The position numbers were made by a program, and so were the translations under genes. Source: Halorussus limi (GTDB lineage Archaea; Halobacteriota; Halobacteria; Halobacteriales; Haladaptataceae). From it: a stretch of 64,000 nucleotides of DNA. The stretch lies in contig NZ_CP096659.1 of the NCBI RefSeq assembly GCF_023238205.1, forward strand, positions 2,807,626 to 2,871,625, written 5' to 3'. Of this stretch, positions 1 through 64,000 are shown in pieces. How positions within the stretch are numbered: the stretch's first letter is position 1; each line of letters opens with the position of its first letter. The notes below the pieces were generated by a model, which saw nothing but the letters and a program-made list of their open reading frames with translations, was not told where the DNA came from and searched no databases.

Positions 1-74
1 GCATCCTATTTTCCGTATCGCGGCCCTCGCTGTGCTGTTTTTGGCCGCGCTCCGCCGTCCGAAACCCCACAACA

Positions 75-548
75 ATGTCCACGACGCAACCCACCTCCAC
101 GACGACCGAGAGCAGTACTGACACGACCGAACCGAAGTACCGCGACGAGGAGTTCCTGCGCGAAGCCTACTGCGAGAAGGGTCTCAGCCAGCGTGAGATT
201 GCCGCGCGATGCGGCTGTAGTCGCGGGGCAATTCGTCACCACATGGACAAGTTCGACATCTCGCCGCGCTCGACGCGCTCGCCGTCCGACCGTCCCGCCA
301 ATTTTGACACGAAAGAGAATGGTTACGAACGGTGGCGGTGTCAGGCTGGCGAAACGGACGACTACGTGTACGTTCACCGCTTACTCGCCACGCTCAAGGT
401 GGACGACCTGAGCGAACTCGAAGGTATGCACGTCCATCACAAGGACGGCCATCCGTTCGACAATCGCCCTGACAACATCGAGGTCGTCAGTCCTGCCGAG
501 CATCGCCAGAAGCACGCCGACGACGAACCCCTCAAAGCCGAGCAGTAA
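75..548 (+). CDS. HTH-HNH protein (homing-type or phage-type endonuclease)
   Basis: 157 residues. After a Ser/Thr-rich head, residues ~22-62 form a helix-turn-helix with the pattern LSQREIAARCGCSRGAIRHH, suited to sequence-specific DNA binding. Residues ~95-148 match the HNH_3 endonuclease pattern: VHRLLA, then HVHHKDG, then N-x-PDNIEVV and a final H-x-x-x-H, with the histidine/asparagine metal-binding positions intact. Such HTH-HNH proteins are common on haloviruses and integrated elements, where they may cut DNA or act in packaging or homing. It lies first in the visible part of the element and points towards the integrase. Function as an active nuclease is inferred from motifs only. Confidence 0.75.
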   Translation: MSTTQPTSTTTESSTDTTEPKYRDEEFLREAYCEKGLSQREIAARCGCSRGAIRHHMDKFDISPRSTRSPSDRPANFDTKENGYERWRCQAGETDDYVYVHRLLATLKVDDLSELEGMHVHHKDGHPFDNRPDNIEVVSPAEHRQKHADDEPLKAEQ

Positions 549-709
549 CCGTTCGGAGGGCCATCTCGCCCGTCCAACCCCACACCCTACGCCGGGAGAA
601 CCGCACTCCACGCGTTTCCACGCGAGAAGCGCCCGTCCCCGCCGTTGCGCGTCGGCGTCGGTCGTGGCCTTCTCGCGTTACTGCCCGAACCAATCCCACC
701 CACCCAATC

Positions 710-916
710 ATGAGCCATCTCCAGAACCGCGAACTCATGCGAGTAATGTTTGTTGACCGAGGAATGTCTGCCCGAGAAATCGCCGACGAGACCGGCGCGA
801 ACGTCGAGACCGTCCGGCGGTGGCTCTTGAAGCACCGACTCGCTATCCGAGGCACGACTACGCACTCGTCCGACGACGACTACAACCCCGACTGGAGTCG
901 TCTCAAGCAGGACTGA
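710..916 (+). CDS. small homeodomain-like HTH protein
   Basis: 68 residues. Nearly the whole protein is one helix-turn-helix: a leading helix (LMRVMFVDRG), then MSAREIADETGANVETVRRW as the turn and recognition helix, then a short acidic tail ending in DWSRLKQD. The pattern resembles the HTH part of the upstream HNH protein (shared REIA core), so the two may be related by domain copying inside the element. It is likely a small DNA-binding regulator of the element. No promoter is obvious; 160 bases separate it from the upstream gene. Confidence 0.65.
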   Translation: MSHLQNRELMRVMFVDRGMSAREIADETGANVETVRRWLLKHRLAIRGTTTHSSDDDYNPDWSRLKQD

Positions 917-1031
917 GCGCGTCGGCGTCGGTCGGCGGCTTATCGAGTTGCCTGCGCAGAAAGAGCGAGAGCGCGTTGTGGCCGTCCCTGCGACCGGAGG
1001 GAGCGACGGCCCCGCGTGGAACTATTCCCGA

Positions 1032-2057
1032 CTACTGCCCCAGTTCGGTCCCTGCGCCGTAGGTTCGCGCGGCGTCGAGCAGGTCTTTGTCGGTGAACTG
1101 AAGGTATTTCTCGGTCGTCTCGATTTTCGAGTGACCCATGAGCTTCTGGAGTCGCCGCGTGTCCATCCCGTTTTTGATGCATTGCACGGCGTAGCTATGC
1201 CGGATAACGTGCGCCGTGATTCTGTCGTGGTCGTTGTCCTGCGCGTCGGTGTAGAGGTATTTCTGTAGCCCGGCGTTGTCGGCGGCCTTCTTTATCATCC
1301 GGTTGACGTGATTTGGGTCAATGCGCTCCGAGTGACTGGTGGGAAACAGGTAGTCGCTCCCGGCAGTTGCGAGGGCCTTACGTTCGACGTTCAGCCACCG
1401 AGTCATGGCCGTATCGAGCGACGACTGATAGCGCACGGTGCGGTTCTGGTGGGTCTTCTCGGCGTGTACGTCGATAGTGCGCCGTTCGGTGTCCAAGTCG
1501 TCAAGCTGGATGTTGACGAGTTCGCCCCGCCGAAGCCCGGTATGATACAGCAGTCGAACTATCAGGTCGTTGCGGGGAATTGGCGACGGGACGTTGTTTG
1601 CCAACTCCCTGATTTCGTCGGGTTCGAGGTACGTCGGGCCTTTCGCCTCTTGCTTTTTCTTCGTCCCGTTCTTCAATGACTCCCAATCTGACAGGTCAAG
1701 GTCTTCAATGGGGTTCTCGGTTGAGGGTAGGTCTTCGTCAATGCGGGGGTCTCGGTCAATCTCCTCAAGCTCCTGATAGAATACGGACAGGGCGGTTTCC
1801 CGAACCCCGATACTGCCGCCTGTATAGCCGCCATTCTGTAGCAGTTGTTCAAGAAAGACTTCGACGTAGCCGGTCGTAGCCTCCCAAATCGACTTCGGTT
1901 CTCGGTCATGCAGGTTTGGGTCATAGTCCTTCTCGCCGGGGTTCTCCAGCCACTCAGCGAAGTCCTGCACGACTTGCGTATAGCGGTTGGCGGTGCTGTC
2001 GGCCTTCTTGTTGGTCTGCCGGTTGTGGAACAGGGAAATGGCGGTATCGCTATCCAT
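1032..2057 (-). CDS. tyrosine recombinase / integrase of the element
   Basis: 341 residues. The N-terminal SAM-like core-binding domain covers ~1-115 and the catalytic domain ~140-335. Catalytic residues are visible: Arg in HTGLRRGEL (~R176), His and Arg in HVIRHSY (~H283, R286), His in LMGHS (~H309) and the nucleophile Tyr in TTEKYLQF (~Y318). The set is complete, so the enzyme should be active. The start is taken as the ATG at 2057, overlapping the stop of the upstream ribbon-helix-helix gene as TGATG; a GTG one codon earlier is possible. It probably integrates the element into the flavin oxidoreductase gene next to it. Confidence 0.9.
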   Translation of the reverse strand: MDSDTAISLFHNRQTNKKADSTANRYTQVVQDFAEWLENPGEKDYDPNLHDREPKSIWEATTGYVEVFLEQLLQNGGYTGGSIGVRETALSVFYQELEEIDRDPRIDEDLPSTENPIEDLDLSDWESLKNGTKKKQEAKGPTYLEPDEIRELANNVPSPIPRNDLIVRLLYHTGLRRGELVNIQLDDLDTERRTIDVHAEKTHQNRTVRYQSSLDTAMTRWLNVERKALATAGSDYLFPTSHSERIDPNHVNRMIKKAADNAGLQKYLYTDAQDNDHDRITAHVIRHSYAVQCIKNGMDTRRLQKLMGHSKIETTEKYLQFTDKDLLDAARTYGAGTELGQ

Positions 2058-2578
2058 CACTCGACCCTCCAGTAGTAGGCTTCGTCGGTCGTGCGGTGCG
2101 TGGCGTCCCTCACTTGCGCCGAGTTCGTGGCGAGTCGTTCGAGCGCGTCGCTCACGTCCGAGGTTCGCGCGCCGATTCGAGCAGACAAGTCCTCGGCGGT
2201 TGCGGCGTCGTTCTCGATTTGCGCCTCGTCGGGTTCCTGTAGTCCCGAGGGCGCGGTCGGCAGTATCTCCAGTAAGACTTGTTCGAGGTCGTAGAGTTCT
2301 TCGTCTCGGTCTTCCCGCCCGATAGCCTCCAGTTCGTCGTGCATCTCGCCGACGGTGCGCTCAAGTCGCGTGAGCGAATCGAGGACTTCCCCGCTGGCTT
2401 CGGTCGCGGGTTGGCCGTCCTCGGCGGCGGTCTGACGGCCCTCGCTGGCTATCTCTTTCTGAACTGAAAGCCGGATAAGGTGGCTGAGGCTGTTGTATTC
2501 TGGTCCTTCGGCGGCGTCTTCCCATTCAGCTTTCACGTCTTCGGCAACCCGAAAGGCGACGGTGGTTTTCTCGGCCAT
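2057..2578 (-). CDS. ribbon-helix-helix / winged-helix regulator coupled to integrase
   Basis: 173 residues from the ATG at 2578. The N-terminus (KTTVAFRVAEDVKAEWEDAA, then a helix LSHLIRLSVQKEI) has the strand-helix-helix pattern of CopG/Arc-type DNA-binding proteins. A linker follows, and residues ~125-173 look like a winged helix (TAEDLSARIGARTSDVSDAL, then a YYWRVE strand). A TATA-like box at 2622-2627 puts transcription start near 2597, downstream of the longer ATG at 2608, so 2578 is chosen. It is translationally coupled to the integrase and may be a recombination directionality factor or an integrase repressor. The same two-gene layout recurs at 44.1-45.6 kb. Confidence 0.7.
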   Translation of the reverse strand: MAEKTTVAFRVAEDVKAEWEDAAEGPEYNSLSHLIRLSVQKEIASEGRQTAAEDGQPATEASGEVLDSLTRLERTVGEMHDELEAIGREDRDEELYDLEQVLLEILPTAPSGLQEPDEAQIENDAATAEDLSARIGARTSDVSDALERLATNSAQVRDATHRTTDEAYYWRVE

Positions 2579-2609
2579 CGTATTTCGACCATCTCGGGCC
2601 GTCCCCATA

Positions 2610-2665
2610 GTGTTTGCGTTGTTTATACTGGACTGGCGAGTTGTGCCAGTACTCCTGCGACCGCG
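2610..2665. other. probable element-host junction (attR) inside the OYE gene
   Basis: Homology to Old Yellow Enzyme proteins begins at the Cys codon at 2644 (CQYS), while the frame upstream of 2614 is closed by a stop at 2608-2610. In relatives this motif is preceded by a conserved SPM and about 24 more residues. The recombination core is therefore probably within or just after the codons for CQYSC, where element and host share sequence. The matching attL is not in the window. Confidence 0.5.
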
Positions 2666-3660
2666 ACGGACTCGCCACCGACTGGCACGAGGTCCACCTC
2701 GGGAGTCGGGCCACCGGCGGCGCCGGCATCGTGATGACCGAGGCGACCGCGGTCGAACCTCGGGGCCGCATCACGCCCCACGACTTGGGTATCTGGAGCG
2801 ACGACCACGCCGACGCCCTCGCACCGGTCGCCGAGTTCATCTCGGAGCGGGGCGCGACGCCCGCCATCCAACTCGCCCACGCGGGTCGGAAGGCCAGCAA
2901 GACCCGGCCGTGGGACGGCAGCGTTCCGCTGCAACCGGACGAAGGCGGCTGGGAGACCGTGGCACCGAGCGCCGACCCCTACCCCTACGAGGAGGGCGAG
3001 GCGCGGACCCGGAAGATGGACCGCGACGACATCGAGGCGGTCACGGACGCCTTCGTCGCCGGGGCCGAGCGCGCGCTCGACGCGGGCTTCGAAATCGCGG
3101 AGGTCCACGCCGCGCACGGCTACCTGCTCCACGAGTTCCTCTCGCCGGTGACGAACCACCGCGACGACGAGTACGGCGGCGACTTCGAGTCGAGAACCCG
3201 ACTCGTCCGCGAGGTCACCGCCGCCGTCCGGGAGGTCTGGCCGGGCGACAAGCCCGTCTTCGTCCGGGTCTCGGCGACCGACTGGTTGCCCGACCGCGAG
3301 TCGTGGACCGTCGAGGACACCGCCAGACTCGCGCCGCTGCTCGCCGAGGCGGGTGCCGACCTCGTGGACGTGAGCGCCGGCGGCACCCACCCCGACCAGC
3401 AGGTCCCCCAGACGGGACCGAACTATCAGGTCCGGTACGCCGAGCGCGTCGGCGAGGCGACCGAGGCGCTGGTCGGCGCTGTCGGCGGAATCACCGAACC
3501 CAAGCAGGCCGACGCGCTGATTCGCAACGACCGCGCCGACCTCGCCATCGTCGGCCGGGAACACCTCCGGGACCCGTACTTCGCGCTCCACGCCGCCGAG
3601 GAGTTGGGCGCGACCGACCGCGTGGAATGGCCGGTCCAGTACCGGCGCGCGGCGGAGTAG
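2614..3660 (+). pseudogene. 5'-truncated NADH:flavin oxidoreductase (Old Yellow Enzyme, YqjM type)
   Basis: The frame covers all of an OYE TIM barrel except the first ~25 residues. Visible YqjM-type motifs are CQYS (flavin-modulating Cys), LAHAGRKA, VHAAHGYLLHEF (substrate-binding His pair), a YGG loop, FVRVSATDW, and VGREHLRDPYFA (phosphate-binding). Beyond the lost N-terminal strand the sequence shows no stop or frameshift. The only start-like codon is a TTG at 2614 derived from the element side, giving 12 foreign residues. The family reduces activated C=C bonds with FMN and NAD(P)H. Without the first strand, folding and flavin binding are doubtful, so I call it interrupted, although a low-level fusion product is possible. 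Confidence 0.8.
2622..2627 (-). promoter_or_regulatory. TATA box of the RHH-integrase operon
   Basis: TATAAA read on the minus strand. It lies ~27 bases before a predicted transcription start at ~2597 and sets the RHH start codon at 2578. It sits right at the element border, so expression does not need host DNA. Confidence 0.5.
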
Positions 3661-3674
3661 GTCGGCGCGAAGAA

Positions 3675-3905
3675 TCAACTCTCGGCGAGAATCTTGTGCA
3701 GGACGGCCACCGTGGCGGCCAACACGCCCAGAAGGCCGGTGAAGATACCGAGTAATCCGAGGAGTGCAAGGAGGCTCCCGACGGCAGTTGCGAACACGAA
3801 CTGACCGGCGAACATTAGCACAAATCCGCCGGCGAGAACCGCGTAGAGTTTCAGATACGCGTCTCGGGTGGCGTATTCGAGGGCGTCGCGAGCGGAGAGC
3901 GACAT
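3675..3905 (-). CDS. small two-helix membrane protein
   Basis: 76 residues from MSLSARDALEYATRDAYLKL; an ATG five codons earlier (3920) is possible. Two hydrophobic helices lie at ~20-40 (LYAVLAGGFVLMFAGQFVFA) and ~43-68 (Gly/Leu/Val-rich), followed by HKILAES. It looks like a haloarchaeal small membrane protein of unknown role. It runs convergent to the truncated OYE gene with a 14-base gap and divergent from the acetyltransferase gene. Confidence 0.6.
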   Translation of the reverse strand: MSLSARDALEYATRDAYLKLYAVLAGGFVLMFAGQFVFATAVGSLLALLGLLGIFTGLLGVLAATVAVLHKILAES

Positions 3906-4015
3906 ACTTCGGAGTGTCATGTAGATAACGAAAACCCTTCGATTCCGCGTCCGTCACTTGCCACGACGTGGCACACCGTGGCAACCTATTTGGTCGCCCC
4001 GGACGCCCCTCCGGC

Positions 4016-5212
4016 ATGGACTATCGGCCCCTTCCGGACGACCGGAAGACCCAGTTTCGGGACTACGTGCAGTACGCCTTCAGCCCCGAGGACGGCCCGC
4101 AGGACGAGTACGAGCGGGACCTCGACGAGCAACCCGGCGAGGAGCGTGCGCTGTTCGACGGCGACGAGATGCTCTGTGTCTGCGTCCACTACTGGTTTCG
4201 GACCTCGCTTCGGGGCCAGCGGTTCGAGATGCCCGGCCTGTCGGCGGTGGCGTCGCCGCCGCAACACCGACGGCAGGGGAACGTCGCCCGTCTGCTGGGC
4301 GAGTCGCTGGCGGAGTACCGCGAGCGCGGCGACTTCCTGACCGCGCTCTGGGCGTTCGAGCATCCCTTCTACGAGCGACAGGGCTGGGGGCTGGCGAACA
4401 AGTGGCTCCGCTACGAGTGCGACCCGGGCGCGCTCTCGTTCGCCAGAGACTCCCCGCTCGCCGGCGGCGAGTTCCGGAAACTGGACGAGGACGATTACGA
4501 CCGCCTCGACCCGGTTCTGGCCGCGGCGAACGAGGAGTACGAACTCACCGTCGAGCGCACCGAGGACTGGTGGCGCGAGCGCGTCTTCAGCGGATGGCGC
4601 GGCGACCCCTACGTCTACGGCTGGAAGCGCGACGGCGACCTGCGGGGGTATCTGGTCTACCGCGTCGAAGACGAGGACGAGGGCAAGCGCCTCCACGTCA
4701 GCGAGTTCGCCGCGGCGGACCGCGCGGCCCGCCTCAACTGCCTGCGATTCCTCGCCAACCACGACTCGCAGGTCGAGACCGTCACCGTCTACGCCCCGCC
4801 GGAGACCGCTCTTCTCGACGAAGTGCCGGACCCCGCGGACCTCGACTGCGAGGTGAAGGCCGGACCGATGGCCCGCATCGTGGACGTTCCGGCCGCGCTC
4901 GAGGCGCTGGACTACCCGGACGACCTCGACGCCGAGTTCACCGTCGCGGTCGAGGACCCCCTCGCGGACTGGAACGACGACGCCTTCCGGGTCGCCGTCG
5001 CGGACGGCCGCGCGACCTGCGAGCGGGTCCGCGACGGGGGAGACGCGGACGTAGCCGCTTCCGTGAGCGCGCTCTCGCAGGTCTACGTCGGCTATCACTC
5101 GGTCGGCGACGCCGAGACGTTCGCGGACCTCGACGCGCGGACGCCGGAGGCCCGCGACGCGCTCGCGGCGATGCTCCCCGAGACGGAGGTCTTCCTGAGC
5201 GAGGCGTTCTGA
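4016..5212 (+). CDS. GNAT-family N-acetyltransferase, Eis-like
   Basis: 398 residues from MDYRPLPDDRK; the frame is open 16 codons further up, but that part is arginine-rich and non-homologous-looking. The layout fits the Eis family: an N-terminal GNAT domain with the acetyl-CoA loop VASPPQHRRQGNVARLL and the typical PFYERQGWG strand, a second degenerate GNAT domain (~150-285), and a C-terminal SCP2-like domain (from ~290, AGPMARIVDVPAALEAL) ending in a carboxy-terminal FLSEAF. Eis-type enzymes acetylate amines on small molecules or proteins using acetyl-CoA. The archaeal substrate is unknown. It is a single gene with its own promoter region at ~3970-4010. Confidence 0.8.
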   Translation: MDYRPLPDDRKTQFRDYVQYAFSPEDGPQDEYERDLDEQPGEERALFDGDEMLCVCVHYWFRTSLRGQRFEMPGLSAVASPPQHRRQGNVARLLGESLAEYRERGDFLTALWAFEHPFYERQGWGLANKWLRYECDPGALSFARDSPLAGGEFRKLDEDDYDRLDPVLAAANEEYELTVERTEDWWRERVFSGWRGDPYVYGWKRDGDLRGYLVYRVEDEDEGKRLHVSEFAAADRAARLNCLRFLANHDSQVETVTVYAPPETALLDEVPDPADLDCEVKAGPMARIVDVPAALEALDYPDDLDAEFTVAVEDPLADWNDDAFRVAVADGRATCERVRDGGDADVAASVSALSQVYVGYHSVGDAETFADLDARTPEARDALAAMLPETEVFLSEAF

Positions 5213-5345
5213 GAGGCGGAAATCTGCGGAGCGCGCGAAATCGGAATCCGTGACTGCGCGAAGCGAACAGACATGCGAGTCTCGTTCACTTCGCCTCGTC
5301 TCCGGAGCGGCCAAACTCTTTACGACGCGACACGTAGGCCCGGGC

Positions 5346-6296
5346 ATGAGAGACGACCGCGACGACCGACGCGACGCGGGCGACCGGCCGACCCCCGACG
5401 ACCGGGACCCCGAACGAATCGACGAGCGAGTCGAGGACCTCGAAGCGCGGGTCAGGGAACTCCGGACCGAACTCGGCCGCCCGCCGGAGGGACCGCTCGG
5501 CCTGCCGCGCCCGCCGACGCCCCGCGAGGTGCTGTCGTTCACCGGCGAGTACGCGATTCCGACCGCCATCGCCATGCTGGAGGCCAACGTCCGGGCGCTG
5601 AAGGCGCTCCAGCAGGTCATCCGCCTGCTCGACCCCGAGCGTAGCGTCGTCGGCGAGGAGCGCGACCGACTTCAGGGTCGGGCGGCCGACGCCAGTCGCC
5701 TCACTCTCGACCGCCTCGAATCGGCGCTCGAAGACGTGGAGACGACGATTCGAGAGAGCGACCTCCCCCGCGAGGACGCGGCGCGCGACATCCTCGAAGA
5801 CGCCCGGCGAATCAACCGCGAGATTCGCGACCGGGTCGAGCGCGAGCGACAGGAGGTAGACGAGTCCCGGCGGCGCGAGCGGGACATCGACCGCGAGCGA
5901 GGCCGCGACGGCCAACGGGGGCGCGACGAGCGACCCTCCGACGACGAGCGGTCTGACGGCGACGCCGACCTGCAGGGCGGGACGACCATCGAACTCACCG
6001 ACGAGAGCGAGGACTCGGAAGACGAGGGCGACGCTGCGGACGCATCGAAGGACGACCGGGCCGAGGTGGACGTGGAGGCCGAACTCGAATCCATCAAGGA
6101 CGAGATGGAGCGGCGCCGGAACGCGGACGGTGCGTCTCCGGCGGACGCGTCCGCCGGAGACGCGACTGCGGCGGGCGAGGACGGCGACGACGAACGAGCG
6201 GACGGTTCAAGCACCGACGCGGGCGACTCTACTGCCGACGGCGCCGACGCCAGCGGTTCCGATGCGGACGGTTCCGACGCGGACGACGACGCGTAG
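5346..6296 (+). CDS. conserved haloarchaeal helical protein with acidic low-complexity tail
   Basis: 316 residues. Residues ~1-40 are charged and coiled (DRVEDLEARVRELRTEL pattern), then a Pro-rich patch leads to a conserved-looking core at ~55-100 (REVLSFTGEYAIPTAIAMLE, then KALQQVIRLLDPE) and more helices up to ~190. From ~190 to the end it is Asp/Glu/Ser/Ala-rich and probably disordered. There is no catalytic motif or membrane segment. A TTTA-type TATA element about 25 bases upstream of the ATG suggests a leaderless transcript and supports this start over a frame that is open further upstream. It ends directly against the convergent gene (6296/6297). I do not recognise the function. Confidence 0.7.
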   Translation: MRDDRDDRRDAGDRPTPDDRDPERIDERVEDLEARVRELRTELGRPPEGPLGLPRPPTPREVLSFTGEYAIPTAIAMLEANVRALKALQQVIRLLDPERSVVGEERDRLQGRAADASRLTLDRLESALEDVETTIRESDLPREDAARDILEDARRINREIRDRVERERQEVDESRRRERDIDRERGRDGQRGRDERPSDDERSDGDADLQGGTTIELTDESEDSEDEGDAADASKDDRAEVDVEAELESIKDEMERRRNADGASPADASAGDATAAGEDGDDERADGSSTDAGDSTADGADASGSDADGSDADDDA

Positions 6297-6851
6297 CTAC
6301 TCGGCCGCTCCGCCTCCGCGCCGAAGTCTGCGGTACAGTCGCCGGACCAGCGACGGGTCGGCCGTCGGGGCGCGGCCCGCGACCCACGCCGCCGTCGCGC
6401 ATCCGACGCCGAACGCGAGCATCGCGTAGTTGGCGGCGTCGTTGGTCGCGCGCACGAGGTCCAGCGAGTAGAGCGCGGGCGAAACGGGGTAAATCGGCAT
6501 CACGCCCCACGGGTTGACGAGGTCCGCGAGGAGGTGGGTGACGACCGCGAAACTCCCGAGGAAGAACGCCCAGAGCGCCCCCCGGAGCGCTTCGCGCCGC
6601 GGTCGGGCGAGGAGCGACGAGGCGACGACCAGCACGCAGAGACCGCCGACCGCCACGGCGAACCAGAGGGTGTGGGTCACGCCGCGGTGGACCAGAAACT
6701 CGAACCGGCCGTCCAAGTCGGGAAGCAGCGCGTACGAGAGGACGACGCCGCCGCCAGAGAGCGCGTCGCGGACGTACCCCCGCGAGAGTAGGGCGTACCC
6801 GACCACCGCGTAGAGCGCGAGCGCCAACCCGTAGTGGCCCGGCGGGAACAT
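6297..6851 (-). CDS. membrane-bound metal-dependent hydrolase, YdjM/DUF457 type
   Basis: 184 residues from MFPPGHYGLALALYAVVGYA; an ATG ten codons earlier is less likely. The family signature is present: an N-terminal H in a Gly-rich helix (PPGHYG), DLDG in LPDLDGRFEF, HRGVTHTLWF with paired His, and HLLADLVNPWGV later. About five transmembrane helices are visible. YdjM-type proteins are predicted membrane metallohydrolases with poorly known substrates, in bacteria linked to LexA-controlled stress. It is convergent with the upstream helical protein gene. Confidence 0.75.
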   Translation of the reverse strand: MFPPGHYGLALALYAVVGYALLSRGYVRDALSGGGVVLSYALLPDLDGRFEFLVHRGVTHTLWFAVAVGGLCVLVVASSLLARPRREALRGALWAFFLGSFAVVTHLLADLVNPWGVMPIYPVSPALYSLDLVRATNDAANYAMLAFGVGCATAAWVAGRAPTADPSLVRRLYRRLRRGGGAAE

Positions 6852-7029
6852 ACTCCGACACGGCCGCGGATTCAATGTCAATCTACCGGTTTATCAGGTG
6901 TTGGAAGTCGAACACGCTCCGACCCGGTCGGGGCGCCGGACGCGGGCGACGAGGATTCGGCGACGCGCGAGGTGACAGCCGACTGACCGACGAGACGTTG
7001 ATATCGACCGCTCGCGTAGGACGCTCGCT

Positions 7030-7275
7030 ATGATTCCGACACCGCTGTTCGGTCCCGTGCCGGGCGGGATGGAGATGATGGTAATCCTGCTGGTCGCCGT
7101 CCTGCTGTTCGGCGCGAACAAACTCCCAAAACTCGCGCGCTCGACCGGGCAAGCGATGGGCGAGTTCAAGAAGGGCCGCGAGGACATCGAACGAGACATC
7201 CGGGAGTCGGCCGCAGTCGCAGAGCGCGACGAGGCGACCGACGATGCGCTCGAAGACGAGACGGCCAACGTCTGA
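7030..7275 (+). CDS. tatA: TatA, twin-arginine translocase pore subunit
   Basis: 81 residues. It has the TatA/E layout: a short periplasmic N-end (PLFGPVPGGMEMM), one transmembrane helix (VILLVAVLLFGANKLPKLAR, including the conserved FG and the KLP hinge), an amphipathic helix (GQAMGEFKKGREDIERDIR) and an acidic tail. TatA oligomers form the conduit for folded proteins across the cytoplasmic membrane. Haloarchaea send most of their exported proteins through Tat, and several Tat substrates are in this window (8.7, 17.9, 19.6, 32.1 and 36.1 kb). An AT-rich TATA element near 7000 fits a near-leaderless start. Confidence 0.93.
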   Translation: MIPTPLFGPVPGGMEMMVILLVAVLLFGANKLPKLARSTGQAMGEFKKGREDIERDIRESAAVAERDEATDDALEDETANV

Positions 7276-7368
7276 GTTTTCGCCGGGTGACGACACTAAG
7301 ACACGAAAACCGTCCTTTTCCACGTGAAAATACGTCTCTTAGACAGCTATTTATTGTTCTCTCTCGAC

Positions 7369-7749
7369 CTACTTCCAGACCAGTCCCTCGACGGTGCCGG
7401 TCAGAACCGTCTCGCCGTCCTCGTTCTCGCAGGTGACGGCCGCCGAGAGGTCGTAGCGGTCGGTCTGCTCATCGACGGCCTCGACGGTCATCTCGCAGGT
7501 CAGCGTCTCCCCGGTATAGACCGGCTTTCGGAAGTCGAAGGTCATCGAGCGCCCGAGGACTTCCAAGTCGGCCCCGATTTTGGTCGGCATCGTCGCCGTG
7601 AGCAGGCCGTGGACCAGCAGTCGGCCGTCGTCGTCGGGTTCGAGGTGACGGGGTTGCTCGTCGCCCGAGACGTCGGCGAACTGCCGCACGTCCTCGGGCG
7701 TGAAGGTGCGCTGGAAGGTCCGGGTGTCGCCTTCTTCGGGGGGTGACAT
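7369..7749 (-). CDS. MaoC-like hotdog dehydratase
   Basis: 126 residues, a single hotdog domain, the usual size for this family. The R-hydratase pattern is visible: RTFTPEDVRQFADVSGDEQP at the start, HGLLTATMPTKIGADL (catalytic Asp/His region: the first Asp in FADVSGD and the His in LLVHGLL), then FRKPVYTGETLTCEMTV. MaoC proteins hydrate or dehydrate enoyl-CoA thioesters. The start was set at MSPPEEGD because the frame above is arginine-rich. It may share a fatty-acyl theme with the thiolase-like/DUF35 pair at 9.7-11.3 kb and the acyl-CoA synthetase at 14.7 kb, but is not in an operon with them. Confidence 0.8.
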   Translation of the reverse strand: MSPPEEGDTRTFQRTFTPEDVRQFADVSGDEQPRHLEPDDDGRLLVHGLLTATMPTKIGADLEVLGRSMTFDFRKPVYTGETLTCEMTVEAVDEQTDRYDLSAAVTCENEDGETVLTGTVEGLVWK

Positions 7750-7849
7750 GTGAGTCCGTCGTTCGGTCGCCGGGGTTGTCAGCTTCGGGGGTCGACGAGG
7801 CGTCTTTTCGTCCTCCCGTTCGCGGCGACCGAATCTCGGGGGCCGGGAG

Positions 7850-8725
7850 TCACTCGCTCGGCCCCGAGAAGGCCTCGAAGTCGTCGAGATAGAGGTACAC
7901 GCCGCCGTCTCCGGTCGGTTGCAACGCGTACGCCGTCGGATACTCGTCGGCGGTGAAGAACTCCGCCGGCGTCCGTAACTCGGCGGTGACCACCGCGTCC
8001 ACCCCGGCGGCGAACTCGACCGCAATCATCGGCTCGAACAGGGTGAGCCGACCGACACCGTCGCCGTCCGGGTCGTACGCGCCGTAGACGTGCGTGTGCG
8101 TGAACTGACCGCCCTCCTCGAACTCCGGCGCGTTCGGATTGCCGATGGGCTCCCCGCGCTCCGCCTCCACGAGCGGTGCGTCGGGTTCCCCGTCGTCGTC
8201 GGTGTCGACCGCAGGCGGGCGGACGTGGCCCTCAGGTAACTGCGGCTCCGGAATCGCGTAGTTGGCCGGACCCGATTCGATTCCCTCCACGGTCGGCCGG
8301 TCGAGCATGTGGAACTCGACGTCCAGATGTGGAACGTCGTACACCCCTTCGGGCCAGTGGCCTGTCGGCAGGTACTCGAATTTCGCGAAGGAGAACTGGT
8401 GGCGGTCGATGTCCTCGCCGGCGACCGTCTCCGACGGCAAGGCGAGCGGTGTGGCCACTTCTTCGTCGTCGAACGCGTTCAGCGCGGCACCGTCGATGTG
8501 GACGCCGACCGTCGTAACTGCGTTCGTCGAACCGGTAGTCGCGTACGCCGTCACCGTGCCATCTCCGACGGCGACTGAGTCGCCGGGGTGGAAATTCGAG
8601 ACGCTCGACCCTTCGTCCGCGCCGGCGTTCCCGGTCACGACGGAACCGACCGCCACTGCCGTCCCGGTCTTCAGGAACGTTCGCCGTCCGATGCGCTCCA
8701 CTCGATTCGTTGGTAGTCGCGTCAT
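7850..8725 (-). CDS. Tat-exported protein, TTHB210/DUF5602-like
   Basis: 291 residues. The N-terminus carries a twin-arginine signal (RRTFLKTGTAVAVGSVVTGN). The mature part is acidic, with HQFSFAKFEYLPTGHWP and VPHLDVEFHMLDRPTVEGI, a His-rich β-sheet pattern resembling the TTHB210-like (DUF5602) group. A later loop, DTDDDGEPDAPLVE, and YGAYDPDGDG are calcium-loop-like Asp clusters. The protein presumably acts outside the cell; the His residues could bind metal. The enzymatic role is unknown. It stands alone, divergent from the regulator at 8889. Confidence 0.6.
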   Translation of the reverse strand: MTRLPTNRVERIGRRTFLKTGTAVAVGSVVTGNAGADEGSSVSNFHPGDSVAVGDGTVTAYATTGSTNAVTTVGVHIDGAALNAFDDEEVATPLALPSETVAGEDIDRHQFSFAKFEYLPTGHWPEGVYDVPHLDVEFHMLDRPTVEGIESGPANYAIPEPQLPEGHVRPPAVDTDDDGEPDAPLVEAERGEPIGNPNAPEFEEGGQFTHTHVYGAYDPDGDGVGRLTLFEPMIAVEFAAGVDAVVTAELRTPAEFFTADEYPTAYALQPTGDGGVYLYLDDFEAFSGPSE

Positions 8726-8798
8726 CTGTCTGGTTCACCGGCCCGGAACGCGGGCCCCGAAGTAGACGACGCCCGATTCGTCCATAGCCCTATTCGGT

Positions 8799-8810
8799 GG
8801 GAATATTCCC
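8799..8810. promoter_or_regulatory. 12-bp perfect palindrome in a divergent promoter region
   Basis: GGGAATATTCCC, fully self-complementary, between the Tat-exported protein gene (minus, start 8725) and the HTH regulator gene (plus, start 8889). Its AT core could also serve as promoter sequence. It is a candidate operator, possibly for the adjacent regulator. This is inference only. Confidence 0.35.
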
Positions 8811-8888
8811 GCGTCCCGCGAACGTTCCGGCCCCGTGGGAAAGTATTAGAGACCGCACGGGCGTACTCCCCGACACGGGGCGTGTGAA

Positions 8889-9704
8889 ATGTCACCACGA
8901 ACCATCGAGCCGACGCTGGACGCGATTCGAGTGTTCGCAAACTCGGCGAACAGCGTACGGGTGTTCGAAGCGCTCACCGACGGGCCGACGACGAGCAGGG
9001 ACCTCGCCGAGCGAACGGGGGCCTCGCGCTCGACGGTCGCTCGAATACTGGACGAGGGCGAATCGCGCGAGTGGATACGCTCGGAGGGGAGCCGATACGA
9101 ACTCACGGACCTCGGGTCGGTCATGATACGCGAGTTCCGCGACTACGTGCGGACGCTCGAAGGCGTCCAACACCTCGGAGAGGCCGTCCACTGGCTCCCG
9201 TCGCCCGCTCGCTCGCTCGACTTCCGCCACTTCTGTGACGCCGACGTAATCACGCCGACTCGCCCTGACCCGTCAGAGCCGTACGACTACGTTGCCGAGG
9301 CAATTCGCACGGCGACCGAGTTGCGCTCGCTCGTGGAACTCGCCATGCGACGGTACGTGGAGATAATCGACGACCGGTCAGAAGCGGGACAGTTGGACGC
9401 GCAGGTCGTACTGGAAGCCAGTTGGTTCGACCACCTCGGCGCGGAGTCGGAACAGGTTCCGCTCTGGCGGCGGCGAGCGGAGCGGAACGGGGTCTGGAAG
9501 TACGAGGGCGACGTTCCGATCAATCTCCACATCTTCGACGAACAGGTGGTGTTGTGGCTGGGCGACCGAGTCGGGGACGAACGGATGGTACGGGGAGTGT
9601 TAGCCACCGAGAACCCGACCGTCGAGTCGTGGGCCGAATCGCTCTACGAGGAGTATCGGGCCGCGTCCGAACCGCTCGACCCGGAAACTCTCCCCGGGGC
9701 GTGA
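8889..9704 (+). CDS. winged-helix transcriptional regulator (haloarchaeal FilR1/MarR-like)
   Basis: 271 residues. Residues ~5-75 form a winged helix-turn-helix: VFANSANSVRVFEALTDGP, then TTSRDLAERTGASRSTVARI as HTH and a wing ending YELTDLGSVMI. The rest (~80-271) is a mixed domain with WLPSPARSLDFRHFCDAD and, near the end, DVPINLHIFDEQVVLWLGD, as in the ligand-sensing half of many haloarchaeal two-domain regulators. It probably binds a small molecule and represses or activates nearby genes. A palindrome at 8799 lies in its upstream region, which it shares with the divergent Tat-exported protein gene. Confidence 0.75.
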   Translation: MSPRTIEPTLDAIRVFANSANSVRVFEALTDGPTTSRDLAERTGASRSTVARILDEGESREWIRSEGSRYELTDLGSVMIREFRDYVRTLEGVQHLGEAVHWLPSPARSLDFRHFCDADVITPTRPDPSEPYDYVAEAIRTATELRSLVELAMRRYVEIIDDRSEAGQLDAQVVLEASWFDHLGAESEQVPLWRRRAERNGVWKYEGDVPINLHIFDEQVVLWLGDRVGDERMVRGVLATENPTVESWAESLYEEYRAASEPLDPETLPGA

Positions 9705-9738
9705 GAAACCTCGCTGGCGTCGAGTCGAAGCGGACTGC

Positions 9739-10104
9739 TCAGACGGATTCGAACCGATACCCATCCCACTCTTGGCTCTCCTTCTCCCGAATCCCAGCGT
9801 CGGGGTCGCGCAACTCCTCGGCGTAGACCGGCCGCACCTCGTCGCCGATTTCGACCTCGGTGTCCTCGGCCAGTTGTCCGATGGCGCGGACCGACTCGCC
9901 GTCCACTTCGAACTCCACGACGGCCAGCGAGTTGGGTTGCCGGACGCCCGGCGGGGTCGCGGTGTTCGTCGTCCACGTCACGACCTCCGCCGTCTCGTCG
10001 CTCAGGTCGATTTCGTCAGACTGTTCCTCGCCGCACTCGGGACACAGTTCGTGGCCCGGATAGGTCACGTGCCCGTTCGGGCATCGGTAGGCGTTCAGCG
10101 TCAT
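9739..10104 (-). CDS. Zn-ribbon OB-fold protein (DUF35), thiolase partner
   Basis: 121 residues. The N-terminal rubredoxin-like zinc ribbon has CPNGHVTYPGHELCPECGEE, with a paired CxxC and a first Cys whose partner is replaced by Gly-His (CPNGH). An OB-fold follows (~40-115: AEVVTWTTN, LAVVEFEVDGESVRAIGQL). DUF35 proteins bind acyl-CoA thiolases and, in archaea, bridge thiolase and HMG-CoA synthase. It lies one base downstream of the thiolase-like gene on the same strand, so the two make a complex and an operon by all appearances. Confidence 0.85.
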   Translation of the reverse strand: MTLNAYRCPNGHVTYPGHELCPECGEEQSDEIDLSDETAEVVTWTTNTATPPGVRQPNSLAVVEFEVDGESVRAIGQLAEDTEVEIGDEVRPVYAEELRDPDAGIREKESQEWDGYRFESV

Positions 10105-10105
10105 C

Positions 10106-11263
10106 TCAGGGTTCCTCCAGAATCGTGGTGGTCACGCAGTTGCCGAACCCGCCGACGTTGCAGGCGAGACCGACCTCGCAGTCGACCTGCCGGTCGCCCG
10201 CGTCGCCGAGCAACTGCCGGTGGAGTTCGTACACCTGTGCGACGCCGCTCGCGCCGAGCGGGTGGCCCTTCGACTTCAGGCCGCCCGAGGTGTTGACGGG
10301 CAACTCGCCGTCTCGGTCCGTGACGCCCTCCTCGACGGCCTTCCACCCTTCTCCCTGCTCGAAGAAGCCGACGGCCTCGCTCTGGAGGAACTCGAGGATG
10401 GTGAACATGTCGTGGAGTTCCGCCACGTCCACGTCCTCGGGGTCCAAGTCGGCCATCTCGTAGGCGTCGTCGGAACTCTCGACGGCACCGCCCATCACGG
10501 TGGGGTCGTCTCGCTCGTGGACGACGTGGGTGTCGGTCGCGCCGCCGATGCCCGAAATCACGGTGTACTCGCTCTCGGGGACGTACTCCTCGGCCACGGA
10601 CTCGGGGCAGAACAGCAGGCCCGCGCTCCCGTCGGTGATGGGACAGAAGTCGTAGAGTCGCAGGGGGTCGGCCACGATGGGCGACTCCATGACGGTCTCT
10701 AAGTCCACTTCCTTGCGGAACTGGGCGTGGGGGTTGTCGAGTCCGTTCCGGTGGTTCTTCACCGCGACCTTCGCCAGACTCTCGCGGGGCGCGTCGTACT
10801 CGTGGAGGTACCGACGCGCCGTGAGGCCCGCGAAACTCGGCAGGGTCACGCCGTGCTTGTACTCGACGGGGTGAGTGAGCGACGCGATGACGTCGGTCGC
10901 CTCCGCGGTCGTCTTGTGGGTCATCTTCTCGCCCCCGACCAGCAGGGTCATCTCGCTCGCTCCCGAGGCGACCGACTGCCACGCGGCGTAGACGCCGGCG
11001 CCGCCGGAGGCGCTGGTCTGGTCCACGCGCTGGGTGTAGGCCGGCAACGCGCCGAGGTCGTGGGCCAGCGCGTTCGGCACGCCGGTCTGGCCCTCGAACT
11101 CGCCGCTGGCCATGTTCGAGACGTACAGGTGGTCGACCTCGTCGGGAGCGACGCCGGCGTCGGCGAGGCACTCGCGGCCCGCCTGCGCGAGCAACTCGCG
11201 CAACCACTCCTCGCGCTCCCCGAACTCGGTCATCGAGGCTCCGATGATTGCGACTCGGTCCAT
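10106..11263 (-). CDS. thiolase-like acyltransferase with Ser in place of the nucleophilic Cys
   Basis: 385 residues from MDRVAIIGASMTEFGE. A TATA box (TTATAAA, minus strand, centred at 11291) lies 27 bases upstream of this ATG, so a leaderless transcript is likely and the longer ATG at 11272 is not used. The thiolase fold is complete: HDMF (~H in VAELHDMFTI), KGHPLGASG and CNVGGFG near the C-terminus. The N-terminal nucleophile position, Cys in active thiolases (for example CASGG), reads VDQTSASGGAG here, so Ser replaces Cys. Claisen chemistry may be lost or altered. The pair with DUF35 suggests a structural or substrate-channelling role. Confidence 0.85.
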   Translation of the reverse strand: MDRVAIIGASMTEFGEREEWLRELLAQAGRECLADAGVAPDEVDHLYVSNMASGEFEGQTGVPNALAHDLGALPAYTQRVDQTSASGGAGVYAAWQSVASGASEMTLLVGGEKMTHKTTAEATDVIASLTHPVEYKHGVTLPSFAGLTARRYLHEYDAPRESLAKVAVKNHRNGLDNPHAQFRKEVDLETVMESPIVADPLRLYDFCPITDGSAGLLFCPESVAEEYVPESEYTVISGIGGATDTHVVHERDDPTVMGGAVESSDDAYEMADLDPEDVDVAELHDMFTILEFLQSEAVGFFEQGEGWKAVEEGVTDRDGELPVNTSGGLKSKGHPLGASGVAQVYELHRQLLGDAGDRQVDCEVGLACNVGGFGNCVTTTILEEP

Positions 11264-11428
11264 GCCTGCCAAAAGGCGCAGCAGGGGTTTATAAGCCGGG
11301 GATGGCAGAAGAGAAGTTTCAGACGGGCGATAGCTGGCCGGTCGGTCGTCCGGGAGTACCGAGGCCGGATTCGGACGGCGGTTCTCCGGCGGGGAAGGCT
11401 GAAAGGTTCGAATCCCCTACGTCGAGTT

Positions 11429-11734
11429 ATGGGGGAAGACAAAGACATCAGCGACGTTTCGGGGCTTCCGGACGAACTCGGCATCGACGAGGACCTCGGA
11501 CGGGCCGAACAGCAACTCACGGTCCGCGTCGAGGAGCGGACCTACGGCAAAGCGGTGACTATCGTGGAGGGGTTCGACTCCACCTCGGTGGACGTAGGCG
11601 ACCTCGCCTCGCAACTCAAGAGCAACCTCGCCACCGGCGGGACCGTCGACGAGGGCCGCATCGAACTACAGGGGGACCACCGCGAGCGCGCCGCCGACCT
11701 GCTCCGCGACGAAGGCTTTCAGGTCGGGGGGTAG
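11429..11734 (+). CDS. translation initiation factor aIF1 (SUI1/eIF1)
   Basis: 101 residues, the usual archaeal size. SUI1 hallmarks are the start of the domain at ~30 (QQLTVRVEERTYGKAVTIVE), DVGDLASQLKSNLATGGTVD and IELQGDHRERAADLLRDEGF. The factor binds the 30S subunit near the P site and keeps start-codon selection accurate. The ATG at 11429 follows a stretch with no TATA that I can identify. Its last ~70 bases overlap the 3' end of the convergent membrane protein gene (11666-12202). Confidence 0.9.
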   Translation: MGEDKDISDVSGLPDELGIDEDLGRAEQQLTVRVEERTYGKAVTIVEGFDSTSVDVGDLASQLKSNLATGGTVDEGRIELQGDHRERAADLLRDEGFQVGG

Positions 11735-12202
11735 GCGGACCTCGGTCGGCAGTCGCACGCCCTCGGGCAAGCGAAGCTTCTCGGGCACGTAGGGGTCCGA
11801 GACGTAGGAGTGGAGGTATCGCGCCCAGAGCGAATCCAGCGGCGTCCGCCAGCCGAGCGCGTGGCTGAGGGCGTCGTCCCACGCGACGAACAGGCCGACG
11901 AGGAGCGCGGCGTGGGGCACCGTCCCGTAGCGCCACCAGCGCGGGCGCATCGCCGCGAGCGTGGCGACGCCGAGCAGGACCAACACGCCGAACGCGCCGA
12001 CCGCGGGGTAGTACGGCCACGTCAGCGCGAACGCGAACACCGACAGCAGCGTCAGTCCCGCGATACCCCACGGGCCGCCCTCCGAATCGGCGTCGTTGAG
12101 CATCCAACAGACCAGCAGTATCAGCAGGACGCCGAGATAGAAGTGGTGCGGTCCGAACACGGCCCCGTCGGGTTCCGCCTCGTGGGGAAAGCTCCCGAAC
12201 AC
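11666..12202 (-). CDS. multi-pass membrane protein, unknown function
   Basis: 178 residues from a GTG at 12202 (VFGSFPHEAEPDGAVFGPHH). A minus-strand TATA-like tract centred near 12229 lies 27 bases upstream, which argues for this leaderless GTG instead of the ATG at 12301. Four or so transmembrane helices are visible: YLGVLLILLVCWML, GLTLLSVFAFALTWPYY, AFGVLVLLGVATLAAM and a TVPHAALLVGLFVAW helix. The C-terminal ~45 residues are soluble, with repeats of the type LPEGVRLP/TEVRLPPDL. The pattern with HHFYLG near the start and a DALSHALGW motif suggests a small integral membrane hydrolase, but this is weak. Confidence 0.65.
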   Translation of the reverse strand: MFGSFPHEAEPDGAVFGPHHFYLGVLLILLVCWMLNDADSEGGPWGIAGLTLLSVFAFALTWPYYPAVGAFGVLVLLGVATLAAMRPRWWRYGTVPHAALLVGLFVAWDDALSHALGWRTPLDSLWARYLHSYVSDPYVPEKLRLPEGVRLPTEVRLPPDLKAFVAEQVGGALAVVPL

Positions 12203-12223
12203 AGGACACGTACGACGAACTAG

Positions 12224-12235
12224 AATAAATAAATT
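12224..12235 (-). promoter_or_regulatory. TATA tract for a leaderless GTG start
   Basis: AATAAATAAATTT on the plus strand, read as TTTATTTATT on the minus strand. It is centred 27 bases before the GTG at 12202 and decides that start. Confidence 0.55.
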
Positions 12236-12320
12236 TCCGGGGCGATTTGAGAGCGTCCGGGAGGGTGACAAGTCTCTCCCCGACCCGTACGCTCTTGGCA
12301 CCGGACGCGCGAGTTGACGT

Positions 12321-13331
12321 ATGCTCCCGCAAGTTCACGTCGTCGCGACCGGCGGCACCATCGCAAGCACGCCCGACGAGGGCGGGGCCGCACCGAGTCT
12401 CGACGGCGAAGACCTCCTCGTTTCGGTGCCGAACCTCGCGTCCCACGCCGACCTCGGCGTCGAGTCGGTCTCGCAGGTCCCGGGGTTCGACGTGGACTTC
12501 GGAATCATGGCGGAGGTCGCCGGGCGCACCCGCGATGCGGCCGCAGAGGGTGCAGACGCCGTCGTCGTAACCCACGGCACGGACACGATGGCCGAGACCG
12601 CGTACTTCCTCGATTTGGTCTGCTCGCTCTCGGTCCCGGTCGTCGTCACGGGCGCTCAGCGCCGACTCGACGAACCGAGTTCCGACGCGGCCGCGAACTT
12701 GCTCGCGGCCGTCCGCGCGGCCACCCACTCCCGGGTGAGCGAAGGCGTCTTCCTCGCGTTCGACGACGAACTCCACGCGGCCCGCGACGTGCGGAAGGTC
12801 CACACGCACAAACTCGCCGCGTTCGCCTCGCCGAACGACGGCCCGGTCGCCACGCTGACCCGCGCCGGGATTCGACTCCACCGCGAACCGCGGAGCGAGT
12901 CGGTTTACCTCCCGGTCGCGGGGGAGGACGCGTCGGTCGAGGAACCCGACGCTCGCGTCGAGATGGTCGTCTCGGCGGCGGGCGTGGACGGCGCGCAAGT
13001 CGAGCGCGCGGTCGAATCCGGTGTGGACGGTCTCGTCCTCGCGGGAACCGGTCTCGGGAACGCGACCGGCGAACTCGGCGAGGCCGTCGCGGACGCCATC
13101 GACGCGGGCGTCCCGGTCGTGTTGACCTCGCGGTGCGGCGCGGGAACCACCGGCGCGGTCTACGGCACCGCGGGCGGCGGTCAGACGCTACAGGACCGAG
13201 GTGCGATTCCCGGCGGCGACCTCGCGCCGTGGAAGGCGCGGGTGAAACTGGCGCTGGCGCTGGACGCGGTAGATGACCCGGAGGACGTGGCGCAGTACTT
13301 CGCCGATTCGGCGACGGCCGTGCGAGACTAA
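12321..13331 (+). CDS. L-asparaginase
   Basis: 336 residues. It has both family signatures: VVATGGTIASTPDEGG at ~8-23 (first catalytic Thr in TGGTIAS) and VVVTHGTDTMAETAYFLDLV at ~80-100 (second Thr in HGTDTM). The C-terminal part has GLVLAGTGLGNATGEL and SRCGAGTTGAVYGTAGGG, as in the small C-terminal domain. No signal peptide is present, so the enzyme is cytoplasmic (type I-like). It hydrolyses asparagine to aspartate and ammonia. The last four bases overlap the convergent histidine kinase gene. Confidence 0.93.
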   Translation: MLPQVHVVATGGTIASTPDEGGAAPSLDGEDLLVSVPNLASHADLGVESVSQVPGFDVDFGIMAEVAGRTRDAAAEGADAVVVTHGTDTMAETAYFLDLVCSLSVPVVVTGAQRRLDEPSSDAAANLLAAVRAATHSRVSEGVFLAFDDELHAARDVRKVHTHKLAAFASPNDGPVATLTRAGIRLHREPRSESVYLPVAGEDASVEEPDARVEMVVSAAGVDGAQVERAVESGVDGLVLAGTGLGNATGELGEAVADAIDAGVPVVLTSRCGAGTTGAVYGTAGGGQTLQDRGAIPGGDLAPWKARVKLALALDAVDDPEDVAQYFADSATAVRD

Positions 13332-14578
13332 CCCTCGACCGTCGTTTCACCGGATTTCTCGGCCAGTTCACTGGACTCGCCGGGCGTCTCAGTAGAATCG
13401 CCGACTGTTTCGCCGGATTCACCGACCGACTCGTTCGCTTCCTCGACCGCCTCGCCTCGGTCCGCGGCCGGGAGCGTGACCGTGAAGACGCTCCCCTCGG
13501 GACCGGTCTCGGTCAGTTCCACGCTCCCGTCGTAGCGCTCGGTCAGCGTCTGCACGATGTAGAGACCGAGACCGTGGGTCGCGCCGCTGTTGTCGCTCCG
13601 TTCGAAGAGCGCCGCGCGCTCTTTGGCCGGGACGCCGGGACCGTCGTCCGCGACCCGGACCGCGACCGTCTCGCCGGTTCGCTCGGCGGTCACTCGTATC
13701 CGCGGCCGGTCGCCGTCGTGGTGTTCGACGGCGTTCCTGAGCAGGTTCCCGAAGATCCGCGGAAGCAGGTCGTCCGCGGTCACGAGTAGCGACTCCGGAA
13801 CGGCGGTCTCGATTTCGACAGCCTCGTAGTTCTCCGCGATTACTCGCAGTTCGTCGTCGAGTACGTCCCGGAGGTCCACCGGTCGCAGGTCCGCGTCGTC
13901 TTGCGTCAGTTCTATCAGCACCTGCACGTCGCGAATGACCTTCGTCATGTCTTGGCCCTGTCGGTAAATCCGTTCGAGGGCGGACTCGGTGGCTCCGTCG
14001 AGGTCGTCGTCTTCGAGCAGAACCGACGCGTAGCCGATGATGACGTTCGTGGTGTTCAGCACTTCGTGACGCAGGAGACCGTTGAGATAGTCGAACCACT
14101 GGCGCTGTCCTTCGGCCTGTTCGGCGCGCATCGAGGCCCGTTGGGCTTCGAGTTCGCGCTGGATGGCTCGCGCCTCGACGCAACCGACGAGCAGGCCGCC
14201 CGACGCCCCGACGTTCGCCGCCCAGAGCCCCCACGAGAAGCGAAACGGCGTCGTACCGCCCGACCACGACGCCATGATGGCGAGATTGATGGTGAGGAAG
14301 AACAGGAGACCGCCGAGTACCCACCCGCCGATGCGGGGGTAGCGCTTCGGCGGGAGGTCGCTCCTGCCGAGCCAGTACCCGCCGCCTATCAGCGCCGCCA
14401 TGAAGATTACGTAGAGCGAGAAACTGACCGCGAGACCTTCCGAGAGACCGAACTGCGCCCGGTAGAAGACGTACTGCCCGGCCAGAAAGAGGAGGAAAAA
14501 CAGCCCCCCGAGACCGACGAGAAGCGACGGTATCTGCTCGCTCGGCAGCGACCGAGGAGCGTCGGAGTTCGGCGACAT
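13328..14578 (-). CDS. membrane sensor histidine kinase
   Basis: 416 residues. Four transmembrane segments lie at ~18-125 (SLLVGLGGLFFLLFLAGQYV, LAVSFSLYVIFMAALIGGGY, VLGGLLFFLTINLAIM and a WGLWAANVGASGGLLVG helix). A short coiled linker is followed by the dimerisation domain with the phospho-acceptor His in LLRHEVLNTTNVI. ATPase motifs: RIFGNLLRNAVEHH (N box), VADDGPGVP (G1) and GATHGLGLYIVQ (G2). The last ~45 residues are Glu/Ser/Thr-rich. A minus-strand TATA centred near 14605 makes a leaderless start at 14578 likely. No response regulator is adjacent, as often in haloarchaea. Confidence 0.9.
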   Translation of the reverse strand: MSPNSDAPRSLPSEQIPSLLVGLGGLFFLLFLAGQYVFYRAQFGLSEGLAVSFSLYVIFMAALIGGGYWLGRSDLPPKRYPRIGGWVLGGLLFFLTINLAIMASWSGGTTPFRFSWGLWAANVGASGGLLVGCVEARAIQRELEAQRASMRAEQAEGQRQWFDYLNGLLRHEVLNTTNVIIGYASVLLEDDDLDGATESALERIYRQGQDMTKVIRDVQVLIELTQDDADLRPVDLRDVLDDELRVIAENYEAVEIETAVPESLLVTADDLLPRIFGNLLRNAVEHHDGDRPRIRVTAERTGETVAVRVADDGPGVPAKERAALFERSDNSGATHGLGLYIVQTLTERYDGSVELTETGPEGSVFTVTLPAADRGEAVEEANESVGESGETVGDSTETPGESSELAEKSGETTVEG

Positions 14579-14744
14579 GTCTCCGAGGTTCGACTCTTTC
14601 GGTATAATCCTTGGTGCTTATTCTCATCAGCGAGAATCGTCGTTCGGCGTTTCAGCCCCTCTCGATGGTGTCAATAGCCGAACTGGAGTCGGCGTCCGAC
14701 GAGTGCCGTGACGCCAGCGGAGGCCGCTTTCGCCCCTGCTGGCT

Positions 14745-16382
14745 TCACTCGCCGAACTGCTCGTTCTCCTGTTCGCGAAGCTCTATCCGGCGAATCTTCC
14801 CGCTGGAGGTCGTGGGGAGTTCGTCGACGTACTCGATGCGCCGCGGGTACTTGTACGGGGCCGTCTCCTCCTTCATGTAGTCCTGCAACTCGTCGGTCAG
14901 GTCCTCGCCGCTCTCGTAGCCGTCCGCGAGGACGACGTAGGCCTTGACGACGTTCCCGCGTTCGTCGTGAGGACTGGCGACCGCCGCGGCCTCCGCGACC
15001 GCATCGTGGCCCACGAGCGCGTCCTCGACCTCGAACGGGCCGATGCGGTAGCCCGACGAGATGATGATGTCGTCGGCCCGGCCCTCGAAGAAGAAGTAGC
15101 CGTCCTCGTCCTTCCGGGCGAGGTCGCCGGTCCGGTAGTAGTCGCCGTGGAACGTCTGCTCGTCCAAGTCGGGCTTCTCGTAGTAGCCGTCGAAGATGGC
15201 GGGGCTCCCGACCGGGACCGCGATTTCGCCGGTCTCGCCCGCGTCCACTTCCTCCTCGTCCTGCGTGTCGAGCAGGGTCACGTCGATGCCGGGCACGGGC
15301 TTGCCCATGCTCCCCGGCTTCACGTCGATGCCGGGGTAGTTCGTCACCAGCGCGACCGTCTCGGTCTGGCCGTAGCCGTCCCGCGGCGTGACGCCGAACG
15401 CCTCCTCGAACTCCTGAATCGGTTCGCGGTTCAGCGGTTCGCCCGCCGACACCGCCTCGGTCAGCGCGAGGTCGTACTCGCCCAGTCCGTCGACCTGCGT
15501 GAACATCCGGTACTGGGTCGGCACGGCGCACAGGCGCGTGACGCCTTCTTCCTCCATCAGGTCGAGGAAGGTTCCGGCGTCGAAGTCGCCGTCGTAGATG
15601 AATTGCGAGGCACCGGTCGTCAACCCGACGCCCACGGGACTCCAGAACCACTTTGCCCACCCGGTGCCGGTGGTCGCCCAGAGCAGTTCGTCCGAGAAGT
15701 CGGTGTCCCTGTCGACGCCCCACCAGTACTGGCCGTTGACGAGTTCGAAGCACCGCATCCACCGGTGGCGGTGGAGGACGGGTTTCGGCTGACCGGTCGT
15801 CCCGCTGGTGTAGTTGATGGACATCGGGTCGTCGGCCGACAGTTCCGGCCCGTCGTGGTCGGTCGGCCGTCCCTCCAGCAGGTCGGCGAAGGCGTGCCAG
15901 TTCTCGCGCTCGGGGTCGCCGTCCGCGTCCAGCACGACGACGGTGTCGAGGGGCGTCTCGTCCAGCACGGGTTCGACCATCTCGGTGAGGTCGGCGTGGA
16001 CCACCACGGTCTCGGCCTCGCAGTCGTTGGCCCGGAAGGCGATGTCCTTCGGCTTGAGCATGGCCGAACAGGGGACCAGTAGCGCGCCGCGAGCGAGCGC
16101 GCCCAACTGGACGGCGAACGCGTCGGGGTGGCGCGGGAACAGGTGCATCACTCGGTCGCCCTCGCCGACGCCCAAGTCCGCCAGCGCGGCGGCGAACCGG
16201 TTCTGGTCGTCGCGCAGGTCGGCGTAGGTCCGCTCGGCCTCGCCGCCCTCGTCGTCGCGGAACCGGACCGCGAGTCGGTCGCCGAACGACTCGGCGTGGT
16301 CCTCGACGACCGCCGGGACGTTGTAGTCGGCCGGAATGTCCCACTCGAAGGTCTCGCGCTCGCGTTCGTAGTCGAGAGGCAT
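14745..16382 (-). CDS. acyl-CoA synthetase, AMP-forming (medium-chain/ACSM-like)
   Basis: 545 residues from MPLDYEREREFEW-type start at 16382; the ATG at 16460 adds a basic, unlikely leader. Adenylation motifs: INYTSGTTGQPKPVLH (phosphate-binding loop), DGYGQTE (A5), YYRTGDLARKDEDGYFFFEG (A7/A8 hinge region) and the C-terminal lysine in SGKIRRIELR. It activates a carboxylic acid to acyl-CoA, using ATP. The W-rich segment FWSPVGVGLTTGASQFIYDG and an early VMHLFPRHPDAFAVQLGALA place it with ACSM/acetyl-CoA-synthetase-like enzymes. The chain length of the substrate cannot be told. It is a single gene. Confidence 0.88.
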   Translation of the reverse strand: MPLDYERERETFEWDIPADYNVPAVVEDHAESFGDRLAVRFRDDEGGEAERTYADLRDDQNRFAAALADLGVGEGDRVMHLFPRHPDAFAVQLGALARGALLVPCSAMLKPKDIAFRANDCEAETVVVHADLTEMVEPVLDETPLDTVVVLDADGDPERENWHAFADLLEGRPTDHDGPELSADDPMSINYTSGTTGQPKPVLHRHRWMRCFELVNGQYWWGVDRDTDFSDELLWATTGTGWAKWFWSPVGVGLTTGASQFIYDGDFDAGTFLDLMEEEGVTRLCAVPTQYRMFTQVDGLGEYDLALTEAVSAGEPLNREPIQEFEEAFGVTPRDGYGQTETVALVTNYPGIDVKPGSMGKPVPGIDVTLLDTQDEEEVDAGETGEIAVPVGSPAIFDGYYEKPDLDEQTFHGDYYRTGDLARKDEDGYFFFEGRADDIIISSGYRIGPFEVEDALVGHDAVAEAAAVASPHDERGNVVKAYVVLADGYESGEDLTDELQDYMKEETAPYKYPRRIEYVDELPTTSSGKIRRIELREQENEQFGE

Positions 16383-16500
16383 GTCTTGGAATCTCGACAG
16401 GCGGACATTTGATTGTATCGCCGACCCCGGGCGCGAGGCCGACCTCCGAGTCCGCGACACGCTCTTAGTGCGTCCGACCTCGAACCCGGACGGGTCGGAC

Positions 16501-16680
16501 TCAGACCGCTCGCCCGCGCCGCGACAGTCCTATCAGCACCGACCCCGCGGCCAGCACGAGAACTGCCGCCGACAGTAGCAGCGTGGTGTACGCGAGGTTC
16601 AACACCAGCGGTGCGAACAGGACGAGCGTCCCGACGACGATGAGTCCGACCCCGCCCCAGAGTTGCGTGTCGTCGTCCAT
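16501..16680 (-). CDS. 59-residue two-helix membrane protein
   Basis: The frame reads MDDDTQLWGG, then helix 1 (VGLIVVGTLVLFAPLVLNLA) and helix 2 (LLLSAAVLVLAAGSVLIGLS), ending RRGRAV. The C-terminal segment LAAGSVLIGLSRRGRAV resembles LAAGAVLIGTAEDGRPV of the protein at 17980-18162, so the two are paralogues. They flank a Tat lipoprotein gene on the same strand. Function is unknown; the repeated pair suggests a local duplication. Confidence 0.65.
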   Translation of the reverse strand: MDDDTQLWGGVGLIVVGTLVLFAPLVLNLAYTTLLLSAAVLVLAAGSVLIGLSRRGRAV

Positions 16681-16705
16681 GCACCTCGTATCATCGTCCG
16701 GTAAC

Positions 16706-17872
16706 TTAGGTCCGATTGCCGGTTGCGGTGGTCTCGGGCGTCGTCGGTCGCCAGTCGTCGGGGTCGGCCGAGAGCGGCACGGCCCGGGTCTCGGTGACGG
16801 TCTGGCGTCGGTCGTACCTCCGGACCGCCGCCGTCCCGCGTTCGGGGGCCTCGCCGGGAATCCGTGAGAGCAGGAGGTTAGTGAACTCCGCGTTCAGGGC
16901 TCCGCCGAAGTCGTGGCGGAGTTGCACGACCGCCTCGCGCCCGTCGGTGACGACGTCGGTCGGCCAGAGGTGGTAGCCGTTCGCTCCCAGTCGGAGTTGG
17001 AGCGCCAGCAGGTAGCCGTCCTCGTAGTCGGTTTCGCGGACGAACTCGGCGAAGGCGGCGTCCGTCGGCGCGAACTGCTCCGCCGCCTCCGGCGTCGTGA
17101 CGAGAGCGCCGCCCGGCACGTCCAGCGAATCGCTCGGCGGGTCGCTTCTCGACTCGACGTTCACCGTCTCGAACACCGGCCGGTTCGGCGGCGCGAACGT
17201 CTCGGTTCGATAGACCGACTCGACGCCGAAGGCCCCTGCCCTGTCGACGACGGTCACGCGGACCTGCGAGGCGACGCCGGACGGAACTCGGAGGAGTAGC
17301 GTCGAAGTCGCCGGACCACCGCGCTGTCGGTTTCTCGACTCGACGTGACAGACGACCTGCGGCGGTGCGGCGTTCCAGTCCACGAAGTCGAACGCGAGGC
17401 CGAACGCCGAGGAGGGGAGTTCGGTCTGCACCGCGAGTACCGCGGTCGTCTCGAAGTCGGTTTCGGCGACGAACCGCTCGACGGCTTCGGCGTTCGGTCC
17501 GACTCTACCGGCGGGGACGCTCGACGCGTCGAGTCGTTCGGCGTCGCTCTCGCTGTCGAGAACGTGAGCGTAGTACCGCGTCGCGGTGTCGGAGACGCCC
17601 CAGTCGAAGACGGGCGTCTCGTGGACGAACGCGACCGCGCGGCCGTCCACAGTCCGCTCGGCGCCGGTCCTCGACTCGGCGGTCGTCTCCGTTTCGGTCG
17701 TCGATTCGTCGGTCGCTCGGACCGGCCGCTCGGCGGTCGTCGCGTCCGCGGTCCGCTCCGTCGTTCGCGTCTCTTCGGTCGTCCGCGTTTCCGGGGTTCC
17801 CGAGCAACCGGCGAGCGTGCCGGCGACTCCGAGCAGACCCGCCCGGAGGAGGGCGCGGCGGGAGGGCGACAT
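16706..17872 (-). CDS. Tat lipoprotein, haloarchaeal, unknown function
   Basis: 388 residues from MSPSRRALLRAGLLGVAGTL. This is a twin-arginine signal followed by the lipobox LAGC (Cys ~23), so the protein is exported folded and anchored by lipid. After a Thr/Glu-rich stalk (~25-70) come two similar β-rich halves: compare ERFVAETDFETTAVLAVQTEL (first) with AEFVRETDYEDGYLLALQLRL (second), showing an internal duplication of a roughly 150-residue unit. Each ends in a substrate- or ion-binding-like β-sandwich. The longer upstream frame is arginine-rich and not coding. No function is recognised. Confidence 0.75.
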   Translation of the reverse strand: MSPSRRALLRAGLLGVAGTLAGCSGTPETRTTEETRTTERTADATTAERPVRATDESTTETETTAESRTGAERTVDGRAVAFVHETPVFDWGVSDTATRYYAHVLDSESDAERLDASSVPAGRVGPNAEAVERFVAETDFETTAVLAVQTELPSSAFGLAFDFVDWNAAPPQVVCHVESRNRQRGGPATSTLLLRVPSGVASQVRVTVVDRAGAFGVESVYRTETFAPPNRPVFETVNVESRSDPPSDSLDVPGGALVTTPEAAEQFAPTDAAFAEFVRETDYEDGYLLALQLRLGANGYHLWPTDVVTDGREAVVQLRHDFGGALNAEFTNLLLSRIPGEAPERGTAAVRRYDRRQTVTETRAVPLSADPDDWRPTTPETTATGNRT

Positions 17873-17979
17873 ACTCCGACCGAGAGTCAGACGATTGAAA
17901 TTACTTCCGGCTCTCGCTCGGGCGACCCGCCGGACGACTCGGCGGATGGTCCGGCGGATGGCCGACCGACCGCTCGCCG

Positions 17980-18162
17980 TCAAACCGGCCGCCCGTCTTC
18001 CGCAGTGCCGATTAGCACCGCGCCGGCCGCGAGGCCGAGGACCGAGACCGCGCCCGCCTCGCGGGCGAAAGGGAGGCCGAGCGCGACCGACCCGAACAGT
18101 AGGACTCCGGCGATGACGAGGACCGCGACTCCGTACTTGCTCTGTGCGTTATCAAGTACCAT
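17980..18162 (-). CDS. 60-residue two-helix membrane protein
   Basis: The sequence is MVLDNAQSKYG, then helix 1 (VAVLVIAGVLLFGSVALGLP) and helix 2 (GAVSVLGLAAGAVLIGTA), ending EDGRPV. It is a paralogue of the 59-residue protein at 16501-16680 in its C-terminal 17 residues. Both lie on the minus strand on either side of the Tat lipoprotein gene. The role is unknown. Confidence 0.65.
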   Translation of the reverse strand: MVLDNAQSKYGVAVLVIAGVLLFGSVALGLPFAREAGAVSVLGLAAGAVLIGTAEDGRPV

Positions 18163-18303
18163 GGTCGTGGTTACGGCGGTGAGACGCTTGGCTCCGATTC
18201 CGGAGATGTTCGGCGGAGCGCCGCTGATTCCCTTTAAATCCGGACGACGCTTCGTCGTCGCCTACTCGCGACGGTCCGTCCCGCCGACGCGAACAGACAA
18301 TCT

Positions 18304-18319
18304 TTTAGGCTTGCCTAAA
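18304..18319. promoter_or_regulatory. iron-box-like palindrome (DtxR/SirR/Idr-type operator) before the RGP glycosyltransferase
   Basis: A perfect palindrome with arms TTTAGGC and GCCTAAA around a TT spacer, matching TTAGG-N4-CCTAA. It overlaps the TTTTAGG stretch that sits where the TATA box should be, 32-17 bases upstream of the ATG at 18337. Haloarchaeal DtxR-family iron regulators bind this type of sequence. Repressor binding here would block TBP/TFB. The same core recurs at 19611 before the ferric transporter. Confidence 0.7.
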
Positions 18320-18336
18320 CCAATTCGTGGTAACGA

Positions 18337-19512
18337 ATGAGCGCGACAGAGGACATCTGCGTCGTCGTCCCGACGATTCGGGAGTACGAGTGCATGCGGG
18401 CGTACTTCGACAACGCCCGCGCACACGACTTCGACTTGGACCGCCTCCACGTCCTGTTGGTCACGGAGGACTTCTGCGACACCGACGCGATGCGCGAGAT
18501 GCTGGCCGACGAGGGCGTCTCGGGGGAGGTCTTCGACGGAACTCGGCGCGAGGAGTGGTACGAAGCGCGGGGCATCGCGGAGTACGACCACCTCGTGCCC
18601 GCCGCGAGTCACGCCGAGACGAGTTTCGGCCTGCTGTACATCTGGGCCAACGACTTCGACTACGGCTTCTTCGTGGACGACGACACCCTACCCCACGAGG
18701 ACTTCGACTTCTTCGGTCGCCACATGCGGAACCTCGACTTCGAGGGCGAGGTGACGGAGGTTTCCTCGGACGAGAACTGGGTCAACGTCCTCTACCAGAA
18801 CTTCGAGGAACACGGTCTCTACCCCCGAGGCTACCCCTACGCCGCGATGGGCGAGACCGTCGAGACCGACACCGCCCGCGTCTCGGACGTGGTCGCCTCG
18901 CAGGGCCTCTGGACCAACGTCCCGGACCTCGACGCGGTCCGCATCCTGATGGACGGCGACCTGCAGGGGCAGGCCCAGACTCGCACTACGAAGGCCGATT
19001 ACGCCGAGGACTTCGTGGCCGCGCGCGGCAACTACCTCACCGTCTGCTCGATGAACCTCGCGTTCGAGCGCGAGATTATCCCGGCGTTCTACCAGCTTCC
19101 GATGGACGACAACCGGTGGGACGTGGGCCGGTTCGACGACATCTGGTCGGGCGTCTTCCTCAAGCGCGCCTGCGACGTGCTGGGCAAGCGCATCTACAAC
19201 GGCGCGCCGCTCTGCGAACACAACAAGGCCCCGCGCTCGACCTTCGACGACCTGAACAACGAGGTGCCGGGGCTGGAACTCAACGAGCACCTCTGGGAAA
19301 TCGTGGACGGCGTCGGCGAAACCGCGAGCGCCGGTGGCGACTCCTACGCGAGCGTCTTCGGGGCGATGGCGACCGAACTCGCCGAGGGCGACTTCGAGGA
19401 GTACGAGAACGGCGCGTTCTTCAACTACGTCGGCGAGTACATGCTCGACTGGCTCTCGGCGCTCGACGAACTCCGCGCCATCGACCCGACGCCCGCGCCG
19501 GCCGACGACTGA
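18337..19512 (+). CDS. reversibly glycosylated polypeptide-type protein (PF03214; UDP-arabinopyranose mutase/alpha-1,4-glucan-protein synthase-like)
   Basis: 391 residues. It starts with ICVVVPTIREYECMRAYFDN, the GT-A nucleotide-binding strand seen in this family, and has the metal-binding DDD triad in FFVDDDTLP (~D114-D116). Later motifs typical of the family are RGYPYAAMG, TKADYAEDFVAARGNYLTVC, WDVGRFDDIWSGVFLKRACD and NGAPLCEHNKAPRSTFDDLN. Plant members interconvert UDP-arabinopyranose and furanose and self-glycosylate; the archaeal substrate is not known. An iron-box palindrome overlaps its promoter, and it lies 120 bases before the ferric transporter operon, so it appears to belong to an iron-starvation regulon. 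Confidence 0.85.
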   Translation: MSATEDICVVVPTIREYECMRAYFDNARAHDFDLDRLHVLLVTEDFCDTDAMREMLADEGVSGEVFDGTRREEWYEARGIAEYDHLVPAASHAETSFGLLYIWANDFDYGFFVDDDTLPHEDFDFFGRHMRNLDFEGEVTEVSSDENWVNVLYQNFEEHGLYPRGYPYAAMGETVETDTARVSDVVASQGLWTNVPDLDAVRILMDGDLQGQAQTRTTKADYAEDFVAARGNYLTVCSMNLAFEREIIPAFYQLPMDDNRWDVGRFDDIWSGVFLKRACDVLGKRIYNGAPLCEHNKAPRSTFDDLNNEVPGLELNEHLWEIVDGVGETASAGGDSYASVFGAMATELAEGDFEEYENGAFFNYVGEYMLDWLSALDELRAIDPTPAPADD

Positions 19513-19610
19513 GTCGCTCCGCCGACGCCCGAAACGCCTCGCGGACACCGGAACCCCCTGCCGGGGTCAGAGACGACTCACGGACGCCGGAATCGGTAGG
19601 TATAAGAGTT

Positions 19611-19624
19611 TTAGGCCGACCTAA
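19611..19624. promoter_or_regulatory. iron-box-like palindrome before fbpA
   Basis: TTAGG-CCGA-CCTAA, the same core as at 18304. It lies directly downstream of a TATA box (TATAAG at 19601-19606) and about 10 bases upstream of the start codon at 19633. A repressor bound here would sit on the transcription start, which fits iron-dependent repression of ferric uptake. Confidence 0.75.
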
Positions 19625-19632
19625 TTCTAGAT

Positions 19633-20781
19633 ATGAGCGAGCGTCGAACGTGGACACGTCGTCGTCTCCTCGCGTCGGGCGCGGTCGGCGCGACAGCGGG
19701 TCTCGGCGGCTGTCTCTCGCGGTTTACGAACCAGCAGAACGAGAACGCGGACCTCAGCATCTCCGACTTCCGCGGGTCCGGACCGATGGTCGAGTCCCGG
19801 TCCGCGCCGGGCGGTACCTCGATGGACGACCTGCCGGACCTCGACGGCACCCTCCAGGTCTATCTGGGCGGCGGCGAGGGCGGCCTCTACGAGAACCTCG
19901 TCCGACTCCTCGAACGGAAGTACTCGAACTTCACCGCCAAGGTCCGGATGGCCCCCTCGACCCAGTTGGCCAACGAGATAATCGAGGTCGAGAAGGGCGG
20001 CGATAGCTCCGCCGACGTGTTTTGGTCCATCGACTCCACGTCGCTCGGCCTCGTCGCCGACGCCGGAATCACGACCGAACTCCCCCAGCGCGTCGTGAAA
20101 CCGGTGCCCGAGGGCTTCCGGGCGGGCGACCGCTCGTGGGTCGGCGTCGCCGGACGCGCGCGGTCGATTCCGTACAACACCGACGAGTTCTCCGAGTCCG
20201 ACCTCCCGAACAAAATCGGCCAGTTCACGAAGAACGCCGGCCTGAAAGGGGCGATGGGCTGGGCACCGACCTACGGCGCGTTCAAGTCGTTCGTCACCGC
20301 GATGCGACTGCTCGAAGGGCCCGAGAAGACGAAGCAGTGGCTCCGCGGGATGCAGAACCAGAACATTTCGCGGTACCCCGACGAGTTCCAGGTGTCGAAC
20401 GCCGTCGCCGACGGCGAGATTACGGCCGGGTTCGCGAACCACTACTACGCGCTCCGGGTCATCGCGTCCCGCGAGAACGCGCCCATCGACCTCGCGTTCA
20501 CGAAGAACGACGCGGGCGCGCTGGTCAACGTCTCCGGGTGTGAAATCATCCAAGGCACCGACCAGAAGGAACTCGCGGCCGACTTCGTCCGCCACCTGCT
20601 TTCGGCGGAGGCACAGGAGTTCTTCGCCACGAGGACGTTCGCGTACCCGACGGTGCCCGAGGTCCCGCCGGTCGGCCCACTCCCGACGGTGGACAAACTC
20701 CAGCCGCCCCAAATCGACCTCTCGAAGCTCTCGAACCTCGAACCGACCCTGAAACTGATGCGCGAGGTGGGGGTGCTGTAG
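19633..20781 (+). CDS. fbpA: iron(III) ABC transporter substrate-binding lipoprotein
   Basis: 382 residues. It begins with a Tat lipoprotein signal (RRRLLASGAVGATAGLGGC, lipid Cys ~27), then a Ser/Asn stalk. The mature part follows the FbpA/AfuA fold: TLQVYLGGGEGGLYENLVRL, DVFWSIDSTSLGLVADAG, RARSIPYNT, WAPTYGAFKSFVTAMRLLEG, and later FANHYYAL with paired tyrosines that bind ferric ion in this family. It captures ferric iron outside the membrane and hands it to the permease. It has a TATA box at 19601 and an iron-box operator at 19611. The stop is followed after three bases by the permease start. Confidence 0.88.
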   Translation: MSERRTWTRRRLLASGAVGATAGLGGCLSRFTNQQNENADLSISDFRGSGPMVESRSAPGGTSMDDLPDLDGTLQVYLGGGEGGLYENLVRLLERKYSNFTAKVRMAPSTQLANEIIEVEKGGDSSADVFWSIDSTSLGLVADAGITTELPQRVVKPVPEGFRAGDRSWVGVAGRARSIPYNTDEFSESDLPNKIGQFTKNAGLKGAMGWAPTYGAFKSFVTAMRLLEGPEKTKQWLRGMQNQNISRYPDEFQVSNAVADGEITAGFANHYYALRVIASRENAPIDLAFTKNDAGALVNVSGCEIIQGTDQKELAADFVRHLLSAEAQEFFATRTFAYPTVPEVPPVGPLPTVDKLQPPQIDLSKLSNLEPTLKLMREVGVL

Positions 20782-20784
20782 CGG

Positions 20785-22440
20785 ATGGCCGCCAGCGACC
20801 GCGTCCGCGAGACGGCCGCGACGTTCGGCGACGACGGGGAGTCCCCGCCGGTCTCGCTGGTCCTGCTGGCGGGGTCGGTCGCTGCGCTCGTCGCCTTCCC
20901 GGTCGTCTGGCTCGTCCTGCGGTCGCTCGAAATCGGCCTCCAGCAGGCGCTCGACCTGCTCTTTCAGCCCTCGACGCTCGAAGTCGTGACCAACAGCGTC
21001 GCGCTCGTCGCGGGCGTCACGCTCGGGTCGATTCTGATAGGCGTTCCGCTGGCCGTCCTCACGGTCCAGACCGACCTGCCGTTCCGACGGTTCTGGACGG
21101 TCGTCGTCTCGCTCCCGCTGGTCGTGCCGAGCTATATCGGCGCGTTCGCGTTCGTCTCGGCGTTCGGTCCCCACGGCGTCCTCTCGGACCTGCTCGCGCC
21201 GCTCGGCGTCGAGTCGATTCCGACCATCTACGGCTTCGAGGGCGCGACGCTGGTGCTGACGCTGTTCACGTACCCGTACGTCTTCCTGACGACCAGAGCC
21301 GCGCTCCTCTCGTTCGACGGGACGCTGATGGAGGCCGCCCGGACGCTGAACCACGGCCGGTGGGCCGCCTTCCGGAAGGTGACGCTGCCCCAAATCGCGC
21401 CGGGCATCGCGGCCGGGGGCCTGTTGGTCGCGCTCTACGCGCTCTCGGACTTCGGCACGCCCGCCATCATGCACTTCGAGGTGTTCACTCAGCAGATATA
21501 CGTGACGATGTGGGAACCGAACCACGCCGCCCTGCTGTCGCTCCAACTGCTCGCGTTCGCGGCGGTCGTCCTCGCGCTCGAAAACCGGGTCTCCGAGAGC
21601 GAGGAGGGCGCCCACGTCTCCCGCGGGTCGGGGTCGGTCCGCATCTCGCTGGGCCTCTGGAAGGTTCCGGCCCTGCTGTTCTGCGCGCTCGTCGCCACCC
21701 TGTGTCTGGTCGTCCCGGTCGGCATCCTCTTCATGTGGCTGACCCGGAGCGACCCGGCCTACGCCGGAGGCGGCTTCGACTTCTCGTGGATTTACGGCCT
21801 GAACTCCGGGTGGGTCGCGCTGTTGGCCGCGCTGGCCGCGACGCTCGGAGCGCTCCCGGTGGCGTATCTCTCGGGCCGGTCGGACTCCCGACTCGCCACG
21901 CTGTTCGAGCGCGCAAGCTACGTCGGTTACGCGACTCCGGGCGTCGTGTTGGGTCTCGCGCTGGTGTACTTCGCGTCCTCGACCACCCCGGAGGTACTGG
22001 GCGTCGAACTCAGCCTCCACCAGACGATTCCGTTGCTCGTGTTCGCCTACGTCGTCCGGTTCCTCCCGCAGGCGGTCGGCGCGGTCCGGTCGTCGATACT
22101 GCAGGTCGACCCCAAACTGACGGAGGCCGCCCGGACGCTCGGCGAGTCGCCGGGGTCGGCGTTCCGGCGCGTGACGCTCCCGCTGGTCAAACCCGGCGTG
22201 GTCGCGGGCGCGGCGCTGGTGTTCCTGACGACGATGAAGGAACTCCCAGCGACGCTCGTCCTGCGTCCGACAGGTTTTGAAACCCTAGTCACGTACATCT
22301 GGCGCGTACAGGACGCGGGCTACTACGGGCAGGCGGCGGTTCCGGCGCTCGCCCTCGTGGGCGTCTCCGCGCTCTCGATGCTGGTCCTGCTCAAGCAGGA
22401 CGGGAGCCTCGTGCGGCGGGAAGGAGGAAAGGATGCCTGA
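20785..22440 (+). CDS. fbpB: iron(III) ABC transporter permease, fused two-domain
   Basis: 551 residues with about 12 membrane helices. It contains two copies of the BPD_transp_1 domain, as in bacterial FbpB/SfuB: the EAA-type loops are visible as EAARTLNHGRWAAFRKVTLP (first half, ~190) and EAARTLGESPGSAFRRVTLP (second half, ~450). These contact the ATPase. The reading frame is coupled to its neighbours: three bases after fbpA and an 8-base overlap with the ATPase gene. It forms the inner membrane channel for ferric iron. Confidence 0.9.
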   Translation: MAASDRVRETAATFGDDGESPPVSLVLLAGSVAALVAFPVVWLVLRSLEIGLQQALDLLFQPSTLEVVTNSVALVAGVTLGSILIGVPLAVLTVQTDLPFRRFWTVVVSLPLVVPSYIGAFAFVSAFGPHGVLSDLLAPLGVESIPTIYGFEGATLVLTLFTYPYVFLTTRAALLSFDGTLMEAARTLNHGRWAAFRKVTLPQIAPGIAAGGLLVALYALSDFGTPAIMHFEVFTQQIYVTMWEPNHAALLSLQLLAFAAVVLALENRVSESEEGAHVSRGSGSVRISLGLWKVPALLFCALVATLCLVVPVGILFMWLTRSDPAYAGGGFDFSWIYGLNSGWVALLAALAATLGALPVAYLSGRSDSRLATLFERASYVGYATPGVVLGLALVYFASSTTPEVLGVELSLHQTIPLLVFAYVVRFLPQAVGAVRSSILQVDPKLTEAARTLGESPGSAFRRVTLPLVKPGVVAGAALVFLTTMKELPATLVLRPTGFETLVTYIWRVQDAGYYGQAAVPALALVGVSALSMLVLLKQDGSLVRREGGKDA

Positions 22441-23653
22441 ACGCTCTCGACACGACGACTCCGACACGATGGACCGAACCCACCACGACGCGACCACGAC
22501 CGCGCGACGCCGTGAGAGTGACACTGATACCGACCGAGACCCCGAGACCGTTCTCGAACTCGACGGCGTCGTCAAGGAGTACGCCGCCGAAACCGCTGTA
22601 GACTCACTGTCGCTGTCGGTCCGAGAGGGCGAACTCCTCACGCTCCTCGGCCCCTCCGGGTGCGGCAAGACCACGACCCTCCGCACGATGGCCGGCCTCG
22701 AACGCCCCGACGCCGGGACGGTCCGCCTCGGCGGCGAGGTGGTCGCCGACGAGACCCACTCGGTCAACCCCGAGAACCGCGACGTGGGGCTTGTCTTTCA
22801 GGACTTCGCGCTGTTCCCCCACCTCACTGTCGCCGAGAACGTCGCGTTCGGACTCACAGAGGCCGACGAGGCCGAGACCGACCGGCGCGTCTCGGAACTC
22901 CTCGACCTCGTGGACCTCTCGGGCCACCGCGACGCCACGCCCGACGAGTTGTCCGGCGGCCAGCGACAGCGCGTGGCCCTCGCGCGGTCGCTCGCGCCCG
23001 AACCCGACATCCTCCTGCTCGACGAACCCTTCTCGAACCTCGACGTTCGCCTGCGCGTCGAGATGCGCGAGGAGGTCCGCCGGATTCTGAAGGAGGCGGG
23101 TGTCACCGCCGTCTCGGTCACTCACGACCAAGAGGAGGCCCTCTCCATCTCCGACCGCGTGGCCGTCATGAACGACGGCCGGGTCGAGCAGGTCGGCAGA
23201 CCCGAGAGCGTCTTCGAGCATCCCGAGTCGCGATTCGTCGCCTCGTTCCTCGGACAGGCCGGATTCCTCTCGGCGCGGTCCGAGGAGGGGACGGTCGTCA
23301 CGCCCATCGGAAACTTCGCGCCCCAACGGCTCAACGGCCTGACGACCGAGTACGCGGGCACCGACCTCGACGTGCTGGTCCGGCCCGACGACCTCCGGGC
23401 GACCGTCGTCGAGGAGTCGGAGGCCGACGGCCACATCGTCCACCGCCAGTACACCGGACCCTCCTTCGTCTACCGGGTGGAACTCCACAACGGCGACCTG
23501 GTCCACTGCCAGCACAACCACGTCGAGGAACTCGACATCGGCAAGCCGGTCCGGGTCGAACTCGACGCCGACCACACGCTTGCGTGGTACCCGCCGCGGG
23601 ACGGCGAGGAATCGGCCACCGAGCGGGTTTCGGACTCGGTACGGCCCCGATGA
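22433..23653 (+). CDS. fbpC: iron(III) ABC transporter ATPase
   Basis: 406 residues. A ~40-residue charged, disordered leader precedes the ATPase. Walker A is GPSGCGKTT (~73-81), Q-loop FQDFALFPH, signature LSGGQRQR (~173-180), Walker B ILLLDEPFSNLD (~193-204), and the H-switch VTHDQEEAL. A C-terminal TOBE-like domain follows (~265-390: VLVRPDDLRATV, HRQYTGPSFVYRVEL). Together with fbpA and fbpB this is a complete ferric importer. Start could also be the internal ATG at residue 13. It overlaps the next gene as ATGA. Confidence 0.92.
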   Translation: MPERSRHDDSDTMDRTHHDATTTARRRESDTDTDRDPETVLELDGVVKEYAAETAVDSLSLSVREGELLTLLGPSGCGKTTTLRTMAGLERPDAGTVRLGGEVVADETHSVNPENRDVGLVFQDFALFPHLTVAENVAFGLTEADEAETDRRVSELLDLVDLSGHRDATPDELSGGQRQRVALARSLAPEPDILLLDEPFSNLDVRLRVEMREEVRRILKEAGVTAVSVTHDQEEALSISDRVAVMNDGRVEQVGRPESVFEHPESRFVASFLGQAGFLSARSEEGTVVTPIGNFAPQRLNGLTTEYAGTDLDVLVRPDDLRATVVEESEADGHIVHRQYTGPSFVYRVELHNGDLVHCQHNHVEELDIGKPVRVELDADHTLAWYPPRDGEESATERVSDSVRPR

Positions 23654-25818
23654 AGCGCCGGCGATTCCGCCTCCTCTCGGCGGCGCTGGCGACGCTCGCC
23701 GGCGCCGTCGTCCTCCTGACCGCGACCGAGCTATTTCCGTACCACACGACCAACCACGACGAGGCCGTCTACCTCCAGCAGGCCGCGATGCTGCTGGAGG
23801 GGCAGCTCTCGCTGTACCCGCCGGTCCCCGACTCGTTCCGGCCGTGGTTCTTCGTCCGGGACGGCGCGCGACTCTACCCCAAGTACGCGCCGGTTCCGGC
23901 CGCGATGTTCGCGGTCGGGAAGCTACTCGGCGGATTCCGTCTCGCGCTGGCGGGGGTCGCCGCGGCCAACGTGGCGCTGACCGTCGCGGTCGCGTCCGCG
24001 GCCTTCGACCGTCGGACCGGCCTGCTCGCGGGGGCGTTCCTGCTGGCCTCGCCGCTGTTCCTGATAGACTCGTCGGTCTTCCTGCCGTACGCGCCGACGA
24101 CGTTCTGGAACCTGCTGTTCGCGTTCGCGTACCTCCGGTCGGCCCGGCGCGAGGCGACCGGGGGCGCGAGCGCCAGCGACCGCGGGACCAACGGCTACGC
24201 TCTGCTCGCGGGTCTCGCAGTCGGCGCGGCGTTCTTCGCGCGACCTTACACCGCGGTCCTGTTCGCCGCGCCGTTCGTCGCGCACGCGGGCTACTCGCTG
24301 TGGGTCGGCCCCTCGGCGAAACGCCTGACGCGCCTCTCGCTGACCGCGCTCGGCGGGTTGGCCGGCGTCGGAGTCGCCTTGGCGTACAACGCCGCGATGA
24401 CCGGGTCGCCGACGGTCTTCCCCTACGCCGCGTTCGCGCCGCAGGACGGTCTCGGGTTCGGCCACCGCGAGATTCTGGGCTACGCCCGCGACTACACCCC
24501 GGCGCTGGCGCTCCGAGCGAACGCCGAGGTGGTGGCGCTGCTCTTCACCGAGTGGGTGGTCGGCGGGCCGGTCGGGACCCTGCTCGCCGCGGTCGGCGTC
24601 GGCGCGTTCCTGCGACGTGTCGCCCCCGACTTCCGTCGGCGCTCGGAGTGGTCGCCGGACCTCACCGACGCGCAGGCGAAAGCGACGCTGGCCGGTCTCT
24701 TCCTCACGGTCGTCGCGGGCAACGTCTTCTTCTGGGGGAACCTCAACGTCCTCGGGTCGCTCGCGGACCCCGCCGACGGTCTCGTCGACACGCTCGGGCC
24801 GTACTACCACTTCGACCTGCTCGTGCCGACCGCGGCGTTCGCGGCCCACGGGGCGCTCCTCGGGCTCGACCGCGCCCGGGCGCTCGTCGGCGACCGCACT
24901 CGACGCCGACGGGCGGTCGTCGCGGGCGTCGCGCTCGCGGGGTGCGTCCTGCTCGCGGGCGCGACGGCGGGCCTCCTCGCGCCGACCGTCGCCGACCACG
25001 CCGAGACCACCGACGCCTACGAGGCGGCCTACCAACCGTTCGAGGAGCGACAGCTATCGAACTCGGTGGTGTTCCTGCCGACGCCGTACGGCGACTGGCT
25101 CAACCACCCGTTCCAGCACCTCCGGAACGACCCCGGCTTCGACGGCGAACGCGTCTACGCGCTCTCGGACGGCCCCGACGACCTCGCGGTCGTCGCGGCG
25201 TATCCGAATCGGAGCTACTACCGGTACGTCTATCGCGGCGAGTGGACGCCGTTCCTCGGCGACCCGGTCGACCCCGCGCTCCACCGCGTCCGGGCGGTTC
25301 GCGGCGAGCGCCTCGCCCTGAACGCGACGCTCGCGGTGCCCGACTACGCCGAGAGCGTGTCGGCGCGCGTCTCGACCGGCGACGAGTCGGCCTACTACGG
25401 CGTCGCGGGCACGCCGGAGAACGTGTCGCTCGGTCTCCGGGTCTCGAACGGGACCGCGCGCCTCGCCGGTCCCGGCGTCAGTTCGGTCGGCGAGAACGCC
25501 ACCGTCCCGGTCGGACGCGAGGACGAAATCGTCGTGCAGGTGTTCGTCAGCGACGCGACCGGCGGGTTCTCCTACCGCCTCGAACTCCCGGTCCGCCGGA
25601 CCGACGGCGAAGTCGCCGCGCTGACGCCCTACCGAGAGGTCTGTTTCGTCCCGGACAACTGCAACGGCGCGGCGGCCTACATCGAGGGCGCAGTCCCGGA
25701 CGGCGTTCGGATGGAGACGACGCTCCGCGCGAACCGGTCGGGTCAGGTCGCCCGAACGGAGAACGCGACCGCTCGGGCTCCGCTAGACTCTCGGCGTGGT
25801 TTCGAGAGTCGAGGCTGA
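23650..25818 (+). CDS. GT-C type membrane glycosyltransferase-like protein, coupled to fbpC
   Basis: 722 residues. The N-terminal ~425 residues have about 10 transmembrane helices in the ArnT/PMT (GT39) layout: after helix 1 an external loop TNHDEAVYLQQAAMLL carries the D-E motif expected of the lipid-linked sugar catalytic loop, and FFARPYTAVLFAAPFVAH follows. The C-terminal ~290 residues are an extracytoplasmic β-rich domain with N-glycosylation sequons. It starts inside the fbpC stop (ATGA), so the two are translated together. A transfer of sugar from dolichyl phosphate to a protein or lipid is inferred from the fold; the acceptor is unknown. Its iron link, through the operon, is odd. Confidence 0.7.
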   Translation: MKRRRFRLLSAALATLAGAVVLLTATELFPYHTTNHDEAVYLQQAAMLLEGQLSLYPPVPDSFRPWFFVRDGARLYPKYAPVPAAMFAVGKLLGGFRLALAGVAAANVALTVAVASAAFDRRTGLLAGAFLLASPLFLIDSSVFLPYAPTTFWNLLFAFAYLRSARREATGGASASDRGTNGYALLAGLAVGAAFFARPYTAVLFAAPFVAHAGYSLWVGPSAKRLTRLSLTALGGLAGVGVALAYNAAMTGSPTVFPYAAFAPQDGLGFGHREILGYARDYTPALALRANAEVVALLFTEWVVGGPVGTLLAAVGVGAFLRRVAPDFRRRSEWSPDLTDAQAKATLAGLFLTVVAGNVFFWGNLNVLGSLADPADGLVDTLGPYYHFDLLVPTAAFAAHGALLGLDRARALVGDRTRRRRAVVAGVALAGCVLLAGATAGLLAPTVADHAETTDAYEAAYQPFEERQLSNSVVFLPTPYGDWLNHPFQHLRNDPGFDGERVYALSDGPDDLAVVAAYPNRSYYRYVYRGEWTPFLGDPVDPALHRVRAVRGERLALNATLAVPDYAESVSARVSTGDESAYYGVAGTPENVSLGLRVSNGTARLAGPGVSSVGENATVPVGREDEIVVQVFVSDATGGFSYRLELPVRRTDGEVAALTPYREVCFVPDNCNGAAAYIEGAVPDGVRMETTLRANRSGQVARTENATARAPLDSRRGFESRG

Positions 25819-25926
25819 CCGCCCCGACGCGTGCTGACGGACCACTCGCGGGTCGCGCCAACCGTGCGAGGTCTGCGCGAACGGAGGCGCAACCCAAAAG
25901 CCGGTTCGCGCAGAACTCCCGCCCGG

Positions 25927-26481
25927 ATGACGTTCCCGGACGACCTCCCGCGGAGTGAGGAGACGATTCTCCTCGACCCCGACGCGTTCGACACCGTGCG
26001 TCAGAACGTCGAAGCGGGCTTCGACCGGTGGGTCGGCGCGGTGGTCCGCGACGGCACCGGTCGGGTCGTCCTCGTCCGGAATCGGTGGAGCGTCGGCTGG
26101 GTACTCCCCGGCGGCGACCCCGAACCCGGCGAGTCGCTCCGCGAGGCGGTCGTCCGGGAGGTCCGCGAGGAGACCGGTCTCGACGCGACCGTCGAGCGAC
26201 CGCTGGAGGTGGTCGAGCAGACGTTCACCGCGGACGAAGCTATCGCGGACTGGACCGCCGCGTCGGACGAAGCCACGGCTGACGGGTCTACCGCGTCGGA
26301 CGAAACCGCGACTGCCGCGACCGCCGTTTCTGGCTCCTTCGTCGTCTTCGAGGCTCGGACCGACGACCCGACGCTCGGCGAGGACCTCGGTCGGGACGAC
26401 GACGAGATAGCCGACGCGGCGTGGTTCCACTCGGTGCCCGCGGAGTGCGAACACCGGTCGCTCGTGGCGCGACACTTCTGA
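25927..26481 (+). CDS. Nudix hydrolase
   Basis: 184 residues from MTFPDDLPRSEETILL; upstream codons are basic and not coding. The Nudix box is complete: GGDPEPGESLREAVVREVRE followed by ETG, with REV-REET-G. The N-terminal VGAVVRDGTGRVVLVRNRW and SVGWVLPGGDP are typical. A Thr/Ala/Asp-rich insert at ~110-135 (TADEAIADWTAASDEATADG) is unusual and looks like a short tandem duplication with repeats of ASDEAT/ASDETA. It probably hydrolyses a nucleoside diphosphate derivative; substrate unknown. Confidence 0.85.
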   Translation: MTFPDDLPRSEETILLDPDAFDTVRQNVEAGFDRWVGAVVRDGTGRVVLVRNRWSVGWVLPGGDPEPGESLREAVVREVREETGLDATVERPLEVVEQTFTADEAIADWTAASDEATADGSTASDETATAATAVSGSFVVFEARTDDPTLGEDLGRDDDEIADAAWFHSVPAECEHRSLVARHF

Positions 26482-26506
26482 CCGTTCGACGCGGGATAGA
26501 CGAATG

Positions 26507-26531
26507 GAAATCGTTCTCTGAGAACGATTTC
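26507..26531. repeat. 25-bp perfect inverted repeat, terminator or operator
   Basis: Arms GAAATCGTTCTC and GAGAACGATTTC are exact reverse complements, separated by a single T. It sits 26 bases after the Nudix stop and 154 bases before the end of the convergent dioxygenase gene. The high AT arms and lack of a loop favour a protein-binding site or a cruciform over a classical terminator. Confidence 0.6.
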
Positions 26532-26619
26532 TATGTTTCTAGCGATGGTAGACGTGTCTCTAGATTGCTCGGCCGTTGCAGGCTACCCGGACTGGCGGTC
26601 CCCGGTCCCCGACCGCCGG

Positions 26620-26655
26620 GCGACCGCGCGAGGCGTCCGGGCGGGGTTCGTCCCG
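26620..26655. repeat. dispersed 36-bp intergenic repeat, copy 1
   Basis: This stretch is 34/36 identical to 51711-51746. Both begin GCGACCGCGCGAGGCGTCC and end TTCGTCCCG. Both copies lie in intergenic spaces between convergent genes (here Nudix and the VOC dioxygenase). It may be a REP-like element or a fragment of a larger repeat. Confidence 0.55.
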
Positions 26656-26684
26656 GCATCGGGGATAAACGTTCGGCCGACTCG

Positions 26685-27626
26685 CTACTCGGTCGGGCGG
26701 TCCGTAGATAGGTCCGGAAGGCCCGCCTCGATTTCGTCGCGCTGACCCTCTAACCACTCGGGGAGGACCAGTCGCTCGCCCAGTTCGTCGAGGTCCTCGT
26801 CCACGGTGTAGCCCGGCGATTTCGTGGCGAACTCGAAGAGGACGCCGCCCTTCGTGCGGGCGTACACCGACTCGAACCACTTCCGGTCGATTATCTCGGT
26901 CGGCCGGAGGCCGTGGTCCATCAGCACGTCGCGCCACGCCGACTGGTCTTCGTCGGTCACCTGAAAGGCGACGTGGTGGACCGTGCCCGCGCCGGGTTGT
27001 CCGCGAGGCGCCTGCGGGTCTTCGAGGATATCGACCGCGTAGCCCAGTTCCCCGTTGGCCTCGAACCGGCGTCGAGTCCGGTCACTCTCGGTTTCGCGCA
27101 ACCCCATCGTCCGGAGGAGGTCCGCGGTGGGTTCGGCCGAGTCCAACGAGAGCGTCACGCCGAAGAAGCCCCGAATCGCGTGTTCCTCGGGCACCGGCCC
27201 TTCCGGCGGATGGCCGGCGGGCGCGTCGTCGCGAGCGACCAGTTCGAGCGGCAGGCCGTCGGGGTCGCGGAACGGGACGACGGTGTCGCCGAACCGCTCG
27301 CGCGGGTCGTCGGTCTCGACCCCGGCGTCCGCGAGGCGGTCGCGCCAGTACTCGACCGAGTCGGACGGAATCAGGAAGGCGGTCGTGCTGACCTGTCCGG
27401 TGCCGACGCGACCCGCCTGCGCGCCCTCGTACGGGAAGAACGTCATACTCGTTCCGGGCGTTCCCTCGTAATCGGCGTAGAACAGGTGATAGACCGACAC
27501 GTCGTCCTGATTGACGCTCCGCTTGACGAGTCGGAGGCCGAGCGTCCGCGTGTAGAAATCGAGGTTCTCGCTGGGGTCGCTGGCGATGGCCGTGACGTGG
27601 TGGATACCGGGAACGTCGGCAGGCAT
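26685..27626 (-). CDS. ring-cleaving dioxygenase / glyoxalase (VOC family, MhqO-like)
   Basis: 313 residues with two VOC repeats. The first starts GIHHVTAIASDPSENLDFYT and the second near IRGFFGVTLSLDSAEPTADL. Metal-site residues are visible as His in GIHHVT, His in TVHHVAFQV and Glu in GVLFEFATK. Such haloarchaeal and Bacillus MhqO/MhqA proteins cleave or detoxify hydroquinones. It is transcribed alone, with the convergent Nudix gene across a repeat-bearing gap. Confidence 0.85.
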   Translation of the reverse strand: MPADVPGIHHVTAIASDPSENLDFYTRTLGLRLVKRSVNQDDVSVYHLFYADYEGTPGTSMTFFPYEGAQAGRVGTGQVSTTAFLIPSDSVEYWRDRLADAGVETDDPRERFGDTVVPFRDPDGLPLELVARDDAPAGHPPEGPVPEEHAIRGFFGVTLSLDSAEPTADLLRTMGLRETESDRTRRRFEANGELGYAVDILEDPQAPRGQPGAGTVHHVAFQVTDEDQSAWRDVLMDHGLRPTEIIDRKWFESVYARTKGGVLFEFATKSPGYTVDEDLDELGERLVLPEWLEGQRDEIEAGLPDLSTDRPTE

Positions 27627-27699
27627 ACCGGGACGTACCCCGTCGTCCGGATTAACTCTGGGGGCCTCCCGCGAGTTTCGCGGGCGGTGGGTTCCGGCG

Positions 27700-28473
27700 C
27701 TACCGCTCTTCGAGACACACCTTCACGATGGACTTGGCGATGGCCGCGCCGCCCGCGAAGGGGTCTAACTTCGTCTCGCCCGCCCGCTCGTCGTACTCGA
27801 TGGGGACCTCTCGCACGTCGTAGCCCCGCATCAGCGGCCGAATCAACAGTTCCGCCGAGAGCCCCGTGTTCTCGGTCCAGCGGATGTCCTCGACCACGCG
27901 TCGGCGGTACGCCCGCATTCCGGTGGTCGTGTCGTGGACGAGTTCGCCCGTCAGGAGACTGGCGAGTCCCGCGAAGGCGTAGTTCCCCCACCGGTTGAGG
28001 TCCGGCATCGCCTCGGCCCCCCAGTAGAGTCGGTCGCCGCTGACCACGTCGTAGCCCCTGTTTATCCAGTCGAGGAACTCCGGGAGTTGCTCCATCGGGT
28101 AGGTGTCGTCGCAGTCGGTCGTCACGACCACTGGCCGGTCGGGCGTGAGGACGGCCTCCCGCACGGCGACGCCGTAGCCCTGCGGTGCCTGCTCGACGAC
28201 CGTCGCACCGCGCTCGCGGGCGATTTCGGCGGTCCGGTCGGACGACCCGTCCACGCAGACGACCTCCGCCCGGCCGTCGGTCACGCGCTCGATGTCGTCC
28301 AGCACCGTCCCGATGGCCGCCTCCTCGTTGTACGTCCCCATGACGACGCTCACGTCGTCGAAGGTGTACTCGCCGTCGGCCCTGCGGTCCGCGCCGTCCG
28401 GCGAACCGCTCGCGCGAGCGGACCGGTCGCCCGCGCCGTTCCGGTCGTCGGGCCTCCCTGCGTCGGTGTTCAT
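27700..28473 (-). CDS. GT2 glycosyltransferase (dolichyl-phosphate hexosyltransferase, AglJ/DPM-like)
   Basis: 257 residues. A disordered ~35-residue leader precedes VSVVMGTYNEEAAIGTVLDD, the GT2 UDP/GDP-binding strand. The metal-binding DxD lies in VVVTTDCDDTYPMEQLPEFL. TTTGMRAYRRRVVEDI and SAELLIRPLMRGYDVREVPI match dolichyl-phosphate mannosyltransferase-like enzymes that start or extend haloarchaeal N-glycans (AglJ, AglD). No membrane helix is evident. An imperfect iron-box palindrome (28510-28523) lies 37 bases upstream. The specific sugar is not predicted. Confidence 0.8.
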   Translation of the reverse strand: MNTDAGRPDDRNGAGDRSARASGSPDGADRRADGEYTFDDVSVVMGTYNEEAAIGTVLDDIERVTDGRAEVVCVDGSSDRTAEIARERGATVVEQAPQGYGVAVREAVLTPDRPVVVTTDCDDTYPMEQLPEFLDWINRGYDVVSGDRLYWGAEAMPDLNRWGNYAFAGLASLLTGELVHDTTTGMRAYRRRVVEDIRWTENTGLSAELLIRPLMRGYDVREVPIEYDERAGETKLDPFAGGAAIAKSIVKVCLEER

Positions 28474-28509
28474 GCTGTCCGTCGCTTGTCGCGGGCCGTA
28501 TTTGTAGTT

Positions 28510-28523
28510 TTAGGTTCGCCAAA
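28510..28523. promoter_or_regulatory. imperfect iron-box-like site before the GT2 gene
   Basis: TTAGG-TTCG-CCAAA, one mismatch from the TTAGG-N4-CCTAA core at 18304 and 19611. It lies just upstream of the minus-strand GT2 gene at 28473 and about 110 bases before the divergent gene at 28622. A possible weak or degenerate operator. Confidence 0.35.
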
Positions 28524-28621
28524 AACACCTCTCGCGCGGGGATACGTTTAACCGCGTCAGCGTCGATACTGTGACTAGTTACCGTCCGACACGTCATGTC
28601 CGACGCGGACGGCTTCCGACC

Positions 28622-29494
28622 ATGACCGAACGCATCGACTTGGACGACCTCGACGTCGGAGACGACGGCGAGGATGAGGGACCGAACCCGGGCGACTGGT
28701 TCTGGCGCGAGGAGGACGCTCCCGACGCGCCGGAGGCCGTGACCGACGTAAAGACCGACGTGACGGCCGACTCCGAGCGGTCGGCGTCGGCGACTCCGGA
28801 CTCACCGGGACTCGACGACGGCGAACCGATTCCCCGCGTCCCGCGCGAGAACGAGGCCCGGCCGGCGGGGATTCCGACGGAGTCGGGCGGTGCGGGCGCG
28901 GGCGCCGGGACGGACACGCCTGCCGCGAGCGCAGATGCATCTGCGAGCGCAGACGACACAGACGCAGGTTCGGCCGCGAGCGCAGACGCGCCTGCGGCGG
29001 ACGGGCGAGCGAGCGCCGACTCGGGCGGGAAATCCGAGGCCACGGGCCCGCACGGCGGCGGCGCGGACGACATGACGCTGGCGTTCACCTACGCGGCCGC
29101 GACCCGCTTCCCAAACTTCGGCGCGGTCGCCGTCGATGCCAACCAATGGGCCGACTGGGTCGGCATCGTCGGCCAGGTCCCGGCCCACGTCCTCAACAAG
29201 TTCCAGCGCGACCGGAACGTGGACCTCGATTTCTTCAACGGGAGCGCGCGCGGCCCGGCCGAACGCCTCGCGGCCGTCGGTCCAACCTCGATGTTCTACG
29301 CCGAGCGCATGGTCCTCGTCGGCGTCGAGGGCCGCGACGAGGAGATAGCCCAGCGCGCGGACTGGGAGTTCGTCCCGCTCTCGGAGGCCGCCGAGAAGGC
29401 CGGGTGGGAGGTCGCCGAGTCCCCGACCGACGAGGGAGCGACCGGCGGGCGCGACGACGACCGGACCGACGCCGGTCCCGAGTCGCCGGAGTAA
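28622..29494 (+). CDS. haloarchaeal protein with disordered head and conserved C-terminal domain
   Basis: 290 residues from MTERIDLDDLDVGDDGEDEG. Residues ~1-155 are Asp/Glu/Ala/Ser-rich and probably unstructured, with repeats of the ASADA type. A compact domain follows at ~155-275: MTLAFTYAAATRFPNFGAVA, ADWVGIVGQVPAHVLNKFQR and ERLAAVGPTSMFYAERMVLV. This resembles a haloarchaea-specific domain (DUF7124-like; recall only). The tail is again charged. No catalytic motif is seen. It is followed after 45 bases by three short genes on the same strand. Confidence 0.65.
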   Translation: MTERIDLDDLDVGDDGEDEGPNPGDWFWREEDAPDAPEAVTDVKTDVTADSERSASATPDSPGLDDGEPIPRVPRENEARPAGIPTESGGAGAGAGTDTPAASADASASADDTDAGSAASADAPAADGRASADSGGKSEATGPHGGGADDMTLAFTYAAATRFPNFGAVAVDANQWADWVGIVGQVPAHVLNKFQRDRNVDLDFFNGSARGPAERLAAVGPTSMFYAERMVLVGVEGRDEEIAQRADWEFVPLSEAAEKAGWEVAESPTDEGATGGRDDDRTDAGPESPE

Positions 29495-29539
29495 CTTTTT
29501 CACGTTCGGTGTGGTAGCACGAGCCATGGGGGAGTACAG

Positions 29540-29824
29540 ATGAGTCTGCGAACCGCGGCGAAACGGGCACCGATACTGCTGGCGGGCGTCGTGCTGTTCG
29601 GCGCGTGGGTCGCGCTGAACCTGTTCCGGGTGTTCGACGCGATTCCGTCGCTCTGGACCGGCGGGACCGGCGTGGGACAGACGTTGCTCGGCGGACTGGT
29701 CGGCCTGCTGGTCATGCTCACCGTCGTCGTCCTGCTAGTCGGACTGTACAGTGCGATTTCGGAGTCGTCGCCCGCGCCGGAGTCGTTCCCGCCGACCGAT
29801 AGCGGTCTCGGGTCGAATCGATGA
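29540..29824 (+). CDS. 94-residue two-helix membrane protein
   Basis: Two transmembrane helices are visible: APILLAGVVLFGAWVALNLF (~9-28) and LLGGLVGLLVMLTVVVLLVG (~49-68), with a Gly/Thr-rich external loop between (SLWTGGTGVGQT). The tail is Ser/Pro-rich. Function unknown; the next gene starts 10 bases later, so they form an operon. Confidence 0.6.
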   Translation: MSLRTAAKRAPILLAGVVLFGAWVALNLFRVFDAIPSLWTGGTGVGQTLLGGLVGLLVMLTVVVLLVGLYSAISESSPAPESFPPTDSGLGSNR

Positions 29825-29834
29825 GGTGGCGACG

Positions 29835-29984
29835 ATGACGCGCTACGAGTGTGCCGGGTGCGGGCAACTGGCCGACTTCGCCGACGCGCACGGCGAGACG
29901 GTCCATCGGGACTGTCCGGTCTGCGAGGCCCCGACGCACTGGGAAGTGGCCTTCACCGACGACCGAGCGGGGGTGTCGTTCTGA
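29835..29984 (+). CDS. 49-residue zinc-ribbon protein
   Basis: The sequence is MTRYECAGCGQLADFADAHG followed by ETVHRDCPVCEAPTHWEVAF and an Asp/Arg tail. Paired CxxC (C-A-G-C and C-P-V-C) form a zinc ribbon. The frame is open further upstream, but only this ATG gives a zinc-ribbon start. Haloarchaea have many such short zinc-finger proteins of unknown partners. Its stop overlaps the next frame. Confidence 0.75.
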   Translation: MTRYECAGCGQLADFADAHGETVHRDCPVCEAPTHWEVAFTDDRAGVSF

Positions 29985-30319
29985 CCGTCTCGTTTACGGT
30001 CGGCGACCGCTTCGTCGCGGCGGCCGAGGAGTGGGGCGAAGACCGACTGATGGACCGCGACGACGCCATCGAGACCAAGGCCGAGCAGGCCCTGCTCGAA
30101 ATCGAACATCTCGCCTCGGGCGCGACCGAGGTGGAGTTCGAGGTCGAAGACCGGACCGTCAGCCACGAACCGAGCGACGAACTCGCCGACCTGCTGGCCG
30201 AGCAGGCCGACGAGACCGGTCTCTCGGAGGCCGACGTGTTGAAACTCCACGCGGAACTGTTCTCGGGCGCCTTCCGCGACGACGACGCGGTGCGCCCGCC
30301 GAACGCGCCGCCGGAGTGA
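29981..30319 (+). CDS. conserved small acidic protein, possible CTG start
   Basis: 112 residues if it starts with the CTG at 29981, overlapping the previous stop as CTGA; 89 residues from the first ATG (30050). The upstream segment TVSFTVGDRFVAAAEEWGED has the codon use and composition of a coding region (β-strand then helix) and there is no ATG, GTG or TTG in this frame between 29981 and 30050. The remainder has DAIETKAEQALLEIEHLASG and DELADLLAEQADETGLSEAD. The helical, acidic pattern has no recognised domain. Translational coupling with the zinc-ribbon gene may make the weak start usable. Confidence 0.6.
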   Translation: MTVSFTVGDRFVAAAEEWGEDRLMDRDDAIETKAEQALLEIEHLASGATEVEFEVEDRTVSHEPSDELADLLAEQADETGLSEADVLKLHAELFSGAFRDDDAVRPPNAPPE

Positions 30320-30321
30320 CG

Positions 30322-30516
30322 TCAGTGCTGGTCGTCTAACTCCTCGGCCCGCCGCTGAACCTCGCCGAGCGCGCGCTCCTGTTGTTCGCGAGTGACCCCG
30401 CCGGACTCGGCGTGGCGGCCGCCGTACTGCCGCGACGGAATCGCGTCCCAGACGGTTCCGTCGTCCCCGTCGGACGAGTCGCGGGACCGTAGCCAGCCGG
30501 GCAGTCGCGTGAACAT
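30322..30516 (-). CDS. 64-residue haloarchaeal protein, unknown
   Basis: MFTRLPGWLRSRDSSDGDDG, then TVWDAIPSRQYGGRHAESGG and a C-terminal helix REQQERALGEVQRRAEELDD. This is a soluble, strongly charged small protein with no motif. It is convergent to the preceding gene (three bases apart). Confidence 0.5.
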   Translation of the reverse strand: MFTRLPGWLRSRDSSDGDDGTVWDAIPSRQYGGRHAESGGVTREQQERALGEVQRRAEELDDQH

Positions 30517-30649
30517 GCCCTCACGTTTCTATTCTCACATTATAACTGTTCGTCGCGTCCGAGCGTCTTCGACTCCGAACTTCCGTTCGACCGCACTACC
30601 GAGCGCACGAGGGGGAACGCATAAGTCACCTCTCGTTGCACGGTAACAC

Positions 30650-30823
30650 ATGACGCACGAAGACGCCGGCTGGCGGCCCGACCTCGGTCTGGAGGAGTAC
30701 GGGGGAAGCGAACTCTGGGACCACGGCATCGGCCCGCACGAGGTCAACTCCGCGGAGGTGGACGGCGACATCGCGTTCCCGAAGGAACTGAAGGAGGGAC
30801 TCGCGCAGTTAGACGACGAGTAG
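30650..30823 (+). CDS. 57-residue hypothetical protein
   Basis: MTHEDAGWRPDLGLEEYGGS, then ELWDHGIGPHEVNSAEVDGD and IAFPKELKEGLAQLDDE. Acidic, with no helix-turn or membrane segment, and strong G/C third positions. It ends 54 bases before the convergent Dyp-like gene. Function unknown. Confidence 0.6.
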   Translation: MTHEDAGWRPDLGLEEYGGSELWDHGIGPHEVNSAEVDGDIAFPKELKEGLAQLDDE

Positions 30824-30876
30824 GGCGCGCTCACGTTCGGGCGAACTGCTCGCGACAAGAAGCGCGCTCGCGCCGC

Positions 30877-32103
30877 CTACAACCTCGGAAACGCCCGCTT
30901 CCCGCGGGGCGGCACGTAGAAGTTCGCCCGCGACCGAACGCTCACGAAGTCGAGGATGCCGTTGTTCTTCCGGTCGGTAATCTCGGGGCTGTCGTCGCGG
31001 ACGTACCACCCGTTCATCGCCTTCCGGGTGCGCTCGAAGTCGGACAGCGACTGCTGGAGCGAGAGGAAGTGGACTCCGGCGTGGCCGCCGTCCACGGTGT
31101 TGAAGTCCCGACGCAGGAGGACCGGTTCGCCGTCCTTCCGCGTCTGGGCGACCTTCTCCTGATGGCCGACCACGTCGAACTCGCGGGCGTGTCGCGCCAC
31201 TTCGTCGCCGAACGGCACGTCGTCTGTGAAGTTCGCCACGTCCGCCGGCGAGAACTCGGGCGAGAACATCCGAGCGACCCGCTCGTCGTCGTCGAACGCC
31301 TCGAACCACCGGCCGAGCGACTGGCGGAGGTGGCTGAGATGCATCGTCGTCCCGCCCGCGTACGCGCCCGAGTCGATGGTCACGCGGTCCTCGCCGGCCT
31401 GCGTGCCCCGGAAGCCCGACCGGAACCCCATGAACATCCGGTCGCCCTTCGAGAGCGGCGGGCTCTCGGGGATGCCCTCGGCGTCGGTGTGTTCGACCGG
31501 CAGGCCCGCACCGCGAAAGCCGGTCCGGCGCGCGGCCACGTCGAAGACGTCGCCGAGGCGGTCCCCGACCGTTTCGCCGGCCAGCGCGTCCCGGTTCCCG
31601 AACGTCGCGGCTTCGGCGGCCCGGAGATTCGAGGCGGCGTCGCTGGCCAGCACCAGCGCGGCGTCGAAGTCGAGCAGTTCCGGGTCGTCGGTCCGCGAGA
31701 GGACCTGCGGGCGTCGAATCGGCGCGTCGCCGAGGTTCCCGAGGCGCTCGAAGTAGCGGGTGCCCCACGCCAGCGAGTGGAGCAGACCGTCGCTCGACCA
31801 CTCGTAGGCGGATTCGAGCGTCCGCATCGCGCGCTCGACGCGTTCGGCGCTCTCGACCGACGGCGACTCGGCGAGGTCCAGCAGGAGAACGAGGTGGTGG
31901 CGCGGAAGCAGCGGATTGCCGTGCCGGTCGGTCCGCGAGGCGGCGTTCCACGCGTGCTGGCGACGCGGCACGTCGTGAGGGTTCTCGGGCAGGTCGAGTT
32001 CGGTCGCGCGGCCGCCGGTGGCCCGGAACTGCGAACAGCCCGCGAGTCCCGCCGCGGCCGCCGCGCCCGCGAGTTTGCCGAGCAGTCGGCGTCGTGAGGC
32101 CAT
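30877..32103 (-). CDS. Dyp-type peroxidase-like Tat lipoprotein (haloarchaeal, DUF7405-like)
   Basis: 408 residues from MASRRRLLGKLAGAAAAAGL; twin-arginine signal and lipobox LAGC. The fold is similar to dye-decolourising peroxidases: SGAYAGGTTMHLSHLRQSLG resembles the GGTY/RxxL segment of that family, followed by DDERVARMFSPEFSPADVAN and VVGHQEKVAQTRKDGEPVLL, RRDFNTVDGGHAGVHFLSLQ (family C-terminal strand). The usual GxxDG is not clearly kept, and a proximal His could be that in DGGHAGVHF, so heme use is uncertain. The longer frame (start 32154) lacks a signal and is not used. Confidence 0.7.
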   Translation of the reverse strand: MASRRRLLGKLAGAAAAAGLAGCSQFRATGGRATELDLPENPHDVPRRQHAWNAASRTDRHGNPLLPRHHLVLLLDLAESPSVESAERVERAMRTLESAYEWSSDGLLHSLAWGTRYFERLGNLGDAPIRRPQVLSRTDDPELLDFDAALVLASDAASNLRAAEAATFGNRDALAGETVGDRLGDVFDVAARRTGFRGAGLPVEHTDAEGIPESPPLSKGDRMFMGFRSGFRGTQAGEDRVTIDSGAYAGGTTMHLSHLRQSLGRWFEAFDDDERVARMFSPEFSPADVANFTDDVPFGDEVARHAREFDVVGHQEKVAQTRKDGEPVLLRRDFNTVDGGHAGVHFLSLQQSLSDFERTRKAMNGWYVRDDSPEITDRKNNGILDFVSVRSRANFYVPPRGKRAFPRL

Positions 32104-32245
32104 CGTGGTAGTCGAACTGGCTAGCGCGGGCACAGGCAAAAGGGTTGTTCCCAAATAGCACGAATCGGAGAACGGTATCGCGAGCGGCGCGGAGACGCCG
32201 GCGGACTCGGGAGCGACGCCGCCACGGATTCAAATGAGCCAGAAG

Positions 32246-32253
32246 AATTTATC
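32246..32253 (+). promoter_or_regulatory. TATA-like box for a leaderless GTG start
   Basis: AATTTATC, centred 28 bases upstream of the GTG at 32279. It supports transcription start at that codon and the reality of the 46-residue gene. Confidence 0.5.
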
Positions 32254-32278
32254 ATGAACGACCCCAAAGCTTCGAGTA

Positions 32279-32419
32279 GTGGACCCGACCGGACCGCTCC
32301 ACGGCGGGGCCGGGACGAACCTGCCGCTCGCGCTCGACGCCGCGGGCGCGACGCTCGCGCTCGGCGCACTCGTCTTCGGTCTCGTCGTCTACGACGCCTA
32401 TCGGACCTACTGGGGGTAG
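32279..32419 (+). CDS. 46-residue membrane peptide, first gene of a small operon
   Basis: A GTG start gives VDPTGPLHGGAGTNLPLALD, then the helix AGATLALGALVFGLVVYDAY and end RTYWG. A TATA-like box 28 bases upstream fits a leaderless transcript. A single transmembrane helix is followed by a cytoplasmic Tyr-Trp end. It precedes two more small membrane proteins with tight spacing (3 bases to the next), so all three likely form one complex. Confidence 0.6.
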   Translation: MDPTGPLHGGAGTNLPLALDAAGATLALGALVFGLVVYDAYRTYWG

Positions 32420-32422
32420 CAC

Positions 32423-32731
32423 ATGCAGGGAGACCATCGCACCGAGTACGCGAGCGCGACCGACCGACGCGGAGACGCCCGACCGAACCGACGCCGAGCG
32501 GTGGCGTTCCTCCGCGGGTCGGTGTACGCGCTGACCGGTCTGCTCGGCCTGTCGCTGCTGATTCTGGGCACCGTCGCCATCATCGCCGAGGTGAAGGGCA
32601 CGTGGCACTGGTCCATCCACCTCGAATCCACCCTGAGCTACGTCGGCCTGTTCGTCCGGTACCTGCTCGCGATGCTCGTGCCGCTGTTCGGCCTGTTCGT
32701 CGCGGTTCGCGGGCGGTGGTCCGATGCGTGA
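32423..32731 (+). CDS. 102-residue two-helix membrane protein
   Basis: A basic N-terminal ~28 residues lead to helix 1 (AFLRGSVYALTGLLGLSLLI) and helix 2 (LFVRYLLAMLVPLFGLFVAV), with the loop VKGTWHWSIHLESTL between. The Trp-His-Trp in the loop might bind heme or a metal, but nothing certain. It overlaps the next gene by 8 bases. Confidence 0.6.
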   Translation: MQGDHRTEYASATDRRGDARPNRRRAVAFLRGSVYALTGLLGLSLLILGTVAIIAEVKGTWHWSIHLESTLSYVGLFVRYLLAMLVPLFGLFVAVRGRWSDA

Positions 32732-32969
32732 CGGAGCGCTCCCCGACCCCCGACAGGTCGCGCGCGTCGCACCTCTCGTCGTCGTCGGCGTGCTACTGGT
32801 GGTCGTCGCGGGCGTCGGAGTGGTCGCGGCCGTCGCCGAGACCCAGCAGACGTGGACGTGGTACTTCCGGATGGAGCAAGCGATTGCGACTGCGACGCCC
32901 GTCGCGCTCGCGCTCTCCGGGGCCTCGCTGGTGGCGCTGTTCGGCGCGGTGCTGCTCTCGGGCGAGTGA
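32724..32969 (+). CDS. 81-residue two-helix membrane protein
   Basis: Helix 1 (RVAPLVVVGVLLVVVAGVGV) and helix 2 (ALALSGASLVALFGAVLLSG) flank a loop VAETQQTWTWYFRMEQAIAT. The loop has WTWYF and a preceding acidic residue, similar in style to the WHW loop of the upstream protein, so the two may be a pair derived by duplication. It is the last gene of the three-gene operon. Confidence 0.6.
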   Translation: MRDGALPDPRQVARVAPLVVVGVLLVVVAGVGVVAAVAETQQTWTWYFRMEQAIATATPVALALSGASLVALFGAVLLSGE

Positions 32970-33089
32970 GCGCTACACGGCGTAGAAACCGCCGCTCACG
33001 TCGCCCGACTTCTCTATCACGAATCGACCTTCGTACGCGTGCTGTTCGTCGCCGGAGTGCTTCGCGTCGAGCGCGCGGACTTCGCGATG

Positions 33090-33716
33090 CTACACCATCT
33101 GGGCGACTAGTTCGTCCTCGAACTCGGCGAACCCGGCCGCGACCTTCGCCCCGGCCCGGTAGAGCGGTTCGTCGGTCTCCGCCAACACGTCGTCGGCGAA
33201 CGCCTCGACCCACTGCAAGAGGTGTTCGTCCAGAAACACGCGCTCGAAGCCGAACGTCTCCTCGTCGCCCCGGCGCTGGCGGTCCACCAGATAGCGCAGG
33301 AAGGCCAGTTCGACGGCGAGGTGGTCGTCCTCCTCGGGGTACTCCTCGGGCGGCGACCACCCGGCCGCGGCGTAACTGGCCGACACCTCCGCCAGTCCCT
33401 CGCCGAGGAAGTCCGCGTCCTCCCGGTAGTACGTCTCGTGGGCGAGGACGGGCGGACGCGGGCCGACGAAGACCCGCGTGTACTCGGTCGCCAGTTCGTC
33501 TCGCACCGCTCCGACCTCCCGGCCTTCGTTGGCGTCCACGAAGCGTTCCAGTTCCGCGAACCCCTCGTCGAGCGCGGGGTTCACCTCGTCGCCCGGTATT
33601 CGAACGTCGCCCTCCAGCAGGTTCGCCACGAACGACTCTCTGGGCGCGTCCCAGAAGGTGTCGATGGCGTAGTCGATGATTTCGATGCGCGCGGCGTAGA
33701 GTTCGGTTTCGTCCAT
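33090..33716 (-). CDS. TorD/DmsD-type chaperone for a molybdoenzyme
   Basis: 208 residues. All-helical pattern with DTFWDAPRESFVANLLEGDV, then an EYTRVFVGPRPPVLAHETYY motif: the RVFVGP-HE-Y signature is diagnostic of TorD/DmsD/NarJ-like proteins. These bind the Tat signal of molybdoenzymes, aid cofactor insertion and hold export. It is two bases downstream of the HdrA-MvhD-like gene (start ATG after that stop), and both run divergent from the formate dehydrogenase operon at 36115, which carries a Tat signal. FdhA is its likely client. After the UAG stop the frame continues for 38 coding-like codons (see findings). Confidence 0.85.
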   Translation of the reverse strand: MDETELYAARIEIIDYAIDTFWDAPRESFVANLLEGDVRIPGDEVNPALDEGFAELERFVDANEGREVGAVRDELATEYTRVFVGPRPPVLAHETYYREDADFLGEGLAEVSASYAAAGWSPPEEYPEEDDHLAVELAFLRYLVDRQRRGDEETFGFERVFLDEHLLQWVEAFADDVLAETDEPLYRAGAKVAAGFAEFEDELVAQMV

Positions 33717-33718
33717 GA

Positions 33719-35926
33719 TTACCCCTCGAACAGCAGTCGGGCGCGGCAGTCGCCGCAGTACTCGAAGACGCTGTGGTCCGAGTCGGGCGCGAGTCCAGCG
33801 ACCATATCGCCGACTTCGCCCTCGATTTTCTCGGCCGAGGCCTCGCTGGCGAAGGGGTCGCCACAGCGCACGCACTCGCGCATCTCGCCCTCCATCACCG
33901 TGACCCACGCCGGGTCCTCGCCGTCCTCGACTTCCGCCGCCCGGTTCTCCGGGAGCAACGACAGGTCGAGGCCGTCGCGCATCGCAATCGCGCTCTCGGG
34001 ACACCCCTGCTCGCAGAGGCCGCAGTCGACGCACCGCTGGTGGTTGAACTGCAGGTCTCCCTCGCGCCGTCGAATCGCGTCGGTCGGACAGAGGTTCGTG
34101 CAGGTCGGCGTCAGCGCGCAGTCGTCGCTGACCGCCATCCGGCCGAAGTCCGTCAGGCCCCGAATCACCTCGCGCTCGGGGTCGGCGTGGTCCAGAATCG
34201 CCCGGACGCTCTCTAAGGTCCAGCCGTGACCGTCGAACTCGGGGTTCGGTCGGTCCTCGTCCGCGATTCTTCCGGTCGCCTCGTACTCGCCCGCGGGGAC
34301 CGGCGACTCGCCGACCGCCTCCGCGAACTCGTCCAGCGACGCGGCGAACGTCTCGGGGTCGCTCGGGTCGGGCGCGAGGAACGTCGCGCGTTCGCCCAGT
34401 CCGAGGTCGCGGGCCGCGCGATTCACCCGCTCGACCAACTCCGCCTTCGGGTCCGGCCCGGAGTGCTGGCACTCGTCGCCGCAACCCACCAGCGCCACGC
34501 CGTCGGCCCCCGCCGCCAGCGCGTGCATCGCGTGGGCCTCGCCTACCGCGTCGGCGCAGGGGACCGAGACCGGCAGGATGGGGTGATACGAGAAGTCGGC
34601 GTCTCCGCCGTCCTCGCCGGCGGAGCGCGCTTCCCGCCCGTAGGTTCGGAGCGCGCGCCGGGCGCGCTCCGAGCAGACGAACGCCACGACCTGCTCGCCG
34701 ATGGGGTCGTTCCCGCCGAACAGCCACCCGCCCGAGTCCGGCGGTTCGAGCAGGGCCTCGACCTCGCGCGCGATGCGGCGGTTCGAAGGCTCCCGGAGTT
34801 TGGTCGCGCCGGTCGGGCACGCGCTCGTGCAGGCCCCGCAGTCCTGACAGGCCACCTCGTCGAACTCGACCGCGTCGATTCGCGGGCGCTCGACAGCGCC
34901 GTGGGGGCAGGCCTCGACGCACTCGTTGCACCCCATCTGGCTCGATTCGCCCGACGCGCACACGTCCATCTCCAGGTCGAGGTGTTTGGGCTTCTCGACG
35001 CCGCCGAGCAGGTCCTCGACCGCCGCGATGGTGCCCGCGTCTATCGGCCCCGTGTAGAACCCGACGCGGCCGCCCCTCGTCTCGCGGTCCGCGCCGGGGT
35101 ACACGACTTGGTCGGCCGAAATCGTGCGCTCGACGCCCGACAGGTCGATGGCGTCGGTCGGGCAGCACTCGACCCACTCGGGGGTTCCGCCGTCGGCGGC
35201 CGTTTCCCCGTCCGTCGTCTCGCTCGCTCCGTCACCGGCCGCCGCGGCGGCCTTCAGCGAAATATCGACCGGGAGTCGAGTGACGCCCGCGTCGGGACCC
35301 TTCCGGACGCACTCCATGCACCCGACGCAGTCCTCGGTCACGCGGGAGTCGAGCGCGATTTCGAAGTCGCCGTACCGGCCGTCGACACCGGCTACGCGCC
35401 CGCGCTCTATCGTCACGTCGTCGAGGTCGGCGTCGGAGTCGGCGAAGTCCTCGCCGTCCGCGACCAGCGTCACGTCTGCGGTGTCGGCCAGCGCGGCCGC
35501 GGTCTCCGGGTCGCCGACGACCGCGACCGAGCGACCCGCCTCGCGGGAGACCGAACGCGAGACGGCCTCCTCCCGAAGGCCCGCGAATCTGGCGTTCAGG
35601 AGTCTGGCGGTCTTCTCGGTCGCCGCGGGTTCGTCGTGGACCCACCCCGCGCCCTCGCGATGGTCGACGAACGCGGCCGCGTCCGGGTGGAGTCCCTTCT
35701 CGGCCGCCAACTCCCGGAACGTCTGCTTGCACCGCGACTCGGCGGCCGTGACGACGAGTTGGTCGAGTTCGTACTCGTCGACGACGCGGTCCATCGCGGC
35801 GAGTCCGTCCTCGCACAGCAGGCGCGAACTCGCCACCACGTCCACGTCTTCGACGCCCTCCCGCACCCCTTCGAGGTCTACGTCGCACGTATCTGCGCAC
35901 GAGCAGACGAACACCCCCGTGTTCAT
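33719..35926 (-). CDS. HdrA-MvhD-like iron-sulfur fusion protein
   Basis: 735 residues from MNTGVFVCSCADTCDVDLEG. Domain order: an HdrA-type N-terminus (1-118: VFVCSC, SRCKQTFRELA, WVHDEP-TEKTARLL), a shortened FAD-like region (~130-190) where the dinucleotide GxGxxG has become VVGDPETAAALAD, ferredoxin clusters at C200-C206 with C254/C255, C333-C340 and C360-C370, an MvhD domain (~412-540, Cys ~418, 457, 482, 486), another 2x[4Fe-4S] at ~603-613 and 632-642, and a zinc-type C685/C688/C724/C727 end. In methanogens HdrA bifurcates electrons and MvhD carries them from hydrogenase or formate dehydrogenase. Without the FAD motif this protein probably just relays electrons. Confidence 0.75.
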   Translation of the reverse strand: MNTGVFVCSCADTCDVDLEGVREGVEDVDVVASSRLLCEDGLAAMDRVVDEYELDQLVVTAAESRCKQTFRELAAEKGLHPDAAAFVDHREGAGWVHDEPAATEKTARLLNARFAGLREEAVSRSVSREAGRSVAVVGDPETAAALADTADVTLVADGEDFADSDADLDDVTIERGRVAGVDGRYGDFEIALDSRVTEDCVGCMECVRKGPDAGVTRLPVDISLKAAAAAGDGASETTDGETAADGGTPEWVECCPTDAIDLSGVERTISADQVVYPGADRETRGGRVGFYTGPIDAGTIAAVEDLLGGVEKPKHLDLEMDVCASGESSQMGCNECVEACPHGAVERPRIDAVEFDEVACQDCGACTSACPTGATKLREPSNRRIAREVEALLEPPDSGGWLFGGNDPIGEQVVAFVCSERARRALRTYGREARSAGEDGGDADFSYHPILPVSVPCADAVGEAHAMHALAAGADGVALVGCGDECQHSGPDPKAELVERVNRAARDLGLGERATFLAPDPSDPETFAASLDEFAEAVGESPVPAGEYEATGRIADEDRPNPEFDGHGWTLESVRAILDHADPEREVIRGLTDFGRMAVSDDCALTPTCTNLCPTDAIRRREGDLQFNHQRCVDCGLCEQGCPESAIAMRDGLDLSLLPENRAAEVEDGEDPAWVTVMEGEMRECVRCGDPFASEASAEKIEGEVGDMVAGLAPDSDHSVFEYCGDCRARLLFEG

Positions 35927-36114
35927 GCCCGTGCTGATACACTCGGTTCGGACAAAGGTCTTGCCCCACGTTAACACTACTTCACCCGATTCGTCCACCG
36001 CCCGGAGTGTCGAACGCTTGTCCCTTCCACCCGAACTTTAATGATTCTTAAAATTGAAGTCGGGCTAGGGGATTCGGTGGCAAGTGATGACATACCACAT
36101 GATACGGGGGGACT
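35927..36114. promoter_or_regulatory. divergent promoter region between fdhA and the HdrA-MvhD operon
   Basis: 188 bases hold the promoters of two divergent operons. AT-rich elements are ACTTTAATGATTCTTAAAAT (36040-36060), which can serve as TATA in either direction. A shared regulator is likely, since both operons belong to one redox function, but no clear operator palindrome is seen. Confidence 0.45.
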
Positions 36115-39100
36115 ATGAGCACCCAACCCACTGAACCGGTTTCGCTCGACCTCGACCGACGCTCGTTCGTGAAGGCGAGCGCGCTCGCCGGGGCGGTCGC
36201 ACTCGGCGGTAGCGCGACGGGACAGGTCCTCGCGCAGGACGAGAGCGGCGAGGACGAACCGGAGGGCGCGCTCGGTCAGACCGAGACGGTCAAGACCATC
36301 TGCAACTTCTGCGCGGTCGGTTGCGGATTCAAGGGCGAGCGCAAGGGCGACGCCTTCGTCGGTCAAGAGCCGTGGCACGAACATCCCGTCAACAACGGGT
36401 CGCTGTGCTCGAAGGGCGCGGGCATCTACGGGAGCGAACACTCCCCGAAACGCCTGAAACACCCGCTGAAGCTCGTGAACGGCGAGTGGCGGAAGGTGTC
36501 GTGGGACGCCGCGATGAAGGAGGTCGGCCAGAAGCTGAACAAGTATCGCGAGGAGTCCGGCCCCGACAGCGTGATGTGGCTCGGGAGCGCCCACCACTCC
36601 AACGAGGAGGCCTACGCCTTCCGAAAGCTAGCGGCGTTCTTCGGCACGACCAACGTGGACCATCAGGCCCGAATCTGTCACTCCACGACCGTCGCGGGAC
36701 TGGCGAACACGTGGGGGTACGGGGCGATGACCAACACCATCAACGACTATCGGAACTTCGACCTCGACATCATCATCGGCCAGAACCCCGCCGAGGCCCA
36801 CCCGATAGCGATGCAGCACATCCTCGAAGGCCAGAAGCGCGGGGGGAAGATAGTCGTCATCGAACCGCGGTTCACCAAGACTGCGGCCCACGCCGACCAC
36901 TTCTACCGACTCCGGCCCGGCACGGACACCGCGCTGATGATGGGCCTCCTGCGCTACCTGCGCGACCAAGGCGAGTTGGACCAGCAGATGCTCGGCGAGC
37001 GCGTGAACGGGTGGCCCGACGTGGAGGCCGAACTCGACCGGTACGACCTCCAGACCGTCTCGGACATCACGTGGATAGACCCGGCCGACATCCGCGAAAT
37101 CGGCGACCTCGTCATCGAGAACAAGCCCAGCGTCCAGATAGAGTGGGCGATGGGCGGCACCCAGCACAACAACGGCACCCAGCACATCAGGTCGTACGCT
37201 CTGCTGAGTCTCGCCTCCGGGTCGGCGGCCCGGTCGGGCGGCGGCCTGCAAGTGATGCGGGGCCACTCGAACGTGCAGGGGGCGACCGACCTCGGGCCGA
37301 ACAGCCACATCCTGCCGGGCTACTACAGCGTGACTTCGCCCGGGTCGTGGCAGTACTGGGCCGACGTGTGGGACCAGAGCCCGTGGACCAGCGGGAATAC
37401 GTCGTTCAAGGACCTCAACAGCCGGTACGACAACATGCCCAAGCAGAAGTGGCAGGACCAAGCGGCGGAGGCCACCTCGGCGTTCATCAACGTCGGCGAC
37501 GCCAAGGTCCCGAGTCGGTCGATGATGTTCCAGAAGGGGCTGACGGTCGCCCGGTGGTTCGAGGGCGCACTCCCGAAGGAGGAGCGACTGAATAAGGCCC
37601 AACTCTACCAGCCGAACCGGCTTCGGGCCGCGGTGTTCGACGGCCACTCCGCAAACTCCATCAGCGAGATGGACAAGCAGAAGAAGGCGATGGAGAACCT
37701 CGACCTGCTGGTCGTCGTGGACATGTTCCCGTCGCTGGCGTCGGTCATGTCCGAACGCGACGACGGCGTCATCATCCTGCCCGCGTCGAGTCAGTACGAA
37801 CACCACGGCACCGTGACCAACTCCCACCGGTCGGTCCAGTGGCGCAACCCGGTCCGGCCGCCGAGCCACAACTCCAAGACCGACATGCAGATAATTCAGG
37901 AGTTGGCCGCGGAGTTGGGTCACGGCGAGCACTTCGACTGGGGCGGCGGGCCGGAACTGTTCAACGGGAAATCGACCTACGAGCAGTGTCTCAAGGAGAT
38001 AAACCTCGGGGTCCGGACCATCGGCTACCAGCAGGACCCCCAGCGACTCCAGCGCCAGTACGAGTACGACTACGCCTTCAGCACCGAGGACTTGGAGGGC
38101 AAGTCCGGGCCGGTCGAGGGCGAGTACTGGCAACTGCCGTGGCCGTGCTGGGGCGAAGGTCATCCGGGCACGCCCATCATCTGGCGCGACGATTTGGACC
38201 CCAGAGACGGCGGACAGGACTTCCGGGCGCGGTGGGGGACGAAGGCGCCGACCCGGAAGGAGTGGAACCAGATGGTCAAAGCCGGCGACATCCCCGACGA
38301 GAAGCGGTATCCGTTCGAGAAAACGGTCCAGCAACAGGGCCAGAAAGGGTTGGACATGCTCCGCGCGTCCTACGACCCCGACTGGTGGAACGGGCAGGGC
38401 GAGATTCAGGGCGTCCCGCAGTACCCCGGTTTCCACGTCGTCTGGCCCCAAGACATCACCAACCCCGACGCGCTCTCGGTGCCCTACGAGTACGCGCTCC
38501 GCGAGGACAAGTCGGTGTTCGACACCGCGAAACGGCTCAAGCAGATGAAGCAGAACGGGAATCTCAAACCCGCGAACGCGGTGTCCAGCATCAACCCGCA
38601 GGAGTACAGCCAGTACGACTCGAAACAGCCAGACGCCCCGACGGGCCGGGGAAGGGCGCGTGCGGTCGCGTGGAACTTCCTCGACACCGTGCCGGTTCAC
38701 CGCGAACCCATCGAGAGTCCGCGGCCGGACCTCGTCGAGCAGTGGCCCGCGAACGGCACTCAGACCAACTTCTACCGCCTCGACCAGGATAACGCCGCCA
38801 TCCAGAAGACGGCGACCAAGAAGGCCAACCAGCAGGGGATGGACACCATCATGACGACCGGGCGGCAGGTCGAGCATCAGGGCGGTGGCTCAGAGTCGCG
38901 CTCGAACGTCTTCCTCGCGGACCTCCAGCCACACATGTACGCCGAGATTCACCCCGACAAGGCCGAGACCATCGGCCAGAACCAGCAGGGCGTCTCGGCG
39001 GGCGTCGATGGCGGGGACCTCGTCGTCGTCCAGACGACGGACCGCGGGTCGGTGGTGGTGAAGGCCCGCGTGACCCACCGGCCCAACCCCCGGGAGATAT

Positions 39101-39414
39101 TCCTGCCGTTCCACTGGGGCGGGGTCTTCCACGGCAAGAGTCTGGAGGAGAAGTACCCAGACGGGATGGTGCCCTACGCCATCGGCGACAGCGCGAACAT
39201 CGTCACGTCGCGGGGCTACGACGCCGAGACCCAGATGCAGGAGACCAAGCCCGCGATGGTCCGCCTCTGGAAGGCGACGAAGTCGAAGATGCAGGACCTG
39301 AACATGTGGGAGGACGGCCGGATGGTGGGCTTCGACGCCGAGTTCCCGCAGGACCGCGACGGCGTCGGCACGCAGAAGGACTTCGACGTGCGCGACCGGC
39401 AAACTACGCAGTGA
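36115..39414 (+). CDS. fdhA: formate dehydrogenase catalytic subunit, FdnG-type (Cys form, Tat-exported)
   Basis: 1099 residues. A twin-arginine signal (DRRSFVKASALAGAVALGG) is cleaved near VLAQ. The [4Fe-4S] Cys set is C63, C66, C70 and C98 (CNFCAVGC...LCSKG). At the position of selenocysteine in E. coli FdnG the sequence reads VDHQARICHSTTVAGLANTW, so Cys188 is the Mo/W ligand with His189 beside it; AMTN follows. The C-terminal molybdopterin-binding domain (HWGG, ~950-1060) is present. It oxidises formate to CO2 outside the membrane. A 400-residue mid-region (~560-840) is long and Gln/Trp-rich compared with FdnG. Mo versus W cannot be told. Confidence 0.88.
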   Translation: MSTQPTEPVSLDLDRRSFVKASALAGAVALGGSATGQVLAQDESGEDEPEGALGQTETVKTICNFCAVGCGFKGERKGDAFVGQEPWHEHPVNNGSLCSKGAGIYGSEHSPKRLKHPLKLVNGEWRKVSWDAAMKEVGQKLNKYREESGPDSVMWLGSAHHSNEEAYAFRKLAAFFGTTNVDHQARICHSTTVAGLANTWGYGAMTNTINDYRNFDLDIIIGQNPAEAHPIAMQHILEGQKRGGKIVVIEPRFTKTAAHADHFYRLRPGTDTALMMGLLRYLRDQGELDQQMLGERVNGWPDVEAELDRYDLQTVSDITWIDPADIREIGDLVIENKPSVQIEWAMGGTQHNNGTQHIRSYALLSLASGSAARSGGGLQVMRGHSNVQGATDLGPNSHILPGYYSVTSPGSWQYWADVWDQSPWTSGNTSFKDLNSRYDNMPKQKWQDQAAEATSAFINVGDAKVPSRSMMFQKGLTVARWFEGALPKEERLNKAQLYQPNRLRAAVFDGHSANSISEMDKQKKAMENLDLLVVVDMFPSLASVMSERDDGVIILPASSQYEHHGTVTNSHRSVQWRNPVRPPSHNSKTDMQIIQELAAELGHGEHFDWGGGPELFNGKSTYEQCLKEINLGVRTIGYQQDPQRLQRQYEYDYAFSTEDLEGKSGPVEGEYWQLPWPCWGEGHPGTPIIWRDDLDPRDGGQDFRARWGTKAPTRKEWNQMVKAGDIPDEKRYPFEKTVQQQGQKGLDMLRASYDPDWWNGQGEIQGVPQYPGFHVVWPQDITNPDALSVPYEYALREDKSVFDTAKRLKQMKQNGNLKPANAVSSINPQEYSQYDSKQPDAPTGRGRARAVAWNFLDTVPVHREPIESPRPDLVEQWPANGTQTNFYRLDQDNAAIQKTATKKANQQGMDTIMTTGRQVEHQGGGSESRSNVFLADLQPHMYAEIHPDKAETIGQNQQGVSAGVDGGDLVVVQTTDRGSVVVKARVTHRPNPREIFLPFHWGGVFHGKSLEEKYPDGMVPYAIGDSANIVTSRGYDAETQMQETKPAMVRLWKATKSKMQDLNMWEDGRMVGFDAEFPQDRDGVGTQKDFDVRDRQTTQ

Positions 39415-39425
39415 GGTGATAGAGC

Positions 39426-40121
39426 ATGTCCAAAAATCAATCACAGGGTCAGGCGGACCAGAGCAAGGAGGTCATGCGGTCGGGCGTGATGAGTACCGGG
39501 GAGGGCGCGCGCATCTTCCCGGACGTGGAGGCCTGCATCGACTGCGGCGGGTGCGTCGTCGCGTGCAAGCGCACGTGGGACGTGCCCCGAGACGAACAGC
39601 GAATCAGCGTCGCCACGATGATGGAGGGCCAAGAGGCCGCGGAGGGGTTGAACGCCAACAGCGCACGGGCGCTCCAAGAGGGCAAGAAACCCGGCGAGAC
39701 GTCCATCCCGATGCAGTGTTACCACTGCGAGAACGCGCCGTGCGTGTCGGTCTGCCCGACGGACTCGCTGGTCAAGCAGGGCGACGGCTTCGTGGAGGTG
39801 CGCGACAGCCTCTGTGTCGGGTGTCAGTACTGCCTGTCGGCGTGTCCGTTCGGCGCGCCGCAGTTCCCCGACGCCGACGACGGGAGCGCCCAGATAGTCG
39901 GTAGCGGCAGCGTGATGGACAAGTGTACGATGTGCGAGGAGCGCCAATCGGAGACCGGCAAGGGACCGGCCTGCGCCGAGGAGTGTTCGACCGACGCCAT
40001 CCTCGTCGGGAGCGCCGACCAGATAGCCGACGAACTCGACCGGCGCGGGTCGGACGTGTTCTTCAACGACGTGGCGATGGAGATCATCTTCGGCGGCGAT
40101 GCGGAGGTGTTCGGCGGATGA
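39426..40121 (+). CDS. fdhB: formate dehydrogenase iron-sulfur subunit, FdnH-like
   Basis: 231 residues with four [4Fe-4S] binding sets: C37-C40-C43-C47, C98-C101-C106-C110, C130-C133-C136-C140 and C167-C170-C183-C187. The third set sits in CVGCQYCLSACPFGAPQFPD, typical of FdnH/NarH/DmsB. It moves electrons from the catalytic subunit to the membrane. It has no signal of its own, so it is probably co-exported with the Tat-bearing FdhA. It lies 11 bases after fdhA and overlaps the next gene as ATGA. Confidence 0.9.
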   Translation: MSKNQSQGQADQSKEVMRSGVMSTGEGARIFPDVEACIDCGGCVVACKRTWDVPRDEQRISVATMMEGQEAAEGLNANSARALQEGKKPGETSIPMQCYHCENAPCVSVCPTDSLVKQGDGFVEVRDSLCVGCQYCLSACPFGAPQFPDADDGSAQIVGSGSVMDKCTMCEERQSETGKGPACAEECSTDAILVGSADQIADELDRRGSDVFFNDVAMEIIFGGDAEVFGG

Positions 40122-40915
40122 GCGACCGCGACGGCGACCGGAGAACCACCGCGGACCCGGAGACGGATGAAAATACGGCTAAAAGAACGGAGAAGAATCG
40201 CCAAACGACGGAAAATATTTCCGACGGGAGCGGCCAGCGTCCCGAGGGTCGGACCGAGCGTCGCGACGGTCGAACCGAAGACCGCGACGACGGCGAGGTC
40301 GAGTCGGTCCGCGGCGAGCGAGCGACCGGCACCGACCCGGTAGGGACGGCCGACGCCAGCGCCGCGGAGACCCGAACCGCTCCCGACGACCCGGAGGACC
40401 CCGACGAGACCGGCAGCGACGACGGCGGCGGTCTCTCAGATGCCGCGGCCATCGCCGTCTCGGCTCTGGTCGCGCTGGTCGCGACCGCGCTCGCGTACCT
40501 CTGGGCCTCCGGGTGGTTCGGGTGGGCGACGTTCTACGAGTCGCTGTTCCGCGTCGCGCCGACCGTCTCGGGCGGCGGCGTCGGCACCGACTGGGTGGTC
40601 GGCAACACCGTGCCGATTCTCGACGCCGCCATCGCCATCACCCACGCCGCGGACGTGCTGATGGGGGTGTTCATCCTCGGGATGGTGTTCCTCCACTGGT
40701 CCATCTTCCGACGACTCTCGACCCGGATGCGTCGACCGGCGCGGCGCGAGACCGGCGAGACCGTCGCCACCGACGGCGGGGCGCGAAACCCGGAGACGGA
40801 TGGGGGAGCGCGCGACTCCGAAACCGACGGGGAACGCGACCTGGAGACGGACAGCAGGACGCACGACCCGGAGAGGGACGACGAGGCGCGAGGCGAGGGA
40901 GGTGACGGCCCGTGA
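40118..40915 (+). CDS. membrane protein of the formate dehydrogenase operon with disordered head and tail
   Basis: 265 residues. Residues 1-105 are highly charged and low complexity (Arg/Asp/Glu/Thr). Two helices follow: SDAAAIAVSALVALVATALA (~106-125) and DVLMGVFILGMVFLHWSIF (~180-200), with loops FGWATFYESLFRVAPTVSGG and VGTDWVVGNTVPILDAAIA. After that there is a 60-residue tail of repeats of the type RDSETDGERD/ARNPETDGG. Start ATG overlaps the fdhB stop and its end overlaps the cytochrome b gene by 4 bases. It may be a membrane anchor. I do not recognise a family. Confidence 0.65.
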   Translation: MSDRDGDRRTTADPETDENTAKRTEKNRQTTENISDGSGQRPEGRTERRDGRTEDRDDGEVESVRGERATGTDPVGTADASAAETRTAPDDPEDPDETGSDDGGGLSDAAAIAVSALVALVATALAYLWASGWFGWATFYESLFRVAPTVSGGGVGTDWVVGNTVPILDAAIAITHAADVLMGVFILGMVFLHWSIFRRLSTRMRRPARRETGETVATDGGARNPETDGGARDSETDGERDLETDSRTHDPERDDEARGEGGDGP

Positions 40916-42009
40916 CCAACCTCGACCACGGGAAGTTCTCGCGGACGACCACCGTCTTCCACTCGCTGCTGGCGCTCGACGTGTTCGCCCTCTTTTTCAC
41001 GGGCTACGCCGTGATGTTCAACGACGAACTCTGGTGGCTGGTCACGCTGATGGGCGGCAACACGGGGGTGCTGGCGGTCCACCGACTCGCCGGCCTCGTC
41101 CTCGTCGCGCTCGTCGTCTTCTGGCTCACGCTGACTATTCTCACGCCCGGCGGTCGCCGGGGAGTCAAGTCGGCCATGCCGTCGAAGAAGGACGTTGACG
41201 CCGCGATTCAGGACGTGAAGTTCGCGCTCGGCCGGGCCGACGAGCGCCACCCTCACGCCCGCCAGTTCGCGGGCTACACCGCCGACGAGGTGCCCCTGCT
41301 GAGCTACGTCGGGAAGGGCGTCGTGTTCATCTTCTCGATAGAGTTGGTCCTGCTGATGATTTCGGGCCTGCTCATCTGGAGCAAGGTCGGCCTGATGCAG
41401 TACTTCGCCACGAAGACCGCCGCGGCGGCGTTCGTCACCTTCCACGGTCTGCTCGGGGTCATCATGCTGATGGGCGTGATGTTCCACATCTTCGAACACG
41501 GCTTCCACCCGGCGTTCTTCCCGGTCGAACTCAAGGCGTTCGTCCCGAAGGACCTCACGCCGGAGACCCACGCCGACACGGAAGTCGCGGTGGAACACGA
41601 GGTCGTAGAGGAGGAAGTCGTCACCGACGAGGAGGGCCGCGTGGTCGAAGACGAGGTGGCCGTCGAGGAGGAGGCTGTCGAGCGCGAGTACGAGGGAACC
41701 GGCATCGAGCAACTGATACTGTCGAGCAACTGGAGTTGGGCCGCGAACCTGATGGGCGCGCTCACCGTCGTCGGTATCGTGAGCGTCCTCGTCGGGAGCA
41801 TCTTCGACGAGGGGTATCCGGTGCCGCGCGAACTCGCCGTCGGCGGCGGCCCGACCAACGCCCTGCTCACGGTCGGCATCAACGTCGGCGTCCTCGTGCT
41901 GTTCGTCGGACTCGTCCTCTCGATGTACGGCAACGTCCTCAGGAAGCGCTACGAGGCGCAACTCGAAGAGCGCCGGGAGCGACCCGTCGCGGACGCGAGC
42001 GACGACTGA
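40912..42009 (+). CDS. cytochrome b subunit of formate dehydrogenase, FdnI-like
   Basis: 365 residues. The first ~180 residues match FdnI: TTTVFHSLLALDVFALFFTG (His ~17), LAVHRLAGLVLVALVVFWL (His ~52), LSYVGKGVVFIFSIELVLLM and FHGLLGVIMLMGVMFHIFEH (His pair). These histidines bind heme b. Two further helices (~285-305, 320-345) are separated from the rest by an acidic linker (~200-265) of the type EEEVVTDEEGRVVEDEVAVE, which FdnI lacks. It passes electrons to the quinone pool. The full order fdhA-fdhB-membrane protein-cytochrome b makes a complete respiratory complex. Confidence 0.85.
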   Translation: MTNLDHGKFSRTTTVFHSLLALDVFALFFTGYAVMFNDELWWLVTLMGGNTGVLAVHRLAGLVLVALVVFWLTLTILTPGGRRGVKSAMPSKKDVDAAIQDVKFALGRADERHPHARQFAGYTADEVPLLSYVGKGVVFIFSIELVLLMISGLLIWSKVGLMQYFATKTAAAAFVTFHGLLGVIMLMGVMFHIFEHGFHPAFFPVELKAFVPKDLTPETHADTEVAVEHEVVEEEVVTDEEGRVVEDEVAVEEEAVEREYEGTGIEQLILSSNWSWAANLMGALTVVGIVSVLVGSIFDEGYPVPRELAVGGGPTNALLTVGINVGVLVLFVGLVLSMYGNVLRKRYEAQLEERRERPVADASDD

Positions 42010-42078
42010 ACGCTCCTCGCTCACCCTCGCTCCGAACCCGGACACGCACCGTCGTATTTTTCTCCACCGGAGAGCGAC

Positions 42079-42486
42079 TCACCCGACCAACTCGGCGGCC
42101 TCCTCGGACAGTTCGACGGCCACGTCTTGGCGGGTCTGCTGGCTGACTTGGTCCACGTTTCGGGTCAGCACCTCCAGAATGTCCTCGGGTTCCGGATACA
42201 CCAGCATGTTCTGCTGGTCGTCCTCCATCACGAGTTGGGTGTCCGAGAGCTGAATCTGGTCGTTCTCGATGCTGGCGACGATGGCCGGCAGTACCTCCTC
42301 GCCGCCGGGGTCGCCCTCGGCGACGCGGGTGATGTACAGCGAGTCGATGCCGATGAGGTCCTTGTACTCCCGGATGCGCTCGGCCAGCGCGACCATGTCC
42401 TGTGTGACGGCGGTCTTCTGGGGATTACCGTGAGTTCCCTCGTAACACTGCTTACACACCCGCAACTCCATGCGCATGTCTACCAC
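42079..42486 (-). CDS. haloarchaeal small soluble protein, Cys-containing, unknown
   Basis: 135 residues. The start is taken as MVDMRMELRVCKQCYEGTHG; an AT element about 29 bases upstream of 42486 fits a leaderless start there. CKQC near the N-terminus is half a zinc-ribbon. The rest is helical and hydrophobic-patterned (VALAERIREYKDLIGIDSLY, EEVLPAIVASIENDQIQLSD, EDILEVLTRNVDQVSQQTRQ). Function unknown. It runs convergent to the cytochrome b gene with 69 bases between. Confidence 0.6.
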   Translation of the reverse strand: MVDMRMELRVCKQCYEGTHGNPQKTAVTQDMVALAERIREYKDLIGIDSLYITRVAEGDPGGEEVLPAIVASIENDQIQLSDTQLVMEDDQQNMLVYPEPEDILEVLTRNVDQVSQQTRQDVAVELSEEAAELVG

Positions 42487-42950
42487 ATAACGTGGTCGAG
42501 GGTATTGACGATTGCGCCTCGCTTACCGAGTTTCTGTCTGCTCGACCCCGACCGCATATTCACACCTCTCTATTCGCCGGAGAGACGACCTGACCGGGAA
42601 TTTTTAGAAATCCAAACGCCGAATCTGTGGCCCGGCTAATCCACTAATTCGATATAGCGCCATTCAGTTCATAAGTCTCGTTCGAGACGCCGGAAACAAC
42701 ATTTCGAAAATAGGTATGTGGAATGTCAAGTATTGGGGTCCCGGAAATCGACTGCTCAACCACCACGATTCAGACCACCGTCGGCCGGCCGACTCCCTCC
42801 GACCTGTACCGGCCCACCACTCGCAGATTCGCCACTAGACGCCGTTGGAGGCATCCCCGTAAACTGGCGACGTCCGCCAACCCAGAATTCAGACGACTAA
42901 CTAGCGAAAGTGTATTTATTACCCAAGGAATAGGGATGTAATCAGGGACG
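42487..42950. other. 464-bp gap before the pilin gene
   Basis: I see no convincing gene. Short frames here have basic, non-haloarchaeal compositions. The region holds a TATA-like ATTTATTA at 42912-42920 that serves the pilin gene (start 42951), and a GC content lower than average in its first half. A small palindrome (CCACATAACGTGG, 42483-42495) lies at the 5' end of the preceding minus-strand gene. Confidence 0.5.
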
Positions 42951-44120
42951 ATGCGATTCGGTACTCGGTCGATAAGTCCGGTGGTGGGCGTCGCGCTGTT
43001 AGTCGTCGTCGTGGTCGCGCTCGCGGTGGTCTTCTTCGCAGCGGTCGGGGGCGTCCGACCGTCGGGGGTCGCGCCGCAGGCCGCGACGACCGTCGGATTC
43101 GAAGCTACCGTCGACCAACAGACCGGCGCGACCAACCAGTACATGATTCTCCGCCACGGGGGCGGCGAGACCATCGACCCGCAGAACCTGAAGGTGGTCG
43201 TCCGCGCGGGCGACCGACGGGTCGTGAACCCCGAAATCGAGACCGGCGGTGCGCTCTCGGGCGGGGACGCGACGCGGTTCAACCTCACGGGCGCGGACCT
43301 CTGTTCGTCGTCGGCCGACGAGGCCACCGTCGACGTCTATCACGAACCGACCGGCAAACCGGTCGCCGAACAGACGATTCGCATCGAGCGAAACGCCTCC
43401 TTCGAGGTGGTCGACAACGCGGTCAAGTCGGACGTGCCCTACGAGGCGACGGTGACGATTCCCGGAAGCGGGTACGCGACGCTCGAAAACCACGACGGGA
43501 CCGACTACTACCTCTACTGGCCCGTCGAGTCGCGCATCGTGGTCTCGGGACCGAACACCGCGCGCACCCTGACGCCGTTCCCCGACGGCGACCCGAACGA
43601 CGCGCTCACGGACACGACCGACGACGACATCAACAATCCGGTCTACTCGTTCCCGATGACCTACGAAACCGACCGCATTCCGGCGGAAGCGAACGTGACC
43701 GTCGAGATGAAGTCCTACGTCTTCGGCGGCGACGACTCGGAGATTATCGGCGAAGGCTCGACGCGTTCCTACGCGGGCACCCAGTACGAGGAGGCCCACG
43801 TTCCGCTGGACGACTACGAGCGGACCATCGACAGCAGCGACCCGAGCGAGGACAACGTCGAAATCCTCCGCGACGGCGACAGCGTGCCCACATGGGGCGA
43901 GTCGAGCCCCCATCAGGACGACTTGCAGGACCTCCTCCGGAACCGAATCGACGGGAGCGGCAATCTGAACCTCTCGGACAACGAGTTCGTCGCCGTCTTC
44001 GAACTCAACGAGTCGCTCGCGAGCGGCGACTTCAACGACGTGGTGGCCGTCATCGAACTCGACCCGCGTCCGACCTACGAGGAGACCGAGGAAGGTCACA
44101 CGCTCCGGTGTGGCAACTGA
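42951..44120 (+). CDS. archaeal type IV pilin (PilA-like, N-terminal pilin motif)
   Basis: 389 residues. The N-terminus reads MRFGTRSISPVVGVALLVVV: a short charged leader before SPVVG, the archaeal prepilin peptidase site, then a hydrophobic helix VVVALAVVFFAAVGG that packs the pilus. The mature part is a long β-rich domain with many Asp and several N-glycosylation sequons (NLT, NAS, NVT, NES). It is much longer than typical ~150-residue pilins, so it may be a minor pilin or adhesin. It faces a convergent integrase (24 bases apart). Confidence 0.8.
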   Translation: MRFGTRSISPVVGVALLVVVVVALAVVFFAAVGGVRPSGVAPQAATTVGFEATVDQQTGATNQYMILRHGGGETIDPQNLKVVVRAGDRRVVNPEIETGGALSGGDATRFNLTGADLCSSSADEATVDVYHEPTGKPVAEQTIRIERNASFEVVDNAVKSDVPYEATVTIPGSGYATLENHDGTDYYLYWPVESRIVVSGPNTARTLTPFPDGDPNDALTDTTDDDINNPVYSFPMTYETDRIPAEANVTVEMKSYVFGGDDSEIIGEGSTRSYAGTQYEEAHVPLDDYERTIDSSDPSEDNVEILRDGDSVPTWGESSPHQDDLQDLLRNRIDGSGNLNLSDNEFVAVFELNESLASGDFNDVVAVIELDPRPTYEETEEGHTLRCGN

Positions 44121-44143
44121 CCCGGTGCGAACCCGTCGCGCCG

Positions 44144-45202
44144 TTAGAGCAGCGAGTAGATGTGGCGCTCGTAGACCTCTCGAACCCTGTCGCCCCAATT
44201 GTGGGTGTAGGTGTCGATGATGTCGTCGGCCACGTCCCCGCGCAGGTACTTCACGATGCCCCGGTCGCCCGTCCGGTCCCGGAGGTGGGTGGTGAAGAAG
44301 TGCCGGAAGTAGTGGGGCGTCACGTTCTCCTCTGCGCCGCCGCCGCGTCGGTACCACCCCGCCTCGCTGGCGTGGGTCTCCACGACGTTCCGGACCATCT
44401 GGGGCGTGAGACGGCGGCCCCACTTCCTGCCGGTGCTGACGAAGAGCGGTTCGGCCGCCGAACGGGCGTCGGGGCGGACCGCGAGCCACCGGGTCAAGAC
44501 CCCCGCGAGCTCGGCGTCCACCGGAATCACGGTGGCCCGCTTGCGCTTGTTCGCCGCGTCGCGCTCCTCGCCGTTGACGACCGTTCCGCGGGCGGCGTCG
44601 GCGGTGACGAACAGCGAGTCGCCCCGCCCGTCGAGTTGCGGCCGGGTTCCGAGTCGGTACGCGTCACCGGCCTCTCCCGTGAGTCGGAGGTCCCGCAAAT
44701 CGAGGTTACAGAGTTCGCCGACCCGCATCCCCGTCTTCAGGAGCGCGACGACGACGGCCCGCTCCAGCGGATGGGTGACGCCCGCGACGAACGACCGCAT
44801 CTGCGGAATCGAAATCTCCCGGCGAGTCGGGTCCTTGTCGATGGACTCGTTCATCTCCTCGACCACGAGCGCCATCGGATTCGAGTCGAACGCGCCGACC
44901 TGCGTCATGTAATCGTAGAACCGATGGAGGTAGGAGGCGTAGGTGGCGACGGTGCTCTCGGCGAGGTCGTCCCGGAGGCTGTGGACCCACGCCATACACT
45001 CGCGTTGACTCGCCTCTCCGGGCGAGAGTGACTGGCCTCCGGGGTTGCGGTCGGGGTCGCCCACGAACGCCTCGAACTCACGGAGAACGCGCTCGTAGGC
45101 CTCGCGAGTCCGCTCGCTCTTCCCGTGGAAGCGGAGGTCCTCGATGAAGTAGCCCACGGGGTCCTCGGGGTCGGCGTCGCCGGTGGTCCCGCTACTCGCC
45201 AT
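44144..45202 (-). CDS. tyrosine recombinase, second integrase
   Basis: 352 residues. SAM-like core-binding domain at ~15-125, catalytic domain at ~130-350. Catalytic residues: Arg160 in LLKTGMRVGEL, His297 and Arg300 in TPHYFRHFFTTHL, and Tyr332 in DDIIDTYTHNW. The second His/Trp position reads LRGDV instead of LGH-type, as in many haloarchaeal chromosome-encoded integrases. The gene overlaps the upstream RHH gene by 11 bases and faces the pilin gene. Recombination of an element or of local DNA is possible; a domesticated role is equally possible. Confidence 0.85.
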   Translation of the reverse strand: MASSGTTGDADPEDPVGYFIEDLRFHGKSERTREAYERVLREFEAFVGDPDRNPGGQSLSPGEASQRECMAWVHSLRDDLAESTVATYASYLHRFYDYMTQVGAFDSNPMALVVEEMNESIDKDPTRREISIPQMRSFVAGVTHPLERAVVVALLKTGMRVGELCNLDLRDLRLTGEAGDAYRLGTRPQLDGRGDSLFVTADAARGTVVNGEERDAANKRKRATVIPVDAELAGVLTRWLAVRPDARSAAEPLFVSTGRKWGRRLTPQMVRNVVETHASEAGWYRRGGGAEENVTPHYFRHFFTTHLRDRTGDRGIVKYLRGDVADDIIDTYTHNWGDRVREVYERHIYSLL

Positions 45203-45605
45203 CGTTCGTCACCGTGTATCCGCCGCGGCGGCCGCTGTACTGAACTCGGTTCTCGTTTTGCAGTTCTTGGAGCGTCTCCTCCAGTCGGTCCTCGAAGTCG
45301 CCAGCCAACTCCTCGACGAGTCGGTCCCACGACAGATACTCGTCGGAATTCAGGAGGTCGAGGAGGCGGGTTTCGAGACCGTCACCCCTGGGGTCGGGGG
45401 CGTCAGAAGGCCCTTCCGCGCGGTTCGCCGACTCTCCGGCCCCCGATTCGAGGCCGAACCCGCGTCTCCCGGCCTGTACCATCGTTCTGACGAACTCGCT
45501 CTGACTCATGTCGAGGTCGTCGGCGTGCCGTTTCCACTCATCTTTCTGATATGTCGGCACGAACGTCTTCACGACCGCTCGGTCGGTGTCGGCGTCGTCG
45601 CTCAT
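45192..45605 (-). CDS. RHH-winged-helix protein, DUF5805-like, coupled to integrase
   Basis: 137 residues. VKTFVPTYQKDEWKRHADDL followed by the helix SQSEFVRTMVQAGRRGFG looks like a ribbon-helix-helix or related DNA-binding head; a disordered ~30-residue linker leads to a winged helix (~85-135: LLDLLNSDEYLSWDRLVEEL, then a wing GGYTVTNDGE). A TATA-like element near 45637 lies ~30 bases before the start. It overlaps the integrase gene and has the same organisation as the element regulator at 2057-2578. It may steer recombination or repress it. Confidence 0.75.
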   Translation of the reverse strand: MSDDADTDRAVVKTFVPTYQKDEWKRHADDLDMSQSEFVRTMVQAGRRGFGLESGAGESANRAEGPSDAPDPRGDGLETRLLDLLNSDEYLSWDRLVEELAGDFEDRLEETLQELQNENRVQYSGRRGGYTVTNDGE

Positions 45606-46351
45606 CGGTCGTTTGGCCGGTCACACCCCTCCCATATGAATCTGTCCCAGACAGACAGATAAGGAACTTTATCTTCCGAGACGGTACTGAATATGTGCCG
45701 AATGACGGTACTCTCCAGGGAGATAAATCGTATGACAGTCCTAGATGGGGAGATTAGAAATGAGCTCTAGGCAGTACTACCTAGAGAGATTACTCATTCA
45801 TTGCCGTAGTTGTGACCAGAAATTAGCCGTGCATTACACGAATTCACAGAGACAGAAGGGGCACGTTTTTATCCACAATCTGGCTGATTCTCGGAGAGTC
45901 ATCGACGGGCAGTGTCGTCTAGTGGTCGGTGACGAACGTGGTCCGTTCTCCTGTCGGGGTGCACGTCTACGGTGGCGAGTCGCAGGTGTGCCGCCGGCTG
46001 GCTCTCCGTGACCAGAACCGAATACTCGCTACGAACGAGAAGGTCATCTGCGACAGCGATAATCGTCGGTGCGACGAGACGTTGACGGCGCGTGGTGGTG
46101 GAGTTCAGAATCAGACCAGATGGACTCCGCGGTACTCGTTTCACCTGCACGTAGAAATCGCGTCGTCGTTGTCCCGGAACCGCCGGTAGTGTCCGGCGAG
46201 TGTATCCGATATCCGGTCACTGGCGCTTTCGACCCACAACGCTACGAAAAACAGACAGAACGTCTCATCTCGATAGTAGGTCCAGAAGTAAACTCCATAA
46301 TGATATATTCATCCGGCAGGAAGACTGGTTACCAGCGAGTACGGAGAGAAG
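45606..46351. other. 746-bp AT-rich gap, possible remnant of foreign DNA
   Basis: GC is much lower than in the neighbouring DNA, especially between 45640 and 45860. Several short frames exist (for example 45760-46011 on plus, with a CxxC near its start; 45899-46150 on minus), but none has haloarchaeal composition or a domain I recognise. Palindromes occur at 45658-45673 (imperfect, GATAAGGAACTTTATC) and 45765-45786. The 5' side carries the promoter of the DUF5805-like gene. Confidence 0.5.
45765..45786. repeat. near-perfect 22-bp palindrome in the AT-rich island
   Basis: Arms CTCTAGG and CCTAGAG are exact reverse complements around C-AGTACT-A, and AGTACT is itself palindromic, leaving a single mismatched pair. 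It lies ~160 bases upstream of the DUF5805-like gene. It may be a recombinase or regulator site. Confidence 0.45.
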
Positions 46352-47251
46352 TCAGTAAATCGCCATCGCGGTCTCGGTCTCGGCGCGCGCGAACATCTCC
46401 TTCACTCTCTCCGCGACGGCGTCGCTCTCCTCGTAGTTCTCCATCAGGACCGTCTCGCTCGGGAACAGTTCCTCGCCGACGACCAGACCGTGTTCGCGCG
46501 CGGTCGAACCGGTCACGGTCAGGTAGACGCCGGCGCCGGTGTCGGCGATAGCGGCCTCCTCCTCCTCGTCCTCGTCGGGGTACGCGAAGTCGAGCGTCTC
46601 GCTGTTGCGCGTGCCGATGACGGCCTCGACCAGTCGCTCGTATCGGGGCGAGATACAGAGTTCGCCCTCGTAGTCGCGCAGGAACTCGCGGGTCGGCCGG
46701 TCGCCCTGCGGGAGCGTCTCGGGCGTCGCCATCAGCGTGTGGTACACCGTGTCGCCCATTCCGGCGACCACGCGAACGTCGGTGTCGTGGGGGTCGATGC
46801 GGGCGTTCACGTCGGCGATGCGCGAGAGCGGGTCCGGGCGGAGTTCCACGACTTCCTCCAACACGAGGTCGGCGCTGTCGAACCCGAGCGCGAAGTCGTG
46901 CTTGCGCAGCGACCGGAAGGGTTCCTCGCGCCCGACCAGTCGGAGGTTCACGTCGCCCGCGGGGACGTCGACGCTGTCGAAGACGATGCGCCGGGGCTTG
47001 CCCGCCCGGTCGTCGCGCAGGAGCGTGAAGTCCGGCCTCTCGGGGTCGTCGAGGTGGCTGTACTCGGCGAGACGCTCGTAGGCGTTCCGGTCGGGCGTCT
47101 GGTCGCCCTTCGTGACGGCCTTCTCGTAGCGGAGCGTCGAGATAATCTCGTCGGCGACTCCCTCGGCGTCGGCCTCCGCGGCGACTCGCTGGAGGACGGC
47201 CTCCAGCGGTCGCCCCTTGCGCGGCACTGCCACCGCAATCGTGTCGGTCAT
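46352..47251 (-). CDS. HisG-like protein (phosphoribosyltransferase/periplasmic-binding fold), uncertain
   Basis: 299 residues from MTDTIAVAVPRKGRPLEAVL. The start resembles the ATP phosphoribosyltransferase strand (A-V-P-x-KGR), and DFALGFDSADLVLEEVVELR and GELCISPRYERLVEAVIG echo HisG strands, but the known ATP- and PRPP-binding loops are not evident. The C-terminal half has IADTGAGVYLTVTGSTAREH and ENYEESDAVAERVKEMFARA. A CATTGT-TCGC-ACAATG palindrome covers its start codon. I would treat it as a HisG-related protein of unknown substrate. Confidence 0.5.
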   Translation of the reverse strand: MTDTIAVAVPRKGRPLEAVLQRVAAEADAEGVADEIISTLRYEKAVTKGDQTPDRNAYERLAEYSHLDDPERPDFTLLRDDRAGKPRRIVFDSVDVPAGDVNLRLVGREEPFRSLRKHDFALGFDSADLVLEEVVELRPDPLSRIADVNARIDPHDTDVRVVAGMGDTVYHTLMATPETLPQGDRPTREFLRDYEGELCISPRYERLVEAVIGTRNSETLDFAYPDEDEEEEAAIADTGAGVYLTVTGSTAREHGLVVGEELFPSETVLMENYEESDAVAERVKEMFARAETETAMAIY

Positions 47252-47264
47252 TGTTCGCACAATG
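47249..47264. promoter_or_regulatory. 16-bp palindrome over a start codon
   Basis: CATTGT-TCGC-ACAATG, arms exact reverse complements. On the minus strand its CAT is the ATG at 47251. It may be an operator or a translational hairpin for the HisG-like gene. Confidence 0.4.
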
Positions 47265-47393
47265 GAGAACCGGGAGTAAACGCGTTGCGCTTCGTGCGAC
47301 GCGGTGGCAGGTCCGAACTCCGGTCCGAAACGGCGACCGGAACCGCCGAACGGTCGGCCTCGGGCGCGAAGAAGAACGGTCGAAACGCGCCGG

Positions 47394-48443
47394 TCACTCG
47401 CCGGCGACGCCCGAGAACTCGACGCGCGCGCCGCCCGACTCGCTCTCGCCGACGCGAATCTGCCAGTCGTGGGCCTCCGCGATGCGGCGGACGATGGCCA
47501 GACCGAACCCGGTGCCGTCCGGAGCGGTCGAGTAACCGCCCTCGAAGACGAGTTCGCGGTCCTCCGGCGGGATGCCCGGCCCGTCGTCCGCGACGAAGAA
47601 GCCGTCTTCGGTCGCGTCCACGACCACCGTCTCGCCGCCGTGTTCGGCCGCGTTCCGAAACAGGTTCTCGAAGAGAGCGCGGATTCGCCGGCGGTCGGAG
47701 ACGACTCGCCGGTCGGTTCTGACCCGGAGGTCCATCTCGGGGGTCTCGACGGTACTCCACGCGTCTCGGGCGATGGCGTCCAGTCCGACCGGCGAGAGGT
47801 CGTCCACGGTCTCGCCGTGCCGCGAGAGCGCCAGCACCTCGTCCACCAGTCGTTCCATCCGGTCGTGGGCGCTCTCGACCGCCTCGAAGTGTTTCTCGTC
47901 GCCCGTCTCGCGAGCGAGTTCGAGGTGGCCCTGCGCGACGTTCATCGGGTTCCGGAGGTCGTGGGAGACGATACTGGCGAACTCGTCCAGTCTGTTGCGC
48001 TGTTCGGCCAACTCGTCGGTGCGCCGCCGGAGTCGGCCGTGGTAGACCCCCAGCAGGCCACCGCCGAGCGCGCCGACGCCGACCGTGGTCAGCACGACCG
48101 ACGCGGGTTGGAGCACGCGTCGGCCCTCGACCGACTGGAGGACCGAAATCCAACCGGCGAGCAGGCCCATGACGACGCCGCCCGCGAGGCTCCACAGGAA
48201 GACGCCGCTCACGAATCCGGCCCGGAACTCGGCGGTCCCGAGCCAGACGCCCAGCGCGACGACGAACAGCGAGAGCGCGATGGGGACGGCGAACCGGACG
48301 AACTCCGCCGAGAGCAGTTCTCCGCCGACGGCGAAGTAGCTAGCCGAGACCGCGAACAGACCGCCGCCGAGTCCGGCGACCGACCACCGTTCGAGCGAGA
48401 CGGCGTAGCGGGACACTGCCGATACATCCGGCGGAAGAAGCAT
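47394..48443 (-). CDS. membrane sensor histidine kinase
   Basis: 349 residues. About 4-5 transmembrane helices lie in the first ~135 residues, with YFAVGGELLSAEFVRFAVPI and LAGGVVMGLLAGWISVLQ. A short coil leads to the phospho-acceptor His in FASIVSHDLRNPMNVAQGHL. ATPase motifs: RALFENLFRNAAEHGGETVV (N box), FFVADDGPGIPPED (G1) and GTGFGLAIVRRIAEAHDWQI (G2). The ending SGGARVEFSGVAGE completes the kinase fold. No response regulator is adjacent. It is a haloarchaeal membrane kinase with an unknown signal. Confidence 0.9.
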   Translation of the reverse strand: MLLPPDVSAVSRYAVSLERWSVAGLGGGLFAVSASYFAVGGELLSAEFVRFAVPIALSLFVVALGVWLGTAEFRAGFVSGVFLWSLAGGVVMGLLAGWISVLQSVEGRRVLQPASVVLTTVGVGALGGGLLGVYHGRLRRRTDELAEQRNRLDEFASIVSHDLRNPMNVAQGHLELARETGDEKHFEAVESAHDRMERLVDEVLALSRHGETVDDLSPVGLDAIARDAWSTVETPEMDLRVRTDRRVVSDRRRIRALFENLFRNAAEHGGETVVVDATEDGFFVADDGPGIPPEDRELVFEGGYSTAPDGTGFGLAIVRRIAEAHDWQIRVGESESGGARVEFSGVAGE

Positions 48444-48457
48444 AAAACCAACCGTGA

Positions 48458-50548
48458 CTAGTTGCCGAACACGTCGTTAATCCGTTCGCGCCACTCCTGA
48501 ATGCCCTCGATTTCGTCGCGGATGTCGGCGATGTCGGCCTCGACGCTCTCGACGCGGGCCGTGAGGTTCTCCTCCAGCGCGTCGAGGTCGTCGGACAGCG
48601 ACTCGACCTCCTCCGAGACGCTCTCGACCGCGTCGGTCACGTCGCTCACGTCGTCCAGTTCCTCCCGGACGCCCTGCAGTTCGTCGGTGACGGACTCGAT
48701 TTCGGCGCTGACCGAGGTCACGTCCTCGGTGTTCGCGCCGACGAGTTCTTCGAGTTCGTCGAGTTGCGTTTCGAGCGTCTCGAACTCTTCGCCGAAGTCG
48801 CCCGCCTCGTCGAGTTCGGCTTCGAGGGCTTCGACCTCGCCACGGAGGTCGTCGAGCGCTTCGACGTCCTCTCGGAGCACTTCGAGTTCCGCGACGTCTT
48901 CTCGCAGGGTCTCCAGTTCCGCGACGTCTCCGCGCAGCGTCTCCAACTCGTCCACGTCGTCGCGGAGGGCCTCGATTTCGGCGACCTCCTCGCGGAGGTC
49001 CTCGACGGCCTCGACGTCGCCGCCGAGTTCCTCGACGTCGGCTTCGAGGTCCGAAACGTCCTCGCGGAAGTCCGCCTTGAACTCTCGGAGGTCGCTGCGC
49101 AGGTCGCTCTCTACGTCTCGGAGTTCGCTCTCGACGCGGTCGAGGTCGTCCTCGAAGGCCTCCACCTCGGACTCGACCGCCGAGAGGTCACCGCCGAGGT
49201 CCTCGACTCGCTCGTCGGTCTCGGTCCGGACGGCCTGCACCTCGTCCTCGAAGGCGTCCACGTCGGCCCGAATCCGGGCGAGGTCGTCCTCGAAGTCGCC
49301 GAAGATGTCCTCGGCGACCCCGTTCTCGTCGATGAACTCCTCCAGCGCCTCGGTGTAGGCCGAGAGGTCCTCGACGCGCGACTGGAGGTGACGGATGCGG
49401 ACGTTGGTACTCTCGGGGGTTTCGACGTCCAACTCGCGCTGGATGGCGGTCAGGTCCTCGTCGGAGACCTCCCCGGCGCGAATCTCGTCGGCGAGCGCGG
49501 CCGCGACGCTCCCGGGACTCGGTGGGGACGGTTCGGCCGCGGCGGTCGCCGTCTCGTCGGCGATCTCGGAGGGCGGCGTCGGGTCCTCGGCGTCGGTCTC
49601 GTCGCGCGCGGCGTCGTCGGACTCCTCGTCCGCGGCGACTTCGTCCGCCGGTCCCTCGTCCGTAACTCCCTCCTCGTCTCCGAGTTCATCGGTTTCGAGC
49701 GCTTCGTCCTCTTCTTCGTCGGCCCCCTCGTCGCCGAGGTCCAGCGATTCGTCCGCGGTCGCCTCGTCGGCGACTTCCTCGGACTCGGGTTCGAGGAAGC
49801 TCTCGGAGTCGTCGCCCTCCTCGGCCCCCGTGTCGGGCGAATCGTCGAGAGGGTCGTCGTCCGCTTCGGCGAGCGGATCGTCGTCCGTTTCGGCAAGCGG
49901 GTCCTCGTCGCCCACTGCCAACGGATCGTCTCCCTCGTCCGCCTCGGCGAGCGGGTCCTCGTCGCCTACCGCCAGCGGGTCGTCTTCCTCGTCCAGTCCG
50001 AGGTCCTCCTCGCCGGCCACCACGTCGCGGACGAGTTGGCTGTCCTCCTCGGAGACGATGTCCGTGATGGTGTTGCCGTCCGGTCCGCCGACTTCGCCGT
50101 CAAGGTCCGGGCCGTCAGCGGTGGCGTCGTCACTCCCGCCGACCGTTTCGACTTCCTCGGCGTCGGTCTCGCCGGAGTCGACCCCGACCGGCGTGACCTC
50201 CTCGATGCTCGGGGTCCCGAGGAAGGACGAGGGGTCGTCGTCGTCGGCGAGTCGGACGCCGTAGACGGTCACCAGTTCCTCGCCGGCGTCGAGGTCGCGC
50301 TCGAACTGCACTCGGTGGTCCTTGTACGCCGTCCAGTTGTCGTTCTCGTAGTCGGGGTGGAACCCGACGTTGTCCATCGGAAACTCCTCCGGGATGTCGT
50401 CGGCTAGCCGGAGCGTCGCGCGCTCGTCGCGCTCCGAGCGGACGACGAATTTGATAGCGGGGACCGCGAACTCCTCGCCCTCGAAAGACTTCTCTACGAC
50501 GACGCCGCTCTCGCTCGTCGTCACCACCTCGGTCATGCTGTCACTCAT
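48458..50548 (-). CDS. very acidic coiled-coil protein with DPLA-type repeats
   Basis: 696 residues from MSDSMTEVVTTSESGVVVEK; a TATA-like ATTTATAT (minus strand, centred at ~50576) lies 28 bases upstream, so a leaderless start at 50548 is favoured over 50566. Residues ~1-110 form a folded β-rich domain (AVPAIKFVVRSERDERATLR, VQFERDLDAGEELVTVYGV). Residues ~180-320 are disordered, with repeats such as DPLAVGDEDPLAEADEGD. Residues ~360-690 are continuous heptad coiled coil, including ELETLRGDVAELETLREDVA-type repeats. The length and architecture suggest a scaffold or filament, perhaps at the surface or DNA. Function unknown. Confidence 0.7.
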   Translation of the reverse strand: MSDSMTEVVTTSESGVVVEKSFEGEEFAVPAIKFVVRSERDERATLRLADDIPEEFPMDNVGFHPDYENDNWTAYKDHRVQFERDLDAGEELVTVYGVRLADDDDPSSFLGTPSIEEVTPVGVDSGETDAEEVETVGGSDDATADGPDLDGEVGGPDGNTITDIVSEEDSQLVRDVVAGEEDLGLDEEDDPLAVGDEDPLAEADEGDDPLAVGDEDPLAETDDDPLAEADDDPLDDSPDTGAEEGDDSESFLEPESEEVADEATADESLDLGDEGADEEEDEALETDELGDEEGVTDEGPADEVAADEESDDAARDETDAEDPTPPSEIADETATAAAEPSPPSPGSVAAALADEIRAGEVSDEDLTAIQRELDVETPESTNVRIRHLQSRVEDLSAYTEALEEFIDENGVAEDIFGDFEDDLARIRADVDAFEDEVQAVRTETDERVEDLGGDLSAVESEVEAFEDDLDRVESELRDVESDLRSDLREFKADFREDVSDLEADVEELGGDVEAVEDLREEVAEIEALRDDVDELETLRGDVAELETLREDVAELEVLREDVEALDDLRGEVEALEAELDEAGDFGEEFETLETQLDELEELVGANTEDVTSVSAEIESVTDELQGVREELDDVSDVTDAVESVSEEVESLSDDLDALEENLTARVESVEADIADIRDEIEGIQEWRERINDVFGN

Positions 50549-50659
50549 ACGGTTCACATCCCACAATGGGCATATAAATCACACGCCGTCGTCGGTGAAA
50601 TTCCTGCTCGCACGTGGGCAGGGTGTACCTATTTGACTACGCCCGGCGTACCGGCGACT

Positions 50660-51637
50660 ATGTTACTCGCAGGAACCTACGACGGCGTCTACCGGGCCGA
50701 CGGACCCCGCTTCGATTCGGCCGAGCGAGTGCTGGACTCGGACCGAGTCCTGCGCGTCCGGCGGTTCGAGGGCTGGGACGGCGTGTTCGCCGCGACGAAG
50801 TCGGGGTTGTACCGCTCGACCGACCGCGGCGACTCGTGGACGAATCTGGACGTGCCCCGCGAGGAGGTGTACTCGGTGTTGGGTGACCCCGCGGGCGAGC
50901 GCCTGTACGCGGGCACCCACCCCGCGCACCTGTACGTCTCCGAAGACGGCGGAGGCGAGCGAACCGACGGTTCGCGAACGTCGTCGGACGTGTCCGACGG
51001 AACGACGTGGCAAGAGCTAACCGGGTTGCAGGACCTGCCGTCGCGCGACCAGTGGCACACGCCGCGCCACCGCGACGAGGCCCACGTCCGGAGCCTCGGC
51101 GCGCACCCCGACGCGCCCGAGCGAGTAATCGCGGGCGTCGAGGTGGGCGGCGTCCACGTCAGCGACGACGGGGGCGAGACGTGGACCGAGCGACGCTCGG
51201 GCGTCCACGACGACGTGCACCACGTCCTCGTGCGCGGTCCGGACCACTACGTCGCCTCCTGCGGCGGGGGTCTCTACCGGACCCGCGACGCTGGCGAGAG
51301 TTGGGTCCGACTCGACGACGGGGCGGACCACACGTACTTCCGGGAGGCGTTCGCGCACGACGGCACGCTCTACGCCGCGGCGGCCCGGTCGTCGCCCGGC
51401 ACGTGGAAGGGCGATCGCGGCGCGGACGCTGCGCTCTTCGAGTCCGAGAACGACGGCGATACCCTCGAATCGGTCCCCTATCCGGGCCAGCCCGAGGAAG
51501 TCGTCCTCTCGTGGGCCGACGACGACGGCCGCGTCGTCGCGGGCACGAACGACGGCGGCGTGATGTTCCGGTCGTCCGGCGAGTGGGTCGAGGGCGGCCG
51601 GATACCTTCGGGCGTGGCGTCGCTCTGCTGTCTGTAG
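50660..51637 (+). CDS. BNR/HCF136-like β-propeller protein
   Basis: 325 residues from MLLAGTYDGVYRADGPRFDS. It has repeating blades with BNR-type S-x-D-x-G-x-x-W motifs: LYRSTDRGDSWTNL, LYVSEDGG, VHVSDDGGETWTERRSG and LYRTRDAGESWVRLDDGADH. Four to six blades are visible. No signal peptide is seen, so it may act in the cytoplasm. Proteins of this shape bind or stabilise partners (HCF136 in plants) or hydrolyse sugars (sialidases); no catalytic residue is evident. It stands alone. Confidence 0.75.
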   Translation: MLLAGTYDGVYRADGPRFDSAERVLDSDRVLRVRRFEGWDGVFAATKSGLYRSTDRGDSWTNLDVPREEVYSVLGDPAGERLYAGTHPAHLYVSEDGGGERTDGSRTSSDVSDGTTWQELTGLQDLPSRDQWHTPRHRDEAHVRSLGAHPDAPERVIAGVEVGGVHVSDDGGETWTERRSGVHDDVHHVLVRGPDHYVASCGGGLYRTRDAGESWVRLDDGADHTYFREAFAHDGTLYAAAARSSPGTWKGDRGADAALFESENDGDTLESVPYPGQPEEVVLSWADDDGRVVAGTNDGGVMFRSSGEWVEGGRIPSGVASLCCL

Positions 51638-52008
51638 CGGCGACTCCGAATCTCTCGAAGTAGCTCAGCCCTCTCGGGTTAGTCGGACTGTCGGTTCGGG
51701 TACGTCGCCCGCGACCGCGCGAGGCGTCCGGGTGGGCTTCGTCCCGTCTTCAGATTTAAAGTCTCTGCGCGCTGGCAGGGCGTTTCCCGACGGTGAAAAA
51801 AACCTATATAGCCGTTTTGGAATGAAGAATATTGCTTTCGGATGTGTCTAGATGGGCGACTCTCCGCTTCGGCGCGTGCGGTCGCGGTGCCGTACGGCCG
51901 CGACAGACTCTCTCGTTCGAACCTGAAGCTAGCCTCGTCGCGTTTCCGATTGCTCTGATGACGTTCTACGAAAAGTCGTCACGCCTCACACGAAAAACGA
52001 ACCCGGCC
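51638..52008. other. 371-bp gap between convergent genes
   Basis: No gene is seen. It contains the second copy of the dispersed 36-bp repeat (51711-51746), an A-run followed by CCTATATAG at ~51790-51810 and a lower GC stretch. The two flanking genes (BNR-type and MBL-fold) end into it. Confidence 0.5.
51711..51746. repeat. dispersed 36-bp intergenic repeat, copy 2
   Basis: Matches 26620-26655 at 34 of 36 positions. It again lies in a gap between convergent genes. The surrounding bases do not match. Confidence 0.55.
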
Positions 52009-52842
52009 TTAAATGTTCACGCGGTCGCCGATTTCCGCGATTTCCAATCTCTCGGGGGAGTCGAAACTCCGGGCGTGGCCGTGGAGCGCGGTCGGGTCGG
52101 CGGTCAGACCCTTCCACATGTCCCAGTGGCTCGGGAGGAAGCGCTCGAACTGGAGGTCGCTGGCCGCCTCGACCGCCTGATTCTCGTCGTTGTACCACCG
52201 CGTGCGCTTCGGTTCGCGGGTCTCCTTGTCCGGAATCCGGCCGACGCTCCCGAACGCCAGCACGCCGAGGTCGATGTCGTACTCGTCGCCGACGCGGGCG
52301 AACTCGTCGCTGGGCTTGGTGTCGCCGCCGTGGAAGAACGTCCGGCCGTCGTACTCCACGACGTAGCTGACCGGGTGGGTCGCGTCGGGGTCGTGGGCCG
52401 GTTCGACGTGGACGGTGAACGCGCCGACCTCGAAGGTGTCGCCCTCCTCGACTTCCGCCAGTTGGCTGTCGTCTACGTCCCACTCGTCGGTCCAGTTTTC
52501 GTCGTCGCGCGCGACCGCGAGGCTGTCGTCGGGCGCGTGGAAGGTCGCGCCGGTCGATTCGAGAATCGGTGCCTGACTCGGGCCGTGGACGTGGTCGGTG
52601 TGTTCGTGGGTGGCCAGAATCGCGTCGGCTTCCCCCACGTCAGCGGGGTCGAACGGTACCGGGACCATCCGGACCGTGCGCGGCGGGTCACCGGTCCCGA
52701 GGTACGGGTCGACGAAGACGGTCGTGTCCTCGGCCTTCAGGACGAAGCCGTTACAGCCCAGATACCAGACCGCGATTCCATCCGGGTCGGCGTCTTCGAC
52801 CGCCCGCGGGAGCCAGTCTCCCCAGTCGCTGTGGATTGCCAT
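52009..52842 (-). CDS. MBL-fold metallohydrolase (UlaG-like)
   Basis: 277 residues. It carries the metallo-β-lactamase motif ATHEHTDHVHG (HxHxDH), with GGDTKPSD later (metal-binding Asp) and a final His in LPSHWDMWKG, similar to UlaG/L-ascorbate-6-phosphate lactonase-like proteins. The start IAVWYLGCNGFVLKAEDTTV and VDPYLGTGDPPRTVRMVPVP match this group. It probably hydrolyses a phosphate- or lactone-bearing small molecule; the substrate is unknown. Confidence 0.85.
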   Translation of the reverse strand: MAIHSDWGDWLPRAVEDADPDGIAVWYLGCNGFVLKAEDTTVFVDPYLGTGDPPRTVRMVPVPFDPADVGEADAILATHEHTDHVHGPSQAPILESTGATFHAPDDSLAVARDDENWTDEWDVDDSQLAEVEEGDTFEVGAFTVHVEPAHDPDATHPVSYVVEYDGRTFFHGGDTKPSDEFARVGDEYDIDLGVLAFGSVGRIPDKETREPKRTRWYNDENQAVEAASDLQFERFLPSHWDMWKGLTADPTALHGHARSFDSPERLEIAEIGDRVNI

Positions 52843-52923
52843 GTCGCCCAGTGTGCCGACAAAAGAGGTAAGTGTTGTTCTTCGCGCCGACCGCGAACGT
52901 CTCGACCGCGATCGACCCGAACG

Positions 52924-54417
52924 CTACAGGCTTCGCAAGCGGACGTGGTCGTCGTCGATTTCGTCGATGCGGTCGGGGTCGACCGAGTAGGCGTCGTCGT
53001 CGTGGCCTTCCCACCCGAGTCGGGTCTTGACTCGCTGGGCGAGTCCGGGGTTCGGGTCGACGTACAGCATGTTCGTGTCCTCGTCTACCTCGGTGACGAC
53101 GCCGACCTTCTCGTCGTTGGCGTCCAGCACGTCCTTGCCGACGTCGTGGTCGTCCAGCGTGACCATCTCGCGGCCGACCATCGTCTCGTCGTCGGTCATG
53201 TCCCCGCTCGCATTCGCGACCGACTCGTCGTCGGTCGGTTCGTCGCCCATCGTGGTCCCGCTCTCGGCGGCGGTGGTCTCGTCGGCGGTCGCGGTGGCGG
53301 TTCCGTCGTCCGCACCGGTCGTGACGCTCGTAGCGGTCTCGTCGCGGTCTATCCGGACGCCCTCCACGTCGAGGCGCTCGCCTTCGATGTCCGCGTCGGC
53401 CGCGTCGGAACCGACGAGCATCGTCTCCACGAGGACGGACTCGACGGTCTCGCTACTCACGAGTTCCTCGTCGGTGAACTCGAAGGTGAGACGCTTGCGG
53501 TCCACGATTTCGTCCTCGACGATGCGCCGCTCGTAGAGGTGCGTCTCGATGACGCCCTCGTCGGTGAACTCGCTCTCGACGTGACCGCCCTCGATGGCGT
53601 CCTCGGTGACGATTTCCCCGCCGAGGAGGTCGCTCTCGAGGATGTTCTGCTGGACGCCCTCGAGGTCGACGCGACTCTCCAGCGTGTCGGATTCGAGCGT
53701 CTCGGTCTCCTCTACGTCGTGGTCCACGACGCGACTCTCGACGGTCTTTCGCTCGATGAGTTCTCGCGTGACCTCGCGCGTCTCGTCCACGTCGACCGTG
53801 ATGACCTCGCGGTCGGTCACGTCGATTTCCTCGACGTCTTCCTCCCACGCGGTGCTCTCGCTGTCCTCCACGATGGCGATGCCGCGCTCCTCCTCGCCGA
53901 TGTGGATGTCGACGATTTCCCGCCGAATGAGTTCGGTGCCGATTACCTCGTCGCGGATGATTTCGCTGTCCACGACCTTGCTCTCGATGGTCTCGGTCTC
54001 CCGGACCGTCTTCTCGATGACCTTCGTCTCGGTAATCTCGGTCTCGACCGTCTCGCCCTCCATCAGGGCCTGCTCGACCTCCTCGTCTTCGAGCGTGGCG
54101 CGCTCGATGGCCTCGGTCCGGTCCACGAACTCGAACTGCTCGCGGCCCTCGCTCTGCCGGTCGTCGTGCCGGACCAGCGCGAGTTCGTTCTCTTCGAGAT
54201 GCTCGTGGAACTCGTCCCACGAGGCCTCTTCGACGTTCTCGGTCGAGTCGTCCTCGGGGTAGTGGACGTGCGGTTCTCGCTCGCCCGAGTCGCTCGTCCG
54301 GTACGCGGGCTTGTACCCGCTGTCCTCTATCCACGTCCGAATCGTGCTGCGGTCGGTCGTGACGTTCGTTTCGCCGTCGCGGTCTACGTTCGTGTTACTT
54401 GTCCTGTCGTCTGCCAT
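52924..54417 (-). CDS. YsnF/AvaK (DUF2382)-like repeat protein with C-terminal PRC-barrel
   Basis: 497 residues from MADDRTSNTNVDRDGETNVT (a second ATG at 54426 is possible). Residues ~105-320 are a long run of short β-strand/charge repeats of the type VETEITETKVIEKTVRETE and ERKTVESRVVDHDVEETETL, as in YsnF/AvaK stress proteins. Residues ~330-415 are Thr/Asp/Ala-rich and disordered. Residues ~415-497 form a PRC-barrel: MVGREMVTLDDHDVGKDVLD, EKVGVVTEVDEDTNMLYVDP. PRC-barrels often bind RNA or partner proteins. The protein may act in stress or membrane-surface organisation. A function cannot be given. Confidence 0.7.
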   Translation of the reverse strand: MADDRTSNTNVDRDGETNVTTDRSTIRTWIEDSGYKPAYRTSDSGEREPHVHYPEDDSTENVEEASWDEFHEHLEENELALVRHDDRQSEGREQFEFVDRTEAIERATLEDEEVEQALMEGETVETEITETKVIEKTVRETETIESKVVDSEIIRDEVIGTELIRREIVDIHIGEEERGIAIVEDSESTAWEEDVEEIDVTDREVITVDVDETREVTRELIERKTVESRVVDHDVEETETLESDTLESRVDLEGVQQNILESDLLGGEIVTEDAIEGGHVESEFTDEGVIETHLYERRIVEDEIVDRKRLTFEFTDEELVSSETVESVLVETMLVGSDAADADIEGERLDVEGVRIDRDETATSVTTGADDGTATATADETTAAESGTTMGDEPTDDESVANASGDMTDDETMVGREMVTLDDHDVGKDVLDANDEKVGVVTEVDEDTNMLYVDPNPGLAQRVKTRLGWEGHDDDAYSVDPDRIDEIDDDHVRLRSL

Positions 54418-54553
54418 ATTTCCCACCGTAAACAGAGTCGGGGTCTGGAAACTTAGGTCTCGTTGCCAAATTTCGTAAACGAACCGACAGACGACCGGTA
54501 GGCGTCGAACTCGACGCCGACCGTCGCGGCCGAACGAGAAAATAACCGCGGCG

Positions 54554-54955
54554 CTAGTCTTCGCAGCAACCGCTCGCCTGGTCGCCGAAGTCGACGGCCA
54601 ACGGCTCCGAGATGGCCTGATTGACCGACTCCATCTTCTCCTCGAGGTCCTCCTGTGCCTGCAGGTACTCGTCCATCACCGGCAGGGAGTGCAGTTCCTG
54701 CTGGGCCTCGCGGACCTTCTGGATGTCCTCTTGGGTCGCCTCGCCGGTCTGGCGCGCGAGCATGAACTCCTGGCGCAACTGCTCGAACTCCTGGACCTTC
54801 TCTTGGGCCTCGTCGTCCTGCTCGACGGCCTCCTTGGTCTCCTCGAACCGCTGGTACTCGGGCGTCTGGGCGAGTGCCTCGCCGAGTTCGCCTGCGAGTT
54901 CTTCGACGCGGGAGAGCTCAGTCGCCTCGCCGTCGGCCTCGGTTTCGATGCTCAT
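54554..54955 (-). CDS. YlbF/YmcA-family protein
   Basis: 133 residues, mostly α-helical: ALAQTPEYQRFEETKEAVEQ, EQLRQEFMLARQTGEATQED and HSLPVMDEYLQAQEDLEEKM are typical for this family. The C-terminus ends QASGCCED with a double Cys. In Bacillus the YlbF/YmcA/YaaT complex carries iron-sulfur clusters and assists RNA turnover; the CC tail here may serve a similar purpose. A TATA-like sequence (TCTAAAACG, minus strand) puts transcription start at the ATG. Confidence 0.8.
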   Translation of the reverse strand: MSIETEADGEATELSRVEELAGELGEALAQTPEYQRFEETKEAVEQDDEAQEKVQEFEQLRQEFMLARQTGEATQEDIQKVREAQQELHSLPVMDEYLQAQEDLEEKMESVNQAISEPLAVDFGDQASGCCED

Positions 54956-55138
54956 GTACCGGTCTGTTGGAACTGCGGCGTTTTAGACCTGCCGGATGCA
55001 CCTCCGAGCGTCGGCGAGTCAAGGCTTCGTTCGGTTCGGACGTACCGCGACGGACGCGACGGCGCGGCCCTCCGACGTCGAAACGGTCCCGGTTAGAGAA
55101 CATCGTCCTTAAACGTCCTGACCGACAAACCAATTCCA

Positions 55139-56188
55139 ATGAGCCAAGACTCCGAGTACAGCGAGGGAGACCTCCGAAACACCGGCATGTCTCTCAAGCA
55201 CGACCGGGAGTGGGATTACGAACTTGACCGCATCGTGGAGGCGGTAGAGGAGCGCGACGCCACCAAGGTCGGACTGCAGTTCCCCGAGGGACTGAAGCGC
55301 CGCGGCCCGAAGGTCGCCGACGACATCCGCGAACTCGTCCCCGACGACGTGACCGTGATGCTGTCGGGCCAGCCCTGTTACGGGGCCTGCGACCTCGACA
55401 CCTTCCTGATGAAGCGGACCGACGTGTTCGTCCACTTCGGCCACTCGCCGATGAAGAACACGGACAAGGTCATCTACGTCCCCCTCTTCTCGAACGTGGA
55501 CGTGTTCCCCATCATGGAGGAGTCGCTCGACGAACTCGCCGACCCCGACGAGGACCCTCACGTCGGACTCGTCACCACGGCCCAGCACATGAACCGCTTC
55601 GAGGAGATGAAGTCGTGGCTGGACGAGCGCGGCTACGAGGTCCACACCCGCCGGGGCGACGACCGACTCACCCACGAGGGGCAGGTGCTGGGCTGTAACT
55701 ACGCCAGCGCCGACATCGACGCCGATCAAGTACTGTACGTCGGCGGCGGGAAGTTCCACCCGCTCGGCCTCGCGATGGAGCATCCCGACAAGAACGTCGT
55801 CATCGCCGACCCCGTCAACAACGTCGTCACGGTCGCAGACACCGAGAAGTTCCTGAAACAGCGCTACGCCTCGGTCCACAAGGCGATGGACGCCGAGAAG
55901 TGGGGCGTCATCTTCTGCACTAAAATCGGACAGGGCCGCTGGGAACAGGCCCAAGAGATTCTCGACGACAACGACGACGCCTACCTCATCACGATGGACG
56001 AGGTGACCCCCGACCGACTCCGAAACTTCGACATGGACGCCTTCGTGAACACCGGATGCCCGCGCATCACGACCGACGACGGCCCGCAGTTCCACAAGCC
56101 GATGCTGACCCCCGGCGAGTACGAAATCGCGGTCGGCAACAAGCCGCTGGACGAACTCAGCTTCGACACGTTCCACGGCACGTGGTGA
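55139..56188 (+). CDS. dph2: diphthamide biosynthesis enzyme Dph2
   Basis: 349 residues. The three cysteines that hold a [4Fe-4S] cluster are C80 (GQPCYGACD), C186 (GCNYASADID) and C307 (NTGCPRITTD), spread over three similar domains. KVGLQFPEGLKRRGPKVADD and HFGHSP are conserved. The enzyme makes the 3-amino-3-carboxypropyl group on a histidine of aEF2 from S-adenosylmethionine by non-canonical radical chemistry. A TTAAAC-type TATA 28 bases upstream supports a leaderless start at 55139; a later ATG (residue 17) is possible. Confidence 0.92.
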   Translation: MSQDSEYSEGDLRNTGMSLKHDREWDYELDRIVEAVEERDATKVGLQFPEGLKRRGPKVADDIRELVPDDVTVMLSGQPCYGACDLDTFLMKRTDVFVHFGHSPMKNTDKVIYVPLFSNVDVFPIMEESLDELADPDEDPHVGLVTTAQHMNRFEEMKSWLDERGYEVHTRRGDDRLTHEGQVLGCNYASADIDADQVLYVGGGKFHPLGLAMEHPDKNVVIADPVNNVVTVADTEKFLKQRYASVHKAMDAEKWGVIFCTKIGQGRWEQAQEILDDNDDAYLITMDEVTPDRLRNFDMDAFVNTGCPRITTDDGPQFHKPMLTPGEYEIAVGNKPLDELSFDTFHGTW

Positions 56189-56233
56189 CGGCGGCTCCCT
56201 GACTTTTTACTCCTTCCGGGCGACGCACTCCGT

Positions 56234-56755
56234 ATGGTCGGCTTGGAGCGCGGGACGGTAGAACTTCGCCCTCACCAACCCGAGTGGAAACGGCATTACG
56301 AGGCGGAGGTCCGGCGACTGGAGGCCATCGCCGGTGACCGTCTGCTCGACTACGAACACGTGGGTAGCACCGCCGTCGAGGAACTGGCCGCGAAACCAAT
56401 CATCGACCTGTTGGCGGTCGTGGCAGACGTGGAGGACGCGACCGAACTCGTCCCGCTCCTCGAATCACACGGCTACGAGTACCGACCGGAAGACGACGTT
56501 CCGGAACGACTCTTTCTCGCCAAGGGACCGCGGACGAATCGCACTCACTATCTCTCGCTCACCGAACGCGACACTGACTGCTATCGGGAGGCGATTGCAT
56601 TCCGCGATTTTCTCCGCTCCCATCCCGACGTTGCCCAGGAGTACGAGGCGCTGAAACGAGAGTTGGCGAAAAAACACCCGGACGACCGGGAGGCGTACAC
56701 CGAACGAAAAGGTGAGTTCGTCGAGCGCGTCCTCCGGCGTGCGATGGACGAGTGA
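56234..56755 (+). CDS. GrpB-family protein (UPF0157)
   Basis: 173 residues. It matches the GrpB domain: VELRPHQPEWKRHYEAEVRR, DYEHVGSTAVEELAAKPIID (GST-V-x-GLxAKPIID-like) and LSLTERDTDCYREAIAFRDF. This is the nucleotidyltransferase-like fold found alone or fused to dephospho-CoA kinase. The activity is not settled. A TTTTTACT element 27 bases upstream suggests a leaderless start. It follows Dph2 by 45 bases on the same strand. Confidence 0.85.
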   Translation: MVGLERGTVELRPHQPEWKRHYEAEVRRLEAIAGDRLLDYEHVGSTAVEELAAKPIIDLLAVVADVEDATELVPLLESHGYEYRPEDDVPERLFLAKGPRTNRTHYLSLTERDTDCYREAIAFRDFLRSHPDVAQEYEALKRELAKKHPDDREAYTERKGEFVERVLRRAMDE

Positions 56756-56859
56756 GTCGAGGTGTAGAGACACCCCCAACCGAAACGGCGTCGAATGACG
56801 GCGCCCTGACGAGACGCCCACAGGAATATAACTCACGCGCATCTACCGAACCTTTTTGT

Positions 56860-57282
56860 ATGAGTAACGGGTATGTGCTGGTAACGATGAGCGCCACTCG
56901 CTCCGCGGACGTCCGAACTGCCATCGAACGCTGTCGCGTCGAAGACGCCACGCCCGTCAGCCTCGACGCCGACGCCATCCCGACCGCGCGCGCCGACCTC
57001 ATGGACCTCAAGCGCGAACTCGACGCCGACGACCTCGTGGCCGCCCGCGTGGTCGTGGACGCCTGCTTCGGAGAGGACTGCTCGTTCGCCACGCAGGACG
57101 AGGCCGACCGCGTCCGCGAGTACGTGCGCACCGCCGCCTTCCTCGGCGCGAGTACCGTCACCGTCGAGTTCGACAGCGTGGGCGACGAGTCGAAGGTCCG
57201 GCCCGCACTGGCCGCTGTCGCGGAGCGCGCCCACCGCGAGGGCGTCACGCTCGACCTGGACGGTCCGATTACGCTGGACTGA
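56860..57282 (+). CDS. haloarchaeal protein, unknown, Cys-containing
   Basis: 140 residues from MSNGYVLVTMSATRSADVRT; an ATATAA element near 56827 supports this start over a frame that opens earlier. Residues ~45-75 have DLKRELDADDLVAARVVVDA and CFGEDCSFATQDEADRVREY with a CFGEDC pair. The tail STVTVEFDSVGDESKVRPAL is a β-α pattern. I do not recognise the family. Confidence 0.6.
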   Translation: MSNGYVLVTMSATRSADVRTAIERCRVEDATPVSLDADAIPTARADLMDLKRELDADDLVAARVVVDACFGEDCSFATQDEADRVREYVRTAAFLGASTVTVEFDSVGDESKVRPALAAVAERAHREGVTLDLDGPITLD

Positions 57283-57328
57283 GAACCGAATCCGAACGTT
57301 CTCCTTCTCGGAGCGATTTCTCTCTCGC

Positions 57329-58018
57329 ATGGATAAGGCCGCGCTGGAGCGCCGTCTCTCTCGGGTCGAAGGGTTCGCGGACCCGCGACTCGACTTGGAG
57401 CAGTATCCGACGCCGGCGGACCTCGCGGCCCACCTCGTCCACCTCGCGAGCGTGCATGGCGACCTCGCGGGCGAGACGGTCGTTGACCTCGGCACCGGAA
57501 CCGGAATGCTCGCACTCGGGGCGGCCTGCCGGGGTCCCGCGCGCGTCCTCGCGCTCGACCGCGACCCCGCGGCGCTCGCGCAGGCCCGCGAGAACGAGCG
57601 CCGGGTCGTGGACCCGGGCGCGTCCGCGACCGGGGCGGCCTCCGCGACGCCGGTCGAGTGGCTACTCGCCGACGCGACCCGCGCACCGCTCTGTCCGTCG
57701 GACGCGCCGCTCCGCCCGTCCGACGCGCCCGCCGACCGGTCGAACGTCACGGTCCTGATGAACCCGCCGTTCGGCGCGCAGGCGGGCAACGAACACGCAG
57801 ACCGCGCGTTTCTGGCGACCGCGAGTCGGATTTCGGGGACCTCCTACTCGATTCACAACGCCGGGAGCGAGTCGTTCGTGGAGGCGTTCGCCGCCGACGA
57901 GGGCGGCGAGGTGACGCACGCCTTCCGGGCCGAGTTGACGCTCTCCCGGCAGTTCGGCCACCAGACCAGCGAGACCGAAGCAATCGACGCCGAGGTCTTC
58001 CGGATTCGGTGGGAGTAG
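57329..58018 (+). CDS. METTL5-type N6-adenine rRNA methyltransferase
   Basis: 229 residues. QYPTPADLAAHLVHLASVHG starts the domain (METTL5-like lead), then the SAM-binding motif VVDLGTGTGMLALGAACRG and the catalytic NPPFG in VTVLMNPPFGAQAGNEHADR. The order (motif I before NPPF) and NPPF itself indicate an amino-methyltransferase of the adenine N6 type, with archaeal METTL5 relatives modifying small-subunit rRNA. The segment CPSDAPLRPSDAPADRS (~127-143) is a short insertion with a repeat. Its start at ATG 57329 follows the upstream gene by 46 bases. Confidence 0.85.
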   Translation: MDKAALERRLSRVEGFADPRLDLEQYPTPADLAAHLVHLASVHGDLAGETVVDLGTGTGMLALGAACRGPARVLALDRDPAALAQARENERRVVDPGASATGAASATPVEWLLADATRAPLCPSDAPLRPSDAPADRSNVTVLMNPPFGAQAGNEHADRAFLATASRISGTSYSIHNAGSESFVEAFAADEGGEVTHAFRAELTLSRQFGHQTSETEAIDAEVFRIRWE

Positions 58019-58054
58019 CGCAAGGTTTTCGTCGCAGGATTCGTGTCGGCAAAC

Positions 58055-58201
58055 ATGAGCGAACACCTCGAAACCCGAGTCCGACTCATCGGTGCCGGCG
58101 TACAGACGTCGCTGTTCGGTCTCGCCATCGTGGAGTACGACTCCGTCGGATTCGCGCTCGTCCTCCTCGGCACACTGGTCACTCTCGGCGGTCTCATCTG
58201 A
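58055..58201 (+). CDS. 48-residue membrane peptide
   Basis: MSEHLETRVRLIGAGVQTSL, then FGLAIVEYDSVGFALVLLGT and LVTLGGLI. Two short hydrophobic segments with a polar turn (VEYDSVG). It lies 36 bases after the METTL5-type gene and 15 bases before the end of the convergent rhomboid gene. Codon use is typical. Function unknown. Confidence 0.55.
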   Translation: MSEHLETRVRLIGAGVQTSLFGLAIVEYDSVGFALVLLGTLVTLGGLI

Positions 58202-58216
58202 CGGACGGGAGCGCCC

Positions 58217-59863
58217 TCACCGGTACGTCTCGCGGGCCGCGACCTGCACGCGAGTTCCGTCGAGCGAGGCGAACAGCTTTCGACCCTCGCGGGTGAACCG
58301 GATGCCGGCGAGAGTCACGTTCCCGCCGGGGTCGGGGATCGGCGCGTCGGCGACCGTCGAGTTGTTCCGCGTGACGAGGAGGCGGAACTCCCCGTCGGCC
58401 GGTCGGACGACGACCGAGTGATTCGCGAGCGTCGGCCCGGCGACGGCGGGTTGCGAGGCGAAGACGTGGGTCCACTCGTCGTCGTCCGGGCCACGAAGCC
58501 AGACCTGATACGCCGTCCCGCCGTTGACCGCCGACCAGCCCCGGCGCTGAACCCGGACGTCCTCTGCCCACCCGACGCCGCCGACCCGAACGCGCGTCCG
58601 GCCGTCGAAGGCGAGGCGTCCCTTCGAGACCGCCTGCGTCCATATCTCGCGGTCGTCGTTGACAACGATGACGCCGCTGGTGGTCACGTTGGTCGTCTCG
58701 CCGAACATCGACACGTCGATGGCCGAGACCTTCTGGTTCTGGACGTTCTCGGCGTAGGTCACGTCGTATCCGTGGACCTCTATCGCCGGGCCGCCGCCGG
58801 GGACGCTGGCGTCGCCGACCGTGGTGAGGTTGACCGGAATCGCGACGCCTACCATGACAGCAAGCGGGAGAAGGAGCGCGAGCAGGCCGACCTGCTGGCG
58901 GGACACGTCGCCGAACAGCGGTCTGCGGTCGGCCGTCGCGGCGACTGTCGTCAGCACTGCGAGCGTGACGACGAAGACGACGCCCCACCCGCGATAAAGG
59001 ACGTAGGTGCTCTCGCCGCGGTACCACCAGAGCGCCCAGAGGGTCATCGACATGCCGAGGACGACCGCGCCGGTCCAGAGTCGGAGCGCGCCGACTCGCT
59101 CGCGCCGCCGGTAGAGGACCGCCACACCGAGAAGGATGCCGAGCAGGAGACCGAGGACGTGGCCCTGCACCGCGATGCCGTACCACCACGGTTCGCCGAA
59201 CCTCCGCGACGCCGACCCGAATATCCGGGGGTCGAGCAGGGCCCGATAGGTGGTCCTGATGGCTCCCTGCGCCGACACCGCGACGACGGTCATTAGCGGG
59301 TAGCGAACCAGCGCGAACCCGACGAACGCGAACGCGACGCCCGAGAAGCCGATGATGGGACCCCACGCGAACACGCTGGTCGCCAGTCCGACCAGCGCGA
59401 CGCCCGCCGGGAAGAGGACGAACGCGCGAACCCACGGGTTGCTCGTCCGCGAGAAGAAGGGGTTCTCGCCGCGCTTCGACGGGAAGTGCCCGTAGAAGTA
59501 CTCCGCGAGCGGTGCGACCGCGAGCGTCGTGGTGAGGTTACCGACGAGGTGGCCCGGCCCGGTGTGCGAGAACGGTGCCAGAAGCCACCCGACGGGGTAG
59601 AGGTACGACCACGACGAGAACGGGAGGGTCACGGGGTTGCGCCAGTTGCCCGCGCCCTGCTGGACGAAGAGGTAGACCGCCAGCACGCCCATCACCGAGA
59701 CGAGAGTGCCCCACGGGACGCCGAGCAGGAACCGCGACCGGAGACGGCGACCCCATCGACCCGCGGGAGCGTCGAGCCGCCGGACCAGCGCGAGCGACAG
59801 CAGGACGACGACCGGAATCGCTACCTGCGCCGGTGCCGGCAACCACGGGGGCAACTGAACCAT
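58217..59863 (-). CDS. rhomboid-family intramembrane serine protease with large C-terminal domain
   Basis: 548 residues from MVQLPPWLPAPAQVAIPVVV. A minus-strand TATA (ATTTATA, centred at 59890) lies exactly 27 bases upstream, so this ATG and a leaderless transcript are supported over the ATG at 59881. The rhomboid core (~20-300) contains HTGPGHLVGNLTTTLAVAPL, the serine in GFSGVAFAFVGF (GxSG) and the catalytic His in VQGHVLGLLLG. The dyad is intact. Residues ~320-340 add another helix (QQVGLLALLLPLAVMVGVAI) and ~345-548 form an extracellular β-rich domain with Asn-glycosylation sites. Substrates are unknown. Confidence 0.85.
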   Translation of the reverse strand: MVQLPPWLPAPAQVAIPVVVLLSLALVRRLDAPAGRWGRRLRSRFLLGVPWGTLVSVMGVLAVYLFVQQGAGNWRNPVTLPFSSWSYLYPVGWLLAPFSHTGPGHLVGNLTTTLAVAPLAEYFYGHFPSKRGENPFFSRTSNPWVRAFVLFPAGVALVGLATSVFAWGPIIGFSGVAFAFVGFALVRYPLMTVVAVSAQGAIRTTYRALLDPRIFGSASRRFGEPWWYGIAVQGHVLGLLLGILLGVAVLYRRRERVGALRLWTGAVVLGMSMTLWALWWYRGESTYVLYRGWGVVFVVTLAVLTTVAATADRRPLFGDVSRQQVGLLALLLPLAVMVGVAIPVNLTTVGDASVPGGGPAIEVHGYDVTYAENVQNQKVSAIDVSMFGETTNVTTSGVIVVNDDREIWTQAVSKGRLAFDGRTRVRVGGVGWAEDVRVQRRGWSAVNGGTAYQVWLRGPDDDEWTHVFASQPAVAGPTLANHSVVVRPADGEFRLLVTRNNSTVADAPIPDPGGNVTLAGIRFTREGRKLFASLDGTRVQVAARETYR

Positions 59864-59886
59864 ACCGGTTAGTTTCTCCATCGCGG

Positions 59887-59892
59887 TATAAA
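59887..59892 (-). promoter_or_regulatory. TATA box of the rhomboid gene
   Basis: TATAAA on the plus strand (TTTATA on minus). It is 27 bases upstream of the ATG at 59863 and decides that start. Confidence 0.6.
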
Positions 59893-59992
59893 TGGGTGGC
59901 TGGATTCGGTCGAGGGCTCGCCGAGCGACGGCGGGTCGCCCTCGACGCGTCTTTCCGTAATGTTGAAACGCACAAAGCTAGAACTGACGGGT

Positions 59993-60277
59993 ATGGAACT
60001 ACGGGTTGCCGAGAAGGCCGACGACGAACTCTCTATCGAAATCGCCGGGGAGGACCACACGTTCATGAACGTGCTGAAGGGAACTCTCCTCGAACACGAG
60101 GGCGTCGCGGCCGCGACGTACGACATGAACCCCGAGCAGTCCGGCGGACAGACCGAACCCATCCTGACCATCAAGACCGAGGACGGCACCGACCCGCTCG
60201 ACGCGCTGGAAGACGCCACCGGCGACATCAAGGACAAGACCGCGGCGTTCCGCGACGCCTACGAGAGCGCAGTCTGA
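59993..60277 (+). CDS. rpo11: DNA-directed RNA polymerase subunit Rpo11 (L)
   Basis: 94 residues from [20 protein letters not shown]; the frame opens 11 codons earlier but the family starts here. [20 protein letters not shown] and [20 protein letters not shown] are diagnostic of Rpo11, which pairs with Rpo3 to start RNA polymerase assembly. It lies divergent from the rhomboid gene. Confidence 0.93.
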
Positions 60278-60524
60278 GGCCTCTTCTCGTCGCTTCGGGC
60301 GTCCCGTTTCTCACGAGCGACTCCGAACGCCGAGCGTCGCCCGACTCTGAACCGCCGTTCGCGCCGTTCACTCCGTTCATCGCCACCGCCGAGCGTCGGC
60401 GTCGGAGAGCGACCGTCAGACGCCGCCAGAACCCGAATAAGCCCGACTTAATCGTCGTAACACGGCACGGAAGCCCCAAACGGTCGGGGCCGTTTATTGA
60501 CGCACTCGGAAAACCTTCGGTCGC

Positions 60525-61277
60525 ATGAGAACGCGCGCAGTAGTCGTAGCGACACTCGTACTGCTCGCCGGAGCGTCCTCCGCGCTCGCGGCGTCACCGA
60601 ACGCACACGACGCTACCGCCGCGCCGGCCGACACCGGCGTCGCGGCCCAAGACCAGACGAACAACCAGACCTACCAGTACCAGAATCTCACGATTCAGAA
60701 TCTCACGATGACGAACGTCACGGTTCAGCAGGCGGTGCTGAACCAGACGCAACTCGACCGCGGGGTCAACGGTACCCAGTCGCTGGGCACCGCGACCGCG
60801 TCGAACCTGACCGTGGTGAACGCTTCGTTCGAGAACGTGACGCTGCTGAACGTCACGATTCGGAACCAGACCGTCGCCCAGCAGTTGTTCGGCGGCGAGA
60901 CGCCGCCCGAGGGCGAGAACGCGACGATTCAGAACGCCTCGCTCTCGGAGACCAGCATCGAATCGCTGTTCGTCGAGACGGGGAGTCTCGGCAGCGCGGA
61001 AGTCAACAACATCCGCACGTCCTTCTCGCCCGGCGGCGTGGGTGAGGGCAACCCCATCGAGGGCACGCCGACCGTCGAAGTCGAGAACATGACCGTCGGG
61101 TCCGCAATCCTCGACACCGTCGAGGCCGACCGCGTCAGCATCGAGAACGCCTCGGCCGGTATCGGTCTCATCGGCGGCGGTCTCGGTGGCATGAGCGGCG
61201 AGACGACCGCCGACGGCGCCGCGACCGGAAACGAGACCGGAAACGGGACCGCCGCGCTCGCGGCCCCCGACCTCTGA
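60525..61277 (+). CDS. secreted, sequon-dense haloarchaeal protein
   Basis: 250 residues. A Sec-type signal peptide (RTRAVVVATLVLLAGASSALA) is followed by an Asn/Thr/Gln-rich region with 17 N-glycosylation sequons (N-x-S/T), more than most haloarchaeal surface proteins. The central part (YQYQNLTIQNLTMTNVTVQQ and similar) alternates hydrophobic and polar residues in a β-helix-like pattern. The C-terminal end is Gly/Thr/Asn-rich. A TTTATTG TATA element about 28 bases upstream makes it leaderless. It may be heavily glycosylated and surface-attached. Function unknown. Confidence 0.7.
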   Translation: MRTRAVVVATLVLLAGASSALAASPNAHDATAAPADTGVAAQDQTNNQTYQYQNLTIQNLTMTNVTVQQAVLNQTQLDRGVNGTQSLGTATASNLTVVNASFENVTLLNVTIRNQTVAQQLFGGETPPEGENATIQNASLSETSIESLFVETGSLGSAEVNNIRTSFSPGGVGEGNPIEGTPTVEVENMTVGSAILDTVEADRVSIENASAGIGLIGGGLGGMSGETTADGAATGNETGNGTAALAAPDL

Positions 61278-61339
61278 CGCGCCGGTAACGCGTCGATTCG
61301 ACTCCCGCTTTTTCTGCCCGCAGACGAGAAGTAGGGACC

Positions 61340-62155
61340 TCAGAGCCGAACCGGTACGTCGCGCTCGGCCAGATACTCCTTGACGTCCCGAATCGAGTAC
61401 TCGCCGAAGTGGAAGATGGAGGCCGCGAGTCCGGCGTCCGCGCCCGCCTCGGTGAACACCTCGTGCATGTCCTCCGGACCGCCACACCCCGAGGAGGCGA
61501 TGACCGGCGTGTCCACGGCGTCGCAGACCGCCTTCGTCAGCGGGATATCGTAGCCGTCCTTCGTGCCGTCGGCGTCGATGGAGTTGACGAACAACTCGCC
61601 GGCGCCGCGCTCCTCGGCCTCCGCGGCCCACTCGACCACGTCGAGGCCGGTTCCCTCGCGGCCGCCCTTGACGGTACACTCGAACCAGCAGGACTCGCCG
61701 TCCACCTCGACGTAGTGTTCGCCCTGCTCGTCGTAGCGGCGCTCGGCGTCCACCGAGATGACGATGCACTGGCTTCCGAAGGCGTCCGCGCCCTCGGTGA
61801 TGAGGTCGGGGTTCGCTATCGCGCCCGAGTTGATGGAGACCTTGTCGGCCCCCGCCCGGAGCGTCTCCTTGATGTCCTCCTTGGTTCGGATGCCCCCGCC
61901 CACGGTCAGCGGGATGAATATCTCGTCGGCCACGTCCTCGACGACGCCGAGCATCGTCTCGCGGCCGTCGGCGCTCGCGGTGATGTCGAGGAAGACGAAC
62001 TCGTCGGCCCCCGCCTCGTTGTACCGGCGGGCCATCTCGACCGGGTCGCCGGTGTATTCGAGGTTCTCGAAGTTGACGCCGGTGTAGACCGCCGGGTTCC
62101 CGTCCTCGTCCAAGTCCACGTCGATGCACGGGACGATGCGCTTGGTGAGAGTCAT
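61340..62155 (-). CDS. hisF: imidazole glycerol phosphate synthase cyclase subunit HisF
   Basis: 271 residues from [20 protein letters not shown]. The HisF barrel is complete: PCIDVD (catalytic Asp), [42 protein letters not shown] and [12 protein letters not shown] (second catalytic Asp and GTKDGYD loop), and [20 protein letters not shown]. It makes imidazole-glycerol phosphate and AICAR with HisH in histidine synthesis. HisH and the other his genes are not in this window. It is divergent from the EthD-like gene. Confidence 0.93.
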
Positions 62156-62353
62156 TTCGTTACTCGTGAGTTTGCACGAGGCGGGTTTCACGGTTTCGAC
62201 TCCGACAGGTGTTCGGAACCGGGAGTCGGCCCGAATCGGAGGGTCGTCCGAATCGGGACTGCGAAACGGGGTCGCGGTCACGCGGCCTCCGAACCGCCGA
62301 GTCCGACCACCGACATCCCAACTTTCACGACCGTAGCTCCCGAATAACGCAAT

Positions 62354-62680
62354 ATGTCCTGCAAGATGGTGATTCTCGCGGTCCGGGACGACGACACCAG
62401 TCACGACGAGTGCGTCGAGTACATGCACGACGAACACGCGCCGCTGGTCAACGACCTGCCGAACCTCCAGCGGTACACGTCCTCGGTCCCGCTCGACCCC
62501 GAGAAGGCGGGCTACGACTACGTGGCCCAACTCTGGTTCGAGGACCCCGCGGCGATGAACGAGTCCTTCGAGTCCGAGACCGGCGCGGAGGTCCAGGAGG
62601 ACGCGGCGTCGTTCCTCGACATGGACGCGACAGAGATGATTCCGGTCGCCGACGAGACGACCCACTACGAGGCGGAGTGA
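62354..62680 (+). CDS. EthD-domain protein
   Basis: 108 residues. The EthD/dimeric α+β-barrel pattern is visible in MSCKMVILAVRDDDTSHDEC, EYMHDEHAPLVNDLPNLQRY, PEKAGYDYVAQLWFEDPAAM and a final FLDMDATEMIPVADETTHYE. The His pair (MHDEHAPLV) is typical of EthD. Such proteins catalyse or assist oxidative breakdown steps and are often enzymes with unknown substrates. Single gene. Confidence 0.8.
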   Translation: MSCKMVILAVRDDDTSHDECVEYMHDEHAPLVNDLPNLQRYTSSVPLDPEKAGYDYVAQLWFEDPAAMNESFESETGAEVQEDAASFLDMDATEMIPVADETTHYEAE

Positions 62681-62693
62681 CCGTCGCTGGGGT

Positions 62694-64000
62694 TCAGTCC
62701 AGTTCGTACACTCGCGCTTCGTACGGTCGCAGTTCGAAGGAACGCGGCCCCTCTGCGTCGACCGCGTAGTTGTGGAGGACGCACTGTGAATCCTCGTACT
62801 CGACGCTCTCCGGGAGCGAGAACGTCGGTGTCCCCTCGCCGAAGTTCAGGACCGCCAGCAGTCGGTCGTCGCCGAGCGTCCGGAGGTAGGCGTAGATGTC
62901 CGGGTCGTCCGGCAGGAGGAGTTCGTAGTCGCCGTAGATGGCCGCCGGCGTCGATTTCCGGAACCGAATCAGCTCCCGGTAGTACTCCCAGACGGAGTCC
63001 TCGCGGGCCGTCGCGTCGGCGACGTTGACCGCCTCGTAGTTCGGGTTCACGGGAATCCACGGCTCCCCCTCGGTGAAGTCCGCGTTCTCCCCGTCGGACC
63101 ACTGCATCGGCGTCCGGGCGTTGTCCCGGCTTCGGTAGCTTACGACCTCCAGAATCTCGTCCATCGGCCAGCCCGCGCGCTTCTTTCGCTCGACGAAGTT
63201 CCGGGCGCTCACGTCTTGGACCTGCGACTCGCGCTCGAACGGGAAGTTCGTCATGCCGATTTCGTCGCCCTGATAGACGTAGGGCGTCCCCCGGAGCGTG
63301 AACAGCAGCGTCGCCAGCATCTTGGCCGACTCGATGCGGTAGAGGCCGTCGTCGCCGAACCGCGAGACGATGCGGGGCCAGTCGTGGTTGCCCAGATAGA
63401 CGCTGTTCCACCCCTCGCCCCGGAGTCCGTTCTGCCACTTCGTCAGCACGCGCTTGAACTCCGCGAGGTCCAACTCGCCGACGCTCCACCGGTCGCCGCT
63501 CTCGCCGTAGTCGAGGCTGACGTGCTCGAAGTGAAAGACCATGTTCAGGCCGTCGCCGTCGGGACCGAGGTACTGCTGGGCCTCCTCGACCGTCGCGCCG
63601 GGCATCTCGCCGACCGTCATCACGTCTCGGCCGTCGAGCACCTCGTCGTACATCTCGGAGATGTACTCGTGGGCGCGCGGCCCGGTCATGAAGTGTTCCG
63701 CGCCGGTCCACCCGGAGTCGGGGTCGCCGTCGGGCAGGCCGTCGGCCTTCGAGACGAGGTCGATGACGTCCATGCGGAAGCCGTCGATGCCCTTATCGAG
63801 CCACCAGCGCATCATCTCGTAGACGCGCTCGCGGACCTCGGGGTTCTCCCAGTTGAGGTCGGGTTGCTTCTCGTCGAACAGGTGGAGGTAGTACTGCTCG
63901 GTCTGCTCGTCGTAGGTCCACGCCGACCCGCCGAACGCCGACTCCCAGTTGTTCGGCGGAGCGCCTCTCCCGCCCGGCCCGTCGCCTCGGCCGTCGCGCC
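62694..64000 (-). CDS. GH13 α-glucosidase (oligo-1,6-glucosidase/TreC-like), N-terminus outside window
   Basis: The gene is open through the right window edge; the visible part is ~435 codons. GH13 conserved regions: GFRMDVIDLVSKADGLPDGD (nucleophile Asp), MTVGEMPGATVEEAQQYLGP (acid/base Glu) and VYLGNHDWPRIVSRFGDDGL (NHD, stabilising Asp), followed by a C-terminal β-domain starting near VLNFGEGTPTFSLPESVEYE. The PPNNWESAFGG upstream is typical of α-glucosidases. A Gly/Arg-rich insert (DGRGDGPGGRGAPP) precedes it. It would act on maltose- or isomaltose-type sugars in the cytoplasm. The start and exact length are not visible. Confidence 0.9.
   Translation of the reverse strand, partial: RDGRGDGPGGRGAPPNNWESAFGGSAWTYDEQTEQYYLHLFDEKQPDLNWENPEVRERVYEMMRWWLDKGIDGFRMDVIDLVSKADGLPDGDPDSGWTGAEHFMTGPRAHEYISEMYDEVLDGRDVMTVGEMPGATVEEAQQYLGPDGDGLNMVFHFEHVSLDYGESGDRWSVGELDLAEFKRVLTKWQNGLRGEGWNSVYLGNHDWPRIVSRFGDDGLYRIESAKMLATLLFTLRGTPYVYQGDEIGMTNFPFERESQVQDVSARNFVERKKRAGWPMDEILEVVSYRSRDNARTPMQWSDGENADFTEGEPWIPVNPNYEAVNVADATAREDSVWEYYRELIRFRKSTPAAIYGDYELLLPDDPDIYAYLRTLGDDRLLAVLNFGEGTPTFSLPESVEYEDSQCVLHNYAVDAEGPRSFELRPYEARVYELD

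Follow-up and report, generated by a model that had tools for sequence, protein, structure and literature searches.

The window analysed here, a 64,000-bp stretch of the Halorussus limi genome (G000:C1:2807626-2871625), holds near its left edge a plus-strand open reading frame (2614-3660) of the Old Yellow Enzyme (OYE) family (Oxidored_FMN PF00724, E 3.3e-57). The Pfam profile is matched from position 22, and the nearest NCBIfam models, PRK08255 and NamA, both scored below their own cut-offs. Homology starts at the CQYS motif, whose Cys codon, TGC, lies at 2644-2646; the NamA/YqjM-like OYE body recognized by the Pfam and NCBIfam matches (2644..3660, plus strand) comprises 338 codons and is without the first 25. 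Among the solved relatives listed, those closest to this body are mostly of the NamA, YqjM, chromate-reductase and xenobiotic-reductase types; they align to it only from about residue 22-24 of the chain, or later, indicating an extra N-terminal stretch in them that is absent here.

A search for the missing 5' end, covering 60 kb upstream, located it on the same contig at L031:15407-15517 (genome C1:2805406), 2.2 kb before the window start. This piece encodes MTDDLFAALSIRDAEIRNRVMVSPMCQFSLNEYIQR-stop, i.e., 25 native codons up to the junction Met followed by CQ and an element-derived tail. The first-pass annotation had read the OYE frame as short of its first ~25 residues, with homology from CQYS, and had expected the lost 5' end upstream, beside the other end of an inserted element; both expectations were borne out, the piece adjoining the left end of the element just outside the window, 4,788 bp left of the body. 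Joining the window's flanks in silico yields an OYE frame of 363 aa; in relatives, the sequence corresponding to the upstream flank runs directly into OYE (88% identity to G010 over 341 bp). Two further OYE-like homologues are encoded in the same genome; they are distant (33% and 32% identity) and might lessen the cost of the interruption.

The inserted element measures 4,788 bp (genome 2805479 to 2810266), of which 1..2641 falls inside the window; its left-hand limit, L031:15480 (genome C1:2805479), precedes window base 1 by 2,147 bp. The same 8 bp, TGTGCCAG, form the attR core at the junction of element and OYE body (2642..2649, plus strand) and the left copy outside the window (L031:15480-15487), which supplies the predicted matching repeat; the core keeps a fixed register in nine related elements. 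At the two junctions of the present element the exact repeat extends to 9 bp, TGTGCCAGT, and the attR-type string has a single occurrence in the genome assembly. The element's right end (2612..2641, plus strand), composed of a conserved arm, GTTTGCGTTGT (2612-2622), and an inner half-site up to the core, is an imperfect inverted repeat of the left end (L031:15488-15518).

On the minus strand the element encodes a ribbon-helix-helix (RHH)-like protein (2060..2578) and, directly after it, a 341-aa, XerA-like tyrosine integrase (1032..2057, also given as 1035-2057), in an operon that runs away from OYE. The integrase matches PF00589 (E 6.9e-35), with NCBIfam XerA_Arch below cut-off. The catalytic set of tyrosine recombinases is R-K-H-R-H-Y; R176, K201, H283, R286, H309 and Y318 are invariant in seven aligned sequences, and the element's integrase carries the canonical residues. 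The start of the RHH-like protein was placed by homology at 2578, the longer reading frame starting at 2608, and in an alignment of seven homologues the other six begin at the M of MAEKTTVAF, MGEKTTVAF or MAENTTVAF. The protein is predicted to contain a coiled coil, and its C-terminal part is winged-helix-like. As it has no Pfam match, the name RHH is a reading of its sequence, and its structure model is of low confidence (mean pLDDT 62), too weak for a fold search. Most likely it would serve as a DNA-binding helper, directionality factor or repressor, and it would not set the target.

The remaining genes are cargo on the plus strand: an HTH-HNH endonuclease-like protein (75..548; HNH_3, E 3.7e-9; PHROG 7545 HNH endonuclease, E 1.8e-36) and a 68-aa HTH protein (710..916) with a weak HTH_23 match under the curated cut-off. 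The DNA left of OYE had been called element-like for its RHH, integrase, HTH and HNH-HTH genes, and all of these reading frames are present, the RHH by sequence reading. No capsid or replication genes were found in the element reading frames searched, and ~1.2 kb at the left end are without a clear gene. Two perfect palindromes, GGTATATATACC, lie inside the element at L031:16532-16543 and 16615-16626, 83 bp apart and beside a 22-bp near-repeat; they are possible promoters or an origin. A defence role was dropped, the PADLOC matches being weak HNH or HTH similarities. A tRNA attachment site was likewise dropped, since neither a tRNA gene nor an Rfam match was found in the element's vicinity; a tRNA-like stretch suspected by eye at ~L031:17300-17420 gave nothing.

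To compare the locus with element-free relatives, OYE was surveyed in 40 genomes, 35 of which had a match, and the 30 loci given were inspected, one being the window's own. All 29 others retain the N-terminus before CQYS, including 16/16 from the same genus. Among the orthologues inspected, the same short N-terminus was seen elsewhere only in two, both with a related element inserted at the same codon. Separately, OYE homologues in two further genomes of the survey, G012:C156:13914-14892 and G023:C2:44466-45475, match in two pieces with a break inside, which may reflect a frameshift, an assembly error or another insertion.

With a direct-repeat core at both ends, an interrupted target and empty sites in relatives, the locus has the features of a site-specific integrative element. 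We conclude, with a probability of roughly 0.93, that the 4,788-bp insert is an integrative element belonging to a haloarchaeal integrase-RHH family and was placed in OYE site-specifically by its own tyrosine integrase.

The same insertion was found twice more. A survey of 391 genomes for the integrase gave matches at E 1e-35 or better in 51 of them; apart from the window's own, six of these show 54-65% identity. Two of the carriers, Halobacterium salinarum DSM 3754 (L071) and Halovenus rubra (L072), have related elements, with integrases ~65% identical to that of the window, that split OYE at the same codon. In both, the OYE 5' fragment was found at the far end of the element, and the joined flanks give OYE frames of 366 aa (L071) and 365 aa (L072). 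The three OYE carriers span three archaeal families. That three carriers share one arrangement might suggest an old split gene, interrupted before the host lineages parted and inherited vertically. Against this, the same-genus loci inspected are intact in 16 of 16 cases and so are congeners of the other carriers, namely L135, L138 and L140 for Halobacterium and L137 for Halovenus; the Halobacterium and Halovenus integrases are 97% identical whereas the OYE bodies of their hosts are only ~62% identical. The intact OYE genes in close relatives refute vertical inheritance, to which we give practically no credence, and the disparity in identity is a sign that the element moved between families recently.

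Further genomes yielded another two close elements (L148 and L149). In 125 genomes of another family no close element was detected at E 1e-80, and viral contigs gave no relatives by integrase alone, integrase alignment or RHH alignment. Scanning genome contigs with a single sequence found no relatives; the scan with an alignment named four of the carriers, a fifth match being a distant bacterial recombinase. The phage and plasmid collections held only distant integrases, the best on a Natrinema plasmid at 34% identity.

The nine close elements share arms, ACAGCGTAAAC or close variants, inverted at both ends, with 19 bp separating the core from the arm on the right and 20 bp from that on the left. 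When the 8-bp cores were paired in this fixed register, eight of the nine elements matched at 8/8 positions and one (L075) at 7/8. As controls, 64 mismatched core pairings agreed at 2.9 positions on average and never at more than 5, and other registers of the same pairs at no more than 6, save for one repeat-driven 8 in L075; core sharing in the fixed register is therefore well beyond chance. The matching of the ends also continues past the 8 bp, by 7 extra bases in L074, 6 in L149, 5 in L148 and 4 in L073. The one-base difference between the L075 cores in the common register is a point against the core model.

The nine elements interrupt OYE (three), a secretion-type ATPase gene (two) and four other genes. 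The ATPase target was recognized for L074 (PF00437), and L149 matches the same gene at 93%. L073 sits at the very 3' end of menB (NCBIfam equivalog); by eye, the element end (L073:5884-9603) seems to restore the last residue and stop of menB, and the gene seems spared. Close relatives L075, L076 and L148 lie in three different genes, the target of L075 receiving no name from Pfam or NCBIfam. Where elements share a gene, the two ends of each carry a common synonymous base (TGTGCCAG or TGTGTCAG; TGAGGTAA or TGAGGTAG).

Cores of ~8 bp that differ between the close elements L075, L076 and L148, together with the matching synonymous base at both ends of same-gene elements, would also be expected if a transposon or another process had left an 8-bp target-site duplication, with the integrase a mere passenger. 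We regard this as very improbable: the same codon is used in three archaeal families, no DDE transposase match above the curated cut-off appeared in the reading frames searched, matching goes past 8 bp in several elements, and the OYE insertions cluster according to their integrases. In the tree of integrases, the three from OYE elements fall together (88/91 for seven rows, 93/95 for nine), as do the two from ATPase elements (99/95). No such OYE cluster is seen in the RHH tree, where the L072 protein is joined to its L074 counterpart (99/99). Thus it is the integrase, not its partner, that follows the target, and for these nine rows the trees are indicative of site choice by the integrase rather than by the RHH protein. 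The RHH proteins themselves look mosaic: L072:7477-7998 and L074:7477-7998 pair although their integrases do not, so this gene appears to have been exchanged between elements.

The proposal that conserved DNA is the reason the integrase uses this site gained support from 33 OYE genes: of 1,179 stretches of 16 bp, the one centred on the core is the best conserved, though the 8-bp core taken alone comes 29th of 1,187; the ranks at other widths are 3/1,183 (12 bp), 9/1,175 (20 bp) and 37/1,171 (24 bp). TGTGYCAG is present in 32/33 of these genes. We hypothesize that the integrase binds both half-sites of the circular element as well as a corresponding OYE site centred on the Met-Cys-Gln codons, that strand exchange would take place within the ~8-bp core, and that the same enzyme could reverse the insertion. 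The site would be used because the flavin-binding codons of PMCQYS are nearly invariant across haloarchaea.

More tentatively, and with little confidence, we suggest that these are naturally retargetable integrases, a haloarchaeal family in which the half-sites stay constant while the 8-bp core is swapped between insertions, which could make the elements reversible gene switches. It may speak for such flexibility, doubtful as we hold it, that the close relatives L075, L076 and L148 reach different genes, with the OYE and ATPase lineages holding one motif for long. Similarly speculative is the view that the core is captured from the target, which would account for the synonymous base common to both ends of same-gene elements.

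In the wider integrase-RHH family, an RHH alignment search matched 30 of 392 genomes at 32 places, seven of them the close set; the right flanks of 22 of the other 25 places were read. Four distant elements (L114, L117, L118 and L122) adjoin the aRF1 gene at its 5' end, at ~11,450-11,660 in each, with the integrase on the minus strand; for L117 the gene was identified as a TIGR03676 equivalog. Each of the four provides an ATG in frame together with a short new leader; in 3/4 the left-over 5' fragment, ending in KYE, remains at the far end. A TctA-family gene is interrupted at the same motif by L115, L120, L128 and L131, two in each orientation, with both gene halves found in 4/4. An ABC-2 permease gene holds three wider-family elements, and L078 cuts TspO (PF03073).

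As for the interrupted gene, the inserted element cuts OYE off from its promoter, start codon and first barrel strand; excision would restore it. Given the loss of the native promoter and first strand, we infer that OYE is inactive while the element is in; judged from the sequences, it is most likely off during that time and restorable by excision. The OYE body shows dN/dS of 0.14-0.23 against relatives, like intact pairs, and relaxed selection on it was thus not seen. Its undecayed state fits a recent or reversible insertion and also an expressed shortened protein.

The element could instead supply a new start, so that a shortened OYE is still made and active, as has been proposed for the dusA islands and as the aRF1 elements suggest. 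The first-pass annotation had raised a chimeric protein started from an element-derived TTG, and this part stands in that an in-frame TTG at 2614 is open in the window copy and gives a 348-aa frame; a TTG also occupies the codon before Cys in 3/3 OYE elements, the OYE body is under unrelaxed constraint, the aRF1 elements provide their ATG in 4/4, and dusA islands are described as providing a replacement first strand (PMC4482086). Yet L071 and L072 have in-frame stops just upstream of the junction, leaving only the TTG directly before Cys, so two of the three OYE elements encode no replacement strand; the native first strand is gone, the RHH-integrase operon is directed away from OYE, and the N-terminal stretch of the listed solved homologues is lacking. 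The chimeric reading is therefore weak, and we consider continued production of an active short enzyme unlikely.

If, as we favour, OYE is switched off by a reversible site-specific insertion, the element works like, yet is distinct from, the bacterial dusA islands, as a comparison with their description suggests (PMC4482086). Shared are the tyrosine integrase and a conserved site near the 5' end of a flavin TIM-barrel gene whose first strand is cut off; unlike those islands, which are described as bacterial, typically 30-60 kb and supplying a replacement strand (PMC4482086), the present elements are archaeal, 3-5 kb long and without such a strand in 2/3. Membership among dusA-type islands was rejected on the same grounds, no first strand being restored and in-frame stops standing in 2/3 OYE elements. 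Protein-gene integration by tyrosine integrases is also known from streptococcal ICEs (PMC4701971). Their integrases, as reported, resemble those here in that one group uses different conserved protein genes, some at 5' ends, with direct repeats, but those elements are bacterial and conjugative and lie mostly at 3' ends, sparing the gene (PMC4701971). A Tn916-like element of low specificity, a type reported to have no direct repeats at its ends (PMC4701971), does not fit the 8-bp repeats in fixed register, and an SSV-type suicidal integrase was rejected because the integrase frame is intact and the core lies outside its gene.

In archaea, integration is described as occurring mostly at tRNA genes and in some cases in protein genes (PMC8371274). 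Insertion into a protein gene had been called less usual than insertion at a tRNA, which holds for archaea generally according to that account (PMC8371274) but not here, where protein genes are the usual target of this integrase family. The IntSNJ2 pleolipovirus family likewise has a haloarchaeal tyrosine integrase in an operon with small partners; in SNJ2 the target is a tRNA gene and the partners are coiled-coil and MarR-like, as described (PMC8371274), whereas here they are protein genes and an RHH-like protein. Judged on target (OYE) and partner, an SNJ2-type module was rejected. The literature searches run, which covered open-licence papers, listed no report of the OYE insertion site or of the integrase-RHH family rule. 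While archaeal integrases have been described mainly as users of tRNA genes, the integrase-RHH family targets DNA that encodes conserved protein motifs. The OYE and dusA cases suggest that conserved codons near the beginning of flavin TIM-barrel genes act as protein-gene counterparts of tRNA sites. The family includes elements that share a target as well as close relatives that differ in it, a small natural set for testing how a tyrosine integrase changes target.

A further parallel is the element of ca 10 kb in pilB2, a pilus ATPase gene, of Halobacterium salinarum NRC-1, which has an 8-bp direct repeat and is absent from R1 (PMC10264941, PMC3119063). Compared by description only, it resembles L074 and L149, each of which has an 8-bp core and lies within the gene of a secretion-type ATPase; for its loss, its authors are reported to think repeat-mediated deletion more likely (PMC10264941, PMC3119063). 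The L074 and L149 elements also carry HTH-HNH proteins related to that of the window, and L074 contains a possible M48-type peptidase (L074:9093-9713, minus strand) below the Pfam cut-off.

Follow-up and report, generated by a model that had tools for sequence, protein, structure and literature searches.

The window (the whole 64,000-nucleotide stretch of DNA analysed) encodes a FAD-less, HdrA-MvhD-derived poly-Fe-S protein of 735 amino acids that we propose, with a probability of roughly 0.55, to be a cytoplasmic accessory in the assembly of molybdoenzymes exported by the Tat route, in this case a respiratory formate dehydrogenase (FDH). Its near-inseparable inheritance with an exported FDH and the chaperone TorD suggests that it probably helps to build FDH where FdhD is absent. 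The comparisons described below show an enzyme of energy metabolism that was stripped of its flavin and retained for another purpose in two domains of life. The architecture of the protein, the loss of its core, its linkage and co-occurrence with other genes, and the absence of FdhD were each observed directly, and they bear on maturation by association.

Domain architecture and loss of the flavin core

The gene was identified from its translation, Pfam and NCBIfam matches, matches to HdrA in the PDB, and its relatives. It lies on the minus strand at positions 33719 to 35926, with its ATG at 35926 and its stop codon ending at 33719, and all domains given here are on that strand. The product contains 33 Cys residues and aligned over its full length with HdrA-MvhD fusions. 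It begins with the HdrA N-terminal Fe-S domain (residues 1 to 112; 35591 to 35926); residues 3 to 138 aligned with residues 3 to 148 of the HdrA chain in the PDB search, and residues 2 to 139 with positions 2 to 141 of the NCBIfam HdrA model. A Rossmann stub (residues ~132 to 195; 35342 to 35533) and a remnant of the inserted ferredoxin of HdrA (residues 196 to 262; 35141 to 35341) follow, both recognized by alignment. The HdrA C-terminal di-cluster ferredoxin comes next (residues 316 to 393; 34748 to 34981), with eight Cys that are invariant in archaea and bacteria; here residues 327 to 397 aligned with positions 586 to 655 of the 771 in HdrA. The MvhD/FlpD domain (residues 411 to 538; 34313 to 34696), assigned from Pfam and the Cys alignment, matched the FlpD profile PF02662 at residues 413 to 538 (E=1.9e-15; 57 bits against a cut-off of 22), and in NCBIfam and PDB searches residues 329 to 538 aligned with 578 to 768 of HdrA2, the MvhD fusion. 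Pfam and alignment placed an additional di-cluster ferredoxin at residues 597 to 660 (33947 to 34138), and the protein ends in a CxxC...CxxC pattern (residues 685, 688, 724 and 727; 33722 to 33901) that was invariant in 55 of 55 relatives and probably binds a metal. The sequence-only reading had proposed the order HdrA N-terminus, ferredoxins, MvhD, ferredoxin pair and zinc-type end; the Pfam, NCBIfam and PDB alignments confirmed this order, and the collinear HdrA and HdrA2 alignments support the HdrA-MvhD ancestry that it implied. The architecture was near-identical in 50 haloarchaeal homologues and is therefore beyond chance.

Compared to HdrA-MvhD fusions, the protein is missing approximately 250 residues of the FAD/thioredoxin-reductase core. 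The 188 residues between residues 139 and 327 stand for about 440 HdrA model positions, and the corresponding stretch was 157 to 189 residues long in haloarchaeal relatives and 141 to 146 in the two alphaproteobacterial relatives measured. What is left is a 60-residue stub, SVAVVGDPETAAALADTADVTLVAD, which looks in the alignment like the start of a Rossmann fold whose glycine motif is gone, with VAVVGDPETAAALADTADVTLVAD where HdrA has the GxGxxG FAD motif. No Pyr_redox, NAD or FAD family of Pfam matched this protein or three diverse relatives up to E=1, and the NCBIfam HdrA score was far under its cut-off (110 versus 1,100 bits). The earlier claim that the FAD motif had been lost was thus borne out at the level of sequence, where the loss is confirmed and proved larger than noted. 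The core was missing from all 55 aligned relatives, proteobacterial ones included, which indicates that its loss is old. An AlphaFold2 model of the 735-residue protein, built on six homologues, had a mean pLDDT of 40.5, too low to speak for or against an FAD fold, so the evidence for the loss is that of sequence.

Among the closest known systems are HdrA type Ia and HdrA2 proteins (HdrA classes are described in PMC12054007), exemplified by HdrA2 of Methanosarcina acetivorans, which share the collinear N-terminal domain, the inserted ferredoxin seen here as a remnant, the C-terminal ferredoxin and the fused MvhD. HdrA2 retains the thioredoxin-reductase/FAD core of ~250 residues, whereas the window protein lacks it, adds a di-cluster ferredoxin and the CxxC end, and is encoded with TorD and an exported FDH. 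Since the flavin core was lost, the protein would no longer be able to bifurcate electrons or take them from hydride. A likeness to HycF, the Fe-S subunit of formate hydrogenlyase, was confined to the C-terminal part, where NF009053 matched residues 601 to 729 (the third ferredoxin and the four-Cys end) far below the family cut-off. The current database name "hydrogenase iron-sulfur subunit" would mislead.

Variation of cluster ligands across the family

Cys conservation was read from 50 haloarchaeal sequences and from a wider set that included seven proteobacterial ones. In the N-terminal domain, Cys 8, 10, 14 and 38 were invariant in all 50 haloarchaeal sequences, and each sequence had exactly one further Cys, at either position 61 or position 66 (22 versus 28), which argues that this cluster is kept. 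The inserted ferredoxin is cut down to the ligands of one cluster (C200, C203, C206 and C255). Four MvhD Cys, the presumed [2Fe-2S] ligands (418, 457, 482 and 486), were invariant in the close haloarchaeal groups and gone in bacteria and in a distant haloarchaeal group. The additional ferredoxin has seven of its eight Cys, with Thr at position 606 in the close haloarchaeal groups, a pattern that we take to be that of 3Fe/7Fe ferredoxins. In the wider set, ligands of the N-terminal domain, the inserted ferredoxin and MvhD varied or disappeared, so that two or three redox clusters are dispensable. Both di-cluster ferredoxins and the terminal CxxC pairs were invariant throughout, the seven proteobacterial sequences included.

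As judged from these Cys patterns, up to about seven clusters are predicted in a row. Such a chain, assembled from HdrA and MvhD parts that are electron-transfer modules, could be used for plain electron transfer, and the sequence-only reading had suggested a cytoplasmic electron wire. On this rival view, a flavin-free Hdr/Mvh variant would link the ferredoxin pool to FDH or its membrane subunit. The loss of the MvhD Cys in bacteria and in the distant haloarchaeal group counts against this, as does the methanogen-type HdrB (TIGR03288), for which only weak matches and nothing over the cut-off were found in 20 genomes including that of the window. Because the core is constant while other clusters come and go, a scaffold or donor fits better than a fixed wire.

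The fdh locus of the window

TorD/NarJ-family chaperone is encoded on the minus strand at 33090 to 33716 (PF02613, E=2.6e-27; TIGR03482), and its gene starts 2 bp past the stop codon of the HdrA-like gene. On the other side, a shared divergent intergenic region of 188 bp (35927 to 36114) separates the HdrA-like gene from fdhA (36115 to 39414, plus strand), which encodes the Tat-exported catalytic subunit with an RRSF motif, an N-terminal [4Fe-4S] motif, and the CHxxTVAGL site with its active-site Cys188 within ICHSTTVAGL. The Fdh-alpha score was 428 bits, below the equivalog cut-off of 666. Downstream on the plus strand are fdhB (39426 to 40121), an FDH3 beta-like Fe-S subunit by Pfam and NCBIfam; a gene for a two-TM protein without a Pfam family match (40118 to 40915); and fdhC (40912 to 42009), a cytochrome b561-type membrane subunit (PF01292) with six TM-like segments. 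The two-TM protein was also conserved in the loci of five relatives (L004 to L008). From its sequence, FdhA is predicted to be a respiratory Tat formate dehydrogenase with Fe-S and cytochrome b561 subunits and to act on formate.

The divergent gene order with a common 188-bp intergenic region, together with the many oxidisable clusters, would suit a protein that senses redox state or metal through its Fe-S clusters and, encoded divergently, regulates the expression or assembly of fdh; a redox sensor had also been suggested from the sequence. However, Pfam gave no DNA-binding or signalling domain, other clades do not have the divergent arrangement, and the gene pairs with a chaperone, and we consider a sensor very improbable. 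A NarO-type site, which we took to be CGAAN4TTCG, was absent from the divergent promoter and not above chance in the number found in the window, and no clear common palindrome was seen in an alignment of the divergent region. A defence-related reading was rejected, with no PADLOC match.

Linkage to exported molybdoenzymes and TorD

We surveyed 391 haloarchaeal genomes, which are phylogenetically non-independent, so that co-inherited genes are not independent observations. The HdrA-like gene was present in 107 of them (40 of 86 genera) in 112 copies, and the window's copy was the sole one in its genome. Eighty-five of the 112 copies were less than 1 kb from an fdhA relative, all of them divergent, with a median gap of 234 bp, and the gene was present in all 88 genomes that have a close fdhA. 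Fifteen further genomes holding the gene carry a more distant, type-2 fdhA, and four have a paralogue type of the HdrA-like gene. An exported FDH or an ArrA/PsrA-type enzyme was found in 106 of the 107 genomes. The exception (G160, paralogue type) has a degraded locus, in which the copy is truncated and the stretch read contains no molybdoenzyme. The link to an exported formate dehydrogenase is therefore tighter than the sequence-only reading had guessed, and homologues standing apart from molybdoenzymes, which would have spoken against it, were confined to that one genome. Three additional type-2 genomes (G052, G182 and G367) carry a distant form of the gene (~30 to 40%). In G129 (L067) a type-2 FDH and TorD occur with no HdrA-like gene detectable in the stretch read, and in G264 a second fdhA and TorD locus (L063) lacks its own HdrA-like copy.

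In each of the 48 loci measured, two of them betaproteobacterial, TorD directly adjoined the gene on the same strand, downstream in 38 and upstream in 10, and many of the downstream torD genes overlap the HdrA-like gene by 4 nt; this set excludes about nine detached copies with no adjoining TorD (L050, L051, L053 to L055 and L059 to L062). About a dozen haloarchaeal copies in all do not adjoin TorD. Some genomes hold the HdrA-like gene away from fdhA, as is expected for a factor acting in trans. The paralogues form a well-supported clade in the tree, with the locus order MopB-FeS-NrfD-TorD-HdrA-like-Mrp-MobA and an exported, PhsA/ArrA-like MopB that has Cys at the Mo-ligand position. Loci L044 to L046, L048 and L049 contain this MopB-type cluster, and Mrp and MobA follow the HdrA-like gene in L045, L046, L048 and L049. 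The cluster is possibly an arsenate or sulfur respiration system; in Natronorubrum bangense (L044) it lies next to arsenic genes. This swap of partners indicates that the constant theme is TorD with cofactor and Fe-S assembly genes and not one redox partner.

Near-universal linkage to a redox enzyme is what an electron wire would predict. Yet FdhA is Tat-exported and thus lies across the membrane from the HdrA-like protein, in which sequence inspection revealed no TM segment or signal, and both partner enzyme and anchor subunit (cytochrome b561 versus NrfD) vary by clade. With TorD constant, partners variable, FdhA exported, and neither a methanogen-type HdrB over its cut-off nor a Pfam DNA-binding domain found, the two earlier suggestions are less well supported; we regard the wire as rather unlikely. 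A maturation accessory is favoured because the enzyme is exported and the protein is not, TorD is its most constant neighbour, the enzyme partner and anchor change, the gene is sometimes in trans, and cofactor-assembly genes recur.

Bacterial relatives

Relatives in bacteria were sampled from plasmids only. Proteobacterial FDH3 loci carry a homologue, annotated as a 4Fe-4S binding protein (Sagittula, Sulfitobacter, Sinorhizobium and Variovorax), with DUF3305, DUF3306 and TorD and often with MobA, MoeA-type or Mrp genes. These proteins have the domain order of the window protein, with the Rossmann stub, the core ferredoxins and the CxxC pairs at the end, and a like neighbourhood with TorD and FDH; they are approximately 26 to 35% identical over the aligned part and have lost the MvhD Cys, and the alphaproteobacterial homologues, unlike the window protein, have lost the inserted ferredoxin. 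The homologue of Rhodobacterales and Hyphomicrobiales is transcribed divergently from an fdhA-fdh3B-fdhC operon that includes TorD, DUF3305 and DUF3306, and in the betaproteobacterial loci of Variovorax and Diaphorobacter the annotated homologue and TorD genes share 4 nt. In two papers on Shewanella, SO_4506, named "iron-sulfur cluster-binding protein," is listed alongside SO_4507 (FdhT) and/or SO_4509 (FdhA), with similar expression changes. Given this gene order and name, SO_4506 is presumably a homologue and would provide a tractable bacterial relative.

The Fe-S carrier family Mrp/NBP35 adjoins the homologue in Sagittula and Sulfitobacter as it does in the ArrA-like haloarchaeal loci, and the ferredoxin cores are conserved where accessory clusters vary. 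Both observations would be consistent with dedicated storage and delivery of Fe-S clusters for FdhA, FdhB or ArrB-like subunits with no role in electron transfer. We judge this improbable, since the chain of clusters resembles a conduit and Mrp was not noted next to the window's copy.

Absence of FdhD and a 132-residue CxxC companion

Halobacteria often have formate dehydrogenase genes without fdhD, and how the Mo cofactor is inserted and sulfurated, and by which proteins, was left unexplained in a 2023 review (PMC10609526). Halodesulfurarchaeum was reported to use formate as an electron donor (PMC5437934), which indicates that at least some haloarchaeal FDHs work. In our survey FdhD (PF02634) was matched in none of the 391 haloarchaeal genomes, although many carry FDH genes, and in 8 of 14 controls. 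TIGR00129 was likewise unmatched in the 20 of these genomes searched with it, and neither model matched anywhere in the window's own genome. An FdhE-like reading was rejected, as no FdhE was over the cut-off in 20 genomes. The HdrA-like protein resembles FdhD, the FDH accessory sulfurtransferase, in its possible role in formate dehydrogenase maturation but is unrelated to it in sequence. FdhD is encoded near the homologue in several bacterial loci; the view that the protein simply replaces FdhD throughout the family was therefore rejected.

A second gene, for a 132-aa CxxC protein (42079 to 42477, minus strand), has a genome distribution near-identical to that of the HdrA-like gene. Its close form (at least 64% identity) occurred in 99 genomes and the fdh-type HdrA-like gene in 100, and 98 of the 391 genomes had both (P of about 3e-89 by the hypergeometric distribution, uncorrected for shared ancestry); the sole genome with the CxxC gene alone is 85% complete. 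The two genes were less than 12 kb apart in 94 of 99 genomes, and in 11 cases with a detached HdrA-like gene or a type-2 fdh, the CxxC gene directly precedes the HdrA-like gene on its strand. Distant CxxC relatives (about 50%) were found in some 60 genomes that lack the HdrA-like gene. The protein matched no Pfam or NCBIfam family, and a PDB sequence search gave no relative. One of five structure models was fair (pLDDT 72.6), with Z scores of 5 to 7 to GST and thioredoxin folds and Foldseek E values above 0.06, weakly suggestive of a thioredoxin-like fold. The CxxC protein is probably an additional component of the system.

A possible route to molybdoenzyme maturation

We favour maturation over an electron wire, Fe-S delivery or a sensor and propose the following scheme. 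An ancestral HdrA-MvhD fusion lost its flavin core, leaving what would be a one-electron Fe-S relay or scaffold. This protein would act with the adjacent TorD, and in most haloarchaea also with the CxxC protein encoded near fdhC, on apo-FdhA/FdhB prior to Tat export, presumably binding TorD and FdhA. It may supply low-potential electrons, or alternatively Fe-S clusters or sulfur in reduced form, with which the cofactor is assembled or activated at the Mo/W site with its Cys ligand. A more specific and distinctly tentative proposal, which we consider doubtful, is an FdhD-independent route of Mo/W cofactor sulfuration and insertion in which TorD is joined by the HdrA-MvhD relic as a source of electrons and the CxxC protein as a thiol or sulfur carrier. 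If this route exists, it would be a new molybdoenzyme maturation system made of parts of an electron-bifurcating enzyme and would explain how haloarchaea manage without FdhD. For the question raised in the review (PMC10609526), the linkage data name two candidates, the relic of HdrA-MvhD and the CxxC protein of 132 aa. In the library searched, no paper connected HdrA/MvhD with TorD or with the maturation of molybdoenzymes.

Other observations in the genome

The window's own genome also encodes a second FDH-like molybdoenzyme (G000:C3:294879-296321, L086), a 1,168-aa frame with a CHSSTVAAL site and no evident Tat motif, which is possibly a cytoplasmic FDH. Two small haloarchaeal genes lie close to the HdrA-like gene in the window (28571 to 30319) and again in L054 (G298), where fdhA is elsewhere; they encode an "MTERIDLD(D/E)LDVG..." protein and an "...EQALLEIEHL.SGA..." protein.
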